DNA of 43,946 nt, from contig CAIPDT010000089.1 in the NCBI GenBank assembly GCA_903863905.1, forward strand, positions 1 through 43,946, in the 5' to 3' direction. Below, piece by piece: positions 1-43,946 of this stretch. The notes beneath the pieces are model-generated. The model was not told where the DNA came from and searched no databases. It saw only the letters and a list, made by a program, of their open reading frames with translations. Each line of letters starts with the position of its first letter. Positions within the stretch are counted from its first letter, which is position 1. A program made the translations under genes and the position numbers. The stretch comes from an uncultured Methylococcaceae bacterium (GTDB taxonomy: Bacteria > Pseudomonadota > Gammaproteobacteria > Methylococcales > Methylomonadaceae).

Positions 1-126
1 ATAAAATCAGTTTATTTTTTACTGTCTATCAGGGTGATTGATTACTTAAGTCACGTACCCATTCCAGCGGCTGTTATTGATGGCGGCATGGCCACAGTAT
101 GCCAACGTGGTTGAAAAGAAAGTTGC

Positions 127-378
127 TTAAATAGTTGCACTTAATTTAATGAGCAGCGCCGTAATAAGCGCTGTTTGCAGGACGCCGATACCGACTACCC
201 AGCGTATTAAATCCGCTTTTGTTTCTGCTAGTTTAACTTCATTTTTAAGTTCAGACTCACGCAAGCGTGCATCTAAGGATTGATTAGTAACCAGATTATC
301 TAATGGGTAATCATGTCTTGCTTGTTCTAGTGTAGTATTGATCGTGGTTTTTTGCAGCTTGGTGATAACTTCAGGCCT
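127..378 (-). pseudogene. Start-less tail of a DUF1640-like coiled-coil membrane protein
   Basis: Reading on the minus strand straight after the TonB receptor stop codon, and in the same frame, 83 sense codons stay open to a TAA at 127-129. The peptide has a charged helical stretch (RLRESELKNEVKLAETKA) followed by a membrane segment in KADLIRWVVGIGVLQTALI and a short tail. That arrangement is the C-terminal signature of DUF1640-like coiled-coil proteins of environmental proteobacteria; the family call is from memory. There is no ATG or GTG in frame, and the upstream boundary is a stop codon, so the N-terminal part appears lost. I infer a truncated remnant rather than a working gene. Bases 1-126 hold nothing I recognise. 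Confidence 0.6.
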
Positions 379-2682
379 TTAAAAATTAACCGTGATAGTT
401 CCGCGTACCATTCTAGGTTCAACAGGATGTTTCATCATGCCATAGTCTGCACTGGTCGAAGCTCCGGCTGGATATCGATAGTCATACGCATAGGCAATAT
501 CGTTGGCTGTTGAGCCAAAAATATTAAACACATCCAGTTCTAATTTAAAGCGTTTATGTTGATAACCCGAACTTAAATTAACAATACTGGTATCTCCCGC
601 CCAAAATGAACCTGAGTTATCCAAAGGCACTTCGCCAAAATGTCTTAAGCGCACTGAGCCAAACAAGCCATTGGGTGCAATCACTGTCGCCCCCGTCGTA
701 ATCACTCGACCCACAGAATTGGGAACATAATTGTTGGTTGCACCTAGGGGTGTTTGAGCAAAGCGGGCTGAGGTAAAAGCAAAATCAGCATCTAATATCA
801 ACCAATCAGTCGGTTTGTAATAGTTCGTAAACTCAACCCCATACCGATTTGATTCACCATTAATTTCAGTATTCCCTTGATCCCCTTTAAAGACCAATTC
901 TTGACTACTTTGTAACCACCAAAAGGCAATAGTGCTGTTTAGGTTTTTAATAACACTACTCCGTATACCGGTTTCAGCACCGCGTGAGGTAGCCATAGGA
1001 GAGATATGCCTAGAATTGGCATCTAAAGCACTCCCATTAGAAGGATCATACTGAAGGGTAGTCCCTCTAGCGTCATTTGAATGATAACCATAGCCGCCAT
1101 TTACAAAATATTCGGTATTATGCCAAGGTCCTAAAACTAACCCCACTTTAGGGCTAAACACCGCTTGACTAGACGTGCCTGAATTTCCGGCATTGGTTAA
1201 GGAGTTGATAGCTTGACCTGCTGTGCTTAATACCGTGACATCATTGTTAATAAAGTCACCTCTTAAACCAACGGTGGTGCGGACTTTATCGTGCCAATAA
1301 GTTTGATTTTTAAAATAGGCACCACCGGTGCTTTGACTGACATCATCATGACTGACAGTACTTAAATATTGTCTATTTTGAGTATGGTCTAAACCCACAT
1401 TCATAATACTGTCATGGCGAAATTGTATGCCATAAGTATTATCCATATCGACATTAAATAACTTGTTATAACGCGTGTGTTCGATGTTGCCACCGGTTTG
1501 AACACGCTTCTCAAATTGATGAATTTGATCGCCATTGATAGGGTTATCTAAATAACCGGTAAAATTAGAATACAGATCAACGTCTGAATACAATGCATAA
1601 AGGTTGGCGTCATTTTTCCAGCCGGTGCCTTTGTTCCATAGATGACTGGATAAACTATAGCGATTTGTTTTGCCGCCATCGCTAGGGTCCATGGTGCCAT
1701 AGAGACCTAGATCACCTTTATCAACCGATGTTTGGGCAATTTGATTGGTTGCCGTCCACGCATTATTGTAGGCTTTGGCATTAATAGACGTGCCCCAAGT
1801 ATCCTTATCGAGGCTGTAACGCAACATGCCATTAAATTTCTTTGAGCCTTCGGGTTGTTGCCAAACACCATTATAGAAATTAAACTCTCCTGCATAGAGC
1901 AAGTTACCTTGTCCTACTTTATTTGAGTTGGCAACTAAGGCTCTATAATAATCGAATTGCCCCGCCGTTAATTTTGCAATCCCTTGGGGTAACGTGTCCA
2001 TACTAAACATTTTAGAAAACCCTGCCGCAGAAAAATCACCCACTTCTGCATAATACGGACCTTTGCCATATTCGATGTTTTTAACCAATTCAGGAATGAC
2101 ACTATTCACATCCATATAACCTTGGCCGTGTGCATGAGTCGGCATATTCATAGGAATGCCATCGACATACGTCGTAAAATCGGTACCGTGGTCTAAGTTA
2201 AAGCCGCGTAAGAAATATTGATTTGCTTTGCCAGAGCCACTGTGTTGGGTCGCCAAGACGCCGGGAATGACTTCTAATACTTCACCACTTCTTGACAGTG
2301 GCCGATATTGAAACTGCGCTTGACTGACTTCACCTTGCGAGGCTGATGCGGTCACGCCAATTAAATTTTTAGAGCGAGCATCTTCAGTGACCACCATCTC
2401 GTTTAATTCTACCGTATCGGTCTTTTTACTTTTCTGACTGACCTTAGTGTTCTTGGGTGGTGTTTTTAAGTGTGGGTGTGTGGCTTCGATTGGTTTACTG
2501 TCTGTTTGATCAGGTGCTACGCTTAGTACTTTAGACGCGGCGGCTATTTCTTCGGCCTGTGTTATAGTGCTAAAGCCTGTCATCATAAAACTGGCAAAGA
2601 TAACTAAGCCGGCTTTGTGTAAATCGCGTGTTTGGCGCTTAAACGCGAAATGCTGTCCTGAGTTGATTGGGCGTGGGCTCAT
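379..2682 (-). CDS. TonB-dependent outer-membrane receptor
   Basis: At 767 residues this has the usual length for a ligand-gated beta-barrel that imports a substrate across the outer membrane using TonB energy. A hydrophobic N-terminal export segment lies around residues 24-43. A TonB-box-like stretch, VELNEMVVTE, sits near residue 91, and a plug domain follows with RSGEVLEVIPGVLATQHSGS and a YVDGIPMNMPTHAHGQGY region. The rest is barrel, ending in ITVNF with the terminal aromatic residue typical of outer-membrane proteins. The ATG start follows an AGGAAG ribosome site. The ligand cannot be read from the sequence; several histidines in the plug (PTHAHGQGY) could fit a metal or metal-complex substrate, but that is speculation. 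It is the last gene of a minus-strand cluster with a HupE-type protein, a 2OG-Fe oxygenase and a spermidine-synthase-like protein. A TATTATAAT element about 16 bp upstream of the start may give it its own promoter. Confidence 0.9.
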   Translation of the reverse strand: MSPRPINSGQHFAFKRQTRDLHKAGLVIFASFMMTGFSTITQAEEIAAASKVLSVAPDQTDSKPIEATHPHLKTPPKNTKVSQKSKKTDTVELNEMVVTEDARSKNLIGVTASASQGEVSQAQFQYRPLSRSGEVLEVIPGVLATQHSGSGKANQYFLRGFNLDHGTDFTTYVDGIPMNMPTHAHGQGYMDVNSVIPELVKNIEYGKGPYYAEVGDFSAAGFSKMFSMDTLPQGIAKLTAGQFDYYRALVANSNKVGQGNLLYAGEFNFYNGVWQQPEGSKKFNGMLRYSLDKDTWGTSINAKAYNNAWTATNQIAQTSVDKGDLGLYGTMDPSDGGKTNRYSLSSHLWNKGTGWKNDANLYALYSDVDLYSNFTGYLDNPINGDQIHQFEKRVQTGGNIEHTRYNKLFNVDMDNTYGIQFRHDSIMNVGLDHTQNRQYLSTVSHDDVSQSTGGAYFKNQTYWHDKVRTTVGLRGDFINNDVTVLSTAGQAINSLTNAGNSGTSSQAVFSPKVGLVLGPWHNTEYFVNGGYGYHSNDARGTTLQYDPSNGSALDANSRHISPMATSRGAETGIRSSVIKNLNSTIAFWWLQSSQELVFKGDQGNTEINGESNRYGVEFTNYYKPTDWLILDADFAFTSARFAQTPLGATNNYVPNSVGRVITTGATVIAPNGLFGSVRLRHFGEVPLDNSGSFWAGDTSIVNLSSGYQHKRFKLELDVFNIFGSTANDIAYAYDYRYPAGASTSADYGMMKHPVEPRMVRGTITVNF

Positions 2683-2756
2683 AGTATTATCTTCCTGATT
2701 ATAATAGGCGAGGTGCTTTAATCTGCAGCCATTTCAATGGGGACTGTCTCATAGAC

Positions 2757-5378
2757 TTACTGCTCTAAACCAGAAAGTTGACTATAGGCCTGTTCAGCTT
2801 CGGGGCGTTCGGGCTGTATTTGGGTCAGTTCCTTTAGCAAGGCAAGAGCGGCGGGTAAATCTGTTTGGCTAAGCATGGTCGCCATTCGTAGCAGTGGTTC
2901 GTAGGCAGGTCGAAACTCAGGACTCAAGCGTAGGACGGCGAGTAATGGCTCTTGGACTTGTGACAACATGTCTTGTACGTTCGCTGAAGGCCTTACTGCT
3001 CGTCCTGCTTCAATATAATGATTACGTGCTGTCCAATAATTGGCTAAGCGACGTGACCAGGTCATATCGGTTGTGGCATTAATCATCTCAGCAGGTTCGC
3101 TGGAAAATTCATGCAGCAAGGTGATCAATCGATCTCGTGGGAGTGATTCGGGTGCATAGGTAATACGCGGTGCGAGATAGGCAACGATGGGATGATTATC
3201 GGTATTGGCGGTTGCGTTGCCCGCGAAATGCGCTAATGCTTCTGGCCCCGCGACAAAACTCCCCAGCAAGGCGAAGTCATCTTCGATGCCAAAATCTGCC
3301 GGACTTTTGGGTAAGGCACTATTGGCTAAATGTTGACGTATCTTTTCAAGGTTAAAATCACCTTGGTTGCTTCGACCAATAAGGCCCAACACCGGTGTTT
3401 CCAAACTGTTGCTTGCCAAAATAGCTCTACCCTCAGGGAATACGGTGATAAAGGCTTGCACGATACTGCGCAAGGTGTCTAGGTCAAGTTGGTGTAAGGG
3501 CAGCCATTGACAAAATAAGCCCTCTGCCGCCAGATGGTTTTGCACCGCTTGAAAGTGTTCTACTGTGTAGAGTGCACCTGAGCCACTGCGAGCAGGATGA
3601 AAATTATCAGAAATGATGACGTCGTAGGCTTGTTGACTGGCACGAACATAGCGACGTGCGTCGGCCGCGATTAAATGCAGGCGTGGGTTGGTAACGCCAT
3701 CCGCAAATACCTGTTTAAAGTGTTGTGAGGCGTTTATCACTTCAGGTAACAGTTCTACCGCATCGACTTGTAAGGTTGGATCTTCAGCCGCAGAGAAGGC
3801 GGTCATGCCTGTGCCCAAGCCCAAGAATAAAACCCGTTGTGGCGCTGGGTGTAAGAATAAGGGCAGCAAAGCTTGACGGGCATCAACGAGCAAAGAGGAA
3901 GAACTGCCTTCTTGTTGGCGGTTGTTTATTCTAAGCCTTGCCACACCTTCGGCGTCTTCTACGACACTGACCGCGGCCATTACGCCTTCTTGGTAACTTA
4001 CAATATGTCCACCCTCAGGGATGTCTACAAAAGCAAGGGGTGGCGCCCAAATACTTAATGCCAAGGCAACCAAAGCGGGAGCTAATAATTTGGGTGTCAA
4101 CCAAGCACGGTGGCTGGTTAAGGTTAAATAACCAAGGGCGATTAATAACAGAGTTAATTTTGGCCCAAGTAGCGGCGTAATTAGCACGCCAAAAAGAAGC
4201 GGTGCGGCGGCGGCGCCTAAGGTATTAATACCCAGTGCGCGTCCAAAGCTAACACCTGTGACACTTGCAGAGGTGCTAAGGTGGTTAAACAAGGCGCCCA
4301 TGACGAGTGTGGGCAGTCCAAACGCGGCGATTGCCAAGGCCGCTTCGGCGCCAATGGCCGTGGTAACGCTGGCGCCTAAGTGTTCAAGTAAAACGCTTTT
4401 AAACGCTTCGGAAGCCCATAAGCTGGAGGTGCCGATTAAGCAAGCAGTGGCTAGTGCACAAAGGAGATTGTCGCCCCATCTTTCTGAATGGCCGTAACGG
4501 GTAAGGTGGCGTTGGTACAGTGCCGCACCCAGTGCGCTACCAATAAGATAGACAGCCAAGAGCATGGCGAAAGTATAGACGGTATCTTCGGCGACTTGAC
4601 TGAGTACCCGCACCACCAAAACTTCATAACCAATGCCTAACAAGCCGGTGATGGCCAAACGGAATAGGGCGCTACGGGGAGAGGCTGAAGGCGTCGGGGA
4701 GGGAGAATTTAATACGTTTGACTTTTTTGGAAGCACCGCCAGAGCTACAAAAGCGCATAGCACGTTAAGACTGATGCATAGGGTGGTGGTATCTTTTAGA
4801 CCAAGTTCAGGGATTAACCAAAACGCGGTGGCCAACACACCAAAGACTGCACCCAAGGTGTTGGCTGAGTAATGTCCGGCAAGGGAGCGTCCTTCGGCAC
4901 GCATTTGAGCAGTGACTCGTTCCATCGCAGGAAGCGTTGCCCCCATTGCAGCTGTGGCGGGTAACAGCAGTAGAAAAGTACCGCAAAAAGCCACCGTCCA
5001 TTGCCACGCAGAGCTCGGTTGCACGCCTATGAATTCGAGTGCCCAACGGTTGAAAGGGGACATGAGTAGAATTAATGCCAAGCCCCATAAGGCGATTGCT
5101 ATTTCACACGCCGCATACCAACGAACGGGTTGTGAACTGCGTTCAATCTTTGGCCCCATCAACAACGCACCCAAGGACAGTCCGCCAAAGAAAGCCGCCA
5201 CCACGGCTAAGACAGCGGCCGATTCATGACCCAGCCATAATGCACATTGTTGCGTCCAAACTATTTGATAACCTAGACCTGCAAAACCTGAAGCCACCAT
5301 TAAAAGTAAAGAGGCTCTGTGGTGCCAAGGGCCAACCGAGTTTATGGGCACGGAGGTAGAAATATGATTAATAGACAC
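2757..5378 (-). CDS. Polytopic membrane protein fused to a spermidine-synthase-like domain
   Basis: This 873-residue protein has two parts. Residues 1-450 contain many hydrophobic segments resembling the membrane half found in fused spermidine synthase-like proteins. Residues 500-700 form a Rossmann methyltransferase-like fold with the nucleotide-binding glycines in LFLGLGTGMTAFSA (about 517-530), an acidic residue in VDAVELLPEV (about 538-547), an AADARRYV stretch and a VIISDNFHPARSG catalytic-loop region. Known relatives are annotated as spermidine synthase or fused MFS/spermidine synthase, but their true substrates are largely unestablished. No SAM decarboxylase gene is present here, so polyamine synthesis is not implied. 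A final 100 residues look helical and repeat-like. The start is GTG without a clear ribosome site; a TATAAT lies only about 7 bp upstream, which would give an almost leaderless message or mean that the true start is further in. Confidence 0.8.
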   Translation of the reverse strand: MSINHISTSVPINSVGPWHHRASLLLMVASGFAGLGYQIVWTQQCALWLGHESAAVLAVVAAFFGGLSLGALLMGPKIERSSQPVRWYAACEIAIALWGLALILLMSPFNRWALEFIGVQPSSAWQWTVAFCGTFLLLLPATAAMGATLPAMERVTAQMRAEGRSLAGHYSANTLGAVFGVLATAFWLIPELGLKDTTTLCISLNVLCAFVALAVLPKKSNVLNSPSPTPSASPRSALFRLAITGLLGIGYEVLVVRVLSQVAEDTVYTFAMLLAVYLIGSALGAALYQRHLTRYGHSERWGDNLLCALATACLIGTSSLWASEAFKSVLLEHLGASVTTAIGAEAALAIAAFGLPTLVMGALFNHLSTSASVTGVSFGRALGINTLGAAAAPLLFGVLITPLLGPKLTLLLIALGYLTLTSHRAWLTPKLLAPALVALALSIWAPPLAFVDIPEGGHIVSYQEGVMAAVSVVEDAEGVARLRINNRQQEGSSSSLLVDARQALLPLFLHPAPQRVLFLGLGTGMTAFSAAEDPTLQVDAVELLPEVINASQHFKQVFADGVTNPRLHLIAADARRYVRASQQAYDVIISDNFHPARSGSGALYTVEHFQAVQNHLAAEGLFCQWLPLHQLDLDTLRSIVQAFITVFPEGRAILASNSLETPVLGLIGRSNQGDFNLEKIRQHLANSALPKSPADFGIEDDFALLGSFVAGPEALAHFAGNATANTDNHPIVAYLAPRITYAPESLPRDRLITLLHEFSSEPAEMINATTDMTWSRRLANYWTARNHYIEAGRAVRPSANVQDMLSQVQEPLLAVLRLSPEFRPAYEPLLRMATMLSQTDLPAALALLKELTQIQPERPEAEQAYSQLSGLEQ

Positions 5379-5450
5379 GTGCGTTATTATAAGTGGGTCG
5401 AGTTAAAGAATCCTGTCGCTGCTAAGAAAGGCACCAAAAGCTATCAAGTA

Positions 5451-6074
5451 TTAATTGCTAAACTTAATGGTGTAGCCCCAAGAGTTTAGCTGGGTCGGAA
5501 TTGCGTTCATGGCCAGTGTGATGCGCCGTTCTCCCTCATTGGGAGGGACTGCGTGCATCAGATAACTCGGAAACAGCACTAAGTCACCGGGTTTGGGTTC
5601 GGGACTGATCCATTTTTCTGCATTAAACGGGCCGGTGACCATGTCGGGATGGTCATTCTTAAAGCTATAATCCGTCCCACCCGGAGATTTCATAAAAACG
5701 GTGCGCGATGAAGTATGCGTTGGTGTTAAGTAGACTACCGCAGAAATGAAGCTATTAGCATGGTTATGCATGGCTTGATGACCGCCATTGTCCAGCAGAT
5801 TAACCCACATTTCTTTCAGCGACCAGCCCATGCGCTCACCAAACAACAGGGCACCAAATTCGCTTAAATGGGGCGTCACTAAATTGGCAACTTCGATAAG
5901 CAAGGGGCTGTCACCTGGGCTTAGCATGGCAGTATGTGAGAGGTTGGCAGAGGAGTTGTTGTCACGAACTGCCTGGGTACTGAAGTGCTCTACAAGACCC
6001 TTGACTAAATCGGTAGGTAGAGCGGAAGGCACCCGCATGAACGGTGTTGGGAAAATGCTGATGATTTCGCTCAT
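5451..6074 (-). CDS. TIGR02466-like 2OG-Fe(II) oxygenase
   Basis: The 207-residue protein matches the small putative 2-oxoglutarate/iron oxygenase family TIGR02466. Iron ligands are visible in HQAMHNHANSFISAVVYL (candidate histidines 103 and 105) and in SYLMHAVPPNEGERRITLAMN-like sequence (His174), followed by a nearby arginine (183 or 184) that would hold 2-oxoglutarate. A turn with PGDLVLFPS precedes the distal histidine, as in other members. The protein lacks a signal peptide and should be cytoplasmic. Its substrate is unknown; known relatives of this fold hydroxylate peptides or small molecules. It lies 41 bp after the HupE-type gene and 72 bp before the spermidine-synthase-like gene, in the same direction. 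A TATTATAAT sequence lies about 8 bp upstream of the ATG, so it may be transcribed separately. Confidence 0.82.
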   Translation of the reverse strand: MSEIISIFPTPFMRVPSALPTDLVKGLVEHFSTQAVRDNNSSANLSHTAMLSPGDSPLLIEVANLVTPHLSEFGALLFGERMGWSLKEMWVNLLDNGGHQAMHNHANSFISAVVYLTPTHTSSRTVFMKSPGGTDYSFKNDHPDMVTGPFNAEKWISPEPKPGDLVLFPSYLMHAVPPNEGERRITLAMNAIPTQLNSWGYTIKFSN

Positions 6075-6115
6075 ATCGAATTATTATAATAGAGTGTTCA
6101 ATAAAAAGTGGAGCG

Positions 6116-7066
6116 TTAGCCGAAGATGGCCATGATGCGCAACCAAGACCAATAGGCGGCTAACGAACCAATGACATAAAGCAATGGCGTGCGGGCCAGT
6201 AGGGTCTGAGGCCAACGTGAAGCCACTCGCCAAAGTAGCCATGCCGAAGTGACTGTCAGCAATTGACCGATCTCAACACCTACATTAAAGGTTAATAGCG
6301 CCGGTAGCAAGTGGTTTTCTGGCAGACCTATCTCTTTTAACGCGCCGGCAAAGCCTAAGCCATGTACCAGGCCAAACAAAAAGGCTAATAGAGCGGGCAA
6401 ACGGCGTGCCAGTGTTTGTTGTTGATGCAGGGCTTCTCCCGCGACCAGTACGATGGATAAGGCAATACTGGCTTCTACCGGTAAAGAACGCAATTCCAAC
6501 CAACCTAGAGCGCTACAGGCTAAGGTGACACTGTGTGCCGCGGTAAACGCGGTAATTGTCCATACTAATTTACGATTAAAGCCGACTAGAAATAACAGAC
6601 CTATCACGAATAACAAGTGGTCAACGCCAGTTAGGATATGCTCAACACCTAAATAAAGGTAGGCGGTGGCGATTTCTCCCAAGCCCCTTTGATCGTTGGC
6701 AGAACCGTATAAATGTACTTTTTGCTGACCTTTTGACAGCGTATAAACGCGGGTTTGTCCGTCCAGCCATAAAACCTTGATCATGGCTGCAGAGAAACCA
6801 TTGCCTAAACCTTCAATTGACAATGTACCGTTTAAACCAGCCTCGTCACAATGTAATAGATTGGTGTCGGTATGGCAACCTTCAGGCCAGACTAGCTTTA
6901 AAACATCACTGGGCGCACGTTTTTCACCGGCCATCCATTGCCATAGATATTCACCCTTGGTTAATTCACGCACTTGCATTTCGGCCATGCTCATCTCATG
7001 AGCACTCGATGTTGTACTGAGTAAGGTCAGGATGGTTAATAGCGCAATTCGTACTATTCGCCTCAT
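6116..7066 (-). CDS. HupE/UreJ-family membrane protein
   Basis: This 316-residue protein starts with a signal sequence (residues 1-22, ending SSAHE). A periplasmic domain of about 110 residues follows, with a CHTDTNLLHC segment that could form a disulfide, and then a membrane domain from about residue 135. The membrane part has the histidine/acid motifs of the HupE/UreJ_2 family: GVEHILTGVDHLLF (His143, Asp149, His150), FTAAHSV (His178), GEALHQQ (His214) and GLVHGLGFAGAL (His235). Classical HupE and UreJ proteins are linked to nickel delivery; the members with an N-terminal periplasmic domain are not functionally defined. The ATG overlaps the TGA of the upstream parvulin-like gene (ATGA), so the two are probably translationally coupled and their products may act together. 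Confidence 0.85.
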   Translation of the reverse strand: MRRIVRIALLTILTLLSTTSSAHEMSMAEMQVRELTKGEYLWQWMAGEKRAPSDVLKLVWPEGCHTDTNLLHCDEAGLNGTLSIEGLGNGFSAAMIKVLWLDGQTRVYTLSKGQQKVHLYGSANDQRGLGEIATAYLYLGVEHILTGVDHLLFVIGLLFLVGFNRKLVWTITAFTAAHSVTLACSALGWLELRSLPVEASIALSIVLVAGEALHQQQTLARRLPALLAFLFGLVHGLGFAGALKEIGLPENHLLPALLTFNVGVEIGQLLTVTSAWLLWRVASRWPQTLLARTPLLYVIGSLAAYWSWLRIMAIFG

Positions 7067-7929
7067 GGTTTTACAATCTCAAGTTTGATTGTGTATTTCT
7101 TAGCTAGAAGCTTCACGGCAGCACTACGCTGTTCAGCTAAGGTTGCGTCATTCCAGTCTTGGAAAACCACACCCCGAAGATTATCATATTCGGCGGGTTT
7201 AGGTTGGGTGATGACATCCAGTTTAATAGCTCTCCAGCCTTCTCGGGTTGAATAGGCACGCCATTCGGTAACCGGAACTGTATCGAGTGCTTTAGCAAAA
7301 TCTGCACCGTAGCTTTGTTCGAGTGTGGCTTTAGGACGAGCTTTGAAGACGCGTAAGTCGGCATTTGTGTCGCCAGCAGGCGTTGCCGAATTTAACGCAG
7401 TGACCAAGCTTCGTATTGTTGCTTCGGAGCTATCGCCGGCTATAACGGCTTCTTGAAAATCGTAACGAGCAGGTTCGTCGTATTTGGCGCGATGGTTTTC
7501 AAACCAGTCACGGAGTAATTTGTCGTCGTAAGGTGGAGTTTTTACGTTTGCGTCAATGACGCTTAAGGCCTTGAAAATAACTCGATTACGGATCATGTCG
7601 TCGCCCTTGTCGAGCTGTAGCGACAAGCCTTCTCGATAAAGGACTTCATTGTCTAGCCAGACGTTTTGCAACGCAGTGAGTTCTTTGTCGTCGGGTTTTC
7701 GACCGTAAGTCTGCAGAAACAATTCATCGGCTTCGTCATCAACTTCTTCAGTGATCACGATGGTATTAGGGTCTTCTTTTTGGCCGATTAGATAATGATC
7801 AATGGCAAAAAGCAAACCGCCTAAGATAATGAAGTGTAATAAGGGTTCACGCAACCAGTTTGGCCAAGCTGTACCGCGACTTGAAGCTGAGGAATCAGTG
7901 GGGAGGGACGTATTTAATTGTGTGGACAT
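7063..7929 (-). CDS. Membrane-anchored parvulin-like peptidyl-prolyl isomerase family protein
   Basis: The protein has one hydrophobic anchor in WLREPLLHFIILGGLLFAI, followed by an alpha-helical chaperone-like region (DDEADELFLQTYGRKPDDKE) and a C-terminal region arranged like a PpiC-type rotamase domain. The rotamase part is weakly conserved and I cannot confirm its catalytic residues, so it may serve as a chaperone only. Proteins starting with the same LREPLLHF anchor are often annotated as peptidyl-prolyl isomerases next to HupE/UreJ genes, from memory. I chose the ATG at 7929; an in-frame TTG at 7962 would add 11 residues. The stop overlaps the start of the HupE-type gene. The likely location is the inner membrane with a periplasmic domain, possibly assisting folding or metallation of the neighbouring exported proteins. 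Confidence 0.72.
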   Translation of the reverse strand: MSTQLNTSLPTDSSASSRGTAWPNWLREPLLHFIILGGLLFAIDHYLIGQKEDPNTIVITEEVDDEADELFLQTYGRKPDDKELTALQNVWLDNEVLYREGLSLQLDKGDDMIRNRVIFKALSVIDANVKTPPYDDKLLRDWFENHRAKYDEPARYDFQEAVIAGDSSEATIRSLVTALNSATPAGDTNADLRVFKARPKATLEQSYGADFAKALDTVPVTEWRAYSTREGWRAIKLDVITQPKPAEYDNLRGVVFQDWNDATLAEQRSAAVKLLAKKYTIKLEIVKP

Positions 7930-8025
7930 GGTAAATATTAAGAATAATAAACTGGAGCCCAAAAATGAGCTACTTCACTCCGATAAAAGTCTATTTGACC
8001 TTGTTATAGCACGGAGCACCAACAG

Positions 8026-8058
8026 AAAAAGCGCCACACGAAAACGTGCGGCGCTTTT
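8026..8058 (-). terminator. Hairpin terminator after the VPLPA-CTERM gene
   Basis: The arms GCGCCACACG (8031-8040) and CGTGCGGCGC (8045-8054) pair over 10 bp with one G-U wobble around an AAAA loop. A-rich sequence on one side gives a U run on the minus strand, and TTTT on the other gives one on the plus strand. It lies 41 bp after the VPLPA-CTERM stop, so it should end that transcript and separate the PHP/CTERM pair from the genes to the left. Confidence 0.82.
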
Positions 8059-8095
8059 CGACTAAAGGGTCAACTGCCCCCTATCATCTTTGCCT

Positions 8096-8710
8096 TTAGA
8101 CAGAAGCTTTTCCGCGACGTCTAACTGCACCAAACATTGCCAAACCAGTGCCAAATAACCATGCAGCAGCAGGTACAGGTACATTGCTAATGTTGTCAAA
8201 AGCAACGCCACTAACCCCAGCAGCAGTCAGGTTAAAAGACTGAGCAGTACCAGTGAAATTAAACGTAGTTTGCGTCCAGTTGTCATAAGTACCATTGGCG
8301 GCCAAGTCAAAGCTACCTAACTGAGTACCCGTGCCGTTAAGACCGGTCCAAGCAGTTACCGCGCCACTAACAGCAGTTGAACTTGAGTACCAAAGGGTCA
8401 GGTTGTTATCTACGCCAGACGCGACATTCATAAACGCTGTGTCGTGTGCGTAAGCAACACCGTCCAAAGTAGGAGCATTGCTGTAATAAGGGCCTAATGC
8501 ATCATTAGATAGACCTGAAACGCCTACGAAAGACACGCCTAGGTTAGCGCCACTAGTGCCATCAGCGGCTGTGCCACCGTTGTAGTAGTCGTTAACGTCG
8601 CCGTTGCTGAAATCCCATGTTTTTTCGAAATCTACCGTAAAAGCGCTAGACGCGAAAGCAGGAGAAGTTGCAGCGACCAAAGCCAATGCAAGTAGTTTTT
8701 TGTGTATCAT
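8096..8710 (-). CDS. Secreted protein with VPLPA/PEP-CTERM sorting signal
   Basis: The 204-residue product has a signal peptide (MIHKKLLALALVAATSPAFA) and a body rich in Asn, Thr, Ser and Gly that is probably beta-sandwich. A tripartite sorting signal ends it: VPVPAAAWLFGTGL, a short hydrophobic helix, then the basic tail RRRGKASV. This is the VPLPA variant of PEP-CTERM signals, which an exosortase recognises for envelope anchoring or surface display. No exosortase or EPS locus is in the window, so the enzyme must be elsewhere. The body has no residues suggesting an enzyme. It starts 46 bp after the PHP-domain gene and ends just before a strong terminator, so the two probably form one transcript and their products may meet at the cell surface. 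Confidence 0.85.
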   Translation of the reverse strand: MIHKKLLALALVAATSPAFASSAFTVDFEKTWDFSNGDVNDYYNGGTAADGTSGANLGVSFVGVSGLSNDALGPYYSNAPTLDGVAYAHDTAFMNVASGVDNNLTLWYSSSTAVSGAVTAWTGLNGTGTQLGSFDLAANGTYDNWTQTTFNFTGTAQSFNLTAAGVSGVAFDNISNVPVPAAAWLFGTGLAMFGAVRRRGKASV

Positions 8711-8756
8711 TTTATTTGCCTATTAATTAGGTTAATTATTGAAGTATTGTTCGCGC

Positions 8757-11030
8757 TTATTTAACGCCAGCAACGATCGTAGATCCATTAACTTCAACGT
8801 AAATTGGGTTACTGTAGAACCAAAGATCAGACCAAGCCGCCACGTCATAAGAAACCGCTTTTTGAGTTGCAATTGGACTTGCGCCTGAAGCTGTTGCTAA
8901 ATGAGCTGGACAGCCGTCAATCGCGTTACCCGTTATTGAGCCAGTTGTAGTGCCACCTAAGTTTATACCCGTTGTAGTACATGGGATTTTCAACATCGCT
9001 GTGTTATTAGCATTTGTGAAAATATCAGCTTTTGGGTTGCCATTAGCATCGGTTTCATAAGGGACAGACGCTGGAAGGTTACTACCACGAAGACGAACAT
9101 ACTGTGAAGCAGACACCGCAGGAATACGGTAAGTCATTTTCACTAAATCATTACCTGCACTAGTCCAGATATTACTTCCGCTGTTATTAAACGTTTTAAT
9201 AACTGCAGTGCTAGTGTTTTTAGCCGCTGCTGGAACACCGCTTAAATCAGCAGGTGTAGAACCATCTAAAGCTAACCAATTAGTGTTACGTGGCCATTCG
9301 CCAGAGTAATCAGCCGCACCCGGTGTTTTATAACCAGTCACAAGACCACGAATCAAATCGATATGATCAAGTACGGGTCTATTCAACGGTTGGCTTACAC
9401 TGATTTGTGCTAACGAAGGATTGTTGAACGTGTAAGGTGAATAGTTTGTGCCGCTTGGGTCACGTGCCACGATAGAGACCACGATTTCTGCACCTGGACG
9501 AACTACAAGTTTTTCACCCATAGTGGCACAACCTGAAACATTGATATCAGTGTTGTTAGTTGCTGCAGTAAGTGCTATGGCTTCAACAGCTGCGTTAGTA
9601 CGTGCTGCTGGACCAGTATAAGAGGCACAAGCGATAAAGGCTAAACGATCGATCAACTGACCACTAGATGCAAAGTTATTACCAGTTCTTAGACCGTCTA
9701 CGATAGTTTGTGGGCGCAGTTTGTCTGCACCGTTGCGTACCATTGTATAGTTGCGTGCATACTCGCCGGGGTAGAAATCCTGAGTCGAACGACGGTCATC
9801 TGCACCGAACGTACCACGGTTGTGCCAATCGGAGCTTGCAAAGTACCAGAAATTACGGCCTTCACCTAGTAATGCATCCCAGACGCCACCGATTTGTGCG
9901 CCATAGATACCTGTGCCGCCGTAAGTTGTACCACCGACTGAGTCAACACTTACTAGGGAAGTGCCGTTGTTGAAGTTACCCGTTCCGAAATCATTACGGT
10001 TTACTTGGTATTCACCACGGTTTGCAGAAGCGCCATGGCCCGGTTGAGTTTCCATACCGAAAGCCACTTTAGGTGCAGCGTTGTTAAAGTTACGTAAATG
10101 TTCTACGTTATAACCGTTGCTGCCGGCTGTGTTAAAGGGTCCAGCGCGTTCTAAATGGGCGGGTACATAGTAACTGCCGTTCGGATGATTTGCTGCCATC
10201 CACTTTAAAGCTTCTAAAGTCTTGTTGTGACCATCGATACCGTTGTTGTTAGTCAGTTTTTGAGCAGTAGCATTCCAGTTTGCATCGCTTGCATTCAAAC
10301 TGCCAGTGACAGAACAGTTCCAGTTGTTGCCAATTGCGCCGCCTGTAGTCGTATTACCCGTACTGTTGTCTGTATCACCACGGTCAAAGCAATATTCCCA
10401 CTGTGCTAACGCTGTTGCGTTGCCAAGTGCTGTGTAGCCAGGAGAACTAGGTAAAATAGCAGTGTCAACCGAGCTAGGCATCTGTCCAGTGATCACAGAC
10501 ATAGAAGAATGCTCATGGCCTGCAACAACAGATTCAACACCAATAAACATGGGCTGATTTTTTAAAGCAGCAAGATATTCAACCAAAGGGTATTGAATTT
10601 CTTGGATTGACTGCCAACGCCACATGTTTTGGTTGGGCGCAGTGCCAGACACTAGACCCTTCGGTGTCACTGGTGTAGGGGAGCTTTGCCAAGTTGTTGT
10701 AGGGCCAACCCCTGCCGTGTATGGATAAGCAAGGGTACCTAAAGTGGCATCTTCAACTAAGGTACAGTTACGGTTACCGTTACCGCCGTGACCGGCTTGA
10801 ACGAACCAATCTAAACCCCAAGGTGTATCAGTCTTGTCAGTGGCTTTCTTAATCAACTTTTGCATTGAGATAGAGCCATCAGAGCAAGTTGTGTGGTTAT
10901 GAAAGTCGCCGGCTACATAAGTGCCGGCTGTTTTTGTTGCTGCGATTGACGCTGATGGCGCGATTGCCATAGTGCCGATGGCCGTGATCACCGCAAGGGC
11001 GAGCTTGGTCTTGTTAAATTCGAATTCCAT
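8757..11030 (-). CDS. Exported PHP-domain metal-dependent phosphoesterase-like protein
   Basis: This 757-residue protein carries a signal peptide (roughly residues 1-31) and then the hallmark of the PHP superfamily, GDFHNHTTCSDGS, with His44, His46 and Asp51 as metal ligands. Further candidate ligands are His81, Glu165, His172 and His174 (GVESVVAGHEHSS), His292, Glu327 with His332, and Asp401/His403 in FWYFASSDWHNRG. The catalytic-type domain would span about residues 38-460; the rest looks like beta-rich accessory sequence. PHP proteins are normally cytoplasmic phosphoesterases, so a large exported member is unusual; DUF3604-type proteins are comparable. I do not know its substrate. It has a long upstream region with two tandem-repeat arrays and is followed closely by the VPLPA-CTERM gene. 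Confidence 0.72.
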   Translation of the reverse strand: MEFEFNKTKLALAVITAIGTMAIAPSASIAATKTAGTYVAGDFHNHTTCSDGSISMQKLIKKATDKTDTPWGLDWFVQAGHGGNGNRNCTLVEDATLGTLAYPYTAGVGPTTTWQSSPTPVTPKGLVSGTAPNQNMWRWQSIQEIQYPLVEYLAALKNQPMFIGVESVVAGHEHSSMSVITGQMPSSVDTAILPSSPGYTALGNATALAQWEYCFDRGDTDNSTGNTTTGGAIGNNWNCSVTGSLNASDANWNATAQKLTNNNGIDGHNKTLEALKWMAANHPNGSYYVPAHLERAGPFNTAGSNGYNVEHLRNFNNAAPKVAFGMETQPGHGASANRGEYQVNRNDFGTGNFNNGTSLVSVDSVGGTTYGGTGIYGAQIGGVWDALLGEGRNFWYFASSDWHNRGTFGADDRRSTQDFYPGEYARNYTMVRNGADKLRPQTIVDGLRTGNNFASSGQLIDRLAFIACASYTGPAARTNAAVEAIALTAATNNTDINVSGCATMGEKLVVRPGAEIVVSIVARDPSGTNYSPYTFNNPSLAQISVSQPLNRPVLDHIDLIRGLVTGYKTPGAADYSGEWPRNTNWLALDGSTPADLSGVPAAAKNTSTAVIKTFNNSGSNIWTSAGNDLVKMTYRIPAVSASQYVRLRGSNLPASVPYETDANGNPKADIFTNANNTAMLKIPCTTTGINLGGTTTGSITGNAIDGCPAHLATASGASPIATQKAVSYDVAAWSDLWFYSNPIYVEVNGSTIVAGVK

Positions 11031-11127
11031 AGTAACTGTTCCGCTATTATTAAGTTTAGAAAATGTAAAGGGTGCACTCGTCCAAGGCAGGCTATAGTTA
11101 GTCCATTGCTTTTCAAGATAGCAGGAT

Positions 11128-11172
11128 GTTATTACGTGTTGATTACATGCTGGTTATGTGTTGGTTATATAG
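11128..11172. repeat. Degenerate 9-13 bp tandem repeat upstream of the PHP gene
   Basis: Four successive imperfect units are visible on the plus strand: GTTATTACGTGTT, GATTACATGCTG, GTTATGTGTTG and GTTATATAG. They lie about 100 bp upstream of the PHP-gene start, in the 341 bp gap between that gene and the aldehyde dehydrogenase. Their spacing of about one helical turn would suit cooperative binding by a regulator, but this is inference. Confidence 0.5.
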
Positions 11173-11228
11173 ATTAATCAGGGTAAATTGTATGGAATAA
11201 AAACAGGAGGGGGAGCATCTATTATTAA

Positions 11229-11260
11229 TGCTTATGTGCTTATGTGCTTATGTGCTTATG
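11229..11260. repeat. Four perfect copies of an 8-bp repeat
   Basis: TGCTTATG occurs four times head to tail with no mismatch. It lies about 200 bp upstream of the PHP-domain gene and about 110 bp after the aldehyde dehydrogenase. Being perfect and 8 bp long, it may change copy number by slippage; it lies outside any coding frame, so any effect would be on transcription spacing. The rest of the 11031-11371 gap shows only the repeat at 11128-11172 and the terminator at 11319-11349. Confidence 0.85.
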
Positions 11261-11318
11261 GGTAAAATGTGAAAATAGGGTTATGTCTACAGTAATTTAG
11301 TTTACGGAAAGAATAATT

Positions 11319-11349
11319 CTGGGGGTTGAAATAACTGACCAACCCCCAG
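11319..11349 (-). terminator. Hairpin after the aldehyde dehydrogenase gene
   Basis: CTGGGGGTTG (11319-11328) pairs perfectly with CAACCCCCAG (11340-11349) around an 11-nt loop. On the minus strand it is followed by AATTATTC, a poor U run, so termination may be partial. It lies 22 bp beyond the stop codon of the dehydrogenase. Confidence 0.65.
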
Positions 11350-11371
11350 CCTTAATCACTCTATACTTGAC

Positions 11372-12892
11372 CTAAAAGAATCCAAGCGGCTTCGTATCGT
11401 AACTGACCAGTATGTTTTTAGTCTGTTGATAATGATCTAGCATCATCTTATGGGTTTCGCGACCGATACCTGATTTCTTATAGCCTCCAAAGGCGGCATG
11501 AGCCGGGTAGTGGTGATAGCAATTAGTCCAAACTCGACCGGCTTGAATGCCGCGTCCCATTCGATAAGCGCGGTTCATGTCGCGTGTCCAAACACCCGCT
11601 CCTAAGCCAAACTGGGTATCGTTGGCAATTTCTAAAGCTTCGGCTTCATCTTTAAAGGTCGTCACAGAAATGAACGGGCCAAAGATTTCTTCCTGAAAGA
11701 TGCGCATCTTGTTACCGCCTTTCATAATAGTCGGTTCAATATAATAGCCTTCATCAAAGCCGGTGCCGATGGCCGCAATTTCACCACCGATAATCACTTC
11801 AGCACCTTCATCTTTGCCTATTTGTACATAGCTTAAAATTTTGTCGAACTGTTGTTTAGAGGCTTGGGCGCCGACCATAGTATCGGTGTCTAAAGGGTTG
11901 CCACGTTTGATTAGTTTGGCGCGGGCAATGACTTTTGCAATAAAGGCCTCATAAATAGATTCTTGTATTAATAACCGAGAAGGGCAGGTGCAAACTTCGC
12001 CTTGATTAAAAAACGCCAGTATAGCGCCTTCGATACATTTGCTTACGAAGGCATCTTCTTGGTCTAAAACATCTTCAAAAAAGATGTTGGGGGATTTGCC
12101 ACCTAATTCGACGGTGGAGGGAATTAGGTTGTCTGCCGCGCATTTTAATATGTGTGAGCCGACCGGTGTTGAACCCGTAAAGGCAATTTTTGCTAAGCGG
12201 GTGCTGGTCGCTAAGGCCTGGCCGGCTTCTCGGCCGTAACCGTTGACGATGTTAACCACCCCTGCTGGGATTAAATCTCCGATCAATTCCATCAAGATTA
12301 AAATGGAGGCGGGGGTTTGTTCGGCGGGCTTCATGACCACACAATTGCCTGCTGCTAAAGCGGGGGCCAATTTCCAACACGCCATGAGTAAAGGGAAGTT
12401 CCACGGAATAATTTGTCCAACGACGCCAAGAGGCTCATGAAAATGGTAGGCGACGGTGTTTTCATCAATCTCACCAATGGAACCCTCTTGCGCACGAATA
12501 CAGCCAGCAAAGTAACGAAAGTGATCGATTGCTAAAGGGACGTCGGCGGCGAGTGTTTCCCGAATCGGCTTACCGTTATCCCACGTTTCGGCGATGGCTA
12601 AGGTTTCAAGGTGCGCTTCTATACGATCAGCAATTTTTAATAAGATGTTTGAGCGGGCGGTGACCGAGGTTTTACCCCATGCGTCTTTGGCTGCATGTGC
12701 GGCATCCAAAGCCAGCTCTATATCTTCTGCAGAAGAACGGGGGATCTGACAAAACACTTGGCCATTGACGGGGCTTAAGTTATCAAAGTATTGGCCTTTT
12801 ACGGGTTCAACCCAGTGACCGCCAATATAATTGCCATAACGTGACTTAAATTGAACAGGACTGTCGGGTTGATTGGGGTCGATATAAAGCAT
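11372..12892 (-). CDS. NAD-dependent aldehyde dehydrogenase, ExaC/acetaldehyde type
   Basis: At 506 residues this is a full-length class 3-like ALDH superfamily enzyme that oxidises an aldehyde to an acid with NAD in the cytoplasm. The cofactor region [20 protein letters not shown] (about 159-178), the FTGSTPVG motif (about 238-245), the general base Glu262 in VELGGKSPN and the catalytic Cys301 in [13 protein letters not shown] are all present. The last motif is characteristic of the ExaC/AldB group, whose members use acetaldehyde and other short aldehydes. I start at the ATG at 12892 because AGGAG stands at the right distance before it; a frame extension to 13003 has no such signal. It is transcribed alone, bounded by terminators on both sides. 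In an alcohol-using organism it would detoxify or use the aldehyde product, but that is inference. Confidence 0.9.
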
Positions 12893-13000
12893 GATTATCT
12901 CCTGGATTATTTTAGTTAATTGGATTAAGCGCTTTGAACGGATGGCGAGAGCCAGTGAAGGAATTGAAGAGTGAATAGTATAGCGTAAGAAAACGCGAGG

Positions 13001-13030
13001 CAAAAAAAATGCAGCTTTAGGGGCTGCATT
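13001..13030 (-). terminator. Terminator of the pdxA-rsmA operon
   Basis: AATGCAGC (13008-13015) pairs with GCTGCATT (13023-13030) around a 7-nt loop. The A run at 13002-13009 becomes a U run of about eight on the minus strand. It stands 127 bp downstream of the rsmA stop and upstream of the aldehyde dehydrogenase start. Confidence 0.85.
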
Positions 13031-13122
13031 AAAAGAAGGATATAAAACTCTGATTTCCGATTAAGGAATCTTGCATCTCAAGAGTTGTGACTATAATACG
13101 GGTAAACTGTCAAGAAGAAAAT

Positions 13123-13152
13123 GTGACATATTGTCGCGTGACATATTGTCGC
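13123..13152. repeat. Perfect 15-bp tandem duplication next to rsmA
   Basis: GTGACATATTGTCGC occurs twice without a gap (13123-13137, 13138-13152), ending four bases before the rsmA stop codon position. Each copy contains the near-palindrome GACATATTGTC. It may be a slippage duplication or a paired protein-binding site; nothing more can be read from the sequence. Confidence 0.85.
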
Positions 13153-13156
13153 AGGC

Positions 13157-13975
13157 TTATAGTAAGTCGTCGAGATCTTCTGCTAAGTTTAAATCATCTT
13201 CTTTTAGTAAGTTACTGAGTTTTGCATAGTCCGCTAAAGAGATTACTTCGGCTCTTAAGGTGGGGTCAATGCCTAGGGCTATAATCGATTCTTCATCAAT
13301 AATCTTTTTTAAGGCGTTACGTAAGGTTTTACGGCGTTGTGAAAAGGCACTGACCACCACTCTGTTTAGCATTTTTAAGCTATTAATCTGCACGGGCGGT
13401 TGTTCATGAGGGACTAAGCGCACAATAGCGGACATGACTTTAGGCGCCGGATCAAAGCTTTCTGGGGGCACGTCAAATAATAATTCAGTGGCACAAAAGT
13501 ATTGCATCATCACGCTTAAGCGCCCGTATTTTTTGCTGCCGGGTGCGGCACAAATACGATCAACCACTTCTTTTTGTAACATAAAGTGCATGTCTTCTAT
13601 GCAATACGAGTTATTTAGTAAGTGGAACATTAAAGGCGTGGAGATGTTGTATGGTAAGTTGCCAATCACCCGTAACTTTTCATTGTCTTTAGCGAGCGCA
13701 GAAAAATCAAAGCGTAAAGCATCTGCACTGTGAATCTGTAAGTGTGGTTGGTCTTTAAATTTATCTTTAAGATACGTGACTAAATCTCTATCTAGTTCGA
13801 CCACTTCAAGGTTTAAGCCTTGATCAAGTAAAGGCTTGGTGAGGGCACCCATGCCGGGGCCAATTTCAACCCAATGCTCACTGGGTTTGGCTTGGAGGCT
13901 AGAAAGAATGTTATTGATAATGTTGTGGTCATGTAAGAAATTCTGACCAAAGCGTTTGCGAGGTGTATGTGTCAT
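13157..13975 (-). CDS. rsmA: 16S rRNA dimethyladenosine transferase
   Basis: RsmA (KsgA) dimethylates two adjacent adenines in the 3' terminal helix of 16S rRNA during 30S assembly. The 272-residue length fits the family. The N-terminal KRFGQNFLHD signature, the SAM-binding EIGPGMGALTKPLL loop, the LEVVELDRDL acidic site, the adenine-binding NLPYNIST motif and the C-terminal FSQRRKTLRNALK helix are all recognisable. The ATG lies 4 bp after the pdxA stop, the usual gammaproteobacterial pairing. The ancestral partner surA is not upstream of pdxA, and no apaG follows; the operon instead ends at a hairpin at 13001-13030. Confidence 0.97.
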   Translation of the reverse strand: MTHTPRKRFGQNFLHDHNIINNILSSLQAKPSEHWVEIGPGMGALTKPLLDQGLNLEVVELDRDLVTYLKDKFKDQPHLQIHSADALRFDFSALAKDNEKLRVIGNLPYNISTPLMFHLLNNSYCIEDMHFMLQKEVVDRICAAPGSKKYGRLSVMMQYFCATELLFDVPPESFDPAPKVMSAIVRLVPHEQPPVQINSLKMLNRVVVSAFSQRRKTLRNALKKIIDEESIIALGIDPTLRAEVISLADYAKLSNLLKEDDLNLAEDLDDLL

Positions 13976-13979
13976 GTTT

Positions 13980-14972
13980 TTAAAGAGTGTGAGAAGTCAT
14001 TGTTAGGGCGGTTTGTAGGGCGACCAGTAAACTGCTGATATCGGCTTTGCCTGTGCCGGCAAGATCCAGGGCGGTGCCATGATCAACCGAGGTTCTAATA
14101 ATAGGGAGGCCTAAGGTAATGTTGACCGCTTTGCCAAAGCCTTGGTATTTAAGGACCGGTAGACCTTGATCGTGATACATGGCTAACACCGCATCGGCAT
14201 AATCTAAATATTTGGCGGTAAATAAGGTATCTGCGGGTAAGGGGCCTATTAAATGTAAACCTTGTTGGCGTAAGTTATCACAGACTGGGGTAATAATTTC
14301 AATTTCTTCATGGCCTAAGTGGCCGTTTTCACCCGCATGGGGATTAAGTCCGCAGATTAAAATTCTGGGGGCAGTAATATGGAAGCGTGTTCTTAGATCA
14401 TGGGCCAGGATACGGATAACGGCGCTTAAGCGGTCGGCGGTAATGGCGGCGCTAACGTCTTTTAGGGGGAGGTGGGTGGTGACTAAAGCAACCCGAAGTG
14501 TTTCGGTGGCCAGCATCATCACTGGATGCCCTCCGGTGATGTCAGCAATATATTCGGTATGTCCGGTAAACGCATAGCCGGCATCATTAATAATGCCTTT
14601 ATCGACGGGGCCGGTGACTAACGCGTCAAAAGTTCCGTTTAGACAGCCTTCGGTAGCTTTAGTGAGGGTTTCTAAGACGTAAGCACTGTTGAGAGGCGTG
14701 GTTTGTCCACAGGTAACCGGTGCGTTTAATTCAATAGGGAGTACGGTTAAGTGTCCGGCAGTCTGTGCAAGGGTTGGTAAAGACGGATCAAAGGTATGGA
14801 TTTGTAGTGATAAACCTAAGCGTTGAGCGCGTTGCAGTAATAAGTCAGGGCTGGCTATAACGACTAAAGCGTAAGGTAAATTGCGTTGAGCCAGTTGCAC
14901 ACAAAGGTCTGGACCTATACCTGCAGGTTCTCCGGGTGTTAAAACGAGGCGGGGAAGGCGATTAACTGTCAT
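13980..14972 (-). CDS. pdxA: 4-hydroxythreonine-4-phosphate dehydrogenase
   Basis: PdxA oxidises 4-phospho-hydroxy-threonine in the DXP-dependent route to pyridoxal phosphate, using NAD and a divalent metal. The 330-residue length is normal. It starts [16 protein letters not shown], carries the [11 protein letters not shown] region with a metal-type histidine, the [13 protein letters not shown] motif and the [17 protein letters not shown] signature with the other metal histidines, and ends with the [14 protein letters not shown] motif. It overlaps nothing and is followed after 4 bp by rsmA. It diverges from hemC across 172 bp. Confidence 0.97.
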
Positions 14973-15026
14973 GGGTATAGAAACATAAAAAAGACATAAT
15001 TTTACAGCATAATGCTACTTGAGATT

Positions 15027-15055
15027 AAAAAACCCCGTGCCGTCGGGCTTTTTTT
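15027..15055. terminator. Bidirectional terminator-like hairpin between divergent pdxA and hemC
   Basis: A run of six A, then CCCCG, a TGCCGT loop, CGGGC and a run of seven T gives a CCCG/CGGG stem extended by A-T pairs beyond a C-C mismatch. It looks like an intrinsic terminator in either direction. Because both neighbours point away from it, it does not end a known gene. It could end a short RNA, act in a leader, or remain from a lost gene. Confidence 0.6.
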
Positions 15056-15144
15056 AGTCTTAGAGGCACTTATTCAGCGTTGATTAACAGACCATTCATC
15101 TAAATAAGGTTACAATAATCGCATTTTTTTAAATTGAGGGTGAG

Positions 15145-16074
15145 TTGTTGACTAAAAAAATTATTCGTATTGCTACGCGTCAAAGTCCTTTGGCTTTATG
15201 GCAAGCAGAGCATGTGGCTGAATTATTAGAGCAAGCCTTTCCAAATGTCACCACAGAACTCGTTAAAATGGTGACCCGAGGCGATAAGATTTTGGATGCA
15301 CCTTTAGCAAAAGTGGGCGGTAAAGGTCTCTTTGTTAAAGAATTAGAGCAAGGTATGCTAGAAGGCGAGGCAGATATTGCGGTTCATTCAATGAAAGATG
15401 TGCCCATTGAGTTTCCTGAAGGTTTGCATTTGGCGGCTATTTTAACCCGTGAAGATCCAACGGATGCGTTTGTCTCGAATCAGTATAAGAGTTTTAGCGA
15501 ATTGCCGACTAGAGCACGCATTGGTACCTCAAGTTTGCGTAGAGAATGTCAGCTAAAACAACATTTACCAGAGGCGGAGGTGTTGCCTTTACGAGGCAAT
15601 GTGAATACCCGTTTAGCCAAGTTAGACGCGGGCGAGTATGATGCTATTATTTTAGCGTCGGCGGGTTTAAAGCGCTTAGGTATGGGTGATCGAATTACTC
15701 AAACCTTGGATACTTCAGTCAGTTTGCCAGCCGTTGGGCAAGGTGCGATTGGTATTGAATGTCGCGTGGATGATGTTGAGATTAACCAAATGTTGGCGGC
15801 GTTACATGATCAGGTAACCGGCGTGTGTGTTAAGGCTGAGCGTGCTATGAATACGCGTTTAAATGGCGGTTGTCAGGTGCCGATTGCAGGTTTTGCGATC
15901 TTACAACAGACTCAGGTCTTTATGCGGGGTTTGGTGGGTAGTCCCGATGGACAGGTGATATACCGCGCTGAGCGTGCCGGTTCCATTGAGCAGGCGGAGA
16001 GTTTAGGTCAGCAAATCGCTGAAGATTTACTTAGTCAAGGTGCTGATAAAGTGCTGCAGGCATTGTTGGAATAA
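15145..16074 (+). CDS. hemC: Hydroxymethylbilane synthase (porphobilinogen deaminase)
   Basis: HemC joins four porphobilinogen molecules into hydroxymethylbilane in the tetrapyrrole pathway. The product (308-309 residues) begins [18 protein letters not shown], has the [11 protein letters not shown] loop and active-site arginines in [11 protein letters not shown], and contains the dipyrromethane-cofactor cysteine in [13 protein letters not shown]. Two TTG codons in a row (15145, 15148) could start it. The GAGGG at 15136-15140 is better spaced for the second, so the protein may be one residue shorter. TTG initiation suggests limited expression. Its stop overlaps the hemD start by one base. It is the first gene of hemC-hemD-hemX-hemY. 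Confidence 0.97.
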
Positions 16075-16838
16075 TGACACTATTAAGTGGTGCTCATGTC
16101 TTAGTGACTCGACCGGCACATCAGGCGGAGAATTTAAGCGCTTTGATTACTGAATTGGGTGGCATAGCGGTTAAATTTCCGACCTTGGCTATTGTGCCTT
16201 TGGAGGAATCGGAGGCGATTAAAGAGGTCATTGCACAGCAGGCAAGTTATCAATGGCTTGTTTTTATTAGTGCGAATGCAGTTACTATGCACGGATACTA
16301 TTCAGATAGTGATAAAATAAAAAAATTTAAATCAACACGAATTGTTGCTATCGGTAATGCAACGGCTCAAGCGTTGATTAATGCAGGGTGGAATGTTGAT
16401 TTGGTGGCGGACAGTGGTTTTACCAGTGAAGCCTTATTAGCGATGCCGGCCTTGCAAGAGGTTAATACTCAGCGATTTTTGATTATTCGTGGACAGGGAG
16501 GGCGCGAAGAATTAGCCTCTGCATTACGAAAGCGCGGCGCTGAGGTTGATTATTTAGAAGTTTATAAGCGAGTCAAGCCAGAGCAGGATTGTACTTATGT
16601 TCATGGGTTGCTTGAACAGGATAAGTTGGCAGTTATTACCATAACCAGTGGAGAGGCTTTGCAGAATTTATTAACGCTATTGGCTGGCGGCGATCAGTCT
16701 CGGTTGTTAACTATTCCGTTGGTGGTGGTGAGTGATAGGATTAGGCATTTAGCTGCCGAGATAGGATTTACAAGAATCACCGTGGCTCAGAGTCCATCAG
16801 ATAGTGCAATTCTTGATACAATAATAAAATGTGTGTAA
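16074..16838 (+). CDS. hemD: Uroporphyrinogen-III synthase
   Basis: HemD closes hydroxymethylbilane into uroporphyrinogen III with inversion of ring D. The 254-residue protein shows the family pattern rather than sharp motifs: VLVTRPAHQAENLS at the N terminus, WLVFISANAVTMHG, VAIGNATAQALINAGW, FLIIRGQGGREELASAL, VDYLEVYKR and a late TITSGEALQNL. The ATG sits inside the hemC stop (TAATG), so translation is coupled. The sequence is low in conserved residues, as is normal for this family, but position in the operon makes the assignment safe. Confidence 0.95.
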   Translation: MTLLSGAHVLVTRPAHQAENLSALITELGGIAVKFPTLAIVPLEESEAIKEVIAQQASYQWLVFISANAVTMHGYYSDSDKIKKFKSTRIVAIGNATAQALINAGWNVDLVADSGFTSEALLAMPALQEVNTQRFLIIRGQGGREELASALRKRGAEVDYLEVYKRVKPEQDCTYVHGLLEQDKLAVITITSGEALQNLLTLLAGGDQSRLLTIPLVVVSDRIRHLAAEIGFTRITVAQSPSDSAILDTIIKCV

Positions 16839-16855
16839 CGGGGGAGGAGAATAGC

Positions 16856-18184
16856 GTGGCCGAATTGAGTGAACAACAAGAGCAAGAAGAGGAACAACAA
16901 CAAGACATTAAGCAAGCGCGTCGGTCGCGAAGTGGCCTTTGGTTTGGAATTATTATTCTAGTCCTTGTCATTGGATTGGCCGGTGCTGGATTTTATTTAT
17001 TTACCCAATTACGTGATAAGCAAGACGACTTGGGTGGAGAAGTAAAAGGGCAAATGTCTAAGCAGATCGCTGATTATCAAGCTCAACTGGTTGCCATTCA
17101 ATCACAGTTGGCGAGTATTGAAGCGAATGTGGCCGGAAAAGATACTCACTTTACTAAAACACTGGCTGACTTTTCTCAGTTACACAATGAAAAGCTTGAA
17201 AGTACCCGTAAAGACTTAAACGAATCTATTGTAGGCGTGCAACGTCAATTGGGTAAAACCCGTGGTGATTGGTTAATTGCGGATGCTGAATATTTATTAA
17301 GTGTAGCGAATGAGCGTTTATATCTGATTGGTGATGTTAATACCACCCGTGAAGCCTTAGAAGCCGCAGATCAACGCTTAAGAGAGAGCGGTGACGCAGG
17401 TACTTTTAAAGTACGTGAAGCCATTGCCCGAGAAATCTCAGATATTAAAAATGTGATTATTCCTGATGTGGTTGGTTTGTATGCCGCTATTCAGACCTTG
17501 CAAGATCATGTGGAAAACTTGGCGTTATTATTACCTTATACCGGTAAAGTTATAACAACACCAACTGAAGAAAAGCAAGGCGTTAAATCTCAAAGTGATG
17601 AGGGCTTGGTTGGTTCCGCATTGAGCCATTTTGAAAATGTGGTAAAGATTAGACACACTGAACATGAAGTTAAGGAAATATTGACCCCCGAACAGGCTGA
17701 ATTTATTCATGAGCAATTAAGAGTTAAGCTAGAAATGGTGAAGATTGGCTTAGTTCAGCATAATGAAGCTATTTTTAAATCCAGTCTTGCGGATGCTAAA
17801 AGATGGACTGAAAAGAACTTTGCTAATAATGCCGAGGTGAGTCGTTTTCTTGCTGAACTTGATCAATTGGCCACTATTAAGATTAGAAGCCAGTTCCCTG
17901 ATATTAGTGCGTCTTTAAAAATGCTTAAAGATATTACTAAGTTAAGAATTGAAATCGATAAAGCCATGCCGACTTCAAATCAAGCCGTCGAGGCAGTTAA
18001 GCCGGTTGAGATTGAAGCCCCTGCCGATAAAATAGGATCGACTAAGCCTGCTGAAACAGCACCAAGAGCGGATCATGAGCCTTTGGTAAACCCTGCTAAT
18101 GAGACCAATCAGTCGGGTGAGTCGGTTAACTCTGCTGAGGGTGTTAAGCCTGGAGCTAAATCTATTAAGCCTGCTGCTAAATGA
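16856..18184 (+). CDS. hemX: HemX-like inner-membrane protein of the haem operon
   Basis: The 442-residue protein begins with a very acidic, glutamine-rich stretch, has one transmembrane helix (SGLWFGIIILVLVIGLAGAG), and continues with long coiled-coil helices and the WLIADAEYLLSVANERL region that marks the HemX family. A low-complexity tail rich in Pro, Lys and Ala ends it. Some members are annotated as uroporphyrinogen-III methyltransferase, but they lack the methyltransferase fold; a scaffolding role is more likely. I start at GTG 16856 because GGGGAGGAG stands 6 bases before it. An in-frame ATG at 16829, inside hemD, has no such site. Confidence 0.9.
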   Translation: MAELSEQQEQEEEQQQDIKQARRSRSGLWFGIIILVLVIGLAGAGFYLFTQLRDKQDDLGGEVKGQMSKQIADYQAQLVAIQSQLASIEANVAGKDTHFTKTLADFSQLHNEKLESTRKDLNESIVGVQRQLGKTRGDWLIADAEYLLSVANERLYLIGDVNTTREALEAADQRLRESGDAGTFKVREAIAREISDIKNVIIPDVVGLYAAIQTLQDHVENLALLLPYTGKVITTPTEEKQGVKSQSDEGLVGSALSHFENVVKIRHTEHEVKEILTPEQAEFIHEQLRVKLEMVKIGLVQHNEAIFKSSLADAKRWTEKNFANNAEVSRFLAELDQLATIKIRSQFPDISASLKMLKDITKLRIEIDKAMPTSNQAVEAVKPVEIEAPADKIGSTKPAETAPRADHEPLVNPANETNQSGESVNSAEGVKPGAKSIKPAAK

Positions 18185-18194
18185 GACTAATTAA

Positions 18195-19418
18195 ATGAAG
18201 AAATTAATTTATTTCCTCGGGCCTCTTTTGGCAACGATTGTGGCGGCCTTTTTAGTTAATTATGCGTTGCGGGCATTTGATAATCCAGGCTATGTGTTAA
18301 TGGGGATTGGGCATTGGTCCTTAGAAACCTCTTTAGGGTTTTTTATCATCGGTCTGTTTTTTGCTTTTTATGTATTGTATGTTGTGTTTAGGTCTTTGGG
18401 TTACTTAATTAGATTACCTAAACAAATGAAAAACAAAGGCAAGAATGTAAGATTTAATCGTTCGCAAGAAGCCTTAATTGCGGGCTTAGTGGATTCAGCT
18501 GAGGGCAATTGGGAACGTGCTGAAAGTACTTTAATTAAGCATGTCTCGCACAGTGGTGCGCCTTTAATTCATTATTTAACGGCGGCTAGAGCGGCGCAAT
18601 CGCGCGGTGCTTTTGATAAAAGAGATGAGTATTTAAGAAAAGCAACGGATCATGCTCCTGACTCAAGTGTTTTGATTGGTTTGACTCATGCTGAATTAAG
18701 TTTGTCGGGTAATCAATTTGATCAAGCGTTGGAAACGTTAACCCGTTTACATTCAATGGACCCAACCCACGCGTCTGTTTTAAAGTTATTACATCAAACG
18801 TATCAACATTTAGGTGATTGGGAAGGTTTGCGCACGTTATTACCGTCTTTGTTTACTCATAAAGTCTTATTAGAGGCGGAAGTTAAAGCACTTGAGATTG
18901 AAGCATTTGGGCAATTATTAAGACGAGCTGTTGATAAGAGTGTTTTAGATGAGGTGCAGGCCTTGTGGTTAGAAGTGCCTGAATACATTAAAGTTAAAGC
19001 GAATGTGGCGGTAATTTATTTTGCAGCGATGATTAATGCGGGCTTAGGTGTTCAAATTGAAGAAGAGTTAGCACGGACTTTATCAAGCGTTTGGGATGAA
19101 ACTTTAGTCGCTTTATATGGAAGTATTTCCTCTGCGAATGTGGCGAATCAGTTGGAAGTTGCTGAAAAGTGGGCTTACTTACATCCTGAGAATGCAGTTT
19201 TGTTGGCGGTATTAGGAAAATTAGCTATTCAAGCGGGTGATACCTTTAAAGCCGAAAGTTATCTGGCTAAGAGCATTGCTTCAGAGCCCACTGTTAATGC
19301 CTATCAATTGCTGGGTGATTTATTGTTTGCTCAAGGTGATAAAGATAATGCCATTACGTGTTATAAGAATGGTGTTGAGTTAGCGTCAAGTGAAGTGATT
19401 AAGCAATTGAATAGATAA
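18195..19418 (+). CDS. hemY: HemY-type TPR membrane protein of the haem operon
   Basis: This 407-residue protein has two N-terminal membrane helices (residues about 4-26 and 40-64), a basic cytoplasmic stretch, then tandem helical repeats of the TPR class (for example AEGNWERAESTLIKHV, NQFDQALETLTRL and GDKDNAITCYKNGVEL). This is the gammaproteobacterial HemY family (HemY_N plus TPR), linked to late haem synthesis by gene position. It is unrelated to the Bacillus HemY protoporphyrinogen oxidase. It follows hemX after 10 bp and is the last gene before the strong terminator at 19502. Confidence 0.93.
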   Translation: MKKLIYFLGPLLATIVAAFLVNYALRAFDNPGYVLMGIGHWSLETSLGFFIIGLFFAFYVLYVVFRSLGYLIRLPKQMKNKGKNVRFNRSQEALIAGLVDSAEGNWERAESTLIKHVSHSGAPLIHYLTAARAAQSRGAFDKRDEYLRKATDHAPDSSVLIGLTHAELSLSGNQFDQALETLTRLHSMDPTHASVLKLLHQTYQHLGDWEGLRTLLPSLFTHKVLLEAEVKALEIEAFGQLLRRAVDKSVLDEVQALWLEVPEYIKVKANVAVIYFAAMINAGLGVQIEEELARTLSSVWDETLVALYGSISSANVANQLEVAEKWAYLHPENAVLLAVLGKLAIQAGDTFKAESYLAKSIASEPTVNAYQLLGDLLFAQGDKDNAITCYKNGVELASSEVIKQLNR

Positions 19419-19501
19419 TAATTAAAGCCTAATAAGGCAAGCAGATTTGTTTTAATTGTCTTCAAGAAACTACTTTAACTGTGGTTTCTAGCGAAAAGTA
19501 C

Positions 19502-19534
19502 AAAGCCTTACATGCAAGTGTAGGGCTTTTTTTT
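19502..19534 (+). terminator. Terminator of the hemCDXY operon
   Basis: AAAGCCTTACA (19502-19512) pairs with TGTAGGGCTTT (19519-19529) with one G-U wobble and a 6-nt loop, followed by a run of eight T. It lies 84 bp after the hemY stop. Confidence 0.9.
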
Positions 19535-19655
19535 GCGCTGAAGAAAAGTAAAGTAAAGTTCTTAATGAAGAGAGAGTACGATTCATTCAATGTTCATCAA
19601 GTTGTCTTAAAAATGTCATTTATCGAGGGTATTCTATACTAACAGATTTAAGAAA

Positions 19656-19772
19656 GTGGAAATTCTGGTGGGCAATTATTATGACACTGTTTCTGCTATT
19701 TTAAGTCAATCTGTTGCAGGGTTATTTGGTTCAGTTTTAATGAGTTTTGTTGGTTTTCGTCGTAACAAATAA
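19656..19772 (+). pseudogene. Stranded C-terminal tail of a PEP-CTERM/VPLPA-type protein
   Basis: An open frame of 38 codons ends with LFGSVLMSFVGFRRNK and a TAA. The hydrophobic segment followed by a basic RR tail, with LFGS in the turn, closely resembles the end of VPLPA-CTERM proteins. The Val-Pro-Leu-Pro-Ala part is replaced by SQSVAG, and there is no signal peptide or body upstream. GTG codons at 19656 and 19668 are the only possible starts and neither has a ribosome site. I infer a decayed gene end. The remaining sequence of the 19419-19866 gap contains the two hairpins listed and nothing else I recognise. Confidence 0.5.
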
Positions 19773-19818
19773 GTCTAAGCACTTACTTGCTTAAGCCCTA
19801 GCAACTAGGTATTCAAAT

Positions 19819-19852
19819 AACCACCACTAAGGCAATCTTAGTGGTGGTTTTT
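19819..19852. terminator. Terminator between the remnant and ubiD
   Basis: AACCACCACTAAG (19819-19831) pairs perfectly over 13 bp with CTTAGTGGTGGTT (19837-19849) around a GCAAT loop, with TTTTT on the plus strand. On the minus strand the following sequence is TTATTTG. It can end the ubiD message and any plus-strand transcript across the PEP-CTERM remnant. Confidence 0.87.
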
Positions 19853-19866
19853 ATGTGCGTCAGGGC

Positions 19867-21327
19867 TTAGAATAATTTATCCCACATTTCATCCACCTTT
19901 TTAATGACTTCTGGTGTCATTACAATGGTTCTGCCCCATTCTCGTGTCGTTTCACCCGGCCATTTATTCGTGGCATCAAAACCGACTTTAGAGCCCAAGC
20001 CTGAAACCGGTGAGGCAAAGTCTAAATAGTCAATCGGTGTATTTTCTAAGATGGTTAGGTCTCTAGCTGGGTCCATTCGCGTGGTCATGGCCCAAATGAC
20101 ATCTTGCCAGTCTCTTACATTTACATCATCATCGACGACAATGACAAACTTAGTGTACATAAATTGGCGTAAAAATGACCACGTGCCTAACATAATCCTT
20201 TTTGCATGGCCTGGGTATTGCTTCTTCATGCTGATGACTGCCATACGGTAAGAACAGCCTTCTGGGGGTAAGTAGAAGTCAACAATTTCGGGGAATTGCT
20301 TCTGTAAGATCGGTATAAAGACTTCGTTTAAGGCCACCCCTAAAATAGCGGGTTCATCAGGGGGTCTGCCGGTAAAGGTACTGTGATAAATAGGCGCTTG
20401 GCGTTGCGTAATTCTTTCGATGGTAAAGACCGGAAAGTCGGCAACTTCATTGTAATAGCCGGTATGATCGCCATAAGGCCCTTCAGCGGCAAATTCATTC
20501 GGATAGATAAAGCCTTCCAGTACGATTTCAGCACTGGCAGGTACTTGTAGGTCGTTGATGATTGATTTGGCGACTTCTGTTTTGCTACCGCGTAAGAGGC
20601 CAGCAAAGGCGTATTCGGATAGAGAATCAGGCACGGGGGTCACTGCGGCTAAAATCGTCGCAGGATCAGCGCCTAGGGCGACAGAAACGGGGAAAGGTTT
20701 GCCCGGATTGGCTTCTTGAAACTCCTTAAAGTCTAAGGCCCCACCACGATGCGCTAACCAACGCATAATGACTTTGTTTTTAGCGATGACTTGCATTCGA
20801 TAAATGCCTAAGTTTTGCCTTGCTTTATTAGGGCCACGGGTAATAACCAGTGGCCACGTAATTAATGGCGCGGCATCTTCTGGCCAACAGGTTTGAATGG
20901 GATAGACGCTTAAGTCTATTTCATCACCTTCTCGAATCAATTCTTGGCAGGGGGGTGATGACACCAGTTTGGGTGCCATATTGAGGACTTGTTTATAAAT
21001 GGGGAATTTTTCCCAAGCGTCCTTCATCCCTTTAGGAGGTTCAGGTTCTTTTAAAGTGGCCAGTAATTCACCAATGCCTCTTAATTCGGTAACCGATTCA
21101 GCCCCCATGCCCATGGCAACTCGGCGTGGTGTGCCGAATAAGTTACCTAATACTGGAATGTTATAACCGATGGGGTTCTCAAACAATAAGGCCGGACCGC
21201 CTTGTTTTAAGGTGCGATTACAAATTTCGGTCATTTCAAGGTAGGGATCAACCGGTAGGGTAATCCGTTTGAGCTCCCCTTGTTTTTCCAGTTGTTTGAT
21301 AAAGTCCCTAAGGTCGTGATATTTCAT
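19867..21327 (-). CDS. ubiD: 3-octaprenyl-4-hydroxybenzoate carboxy-lyase
   Basis: UbiD removes the carboxyl group from the polyprenyl-hydroxybenzoate intermediate in ubiquinone synthesis using prenylated FMN. The 486-residue length matches the family. The N terminus [20 protein letters not shown], the LGIYRMQVI and [10 protein letters not shown] regions that contact prFMN and metal, [13 protein letters not shown] with its acidic residues, and the [19 protein letters not shown] block near the C terminus are all typical. A UbiX flavin prenyltransferase must be supplied from elsewhere. The ATG overlaps the prlC stop (ATGA), so the two are likely cotranslated, although they share no obvious pathway. 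Confidence 0.97.
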
Positions 21328-23363
21328 GCTGCAATACCATTGTGTCTTAAGAGGGCATCAATGTTAGGTTTACGACCTCTAAATTGGACAAATAAATCCA
21401 TTGCATCTTGAGTACCGCCGGTTTCAAGAATATGCGTTAAGAAGGCTTTTCCAGTTTCTGGATCAAAAATACCGTTCTCTTCAAATAGAGAGAAAGCATC
21501 GCTTGATAAAACTTCGGCCCATTTATAGCTGTAATAACCCGCAGCATAGCCGCCTGCAAAGATATGTGAAAAACTATGGGCAAAGCGGTTAAATTCTGGG
21601 GGGATTACGACAGAAACCTGCGCTCTGACTTCTGCCAATGTTTCATAGATACGACCGCCTTTTTCGGGGTCATAGTTTTGGTGAATTTTAAAGTCAAACA
21701 GACTAAATTCAAGTTGTCTAACCATGACCATGCCGGCTTGAAAGTTCTTGGCTGCTATCATTTTGTCAAATAAGCTATCAGGTAAGTGTTCGCCGGTTTG
21801 ATAATGTCCTGAGATTAAGGTTAACGCCTCTTGTTCCCAACACCAGTTTTCCATAAATTGACTAGGTAATTCAACTGCATCCCATTCAACGCCATTAATT
21901 CCAGAGACGCTTAAATGGTCCACTTTGGTCAACATGTGTTGTAAACCATGACCAAACTCATGGAACAGTGTGGTGACTTCATCGTGGGTTAAGAGTGCGG
22001 GTTCTGTACTGGTGGGTGGGGTAAAGTTACAGGTTAAGTAAGCCACAGGGATTTGAATGGTACCGTGGAATTTTTTACGTCCCACACAATCATCCATCCA
22101 AGCACCCCCGCGTTTTTTGGCGCGGGCATATAAATCTAAATAGAATTGGCCTCTTAGTTGCCCAGTAGCATCTTGTATTTGAAAAAAACGTGCATCTGGA
22201 TGCCAGCGATCAAACTCTTGGATTTCAGTGATTCGTAGACCGTATAGTTTCTCTACGATAGTAAAAAGGCCGGGCAATACGCGCGTAATCGGGAAGTAGG
22301 TTTTAACTTCTTCTTGCGAGAGTTGATAAAAGTGCTGACGCATCTTTTCAGAGTAATAGCCAAGATCCCATGATTGTAGGTCATTAATATCGTAGTGTAG
22401 TTTGGCAAAATCACGTAAATCAGCCAAGTCTTTTTCAGCTTGGGGTTTAGACTTAACCGCTAAATCTTCAAGGAAGTGCGTGACATCTTCAGGCTTATCA
22501 GCCATTTTTCGAATCAGTGAGAGTTCTGCGTAGTTATTAAAGCCTAATAATTGCGCTTTTTCATGGCGTAAGGCTAAAATGGCTTCCATGTTCTCAGTAT
22601 TGTCCCATTGTGGGTTTTGAGGGCCTTGATCTGACGCTCGGGTTGAGAAAGCTTCGTAATGCTCACGTCTTAAGGCTCTATCATCTGCATAAGTCATGAC
22701 GGCTTGATAAGACGGAAATTGTAGGGTAATTAACCAGCCGTCTTTTTCTGCTTGTTCAGCACTTTGTTTGGCTTGGGCAATAGCTGATTCTGGCAATCCT
22801 GATAACGCGTGGATGTCGGTAATCTGTTTGCTCCACGCATTGGTTGCATCTAACAAGTTTTCTTCATATTGACTGGTTAGGCGAGAGAGTTCTTGGCTAA
22901 TTTGTTTGTAGCGGTCTTTTTTGTCGCTATCAAGATCAACGCCAGAGAGTTTAAAGTCTCTGAGGGCATTGTTAATGATTTTTTGTTGGGCCGTATCTAA
23001 AGTTGCAAAGGCTTCACTTTTAGCAATGGCTTGGTAGGCTTGAAATAAGGCTTCGTTTTGGCCCATTTCAGTGGCATATTCACTCAGTTTAGGTAAGCAT
23101 GCGTTATAGGCTTGTCTTAAGTCATCGGTATTGACGACAGAATTCATGTGACTGACGGGTGACCACGCTTTATTAAGCGTATCTTCTGCGTTTTCTATAA
23201 TTTCAATTAAGTTTTCCCACGTGTATTCGGACGTGGCTTGTAATTGTTGCTGAACAACGTTCCGAGCATCATCTAAGAGTTGGGTGATAGCAGGTTCAAT
23301 ATGTTCTGGTTTTATTTGAGAAAATAGCGGTAGAGTGCTGTTGATTAATAAAGGATTTGTCAT
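21324..23363 (-). CDS. prlC: Oligopeptidase A
   Basis: PrlC (OpdA) is a cytoplasmic M3-family zinc metallopeptidase that degrades oligopeptides, including cleaved signal peptides. The protein is 679 residues from the ATG at 23363, giving [14 protein letters not shown], which matches the family N terminus; an in-frame TTG at 23372 would add three residues. The zinc site is [13 protein letters not shown], with a further glutamate downstream in [17 protein letters not shown]. The C-terminal [18 protein letters not shown] block is also characteristic. In many gammaproteobacteria prlC is followed by yhiQ/rsmJ; here it overlaps ubiD instead. A promoter candidate lies at 23403-23430. Confidence 0.96.
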
Positions 23364-23402
23364 AATGCTCAATATTTAATGATAGCTTCATTTCAGTGCT
23401 TT

Positions 23403-23430
23403 ATAATAGGCACACATAAAATGGTTGCAA
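23403..23430 (-). promoter_or_regulatory. Sigma-70-like promoter for prlC-ubiD
   Basis: On the minus strand TTGCAA (23430-23425) and TATTAT (23408-23403) stand 16 bp apart, 40 bp upstream of the prlC ATG. Match to the consensus is four of six and five of six bases. The assignment rests on spacing and position only. Confidence 0.45.
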
Positions 23431-23466
23431 TGAAAAGTGTTTTAAAACAGATTGTGTTATTAGTGA

Positions 23467-23928
23467 CTATTTTGGAGGCGTTTCAAAGAATAGGGCTGTT
23501 TTTGAAACACGATCATGCCAAGTATGTTTATTTTTATTCATAAATATCCATAAAAAACCAAGTCCAACGCATCCAAGAGACACGATAGCACTGATAAATC
23601 GGATTAAAGCCTCTGTCCAACTTATCGGTTTTTGGTGAAGAGTCAATACTTTTATTTTCCAGGCACGCAAACCTAAGGTTTGGCCACCATGGGTCCAAAA
23701 CCAGCCGTAAAATAAGAAGCTAACGCTGCTTAAATAAATACGGTGTAGCATAGAGTGGGCTTTAAGTGTTTCGCTATCAGTGAATAGAAACAGAAAGGCA
23801 TTGGCAATCATTAAAATGGCCGCCAGCAGTACGGCGTCGTATAGCTGAGCCGCTAAACGACGCCAAAAACCAGGTGTGGAGAGGGTCTCTGCACCTGGTT
23901 TTAGGGTTTTATTTGTGTGTAAAGGCAA
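23467..23928 (-). CDS. RDD-family membrane protein
   Basis: A 153-residue protein with the RDD domain: an Arg in GFWRRLAAQLYDAVLLAAIL, an Asp in the same helix, and a second basic/aspartate pair in the final helix region (HTWHDRVSKTALFF). Three hydrophobic helices and the GGQTLGLRAWKIKV segment are typical. RDD proteins are small integral inner-membrane proteins of unsettled function; some act in ion homeostasis. The only start is TTG at 23928, directly after the stop of the upstream 59-residue ORF (TAATTG), which suggests termination-reinitiation. No terminator is evident between its stop and prlC. Confidence 0.85.
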   Translation of the reverse strand: MPLHTNKTLKPGAETLSTPGFWRRLAAQLYDAVLLAAILMIANAFLFLFTDSETLKAHSMLHRIYLSSVSFLFYGWFWTHGGQTLGLRAWKIKVLTLHQKPISWTEALIRFISAIVSLGCVGLGFLWIFMNKNKHTWHDRVSKTALFFETPPK

Positions 23929-24108
23929 TTAGATTTTAAATAATGAGAGTTTTTGGCCAAAATACATGCACATGCCAATCAGTGCGCCAAACATTAACAA
24001 AGAAAAAAAGAATGGCGGCCTGTGGAACAATAGAATGCCAAAGTCAGCAATAAAAATGCTGGTTAAAATAGGTTGATCAATAAAGCCATTTAAAATATTT
24101 TTGAACAT
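23929..24108 (-). CDS. Small 59-residue membrane protein upstream of the RDD gene
   Basis: This short frame starts with ATG at 24108 and encodes MFKNILNGFIDQPILTSIFI, a second hydrophobic stretch (PPFFFSLLMFGALIGMCMYF) and a short basic end, GQKLSLFKI. The two likely membrane segments flank HR-P-P. I do not recognise a family. Its stop codon touches the TTG start of the RDD gene with no gap, which argues that it is translated and coupled. No strong ribosome site is visible upstream. The confidence reflects that layout rather than homology. Confidence 0.55.
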   Translation of the reverse strand: MFKNILNGFIDQPILTSIFIADFGILLFHRPPFFFSLLMFGALIGMCMYFGQKLSLFKI

Positions 24109-24287
24109 AACAATCCCGATAATGACAGATAAGTGTGGTGTGAATGTTTAAAAAGTGGTCGCCTGATCTTTATATAGATTCAAATTAAAAGGCGTTTTAG
24201 TAAAAATCAGTAACTAGATTTTACTATAATCAAAAGGGTAATGTAAAAAAAAGAAGATTGATTGTTGGATACAATGTTTCAAATGAT

Positions 24288-25697
24288 ATGATTACCATAA
24301 ATAAAAAACATATAGGGTTTACGGCCATTTTAAATTTCTTCAAAAAAATCATTCATTCAGCACGAACTGAAGCTGAACCTGTTAAGACGCAAGTTAAAGT
24401 TTATGCGCGTTCTGAACATAATATTTCACGTGCTCAAATTAGTGAGAATGCACTTAAGGTTTTGTACAAACTGCAAAAAGAGGGCTACAGCGCTTATCTT
24501 GTCGGTGGGTGTGTGCGTGATTTATTATTAGGTCGAGAGCCTAAAGATTTTGATGTCGTGACTGATGCCGATCCTGAACAAATTAGAAAGGTCTTTCGTA
24601 ATTGTCGTTTGATTGGTCGGCGCTTTCGTTTAGCGCACGTACATTTTGGTCGAGAAGTTATTGAAGTGGCAACCTTTAGAGGCGCCGCTGAAGATCAAAA
24701 TGATAAACAAATGCTCAATAAAGAAGGACGATTGTTGCGTGATAATGTATATGGCACGATTGAAGAGGATGTTTGGCGTAGAGATTTTACCGTCAATGCG
24801 CTTTATTACAATATCAAAGATTTTTCGGTTGTTGATTATGTGTCAGGCATGGCCGATCATCAAGCCGCTACGTTAAGATTGATTGGTGATCCTGAAACGC
24901 GTTTCCGTGAAGATCCCGTTCGTATGCTAAGGGCTGTTCGTTTTGCGGTTAAATTAGGCTTTAAGTTGCACCCTGATTGTGAAAAATCAATGCATGAAGT
25001 GGCTGATTTGTTATCGAGTATTCCTTCAGCAAGACTTTATGATGAGTCTTTAAAGCTGTTTTTGTCAGGTTATGCGCTACAAACCTTTGAGATGCTTCGG
25101 CATTATGGGTTGTTTCAAATATTGTTTCCGACCACAGAAAATTGTTTATCGACAGAAGATGAGGGATATCCGCGGTTATTGCTGATTAAAGCCTTAGAAA
25201 ACTCTGATAATAGAATTGCTGAGGGTAAAACCGTAACGGCTTATTTTTTATTTGCGGCTTTCTTATGGGAGTCGGTGCAAGTGCGTGCCATAGAAAAAAT
25301 ATCGCGTGGTTTAGTCGAGTTTATGGCTTACCAAGATGCCGCTAATGAAGTGATTGCTAAACAAGTAAAAAGTACGGCTCTACCACGCCATATTACCTTG
25401 GCGATGCGTGAGGTTTGGAATTTACAGCCTAAATTCAATGCACGATATGGATCTAAGCCTAGTCGTTTAATTACCCATCCACGTTTTAGAGCCGCTTATG
25501 ATTTTTATGTGTTGCGAGCAGAAACGGGTGGCGCAGATATTGAAGTGGCTAAATGGTGGGCTAAGTATCAAGATGCAAATGAAACAGAGCAACGAAAAAT
25601 GACTCAACCGCCGCGTAAATCGGCAGGTGTAAAGACGGGTCGGAAAAGAACTTACAGAGGGAAAGCTAAAACCAAAGCACCCGGTGCGGAGGTGTAG
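24288..25697 (+). CDS. pcnB: Poly(A) polymerase I
   Basis: PcnB adds poly(A) tails to RNA 3' ends and marks them for decay. The 469-residue protein has the class II nucleotidyltransferase head YLVGGCVRDLLLGREPKDFD with the catalytic acidic residues, then the RNA-binding region with RRRFRLAHV-like sequence, the DFTVNALYYN block, and the FREDPVRMLRAVRFAVKLGF motif. A lysine/arginine-rich tail (KTGRKRTYRGKAKTKA) is typical of bacterial PAP I rather than CCA-adding enzyme. I start at ATG 24288; a TTG at 24258 in the same frame would add ten residues and sits next to AAGAAG. A TATAAT at 24235-24240 without a clear -35 may be the promoter. It leads into folK, panB and panC. Confidence 0.94.
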   Translation: MITINKKHIGFTAILNFFKKIIHSARTEAEPVKTQVKVYARSEHNISRAQISENALKVLYKLQKEGYSAYLVGGCVRDLLLGREPKDFDVVTDADPEQIRKVFRNCRLIGRRFRLAHVHFGREVIEVATFRGAAEDQNDKQMLNKEGRLLRDNVYGTIEEDVWRRDFTVNALYYNIKDFSVVDYVSGMADHQAATLRLIGDPETRFREDPVRMLRAVRFAVKLGFKLHPDCEKSMHEVADLLSSIPSARLYDESLKLFLSGYALQTFEMLRHYGLFQILFPTTENCLSTEDEGYPRLLLIKALENSDNRIAEGKTVTAYFLFAAFLWESVQVRAIEKISRGLVEFMAYQDAANEVIAKQVKSTALPRHITLAMREVWNLQPKFNARYGSKPSRLITHPRFRAAYDFYVLRAETGGADIEVAKWWAKYQDANETEQRKMTQPPRKSAGVKTGRKRTYRGKAKTKAPGAEV

Positions 25698-25732
25698 GTG
25701 TTGAGTGATTATTATCGGAAGAATGATTGTCT

Positions 25733-26236
25733 ATGAAAGAGTCTGCTTGTCTATTACATACTATTTATATTGGCTTGGGCAGTAATCTTGAAAATCCAGT
25801 GTCACAAATTAACGCAGCCCGAATTGCCATTGGTTTAATCGATGGTGTCACTGAAGTTGCATTTTCAAGTTTATATCACAGTCTACCCATGGGGCCACAA
25901 GATCAGCCTGATTATGTGAATGCGGTGATCGGTGTGGAAACCCGTTTGGCTCCGATCGATTTATTGCATCAATTGCAAGCCATTGAGGCGGCCCAAGGCC
26001 GAGTTAGAAAAGGTGAACGTTGGGGTGCGAGAACGGTAGATTTGGATGTGTTGTTGTATGGTGATCAAGATATTGATATTCCTGACTTAAGAGTGCCTCA
26101 TATTGGGATAGCTGAGCGGTCGTTTGTACTCTATCCGTTGTTTGAAATTGCACCGCAGTTGGTTATTCCAGGTAAGGGTATTTTGGCTGATTTAGTCGCG
26201 AACTGTCCCTTAGATGGACTGAAACGGATGGCATAA
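25733..26236 (+). CDS. folK: 6-hydroxymethyl-7,8-dihydropterin pyrophosphokinase
   Basis: FolK transfers pyrophosphate from ATP to 6-hydroxymethyl-dihydropterin in folate synthesis. The protein is 167 residues. Diagnostic motifs are IYIGLGSNLENP at the N terminus, YHSLPMGPQDQPDYVNAV for the pterin pocket, and RWGARTVDLDVLLYG with the two magnesium aspartates, followed by VPHIGIAERSFVLYPL. I chose ATG 25733; an in-frame TTG at 25727 would add only two residues. It lies 35 bp after pcnB and one base before panB, the common pcnB-folK-panB-panC order. Confidence 0.96.
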   Translation: MKESACLLHTIYIGLGSNLENPVSQINAARIAIGLIDGVTEVAFSSLYHSLPMGPQDQPDYVNAVIGVETRLAPIDLLHQLQAIEAAQGRVRKGERWGARTVDLDVLLYGDQDIDIPDLRVPHIGIAERSFVLYPLFEIAPQLVIPGKGILADLVANCPLDGLKRMA

Positions 26237-26237
26237 T

Positions 26238-27053
26238 ATGAGTTATATGCCCCATCATTCGGCTATAAAGCCGATAACCGTCAATGATATTGCTGAGATG
26301 AAATTACGAGGTGAGAAGATTAGTTGTCTCACCGCTTATGATGCGAGTTTTAGTGCCTTAATTGATAAGGTTGGCGTGGATCTGATGTTGGTCGGTGATT
26401 CTTTGGGTATGGTTATTCAAGGTCACGATACGACGTTGCCGGTTACTATTGAAGATATGGTTTATCATGCGCGGTGCGTCAGTCAGGCTAGAAGACGAGC
26501 GTTTGTTATTGCTGATATGCCTTTTATGACCTATTGCACGCCGGAGACTGCGGCTAAAAATGCGGCTCAATTGATGCAGATCGGTGGGGTTCAGATGGTA
26601 AAGCTTGAAGGCCCGCATTTTGAGGTTGTTGATTTATTAGTGAAACAGGGTGTGCCGGTGTGTGGCCATTTAGGTCTATTACCCCAGTTGATTAATCAAT
26701 TAGGCCGCTATAAAGTGCAAGGTAAAGAGTCTAAAGAAGCTGAAAAAATAATAGCCGAGGCTCTACAATTACAGCAGGCGGGTGTTAGTTTGTTAATATT
26801 AGAATGTGTGCCTGCGACCTTGGCTAAAGAGATTAGCGCTCAATTAACTATTCCGGTGATTGGAATTGGTGCTGGGGTGGATTGTGATGGTCAAGTTTTG
26901 GTGTTACATGACATGTTGGATATTGGCATTCTTAAGCGTCCTCGATTTTCTAAAAACTTTATGGATGAAGCCGCGTCTATTGAGGCGGCTATTGCGGCTT
27001 ATCATCATGCGGTTAAAACGGCAGAGTTCCCCACGATTGAGCATAGTTTTTAA
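26238..27053 (+). CDS. panB: 3-methyl-2-oxobutanoate hydroxymethyltransferase
   Basis: PanB makes ketopantoate from alpha-ketoisovalerate and methylene-tetrahydrofolate, the first committed step to pantothenate. The 271-residue length is normal. ISCLTAYDASFSALID, the metal-binding LMLVGDSLGMVIQGHDTT, MPFMTYCTPE, GVQMVKLEG, PVCGHLGLLPQ and VIGIGAGVDCDGQVLVLHDM are all family motifs with the expected Asp, His and Glu residues. It abuts folK and is followed by panC after five bases, so one message should make both enzymes. Confidence 0.97.
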   Translation: MSYMPHHSAIKPITVNDIAEMKLRGEKISCLTAYDASFSALIDKVGVDLMLVGDSLGMVIQGHDTTLPVTIEDMVYHARCVSQARRRAFVIADMPFMTYCTPETAAKNAAQLMQIGGVQMVKLEGPHFEVVDLLVKQGVPVCGHLGLLPQLINQLGRYKVQGKESKEAEKIIAEALQLQQAGVSLLILECVPATLAKEISAQLTIPVIGIGAGVDCDGQVLVLHDMLDIGILKRPRFSKNFMDEAASIEAAIAAYHHAVKTAEFPTIEHSF

Positions 27054-27058
27054 GTGTT

Positions 27059-27913
27059 ATGCAGATAATTAAAACCGTTAATGACTTACGGCAAGTCATT
27101 AAAGAGTGGCGTAGAGCCGGTGAAACCATCGCTTTTGTACCGACTATGGGTAATTTGCATGCGGGTCATTTGTTGTTGGCAAAGCAAGCGAAACTCCATG
27201 CAGATCGAGTCGTGGTGAGTATTTTTGTTAATCCCACGCAATTTGGTGTGGGTGAAGATTTTGATTCTTATCCCCGTACCGAACAAGCCGATCAAGATAA
27301 GTTAGTGTCTGTAGGTGTCGATGCCGTCTTTTTACCGGCGGTGGAAACTATTTATACACCGGGTGCGTGTACGGCTGTTACCGTGTCCGAAGTGTCTGAT
27401 CTTTATTGTGGTGCTTTTAGACCTGGACATTTTAGTGGTGTGGCGACCGTTGTTTGTAAATTGTTTAATATTGTTCAACCAGACAGTGCTTTTTTTGGGC
27501 TTAAAGATTTTCAGCAATTGACTGTGATTAAGTTAATGGTTCGAGATTTAAATATACCGGTTGAAATCATGGCTGTGGATACGGTTAGAGAGCCAACCGG
27601 ATTGGCCATGAGTTCTAGAAATGGTTATTTAACCCGCGAAGAAAAAGGCATAGCTCCGGTTTTATATCAGATATTATGCGAGGCACGTGACGCTATTTTA
27701 AAAGGCTCTCAATCAATTGCTGTGATAGAGCAGTCTTCACTGGATGCTTTAAAGCGCGTGGGGTTTAAGCCAGATTATTTTGTAGTGTGCCGTTGCGTGG
27801 ATTTAAAAAAGGCTAATGCTGAAGATACTGACTTAGTGATCTTAGTGGCGGCTAGATTAGGTAAAACACGTTTGATTGATAACGTTTATTTCTCTAAAGA
27901 ATCCTGCTCATGA
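27059..27913 (+). CDS. panC: Pantoate-beta-alanine ligase (pantothenate synthetase)
   Basis: PanC joins pantoate and beta-alanine with ATP. The 284-residue protein has the nucleotidyl-transferase HIGH-like motif in FVPTMGNLHAGHLLL, the SIFVNPTQFGVGEDFDSYPR block, FRPGHFSGVATVVCKLF, FFGLKDFQQL with the lysine/aspartate pair, and the KMSKS-like GLAMSSRNGYL. All active-site regions are intact. The beta-alanine it needs comes from PanD, encoded 665 bp downstream and separated from it by the cupin gene. Confidence 0.97.
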   Translation: MQIIKTVNDLRQVIKEWRRAGETIAFVPTMGNLHAGHLLLAKQAKLHADRVVVSIFVNPTQFGVGEDFDSYPRTEQADQDKLVSVGVDAVFLPAVETIYTPGACTAVTVSEVSDLYCGAFRPGHFSGVATVVCKLFNIVQPDSAFFGLKDFQQLTVIKLMVRDLNIPVEIMAVDTVREPTGLAMSSRNGYLTREEKGIAPVLYQILCEARDAILKGSQSIAVIEQSSLDALKRVGFKPDYFVVCRCVDLKKANAEDTDLVILVAARLGKTRLIDNVYFSKESCS

Positions 27914-27972
27914 CAGACTGATCAGTTAATGCAGACAGGTATAAAAATAATGAGTATTAATGGGGGAGTGAA

Positions 27973-28365
27973 ATGCATAAGAAAATAAATAAAGTAATGG
28001 GTGCGGTTTTAGTGATGACCGTTTCGTTATGTCTGGTAACTATACAAGAGGTTGCTGCTCAAGGCGGAGCTAAGGTCGATAAAGCCCTACTCTTAGAAAA
28101 GAAAATTGAAATTTCAAGTGAGACTGTAAATACTAAGGTGATGCGAGTCACTTTTCCACCGGCCTATAAAACACCTTGGCATACTCACGAAGGTCAAGGT
28201 CCTCGATATGTAGTAAAAGGACAGCTTGATGTGACGGATGAGGGAAAAACGCATCGCTATTCGGCAGGGGAAGTGTTTTGGGAGACAGGACATTTAATGG
28301 CGGTTGAAAATGTGGGTGATGGTGTTGCTGAGATTATTATCTTTGAGTTAGCGCCCGCTAAATAA
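27973..28365 (+). CDS. Exported cupin-domain protein
   Basis: The 130-residue protein has a signal peptide ending near VAAQGG and then a single cupin barrel. The first cupin motif is PPAYKTPWHTHEGQGPRYV, with two histidines and a glutamate-like position, and the second is YSAGEVFWETGHLMAVENVG, with a histidine. These could bind one metal ion in the periplasm. No substrate can be named. A GGGGGAG ribosome site precedes the ATG. It lies 59 bp after panC and 213 bp before panD, so it interrupts the pantothenate genes without an evident pathway link. The 28366-28578 gap contains only the panD promoter candidate. Confidence 0.8.
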   Translation: MHKKINKVMGAVLVMTVSLCLVTIQEVAAQGGAKVDKALLLEKKIEISSETVNTKVMRVTFPPAYKTPWHTHEGQGPRYVVKGQLDVTDEGKTHRYSAGEVFWETGHLMAVENVGDGVAEIIIFELAPAK

Positions 28366-28514
28366 ACCTAGAGTTCAGTAAAGTATAAACATTTCAGTTG
28401 ATTGAGTTAAGTAATAACGCTTTCAGAGGCGCTTTTTTTCTTGTAAACTGAGCACGTTGTAAAAGTGATTAAGGGTTCTTTTTTTTGTAGGCGTAAGGGT
28501 GGATATCTAAAAGG

Positions 28515-28543
28515 TTGATAGCGACTTGTAAATAATGGATAAT
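28515..28543 (+). promoter_or_regulatory. Sigma-70-like promoter for panD
   Basis: TTGATA (28515-28520) and GATAAT (28538-28543) are separated by exactly 17 bp. The predicted start near 28550 would leave a short leader before the panD ATG at 28579. It suggests panD is transcribed apart from panB-panC. Confidence 0.6.
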
Positions 28544-28578
28544 GTCCGGTTTTCAAACGTATTTTATAGTGTTTTATT

Positions 28579-28962
28579 ATGCAAATTACGATGCTTAAAG
28601 CGAAGTTACACAGAGCTACTGTGACGCGTTCAGAGTTGGGTTACGAGGGTTCTTGTGCGATTGATGGAGCTATCCTTGACCTTTCCGGCATTAAGGAATA
28701 CGAACAAATTCAGATTTACAACATCAATAATGGTGCGAGATTTACCACCTATGCGATTCGAGCTGAAAATGGGTCAGGTGTTTTTTCTGTCAACGGGGCT
28801 GCGGCTCGTTTAGCGTGTCCAGGTGATTTAATTATTGTGTGCGCTTACACAATAGTAGATCAACAAGAATCTGAAAGTCATAAACCTAAGTTAGTTTATT
28901 TTAATGAAAAGAACGAAGTCTTACGTTCTGCTACCTCTATTCCTGTGCAAGCCGCAGGCTAG
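28579..28962 (+). CDS. panD: Aspartate 1-decarboxylase proenzyme
   Basis: PanD converts aspartate to beta-alanine for pantothenate. It is made as an inactive chain and cuts itself between Gly24 and Ser25, which here lie in [10 protein letters not shown]; Ser25 becomes the pyruvoyl cofactor. The [12 protein letters not shown] start, the [20 protein letters not shown] region with the conserved lysine replaced by positionally similar residues of the family, and [19 protein letters not shown] are recognisable. The 127-residue length is standard. It is a separate transcription unit with its own promoter candidate and a terminator at 28985-29020. Confidence 0.96.
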
Positions 28963-28984
28963 TTTTTAAACAGCTTTGACTCAT

Positions 28985-29020
28985 AAAAACCCGCAAGCCA
29001 AACGGCTTAGCGGGTTTTTT
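28985..29020 (+). terminator. Terminator of panD
   Basis: AAAACCCGC and AAGCC pair with GGCTT and GCGGGTTTT around an AAAC loop, with one bulged base, and a run of six T follows. It lies 22 bp after the panD stop and also has A's upstream, so it could work on the other strand. Confidence 0.88.
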
Positions 29021-29073
29021 ATTAGTCAAAGTCTATTGTATCAATACCCGGTTGTCTGTATTCTGCCTAAACT

Positions 29074-29541
29074 ATGCAAATAAATTTAATTACTGTTGGA
29101 AACCGCATGCCCAGTTGGGTTCAGCAAGGTTATGATGAATATGCGAAGCGCTTGCCGCGAGAATGTGAGCTGGTACTTAAAGAAATTGCACCGGGTAAGC
29201 GCAGTAAAAATAGTGATGTACCTCGTATTGTCAGAGAAGAGGGTGAGCGTATGTTGGCAGCAATTCCACAAAGCTCTTATGTGGTTACTTTGGATATTCC
29301 GGGTAAACCTTGGACCACACCTGAATTGGCTCAAGCCATGCAGCGATGGATGGAAAGTGGGCAACATGTGTCTTTATTAGTTGGCGGCCCTGAAGGTTTG
29401 GCGGATTCTGCTAAGCAATTAGCCAGAGAATCTTGGAGTTTATCAAAACTGACTTTTCCTCATCCGCTGGTTCGAATTGTGGTTGCTGAGCAACTATATC
29501 GAGCGTGGAGTATTCTTAATAATCACCCGTATCATCGTTAA
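29074..29541 (+). CDS. rlmH: 23S rRNA (pseudouridine1915-N3)-methyltransferase
   Basis: RlmH is the small SPOUT enzyme that methylates pseudouridine 1915 in helix 69 of 23S rRNA after ribosome assembly. The 155-residue protein has [20 protein letters not shown] at the start, [11 protein letters not shown] as the knot's SAM-binding loop, and the C-terminal [19 protein letters not shown] followed by NNHPYHR, all diagnostic. Its stop shares a base with the maf start. In other gammaproteobacteria rsfS precedes it; that gene is absent from the upstream flank here. Confidence 0.97.
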
Positions 29542-30116
29542 TGACTAAGCATATTATTTTAGCGTCAGCTTCGCCGCGCAGAAAGGAACTACTGGACCAA
29601 ATTAAGGTCATTTATGAAGTTTATCCGGTGGATATTGATGAAACACCTAAGCCGAATGAAAACCCCTTGGACTATGTGCAACGTGTGGCGGCAGAAAAAT
29701 CGGCGACTTGTGTGGCGCAATTAAATCCGTCGGTCCCTGTTTTGGCAGCCGATACGTCGGTGATTTTAAATGGCGTGATTATGGGAAAACCAAAGGATCA
29801 ACGGGATGCGTTGGCTATGTTAATGCAATTATCGGGTAAAACACATCAGGTTTATACGGCGCTTTCGTTACGTGGCCGAGAACATAGTCAAGTGGTCAGT
29901 AAGACCGATGTGACCTTTAGAACGTTGACGGAACAAGAGATTTTAACTTACTGGCAGACCGGAGAGCCACTTGATAAAGCGGGTAGTTATGCTATACAAG
30001 GCCTAGGTGGGGTATTTGTTGAATCTATTAAGGGTAGTTTTTCAGGTGTGGTCGGTTTACCGTTATTTGAGACAGCCCAACTTTTATCTAAACAAGGAAT
30101 AGAGCTTTTCAGATGA
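29541..30116 (+). CDS. maf: Maf-family nucleoside triphosphate pyrophosphatase
   Basis: Maf proteins hydrolyse non-canonical or excess nucleotides to monophosphates. This 191-residue member begins HIILASASPRRKELL, has the ADTSVILNG catalytic region with MGKPKDQRDAL, and contains DKAGSYAIQGLGGVFVESI with GSFSGVVGLPLFE. That ending is closer to the dTTP/UTP pyrophosphatase branch (YhdE) than to YceF, which is an estimate from motifs. It overlaps rlmH by one base and rng by four bases (ATGA), so the three are translated as a block. Confidence 0.95.
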   Translation: MTKHIILASASPRRKELLDQIKVIYEVYPVDIDETPKPNENPLDYVQRVAAEKSATCVAQLNPSVPVLAADTSVILNGVIMGKPKDQRDALAMLMQLSGKTHQVYTALSLRGREHSQVVSKTDVTFRTLTEQEILTYWQTGEPLDKAGSYAIQGLGGVFVESIKGSFSGVVGLPLFETAQLLSKQGIELFR

Positions 30117-31567
30117 GTGAAGAAATTTTAATTAATGTAACGCCGCCTGAAACCCGAGTTGCGGTTATTGAAAATGGTGTTTTACAAGAACTCATTATAG
30201 AAAGAACGCGTGAGCGGGGTTTAGTGGGAAATATCTATAAAGGTGAAGTGTGTCGAGTTTTACCGGGGATGCAAGCGGCTTTTGTCGATATTGGCTTACC
30301 TAAAGCGGCTTTTATTCACCTATCAGATTTATGTGCAAAAGACTTACAAGAAAAAGGCTCGGATGTTATTGAACATTATTTGCGTGAAGGTCAGCAATTA
30401 GTGGTGCAAGTGGTTAAAGACCCTATTGGTAGTAAAGGAGCAAGATTGACCACTGAAATTTCAATTCCATCTCGGTATCAAGTGTATATGCCTTATGCCA
30501 ATAATTCGGGTGTTTCTCAACGAATAGAAGTCGAGGCCGAACGAATGCGTTTAAGAGCATGTTTAGATGAGTTTAGACAGCTCAATAGTTGTGGTGGTTT
30601 TATTGCAAGAACAGCGGCCGAATGTGTGAGTGAGTCAATTTTAATGGCCGATATGACTTTCTTACTCAAGTTATGGGAATCTATCTTAAAGAAATTGGCG
30701 GTCGCCAAGCCTAAGCAATTTATTCATAAAGACTTACCCTTAAGCATTAGAACACTCAGAGATTTATACAAAGAAGGCCTGGAGCGAGTCCGGGTTGATT
30801 CTAAAGAAACGTATCATCGCTTACTTGAGTTTGCCGAGGTTTTTGTCCCTGAGATTGTACCGGTCATTGAACATTATTCGGGCGAGTGTCCGGTTTTTGA
30901 TATTTACAGTGTGGAAGATGAGATTAAAAAAGCCCTTGAACGCCGGGTTAAATTAAAATCCGGTGGGTATTTGATTTTTGATCAAACGGAAGCAATGACG
31001 ACAGTGGATGTTAATACTGGTGGTTATGTAGGCGGTAGAAATCTTGAGGAAACTATTTTTAAGACTAATCTAGAGGCGGCTCAAACCATTGCGCGTCAAT
31101 TGCGTCTTAGAAATTTAGGCGGCATTATTATTATCGACTTCATTGATATGAAAAGTGAAGACCATAAGAAATTAGTCTTGCAAGCCTTAGAGCGTAATTT
31201 GGAAAAGGATCGGGCAAAAACTAAAATTACTGAAGTGTCAGTATTAGGTTTAGTGGAGATGACTCGAAAGAGAACCCGAGAAAGTTTAGAACATATCTTA
31301 TGTGAGCCGTGTAGTGCTTGTGGTGGACGAGGCGTATTAAAAACGCCTGAATCGATGTGCTTAGAGATTTTTAGAGAGATTATTCGTGAAGTCAGGTTAT
31401 ATAAAGTAAAAACCTTATTAGTATTAGCGTCTAATGAAGTCGTCGAAATGTTGCTAGATGAGGAAGCGGATATGTTAGCTGAATTAGAAATATTTTTAGG
31501 CGTACAGATCAAATTTAGAGTTGAATCTGAATATAATCAAGAACAATATGATGTTGTCTTACTTTAA
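30113..31567 (+). CDS. rng: Ribonuclease G
   Basis: RNase G is an endoribonuclease that matures the 5' end of 16S rRNA and helps decay mRNA. The 484-residue length fits RNase G rather than the longer RNase E, which has a scaffold tail. An S1-type RNA-binding domain lies near the N terminus (GNIYKGEVCRVLPGMQAAFV), followed by catalytic aspartates in MTTVDVNTGGYVG and IIIIDFIDM and the zinc-link cysteines in CEPCSACGGRG. The start overlaps maf. A gap of 15 bp leads to yhdP. Confidence 0.97.
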   Translation: MSEEILINVTPPETRVAVIENGVLQELIIERTRERGLVGNIYKGEVCRVLPGMQAAFVDIGLPKAAFIHLSDLCAKDLQEKGSDVIEHYLREGQQLVVQVVKDPIGSKGARLTTEISIPSRYQVYMPYANNSGVSQRIEVEAERMRLRACLDEFRQLNSCGGFIARTAAECVSESILMADMTFLLKLWESILKKLAVAKPKQFIHKDLPLSIRTLRDLYKEGLERVRVDSKETYHRLLEFAEVFVPEIVPVIEHYSGECPVFDIYSVEDEIKKALERRVKLKSGGYLIFDQTEAMTTVDVNTGGYVGGRNLEETIFKTNLEAAQTIARQLRLRNLGGIIIIDFIDMKSEDHKKLVLQALERNLEKDRAKTKITEVSVLGLVEMTRKRTRESLEHILCEPCSACGGRGVLKTPESMCLEIFREIIREVRLYKVKTLLVLASNEVVEMLLDEEADMLAELEIFLGVQIKFRVESEYNQEQYDVVLL

Positions 31568-31582
31568 TCATTAAGCGACTGC

Positions 31583-34500
31583 ATGATTCATCATCTTAAA
31601 CGTGCTACCCGTCATCTAATATTTTGGACTTTAGTCATATTGGCTATTGGCTTAACGGGCGTGCGTTTAGTTTTATCGAGTATTGATCACTATAAAGTTG
31701 ATTTATCGGTTTATGTCAGTGAATTGCTGGGCGCACCTGTCACTATTGGGCATTTGCAAGCTAATATGCGGGGTTATTCCCCTGAGGTGGTGTTACATGA
31801 TATTAAATTGTTATCGATTAATGAGCCTGAGCCACCGCCGATTCAACTGAAAGAAATTCGCTTAGGCATTAATTTAATAGAGTGGTTGAGAAGTCGTGAT
31901 CAATTAGCGGCTTCTAGGGTTACTTTAGTGGGCGCCAAGGTCACTGTAAAACGTAAGTTGGATGGCACCATTGCTTTGATGGGGTTAAAAGCGAGTGATG
32001 AAAAACCGTTGTGGTTGTTGCAGGGCGGGCAATTTCAAGTGTTGCAGAGTGATATTAGTTGGCAAGATGAGCTTAATATTATTCAACCGATTACGCTAAC
32101 CGATGTTAATCTGGCAATGACTAATCATGCCCAACAACATCAAGTCAACGCGTTAATTAAGCTCCCAAAAGAGATTGGCAAGCAATTAACCGCGTCTATT
32201 AATTTTCAGGGTAATTTCTTTGAATCGTCTACCCTTGATGCCAACGTCTATATAGAAGGTCACGGGTTAAAACCTTCAGCAAGTCATGCAGCTTTCTTGC
32301 CGTTATCTATTAATGTGACCTCGGGCCTTGCTGATTTTAAATCTTGGTTGGTTGTAGAGCACTCCCAATTAAAGTCGGTTATTGGAGACGTTCAGTTACA
32401 GGAGGTGCAGTTAAATAAACCGGACAAAAGTGAACTGTTTATTAAGCGCTTAACAACGCAGTTTAATTGGCAAAAAAAGGAGGAAGAATGGACTTTGCGA
32501 GTGCCTCAATGGAGACTAGATACAGTAGAGAAACAATGGCCCGACTTAGCGTTTAATGTTTTTGCCAAGCAAAGTAAAGAAGCGGCCTTACATCAGTTAG
32601 GACTGTTTACTGAAGCGCTTGATTTAGAGGCGATGGCTTATTTAGTTGATTTTTTTGTACCTTTACCTAAAGAGCAGGCACAGCAATTAAAGCAGGCGCA
32701 GTTAAAAGGAACGTTGGAACAATGGTCGGTCTTTTTAGATTTGGATCAGTCTCATTTTGCGGTGAATGGTAAATTTAATGGGATTAATATTGCGCCCTCA
32801 GACACGCTTCCGGGGATAGAAAATTTAACCGGTTATTTAAAGGGGACTGATCAAGACGGACGGTTATTATTAGCCACACAGTCCGCTAAATTACTTAGCA
32901 TTAATACCTTTAGACAGACACTTGATATTACAACATTAGCCGGTGCTTTGTCGTGGCAACAAACACCAACAGATATTAAGATAGAATCACCTAAGATAAC
33001 GTTCAATTTTCCAGACATAAAAACACAGACTCGATTTAATCTTCATTTGCCAAAGGTACAAGGGCAATCGCCTTTCTTAGATTTACAAGCTAATTTCTCA
33101 ATGGCTGATGTGGGTCAAGCGCATCGTTATTTACCCGTGACTTTAATGGGTAAAAATTTGGTCGAGTGGTTAGATAGATCTTTAGTAAAAGGTCGGATTT
33201 TCAATGGACAGATCTTATGCTATGGCGCGTTAAATGATTTTCCTTTTAGACATAATCAAGGCATCTTTGAGGTTCCCTTTCAGGCAGAAGAGTTAGATTT
33301 AAAGTATTTACCTGAGTGGCCTGTGCTGGGTGATTTAAGTGGTCGATTTTTGTTTCTTCAAAGTGGCCTAGAGGTCGATTTAACAAAGGGTTCCAGTAAT
33401 GATGTGCACGTTAATCAAGCTCGAATTGTGATACCTGATTTGGATAACAGTGAGCATATCTTAGTGCATGCCACCTTAGAGGCCGAGATTCTAGAGGCCT
33501 TAAAATTTATGCAAGAAACCCCCATTAAGTCATCGGCCGATAATTTGTTGAATGCTATTGAGCCAAAAGGTCATACGCTGATTAGTTTGGATTTAAAGTT
33601 ACCTTTAATAGAGGGCTTGGAGACAAAAGTGGACGGGGCCGCACAACTCGCTAAGGCAAGTTTGAATGTAAAGTCGTTAGATTTAGAAGTTACTGACCTT
33701 ATTGGTGATGTTAATTTTAATGAGCATGGTATTTATAGTCAGACCATTACCGGTGTGGCCTTAAATAATCCTATTAAAGTTAATATTAAAAATACGACCT
33801 TACAGTCCACGGTGTATGTTGCAGGTCGAGCCGGTGTTAATGAGCTTCAAAAGCAATTTAAATTACCCGGTTGGCGGTTAGCTCAAGGTGCGACTGATTA
33901 TCGAATAAAATTGAATTTACCTCATGATGATAGTATTTCAGCTTTGTTAGTAGAGTCGAACTTATCTGGAATGTCGTTGGATTTTCCCGGATATTTAGCG
34001 AAGACAAGAGAGCAACAAAGACCTCTATCCTTACAGTTTAATTTATCAGAAGGCAAGTTTTTGCCTATTGTGATCAATTACGATAATCAACTAAAAGCCG
34101 CTATTACTTATGATTTGAATGGTAATCGTATTGCTTCAGGAAATATTTTAATAGGTGCGGGTGATGTGGATCAGCGTAAAGTACCGGGTATGCGTTTGGA
34201 GATAAATCGAGAGCGTTTGGACTTGCAAGATTGGTTAGGTTTGGCGGTCTCTTTGGCGACGACCAAGGATGCTGAAGCCACGGGAGCCTTAAGTCGTGTT
34301 AATGAGGTTAAAGTTCATAGTGAGCACGGATTGTGGAAAAAAGTTGATTTAGGATTAATTGATGTAACACTTAAGCCTGAAGGTAATTATTGGATGGGCA
34401 ATATTGACAGTTCGATTGCTAAAGGAAGTTTCAGCGTACCGAATAATTTGCAAGGCTCTGAGAGTATTAATCTCAAGATGGCTCAGATGGATTTATCTGC

Positions 34501-35419
34501 GCTTAAACAATTTAAAGCTCAAGTTGAGGGTGGTTCAATTTTGGCGCCCGAATATATGCCATTGATAACAGTTAGTAGTCAAAAAACGCATTGGCAGGGA
34601 GTCGATTTAGGCGAGCTTAACATTGAAACAGAACGTATTTTAGAGGGGATTGCATTTAAGCGTTTCGAGTTAATAGGAGAAAATCAGAGTTTAGTCTTAG
34701 CGGGTGACTGGAAGAATAAAAATCAGTATTCTGAAACACAGGTGCAGGGCACCTTAAGCATCCCTCAAGCGGGACGTTTCTTTTCTAAACTAGATTTGAG
34801 TCAAGATTTTACTGAAACAAATGCCCAATTTACTTTTAAAGGGAATTGGAAGGGGGCGCCTTATCAGTTTGCTTTAGAAGATGTGCAAGGTCAGATTGGC
34901 TTAGACTTTAAAAACGGTCGTATATTGGGTATTGAACCTGGGTTTGGTCGAGTATTAGGTTTTTTAGCCGTGGCGCAATGGGTTAAGCGCGTTCAACTTG
35001 ATTTTAGTGATGTCTTTGGAGAAGGGCTTAGCTTTACAGGCATTAAAGGGCAGTTTGACTTATTGGCCGGTACAGCGACGACCAAAGATTTAATGGTGGA
35101 TGCGGTTCCTGCGAAAATAGCGATTACAGGGTATAGTGATTTGATAGATAAAACAGTCGATTTCAATGTTCATGTGGTGCCAAAAAGTGCAGATGCTGTG
35201 CCTGTTGCTGGTACAATAATGGGCAAGCTAACCGATTTTATTGGGTTGGCATTAACGGGTAAAGATCAACAAGGCTTTTTCTTCGGTTCACAATATGTGG
35301 TTAAGGGTGCCTGGGGAAATGTGCAAATTATTCCGTTACATGAAAATGATGGTTTATTACAAAAGACCTGGGATGGACTCACGGGTTTTTCATGGCTAAA
35401 ACAAACTAAAGAACAATAA
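31583..35419 (+). CDS. yhdP: YhdP-type AsmA-like envelope protein
   Basis: This 1278-residue protein has one N-terminal membrane anchor (around residues 12-32, LIFWTLVILAIGLTGVRLVL) and a very long periplasmic part with many repeated beta-strand blocks, the plan of the YhdP/TIGR02099 AsmA-like family. Known members form bridge-like structures between the inner and outer membranes and help move phospholipids outward. The C-terminal part contains the family block GRVLGFLAVAQWVKRVQLDF and VVPKSADAVPVAGTIMG. The order rng-yhdP-nit-tldD is conserved in gammaproteobacteria. The sequence is divergent in detail but intact. Confidence 0.93.
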   Translation: MIHHLKRATRHLIFWTLVILAIGLTGVRLVLSSIDHYKVDLSVYVSELLGAPVTIGHLQANMRGYSPEVVLHDIKLLSINEPEPPPIQLKEIRLGINLIEWLRSRDQLAASRVTLVGAKVTVKRKLDGTIALMGLKASDEKPLWLLQGGQFQVLQSDISWQDELNIIQPITLTDVNLAMTNHAQQHQVNALIKLPKEIGKQLTASINFQGNFFESSTLDANVYIEGHGLKPSASHAAFLPLSINVTSGLADFKSWLVVEHSQLKSVIGDVQLQEVQLNKPDKSELFIKRLTTQFNWQKKEEEWTLRVPQWRLDTVEKQWPDLAFNVFAKQSKEAALHQLGLFTEALDLEAMAYLVDFFVPLPKEQAQQLKQAQLKGTLEQWSVFLDLDQSHFAVNGKFNGINIAPSDTLPGIENLTGYLKGTDQDGRLLLATQSAKLLSINTFRQTLDITTLAGALSWQQTPTDIKIESPKITFNFPDIKTQTRFNLHLPKVQGQSPFLDLQANFSMADVGQAHRYLPVTLMGKNLVEWLDRSLVKGRIFNGQILCYGALNDFPFRHNQGIFEVPFQAEELDLKYLPEWPVLGDLSGRFLFLQSGLEVDLTKGSSNDVHVNQARIVIPDLDNSEHILVHATLEAEILEALKFMQETPIKSSADNLLNAIEPKGHTLISLDLKLPLIEGLETKVDGAAQLAKASLNVKSLDLEVTDLIGDVNFNEHGIYSQTITGVALNNPIKVNIKNTTLQSTVYVAGRAGVNELQKQFKLPGWRLAQGATDYRIKLNLPHDDSISALLVESNLSGMSLDFPGYLAKTREQQRPLSLQFNLSEGKFLPIVINYDNQLKAAITYDLNGNRIASGNILIGAGDVDQRKVPGMRLEINRERLDLQDWLGLAVSLATTKDAEATGALSRVNEVKVHSEHGLWKKVDLGLIDVTLKPEGNYWMGNIDSSIAKGSFSVPNNLQGSESINLKMAQMDLSALKQFKAQVEGGSILAPEYMPLITVSSQKTHWQGVDLGELNIETERILEGIAFKRFELIGENQSLVLAGDWKNKNQYSETQVQGTLSIPQAGRFFSKLDLSQDFTETNAQFTFKGNWKGAPYQFALEDVQGQIGLDFKNGRILGIEPGFGRVLGFLAVAQWVKRVQLDFSDVFGEGLSFTGIKGQFDLLAGTATTKDLMVDAVPAKIAITGYSDLIDKTVDFNVHVVPKSADAVPVAGTIMGKLTDFIGLALTGKDQQGFFFGSQYVVKGAWGNVQIIPLHENDGLLQKTWDGLTGFSWLKQTKEQ

Positions 35420-35430
35420 GAAGAGACACT

Positions 35431-36249
35431 ATGACTCAATGTGCAGCAATACAAATGGCGTCAAGCCCCAACGTTGGTTTTAACTTATTAGAAGCAGAAA
35501 AGTTAATCGCAGAAGCGGTTAAAGCAGGTGCGAAATTAGTCGCTTTGCCCGAAAACTTTGCGTTAATGGGCACTCATGAAACGGACAAGTTGAAAGCTAA
35601 GGAAGTAGACGGTACAGGCCCTATTCAAGATTTCTTATCAGCGGTTGCTAAAAAACATGCTGTATGGGTGGTCGGTGGCACTATCCCAATTGCGGGTGAT
35701 AATGACAATAAAGTCCGTGCAGCGTGTCTCGTGTATGACGATAAAGGTCAACGCGTGGGACGTTACGACAAGGTGCATTTGTTTGATGTTAATGTACCGG
35801 GTACTAATGAAGTTTATCGTGAATCAGATGGTATCGAATCGGGTACTGACTTTCAGATTTTTGAAACCCCCTTTGGTAAGCTGGGTGTCGCTATTTGTTA
35901 TGACCTGCGCTTTCCTGAGTTCTTTAGAAAGATGAGCCGTTTAGGTGTTGAAATATTTGTCGTGCCGTCTGCCTTTACAGCAGAAACAGGCGCCGCGCAT
36001 TGGGAAGTTCTGTTACGTGCGAGAGCCATAGAAAATCTCTGTTATGTGATTGCGCCCAATCAAGGGGGCTTTCATATAAACGGTCGCAAAACCTTTGGGC
36101 ACAGTATGATCATTGATCCTTGGGGTGTGATCTTAGATTGTTATAAAACAGGCGGTGGTTTTGTGATGGCGGATATTGATTTAGAGCGCTTAGAAAAAGT
36201 AAGAAGCGTTTTTCCTGTTTTGAATCATAGACGATTCTTTTGTGAATAA
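35431..36249 (+). CDS. Nitrilase-family amidase (Nit1/omega-amidase like)
   Basis: The 272-residue protein belongs to the carbon-nitrogen hydrolase superfamily. The catalytic triad is readable as Glu41 in LVALPENFALMG, Lys114 in RYDKVHLFDV and Cys156 in GVAICYDLRFPEFF. The short sequence and RARAIENLCYVIAPNQGG fit the Nit1 group, whose members clear deaminated glutathione or omega-amides. The exact substrate is not fixed by the sequence. It lies 11 bp after yhdP, and its end overlaps the longest possible reading of the bamC-like gene. The order yhdP-nit-tldD occurs widely. Confidence 0.9.
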   Translation: MTQCAAIQMASSPNVGFNLLEAEKLIAEAVKAGAKLVALPENFALMGTHETDKLKAKEVDGTGPIQDFLSAVAKKHAVWVVGGTIPIAGDNDNKVRAACLVYDDKGQRVGRYDKVHLFDVNVPGTNEVYRESDGIESGTDFQIFETPFGKLGVAICYDLRFPEFFRKMSRLGVEIFVVPSAFTAETGAAHWEVLLRARAIENLCYVIAPNQGGFHINGRKTFGHSMIIDPWGVILDCYKTGGGFVMADIDLERLEKVRSVFPVLNHRRFFCE

Positions 36250-36250
36250 T

Positions 36251-36892
36251 ATGCATCCTCTGTTTAAGATTTTTTTGATTAGTCTGCCCTTGGTCGCTTG
36301 TTCATCTAGCCCAGATCCTCGTTATAGAGATACCAGTATGTTGGAGAGGCCGCCGTCGCTAAATCGTGTGGTCACTGAATCAACTGAAAAAGATAATAGT
36401 CGTGTTAATTTAAATCCAGAAGGCACCAGTTTGGGGTCTACTGTCTACTTAACGTCTACCCAACCTCCAGTTTTAATGCTTAAGCAACCTTATGCTCTGG
36501 CTTGGGAAACGTTAGGGCAGGGCTTAAGACAAAGTCATTTGCAAATTACCGATCGTGAACATGATCGGGGCGTGTATTTTGTAACCTACAACCCAGACAG
36601 ACAAACCGATGAAGAAGACGATGGGATGCTGGATAAGGCCTTAGCGTATTTTACAGATAAGAAAAATGATGAGCGTTACCTATTAACAGTCACTGATAAA
36701 GGTTCAGAAACGCAAATTAGTGCAGCGATTAATATCGAACCTACTCAAAGTTCAAAGCCTGATGCCAAGAAAAGTTCTGTACCCCCTCCAGTGGATGGGG
36801 CTGAAAAGTTATTAGCGTTAATCTATAAAACCATGAGTGAAACACCTAAGCATAAGCCTAACAGATTAGGGCAAGCCCATCATAAACATTGA
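36251..36892 (+). CDS. bamC: BamC/NlpB-like outer-membrane lipoprotein
   Basis: The product (213 residues from ATG 36251) has a lipoprotein signal ending LPLVACSSS, with a cysteine ready for lipidation, then the YRDTSMLERPPSL segment resembling the unstructured BamC leader, which binds BamD. One globular domain follows, with WETLGQGLRQSHLQITDREH and a final helical DGAEKLLALIYKTM. Relative to the E. coli protein it is shorter, as in many species, with one helix-grip domain visible. The N-terminal GTG at 36242 would overlap nit and add three residues. BamC is an accessory part of the Bam barrel-assembly complex. Placing it between nit and tldD is unusual; the usual home is beside dapA. Confidence 0.75.
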   Translation: MHPLFKIFLISLPLVACSSSPDPRYRDTSMLERPPSLNRVVTESTEKDNSRVNLNPEGTSLGSTVYLTSTQPPVLMLKQPYALAWETLGQGLRQSHLQITDREHDRGVYFVTYNPDRQTDEEDDGMLDKALAYFTDKKNDERYLLTVTDKGSETQISAAINIEPTQSSKPDAKKSSVPPPVDGAEKLLALIYKTMSETPKHKPNRLGQAHHKH

Positions 36893-36932
36893 TGAATTTG
36901 CGCTGAATTAAGATAAATAACTAAAGTAACTA

Positions 36933-38372
36933 ATGAAAATATTAAATCTTGCGAAACAATCTATTTTGACGCCTGCGGGTCTTCAAGAGAGTGATATAGA
37001 AAAAATTATGAGCCGTTTGCTCAGTTCCTCTGTTGATGCAGCAGATATCTATTTTCAGTCAAGCCATAGTGAATCATGGGTGATGGAAGGTGGAATTATT
37101 AAAGAGGGCAGTTATAGTATTGAGCAAGGTGCTGGTGTTAGAGCCGTATCTGGAGAGAAAACCGGCTTTGCGTACAGTGATCGTATTGAATTACCGGTCT
37201 TACTTGAAGCGGCAAACAATGTCAGAGCGATTGTGCGTCAGGGTCAAGAAGCGCAGGTCAAGCTTACTTACGCACCTAATACGACTCAATATTATCCGAT
37301 TGCCAATCCTTTAAAGTCGTTGGCTGAGCAGCAAAAAATTGATTTATTGCGTCAAATCGATACTGAAACTCGACAATTAGATCCTCGCATTGAAGAAGTG
37401 ATTATTTCTTTAAGCGGTGGACATGATGTGGTTTTAGTAGCCAATCAAGATGGACAATTAGCCGCCGATGTTCGCCCTTTAGTGCGGATGAATGTGACTG
37501 TGATTGTTGAAGAAAACGGTCGTCGTGAACAAGGCAGTATGGGCGGCGGTGGTCGAAGTGATTATGGTTATTTTCTGGATCACGATCGAGCCTTAGCGTT
37601 TGGTAAAGAAGCGGTTAGACAAGCCTTGGTTAATTTAGAAGCCGAAGAAGCCCCTGCCGGTAATATGACCGTGGTATTAGGCTCGGGTTGGCCCGGTATT
37701 TTATTGCATGAAGCGATTGGTCATGGCTTAGAAGGGGATTTTAATCGTAAAGGCACCTCAGCCTTTAGTGGTCGAGTCGGTGAGCGGGTCGCTTCTGATT
37801 TATGTACCGTGGTTGATGATGGGACTTTAGCGGGCAGACGCGGTTCCTTAAGTATTGATGATGAAGGTACCCCAACCGAAAAGACGGTGTTGATCGAAAA
37901 CGGGATTCTTAAAGGCTATATGCAGGATAAATTGAATGCCCGTTTAATGGGTGTTAAGTCGACCGGGAATGGTCGTCGTGAATCGTATGCGCACTTACCG
38001 ATGCCACGCATGACCAATACCTATATGTTAGCTGGAAAACATAACCCTGAAGAGATTATAAAATCGGTTAAGAAAGGTCTTTACGCGAAAAACTTTGCCG
38101 GTGGGCAAGTGGATATTACCTCAGGTAAGTTTGTGTTTTCTGCGAGTGAAGCGTATCTCATTGAAAACGGTAAAATTACCCGTGCGGTTAAAGGCGCGAC
38201 CTTGATAGGCAATGGCCCGGATGTGTTAACTAAAGTATCCATGGTCGGTGATGATCTTGAATTAGACAGTGGTGTGGGTACGTGCGGTAAAGAAGGTCAA
38301 AGTGTCCCTGTGGGTGTCGGGCAACCCACCATCAAAATTGATGGTATCACGGTTGGCGGAACCAGCGTTTAA
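36933..38372 (+). CDS. tldD: TldD metalloprotease subunit
   Basis: TldD is the catalytic subunit of the TldD/PmbA (TldE) zinc protease, which removes leader peptides (for example from microcin B17) and degrades unstructured peptides including the CcdA antitoxin. The 479-residue protein has the metal site [15 protein letters not shown] (His259, Glu260, His264) and the downstream [17 protein letters not shown] block typical of the family. It starts at an ATG 40 bp after the bamC-like gene. The partner pmbA follows after 32 bp, which is tighter than in E. coli, where the two lie at separate loci. Confidence 0.97.
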
Positions 38373-38404
38373 AGTTAATACACATTAGATATAAAGAGAT
38401 CACA

Positions 38405-39736
38405 GTGCAAAATCAGGAAGAAATTAAGCGTTTAGAAAATATTGTTCAACACTTGTTGGACGAAGCAAAAGAACAGGGTGCGAGTGCGGCTGAAGCGGGA
38501 TTAAGTCAAGAAAATGGCTTATCCGTCTCGGCAAGATTAGGTGAAGTGGAAACCATTGAACATCATTGTGATCAAGGCTTAGGGATCACAGTCTACTTTG
38601 GTCAGCGTAAAGGCTCAGCCAGTACCACTGATTTATCGGCGGATTCTATTAAAGAAACCGTACGAGCGGCGTGTAGTATCGCCCGTTATACCAGTGAAGA
38701 TGATTATTCAGGCTTACCCGAAAAACACTTGCTCGCCACTGAATTCCCTGATCTTGATCTTAATTACCCGTGGTCTATCAGTGTCGATGAAGCCATCGCT
38801 TTAGCGATTGAATGTGAAGATGCGGCTCGCAGTTTCCATGCGGATATTAGTAATTCAGAAGGCGCTACCGTAAATACCCATCAAGGTATTCATGTCATGG
38901 GTAACAGCTTAGGGTTCTTACATGGGTCTCTTTCTACGCGGCATTCGTTAAGTTGTTCTGTTTTAGCTCAACGCGGTGACAGTATGCAACGTGACTATTG
39001 GTATAGCGTGGCTAGAAATGCGCAGAACTTAGAACCTGCGACTGTGATTGGTATAAAAGCCGCAGAACGGGCGTTGCGTCGCTTGGAAGGTCGTAGTTTA
39101 ACAACCCGTCAATGTCCGGTGTTATATAGTGCAGAAATTGCCTCAGGCTTATTAGGTTCGTTGATTGGTGCGATTTCGGGCGGTAGTTTATATCGTAAAG
39201 CGTCTTTCTTATTGGATGCTTTAGATACGCAAATCTTTCCTGAGTTTGTCCATATCCACGAACAACCGTATTTAAAAGGCGCCTTAGGCAGTTCTGCGTA
39301 TGATTCAGAAGGGGTGGCTACCAAAACCCGCGATATCGTTAGCGAGGGTATTTTACGCAGTTATGTGTTAGCGACTTATTCCGCTAAAAAACTCGGCTTA
39401 CAGAGTACGGGTAATGCCGGTGGGGTGCGTAACTTAATGATTGATCCCGGTCAGGATGATTTTGACGGTATGTTAAAGCAACTGGGTACTGGCCTGTTAG
39501 TCACTGAATTAATGGGACAAGGGGTGAATATGTTAACCGGTGATTATTCAAGGGGTGCGGCAGGCTTTTGGGTAGAAAATGGTCAGATTCAATATCCGGT
39601 CGAAGAAATTACCATTGCCGGTAATCTAAAAGATATGTTTAAAAATATTGTTGCCATCGGCAACGATATTGATTATCGCGGCAGTACCCGAACCGGTTCA
39701 ATCTTGGTTGAGCAAATGTCAATTGCCGGTCAATAA
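38405..39736 (+). CDS. pmbA: PmbA (TldE) protease subunit
   Basis: PmbA forms the non-zinc subunit of the TldD/PmbA protease. The 443-residue protein lacks the HExxxH motif, as expected, but shows the family fold blocks TVNTHQGIHVMGNSLGFLHG, YSAKKLGLQSTGNAGG and NMLTGDYSRGAAGFWVENGQ. The start is GTG at 38405, preceded by AAAGAGAT. It follows tldD directly and is therefore probably cotranscribed with it; the yjgA gene that often separates the two is missing. Two hairpins after the stop would end the message. Confidence 0.95.
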   Translation: MQNQEEIKRLENIVQHLLDEAKEQGASAAEAGLSQENGLSVSARLGEVETIEHHCDQGLGITVYFGQRKGSASTTDLSADSIKETVRAACSIARYTSEDDYSGLPEKHLLATEFPDLDLNYPWSISVDEAIALAIECEDAARSFHADISNSEGATVNTHQGIHVMGNSLGFLHGSLSTRHSLSCSVLAQRGDSMQRDYWYSVARNAQNLEPATVIGIKAAERALRRLEGRSLTTRQCPVLYSAEIASGLLGSLIGAISGGSLYRKASFLLDALDTQIFPEFVHIHEQPYLKGALGSSAYDSEGVATKTRDIVSEGILRSYVLATYSAKKLGLQSTGNAGGVRNLMIDPGQDDFDGMLKQLGTGLLVTELMGQGVNMLTGDYSRGAAGFWVENGQIQYPVEEITIAGNLKDMFKNIVAIGNDIDYRGSTRTGSILVEQMSIAGQ

Positions 39737-39739
39737 GTC

Positions 39740-39767
39740 TTAAGGGCGTTAATCATGACGCCCTTAA
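39740..39767 (+). terminator. First hairpin after pmbA
   Basis: TTAAGGGCGT (39740-39749) pairs perfectly with ACGCCCTTAA (39758-39767) around an 8-nt loop, three bases past the pmbA stop. The following AATTCTTAAC is a weak U run, so it may act together with the next hairpin. Confidence 0.65.
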
Positions 39768-39776
39768 ATTCTTAAC

Positions 39777-39810
39777 AGCACTGATCGGATTCATCTTGAT
39801 GATCAGTGCT
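39777..39810. terminator. Second hairpin between pmbA and pyrD
   Basis: AGCACTGATC (39777-39786) pairs perfectly with GATCAGTGCT (39801-39810), with a 14-nt loop. It lies between the convergent pmbA and pyrD ends. There is no U run of note on either side, so it may block or stabilise transcript ends rather than end transcription itself. Confidence 0.55.
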
Positions 39811-39872
39811 TGATGGGTGAGTGCTTTTATAAAGTCGCTTGACTGGTTATTTCAATTAAGCCGTGCTTAAAA

Positions 39873-40886
39873 TTATAGGGCCTTGACAATATCGGCAACG
39901 AGTTGCGGGCCTTTATAAATCAACCCACTATAAACTTGGACTAAACTAGCCCCCGCCTGTAACTTTTCTTGGGCATCTGCTGCGCTTAAAATTCCACCGG
40001 CTGCCATAATAGCCACTTTACCGTTTAAGACGGATGCTAAACCTTTTACAACCGCCGTAGAAGCCGTTTTAACCGGTGCGCCACTTAAGCCACCGGCTTC
40101 TTGTGCAAAGTGATGACCCGCAATAGCGTCTCTGGCAATGGTCGTGTTAGTCGCAATCACGCCATCTATTTCAAACTCAAGTAATAAATTGGCAATGTGG
40201 TTGATTTCTTCTTCCGTTAAGTCGGGCGCAATTTTGATCGCCAACGGCACATAAAAGCCATGCTCTTGATGTAACTTTGCTTGTTCCGTTTTTAAGGCTT
40301 CAACTAGGGCTCTGATCTCATCACCCTGTTGCAGTTGACGTAGATTCTTAGTATTGGGTGAGGAAATATTAATCGTAATGTAACTTGCCAAGGGATAGGC
40401 TTTGCGTAGGCCGATTAAATAATCTGCGGTCGCCGCTTCAATAGGCGTGTCGAAGTTTTTACCAATGTTAATTCCTAACACCCCCGAGTATTGGCTGTTT
40501 TTAACTTGGGCCAATAAATGATCAATGCCTAAATTGTTAAAGCCCATCCGATTAATAATCGCTTGATGTTCGGGTAATCTAAATAAACGGGGCTTAGGAT
40601 TGCCGGGTTGAGGGCGAGGGGTAACGGTACCTATTTCTAAGAAACCAAAGCCTAGGGCATTGAGGCCATTAATATAATCCCCGTTTTTATCTAGCCCTGC
40701 CGCCAAACCCACGGGGTTTTTAAAGGTGAGGCCCATCACGGTGACGGGTTTGTCCGCTATGGCCGGATACACTAAGGAGGACAGGCCAGCGCTATTAACG
40801 GCATTTAAGAGTTTAAGGGTGACATTATGAGCTGTTTCTGGATCAAGTGAGAATAAAAGCGGGCGTAAAAAAGGATAGGTATTCAT
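39873..40886 (-). CDS. pyrD: Dihydroorotate dehydrogenase, class 2
   Basis: PyrD oxidises dihydroorotate to orotate with FMN and passes electrons to quinone at the inner membrane. The 337-residue protein has an N-terminal hydrophobic and helical tunnel region ([20 protein letters not shown]), [15 protein letters not shown] and RMGFNNLG for the active site, [15 protein letters not shown] with the class 2 catalytic serine, [12 protein letters not shown], and FMN-phosphate [13 protein letters not shown]. All features fit class 2. It shares a minus-strand unit with thiO, which ends 14 bp upstream of it. Confidence 0.97.
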
Positions 40887-40900
40887 GGTCTTGCCGTTGA

Positions 40901-42004
40901 CTAATGCGAAAGGTTTTGGAGTTGATAAGGTTCGGGTGATACTGCAGTGGGTCGTTTTAAAATCAGATCAACCATGAGCTGTGCGGAGGCAGGGCCCATG
41001 ATTAAGCCATTTCTAAAATGCCCCGCGTTAATGCTTAAATTAGAGATGTCTGAATGTTGATCAATATAAGGGACGCCGTGTTGCGTACCCGGTCTTAAAC
41101 CCGCCCAATGATGCAGTAAGGGCGCTTTTTTGAGGGCGGGTAAAAGGTTAACTGCAAAGTCGGTTAAACGCTCTTTGGCGGCTTGCGTGGTGTTTTTGTT
41201 AAAGCCATCATGTTCCACCGTACTGCCGGCTAATATTTTGCCATCGCGTCTAGGAATCAGGTATTGATCGCCTTCTAAGACCATACTGGGTAAGGTCTCA
41301 GGTGTGGCATCAAACAGTAACATTTGACCTTTAACAGGTGACACTTGTGGCGCTTGAGCACTGAGTTCAGGAAACAATTCTTTAAACAATGAACCCGTCC
41401 ATGCCCCTGCTGAGAGTATTAAGTGGTTTACAGGTAAGGTCTCGGTATCGGTTATCACGTGCGTGATGCGATCCTGACTACGAGTGACACCGGTGACAGT
41501 ACAATGTTCTTTAAGCGTTACGCCCTTGTTTACTAAATCCTGTATTAACGATTTGACCAAGCGAGGATTACGGGCTTGGGCAATGGTCGGTAGCCAAAGC
41601 GGTTGATGAGGCGCCGAGTTTAAGGAGTTAAAAAAATCTGGGAGCGTTGTTTCAAAAGGGACTTGATTGGTTTGGCACCATTGAATGGCTTGTTCCAGAT
41701 CAGGGTTTTGGGTTATGAGCAAACCACAAGGTGTCCATTCCGGGTCTTTTTGAGTGTCTGCTAATAATTCTGCGGCTAAGGTCGGATATAAACGTAGGCT
41801 TTGTACGGTGAGTTTCGTGATGGCATCGGCTTGTCGCCAAGGATAGATCGGTAGCAAAATACCACCACCTGCCCATGAAGATTCTTGGCCTAAGTCATTT
41901 TTTTCAATTACGGTAACGGTCGCACCGGCATTATAAAATTCCCTAGCAGTCAGAAGGCCAATAACGCCTCCGCCAATAATCGTAATATCTGGGGTGTTTG
42001 TCAT
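40901..42004 (-). CDS. thiO: Glycine oxidase ThiO-like FAD enzyme
   Basis: The 367-residue flavoprotein of the DAAO family begins with the dinucleotide motif [20 protein letters not shown] and [20 protein letters not shown], then has the FAD/substrate region [17 protein letters not shown] and [16 protein letters not shown]. This pattern matches ThiO, which oxidises glycine to iminoglycine for thiazole synthesis in thiamin production. A different amino-acid oxidase of the family is possible, because the other thiazole genes are not in the window. It starts at an ATG, with nothing obvious between it and the 344-bp region upstream. Confidence 0.87.
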
Positions 42005-42245
42005 GAGAGAGAGTTTAAAACAAATTCGCTAAAAAGACCTATTTTAAAGCAATATGGTTAATAGGGTGTTTTAATGATTAAAAACAAAATACCTTTATAA
42101 AATTAATGGTTTTTATGCGATGGCTTCGGTATCAGTTACCTTTTAGCGTTTATATTGACATGTATCTATACGGGTATTTTTAGGTAAGTGTTGTTACTTA
42201 TTGATAATTAACGGATAATTAATTTTAAAAAGATAATATTAATGC

Positions 42246-42274
42246 TTGTAGGTTAATAGCTTTGCTGTTATTAT
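42246..42274 (+). promoter_or_regulatory. Sigma-70-like promoter before the outer-membrane barrel gene
   Basis: TTGTAG (42246-42251) and TATTAT (42269-42274) are 17 bp apart and leave a leader of about 70 bases before the GTG at 42349. The 344-bp gap from 42005 is very AT-rich and has the inverted repeat AATTAACGG/ATAATTAATT near 42208. The gap also holds the divergent start of thiO; no RNA gene or ORF was seen. Confidence 0.4.
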
Positions 42275-42348
42275 TTCACCCGTGAAATCAAGTTTGTTGT
42301 ATTTATACAAATAGTTTGTAAATTAACAACCCATCAGGGGGAGAAACA

Positions 42349-43236
42349 GTGATCAATAATAATAAAAAATATTTAGGCGTAGCCTTGGCAACATTAACAG
42401 CAGCAACTTTAGTAGCTGCTCCACAAGCAATGGCAAAAGCAAAAGTAGCACCTGCTGTTGTAGCTAGCAAAACTGATGTTTTGGAAGCACAAGTACGTGT
42501 TATGCAAGACGAAATTGCGAGTTTAAGAGCTCAAGTTAATTCAGCAAGACCAGCTGCAGCGACTTCTTCAGCTGATTCTCAAAAAATTCAAGAGTTAGAT
42601 GCTTGGGTGGCTTCTGTTAAAGCAGATGGTCATAAAGCTCATGGCGCTAAATCTAAAGACAACATGTTGTATTTCCGTGGCGGTTATGTTCAAAATGATC
42701 GTGCGTTGCTTGCTACAACCAATTCTGGTGGTCCAGGAGTTTCATTAGCCGGTTCAACTGGTGGTAGCTCAAGCGGTTGGAATGTTGGTGCCGGTATTGA
42801 TTTCCATTTAAATGAAGGCTTATTTGGTTTAGTTGATAAAACTGATTTATTTGGTGAATTAGATATCAATTATGTTGATGTTGGCAGATATACAGGTAGT
42901 GTTACACAAACTGTTGGTGTTCCGCTGCCTGCAACGGTTAGCCAAAGCATGATGAGATTAAGCGCATCACCAAAAATTAAATTCTTAAAAGGCAGTGCAT
43001 TCAGGCCTTGGATTGTTCCTGTCGGTCTTACACTTAATTTTGTGAGCCCTCCATCACAACTTAATACCATTTCCTATTTGAAACCAGGTATGAACTTTGC
43101 CACTGGTTTTGATTACAATATTTGGAAAAGCTTGTACATTGGTGCAGACGCACGTTATTTCTTGGCAACTAGCCGACTTGATAATACTAACGTCAATGGT
43201 TTAACAGTAGGTGGTCAAGTCGGTTTCGGTTTCTAA
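42349..43236 (+). CDS. Abundant outer-membrane beta-barrel protein with coiled-coil stalk
   Basis: The 295-residue protein has a signal peptide ending near QAMAKAKV and then a predicted coiled coil (TDVLEAQVRVMQDEIASLRA). An Ala/Ser linker follows, and then a barrel from about residue 105 with alternating aromatic strands ending in VGGQVGFGF, the terminal Phe typical of barrels recognised by the Bam complex. Porin-like proteins with an N-terminal coiled coil attach to peptidoglycan in some groups, so it may be a structural porin, but I cannot name a family. The GTG start follows AGGGGGAG, a very strong ribosome site. With its own promoter and an excellent terminator, it is likely highly expressed. 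Confidence 0.8.
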   Translation: MINNNKKYLGVALATLTAATLVAAPQAMAKAKVAPAVVASKTDVLEAQVRVMQDEIASLRAQVNSARPAAATSSADSQKIQELDAWVASVKADGHKAHGAKSKDNMLYFRGGYVQNDRALLATTNSGGPGVSLAGSTGGSSSGWNVGAGIDFHLNEGLFGLVDKTDLFGELDINYVDVGRYTGSVTQTVGVPLPATVSQSMMRLSASPKIKFLKGSAFRPWIVPVGLTLNFVSPPSQLNTISYLKPGMNFATGFDYNIWKSLYIGADARYFLATSRLDNTNVNGLTVGGQVGFGF

Positions 43237-43262
43237 GCAACTTGCTTAAATCGTAATCCGAT

Positions 43263-43296
43263 AAAAAGGGTGGGGAGAAATCCCCGCCCTTTTTTT
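43263..43296 (+). terminator. Terminator of the outer-membrane barrel gene
   Basis: AAAGGGTGGGGA pairs with TCCCCGCCCTTT around a GAAA tetraloop, with one G-U pair, followed by seven T. It lies 27 bp after the stop codon and is the clearest intrinsic terminator in the window. Confidence 0.95.
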
Positions 43297-43493
43297 ATGC
43301 GTTAAATTGAGTAATGAGTTGTTGCGTCTTTGCGTCTTTTATACGAACTGACAAACATCATTCAGTAACGATGCTGTCCCACTGTGCGGCCTACTAAACT
43401 TACAATAGGGTCGTGTTCCTTTTTAAAGGTGGCTGTGTATCCTGCAGATTGCCCTTTACACAAAATAAACTACACCCTCCCAGGCACTACCTA

Positions 43494-43797
43494 ATCCAGC
43501 AAACAATTAACCAACTTCTGTACAAAAGTGACCTGATCCAGCAAACAATTAATGAACTTCTATACAAAAGTTACCCACTAATGTACAAATCTTGCCAACT
43601 AATGTGCTGGGTCAATCAACTTTTCTACAGAATCTTCCAAATAGTGTGCTTTCGAGTGCACGTTGTGCGCACTTCTTTCAAACAAGTACGCTCTCCAGGT
43701 CTAAAAGTACACGCTTGAAACCCACTTGTGCGCCCCTGAAGCAAGCTAATACGCTAAAGCTTAACTGAAGTGTATACTTTCTTGACTACTCTGTGCA
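43494..43797. repeat. Degenerate 21-bp periodic repeat array
   Basis: Reading in 21-bp steps from 43515, the hexamer three bases into each unit is CTGTAC, CAGCAA, CTATAC, ATGTAC, ATGTGC, TTCTAC, GTGTGC, GTGCGC, GTACGC, GTACAC, GTGCGC, ATACGC, GTGTAT and CTGTGC, ending near 43797. Eleven of the 14 fit NTRYRC exactly; two are close and one does not match. At the left end the 42-bp block 43494-43535 is repeated at 43536-43577 with 36 of 42 positions identical. The core ACTTCTGTACAAAAGT is nearly palindromic. The spacing of two helical turns suits protein binding on one face. A 101-codon frame (43413-43718) exists only because the period is a multiple of three and stop-free. Nothing else is recognisable in 43297-43946, apart from a short GCGTCTTT duplication near 43325. 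Confidence 0.75.
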
Positions 43798-43946
43798 TTA
43801 TTTTGCAGGATTTTTAGCGGTTTTTTCATACTCTCTGTAACCTCTACTAACATACCTTTAACGCCTAAACTTAGTAAGCGCTTAAATCTCGACGTCATTT
43901 ATTGTTCATTCTTATCATGCCAAACTTCCTCAATATTTACTGTTTA

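Follow-up and report, generated by a model that had tools for sequence, protein, structure and literature searches.

A 21-bp phased array in an uncultured Methylococcaceae bacterium, and similar arrays linked in part to one gene family

The DNA analysed here, which we call the window, is a stretch of 43,946 nucleotides that makes up the whole of contig C89 of an uncultured Methylococcaceae bacterium, the genome of which (the own genome in what follows) comes to 2.79 Mb in 179 contigs. Toward the right-hand end of the window, beyond a gene for a probable outer-membrane beta-barrel protein, lies an array of short sites that recur every 21 bp, in the following surroundings.

42349..43236, + strand: gene for an outer-membrane beta-barrel protein, to the left of the array (matches Pfam OMP_b-brl at E 8.5e-4, short of the cut-off; orthologues found)
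43260..43299, + strand: probable terminator (GC-rich stem and T-run) 3' of the barrel gene, read by eye
43413..43481: stretch common to own contigs C158 (85%, 43413-43479) and C172 (88%, 43448-43481)
43481..43489: CAGGCACTA, the same letters as the tip of an ISNCY-family element in genome G020; nine bases, which may be chance
43488..43797, + strand: 21-bp phased array of about 14 units, core TnnTRYRC, consensus near TAnTGTACA; an orphan, with no gene of the partner family (see below) found beside it
43489..43575, + strand: tandem duplication of 42 bp, or two periods, in the leftmost part of the array (Tandem Repeats Finder, 88% matches)
43835..43873, + strand: 39 bases shared without mismatch with the end of own contig C77, on which lies a prolyl-iminopeptidase-like gene
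43874..43946: dispersed repeat, found twice on C171 (16-210) and partly on C35 (1-54); the contig ends inside it

The stem 3' of the barrel gene is listed by a terminator scan for the minus strand only (43285-43272), and a similar stem and T-run, again seen by eye, also precedes an array in a relative, G006. Just before the window array, positions 43455-43479 resemble what we take to be the end of an IS256-family element; contig C158 too has a 21-bp array beside its copy of sequence of this type. To the right of the array, the contig end is a mosaic of repeats. The gene on C77 is presumably pip. In relatives, 15 of 28 barrel loci have pip downstream of the barrel gene in the flank that was fetched, and because of this order in relatives and the 39-base overlap with C77, the window array is probably located between the barrel gene and pip. 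A frame of 101 aa (43413-43718) spans much of the array and has no Pfam match, no frame is open through the whole length of the array, and an Rfam search over 42000-43946 gave one sub-threshold match only, outside the array.

An earlier note on this DNA, made from the sequence alone, had described fourteen rows at 21-bp spacing, eleven of them with a TRYRC core and two with near matches, and a recount gives exactly these figures: among the 21-base rows from 43515 to 43788, counted by eye, TRYRC stands at unit columns 5-9 in 11 of 14, rows 43620 and 43767 come near to it, and row 43536 is a non-match. The autocorrelation that had been proposed was run against dinucleotide shuffles (n=500) and yields the expected 21-bp peak, the lag-21 self-match over 43494-43797 being 0.466 as against 0.262 (sd 0.027) in the shuffles (z 7.6); in 300 shuffles of the same stretch, no lag between 2 and 69 gives a self-match above 0.372. 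With the duplicated left end removed (43594-43797), the lag-21 self-match is 0.443 (z 5.9). The suggestion that the sites are phased on one side of the helix is supported. In a local scan the periodicity rises at ~43450-43500 and fades after ~43800; the unit profile is dyad-symmetric (column-permutation p = 0.001) and its columns are unequally conserved (p = 0.019).

The own genome holds several homologues of the window array. The one on C96 matches it at 79% and is one unit shorter (221 bases as against 242), the pair differing by 33 substitutions and one 21-base gap. The idea that the array grew by duplication of whole units and later decayed is supported. Further homologues lie on C141 and C112, with pieces on C155, C154 and C14, and C35 bears an array of the same phase with a related core. 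Among 67 arrays compared with that of the window, only the one on C35 passes 0.005, and no gene-linked array is strongly alike. The window array has no DNA match in 150 relatives, with 4 candidates scored per genome, or among the plasmids or phages searched; an origin from a phage or plasmid was rejected on this ground and for want of a protein match to the partner gene, viral contigs included. Coding heptads, proposed earlier as a possible old repeat, were likewise rejected, for in 27 arrays all frames are interrupted by stops, the one exception being a single frame of the 88-bp piece on C35. A partial open frame of 95 aa occurs in the array on C97 of G032.

A search of relatives, which the earlier note had recommended, showed that 21-bp phased arrays do recur in the genus, but with cores different from that of the window. 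Arrays of this class have roughly 10-25 tandem sites at a spacing of about two helix turns. A second, unrelated array with a 21-bp period came to light through a full-length ISNCY relative in G020 and is present as five dispersed copies in G020 and G018 (L099-L103). These copies consist of the array and a hairpin tail (TTTAACCTGACAGG...CCTGTCAGGTTAA), and two of them, L102 and L103, retain only a piece of the partner gene beside the array. An array sequence model built on 63-bp trimers from four genomes has matches at E <=0.01 in 26 of 151 genomes (15 of 35 in the genus and 11 of 116 others); because the best match outside the genus has an E value of 0.0014, only the 11 genus genomes with matches at E <=1e-3 are counted as array-positive, and the own genome (0.0029) is not among them.

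The sampled genomes differ in their content of such arrays. G006 has nine non-coding period-21 arrays in 344 kb (two of the nine in stretches fetched on prior suspicion of arrays), together with five arrays at period 12, three at 14 (two or more of these inside the same arrays), five at 42 and one each at 15, 18, 28 and 41. One period-21 array was found in 80 kb of G029, one in 60 kb of G034 and a weak one in 20 kb of G017, while the samples of G003 and G033 gave one 22-bp array each, and those of G022, G025, G013 and G012 (20-60 kb) and of G019 and G031 (100 kb each) gave none. Within G006 the core varies from array to array, so that a core common to all sites was not found and one protein could hardly read all of the arrays by sequence. 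Such variation speaks against the idea of general-use sites, whether iterons, centromere-like sites or a nucleoid platform. Phased, often dyad-symmetric and dispersed arrays would suit such a use, but what we see are many dispersed chromosomal arrays with differing cores, the window array has no plasmid match, and the 100-kb samples of G019 and G031 contain no array at all, though the best gene copy of G019 adjoins one; iterons or a centromere, both named in the earlier note, find no backing, and we consider general-use sites of any kind very improbable. Among array neighbours read by eye, no rep or par genes were noted.

Some arrays occupy shared positions in several species. The stretch 3' of the barrel gene contains 21-bp arrays in 4 of 28 loci of relatives (one locus with too little sequence), namely in G006, G022, G011 and G008, with pip seen downstream in the first three; the barrel locus of G029 is borderline (0.56), and the high values at L116, L118 and L124, which are also high at 18 and 24, look like coding repeats. 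The four arrays share similar cores (ATGTG..CACA), unlike the core of the window array. Other arrays share a position near a gene that, from its translated sequence, we take to be fae (G033, G012, G017 and G032) or near a presumed nadB (G029 and G006).

The neighbour of several arrays is a gene of one protein family, of ~204 aa with an FN3-like C-terminus, which we call the partner family. Searches of its proteins against NCBIfam and PADLOC gave nothing better than E 0.019. Pfam fn3 matches in the genus are below the cut-off or absent (absent in five of eight proteins tested), and the protein of L355, in G131, scores above the curated cut-off (27.4 vs 25 bits). The best PDB matches of the family profile are mainly FN3 proteins, aligned over the C-terminal half (titin, E 1e-6). 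A single-sequence structure model was unusable (pLDDT 36), and no signal peptide is obvious by eye. Of the 35 genus genomes, 26 have the gene, each with between 1 and at least 26 matches (lower bounds for the richest five), the own genome having 11 matches, or 12 at E 0.001. Beyond the genus it was found in 2 of 86 other genomes of the order and, under first-look criteria so strict that just 7 of the own copies passed, in 0 of 397 others in a sample of the phylum. The partner proteins of G131, a genome of another family in the same order, are ~23% identical to those of the genus. All 11 array-positive genus genomes have the partner gene and the 9 gene-free genus genomes have no array match, an agreement that is not an independent test because the genomes are related.

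Pairing of gene and array was assessed from both sides. Starting from the genes, an array was accepted at an information content of >=0.7 bits per column over eight units, mostly non-coding, at periods 14-35. On this basis an array accompanies 25 of the 39 gene loci of the genus; the best period is 21 at 20 of these, 20 at 3 and 31 at 2. The 39 include 7 seed genes, which had come to attention through their adjoining arrays, and one own-genome locus, L322, that is counted both here and in the own set; with the seeds dropped, at least 13 of 32 have an array at period 21 even if every seed counted, a figure obtained by subtraction and not by a rerun. A period-21 array accompanies 4 of 12 partner genes of the own genome (one of the four scores higher at 14), and arrays accompany 7 of 12 gene loci of the other family, six at 22 bp and one at 21, compared with 4 of 56 controls, made up of 3 of 28 barrel loci (all three being barrel-locus arrays named above) and 1 of 28 ISNCY loci (L062). 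Fisher tests on these raw counts against the controls give 1.4e-6 for the genus, 0.028 for the own genes and 2e-4 for the other family; pairing thus exceeds the controls in two bacterial families. About half of the partner-gene loci show no array at this threshold; on own contig C152, a strong 21-bp array (1.54) in a wider stretch was passed over by the coding filter. In G131, 6 of 11 gene loci have 22-bp arrays, five of them distinct because L361 and L369 show one array twice, and one more locus has an array at 21 bp; the gene locus of G114 has none. L345 and L346, of one subfamily in G006, have 20-bp arrays. The best gene loci of G019 and G034 bear arrays, though random samples gave none for the former and one for the latter. 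Starting from the arrays, a partner gene or remnant was found in 13 of 38 array-bearing stretches, some of them cut by contig ends, and at 3 of 9 arrays in the G006 sample; 13 of the 14 stretches with tblastn partner matches have an array, L283 being the one without.

Where array and gene are linked, the array lies 5' of the gene in 25 of 31 cases, usually ~130-530 bp before the start codon, and 3' in 6 of 31 (the GATATC subfamily and L314); the arrays of G131 are all 5' of the gene. A repeat before the start codon of multi-copy paralogues, differing in length by whole units, is what would be expected of contingency tracts that tune expression, with the number of units and not recognition of the sites setting promoter activity. 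An effect of length, however, needs no conserved dyad cores with freer spacers between them, and such tracts would account poorly for the arrays 3' of genes or for the orphan arrays after the barrel gene in several species, so that we regard this explanation as unlikely.

The similarity of arrays was compared with that of the proteins next to them. Mean array similarity is ~0.31 at protein identities of <50%, 0.52 at 60-80% and 0.79 above 80% (two pairs), and the Mantel test gives p 0.015 for all pairs and 0.12 below 60% identity. The correlation fits joint inheritance and does not by itself demonstrate recognition; linkage alone would make similarity track protein identity only among close relatives. 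In the bolder interpretation, dozens of FN3-like paralogues would each have a private palindrome array with which they co-diversify, a doubtful proposal; if it were true, such pairs would correspond, in bacteria, to satellite DNA that has binding proteins of its own, and may serve in locus-specific silencing, tagging or self-recognition of mobile cassettes. The tie of the window array itself to the class would be through its anatomy, the shared position 3' of the barrel gene, and C112, on which a partner-gene remnant has a C89-type piece ~1 kb upstream of it.

Mobile elements are found beside some arrays. An ISNCY-family transposase fragment (NF033593) directly precedes the array on C141 (34767-34904) and on C14 (58-189), the end of C154 has the same joint with the fragment starting later, and on C110 of G020 an intact ISNCY sits between a partner-gene remnant and the array. 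These joints, and dispersed copies with differing flanks, would suit arrays that are the ends of an element carrying the FN3-like gene, with sites for a transposase that acts in trans, perhaps that of ISNCY. We think this improbable: outside the own genome, a 21-bp array is missing from the fetched flanks of 27 of 28 ISNCY loci (17 of the 28 belong to one genome); short of a systematic search, neither terminal inverted repeats nor target duplications came to light around the cassettes; and several species have arrays in corresponding places, 3' of the barrel gene and near fae. ISNCY was rejected as owner of the arrays, being adjacent in few loci only. The earlier suggestion of a Tn7-, Mu- or IS21-like element end is likewise unsupported: no such transposase was seen, and a transposon end was rejected for lack of a fitting transposase; a search with PF09299 (Mu-C) had no match in the own genome, and was uninformative in that control genomes were equally silent.

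The anatomy of the arrays is that of a nearly fixed two-turn period with dyad cores in two thirds of cases and freer spacers. Dyad symmetry reaches p<0.05 in 20 of 31 arrays and is not significant in 11, and the counts are the same (20 and 11 of 31) for the gene-linked arrays, a set that overlaps the first. Conservation over the unit is uneven in G020, G012, G029 and G032 (0/5000 permutations; core near TTTxRATATCwAAA), with several spacer columns at background identity in G020, G012 and G029; unevenness is not significant in the C158 unit (p 0.11). Core columns change less than spacer columns in 12 of 12 pairs of related arrays, at p<0.05 in 8, in a test for which the core was picked after seeing the consensus and ten of the 12 pairs are not independent. 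Whole units are gained and lost in clean pairs, as between C89 and C96; between G029 and G006 there are 25 substitutions, with gaps of 21 and 126 and a further single base near the edge, the two arrays of the G008 pair show 41 substitutions and two one-base gaps that cancel out (net zero), and the ten G018/G020 pairs have no gap in eight and short paired gaps in two. The array edges of G033 and G012 differ by one 15-base gap. The more divergent pairs G017/G032, G033/G017, G032 C97/C118 and G017 C98/G032 C118 have many small gaps, some of which are probably alignment noise from unit turnover; the C118 array of G032 slips register in places.

It could be argued that all of this is selfish or neutral satellite DNA, in which mutational duplications of 20-22 bp spread with linked genes and decay, with no binding function. 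Near-identical runs of units flanked by degenerate ones (G033 C8, G012 C259, C255) look like such duplications, every array has its own sequence, truncated copies are dispersed, most array stretches have no gene, and independently arising tandem repeats are described for Borg elements in the portion of PMC9879509 consulted. The many gene-less arrays favour satellites, which together with unit-number tuning form the main rival of the explanation given below. We nonetheless find satellites doubtful, since it would not lead one to expect uneven conservation and dyad symmetry in the unit, scarcity of phase-breaking gaps in clean pairs, or pairing with one gene family in two bacterial families.

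Dyads could also reflect RNA hairpins. With the centre of the unit set so as to favour pairing, covariation of mirrored columns is positive in 7 of 31 arrays; the four arrays at the barrel locus of relatives have positive values, and GATATC arrays tend to zero or negative values. Because there is no general covariation, hairpins were rejected for the class.

The explanation that we put forward, tentatively and as a real possibility, is that the class consists of operator-like sites of a dimeric protein that controls the neighbouring gene, and that the window array is a decayed member that has no gene. The dimeric protein, most likely the product of the neighbouring gene or a partner of that product, would bind the sites cooperatively along one face of the helix, and the bound array would control the gene or else silence or insulate the locus. 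When a unit is gained or lost, the remaining sites would stay in register, so that the strength of an array could change in steps; the window array has retained its phase with no gene alongside. The general idea of binding sites in the earlier note is supported in this sense, with the arrays as putative platforms for binding at many sites. Against operators it must be said that the 3' arrays (GATATC subfamily and L314) do not look like them, that pairing is weak when one starts from the arrays (13/38), and that about half of the gene loci are array-free.

Some known systems come near to these arrays. In operator and partition-site arrays of dimeric regulators, a single core serves a single protein; the arrays described here are similarly tandem near-palindromes on one face of the helix, for which cooperative binding is plausible, but they are many and their cores differ. 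The ends of IS21-type transposons carry several transposase sites and so resemble our arrays in offering several sites to one DNA-binding protein (here predicted), whereas our arrays have more sites, array-specific cores and, beside many of them, an FN3-like gene, with no istA/istB seen. Excerpts of PMC10122671 and PMC11208146 deal with IS21-type transposons. According to an excerpt of PMC6258824, the multi-copy vlhA genes of Mycoplasma gallisepticum are preceded by GAA tracts; multi-copy paralogues, a repeat tract before the gene and variation in tract length are common to both systems, but the repeat of vlhA is a trinucleotide, and ours are mostly dyad sites of ~21 bp that are array-specific, occur also 3' of genes and as orphans, and are next to genes with no surface role shown. 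Borg genomes, in the part of PMC9879509 seen, have many tandem repeats, nearly all of them unique, independently formed and in some cases intergenic, and thus share with our genomes the many intergenic arrays with array-specific sequences; their units come in many lengths and are perfect or almost perfect, whereas those here are mostly degenerate, 20-22 bp long and tied in part to one gene family. Searches of the open-licence literature, judged by titles and abstract beginnings, returned no description of these arrays or of the pairing, the vlhA tracts and the Borg repeats being the nearest works seen, and the family may be named elsewhere; in these methane-oxidizing bacteria, arrays and gene family may together form a two-part DNA element of a type not yet described. 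Should the pairing prove functional, such an element would consist of a gene family linked, in two bacterial families, to arrays that are free in sequence and nearly fixed in spacing. It would supply candidate protein-DNA pairs whose specificities are new, and would let the birth, phase-keeping and loss of bacterial tandem arrays be studied in a natural setting.

Other repeats were seen along the way. Outside the order, Flavobacterium amniphilum KYPY10 has near-uniform 21-bp arrays (L191, L207, L230 and L240) with a core like TTAATAYCTAAAAGG; they were found with a pattern demanding that core, and their 8-kb stretches contain no partner gene. In the own genome, contigs C1-C21 without C14 (191 kb) gave arrays at 20/40 bp and at 41 bp, part of them at contig ends; C12 and C17 show 21-bp signals. 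Tandem arrays of 40 or 41 bp lie at the end of C9, at the starts of C10 and C21 and at ~2157 on C12, several of them thus at contig ends, and the 21-bp unit at the start of C17 recurs 5' of the partner gene on C148.
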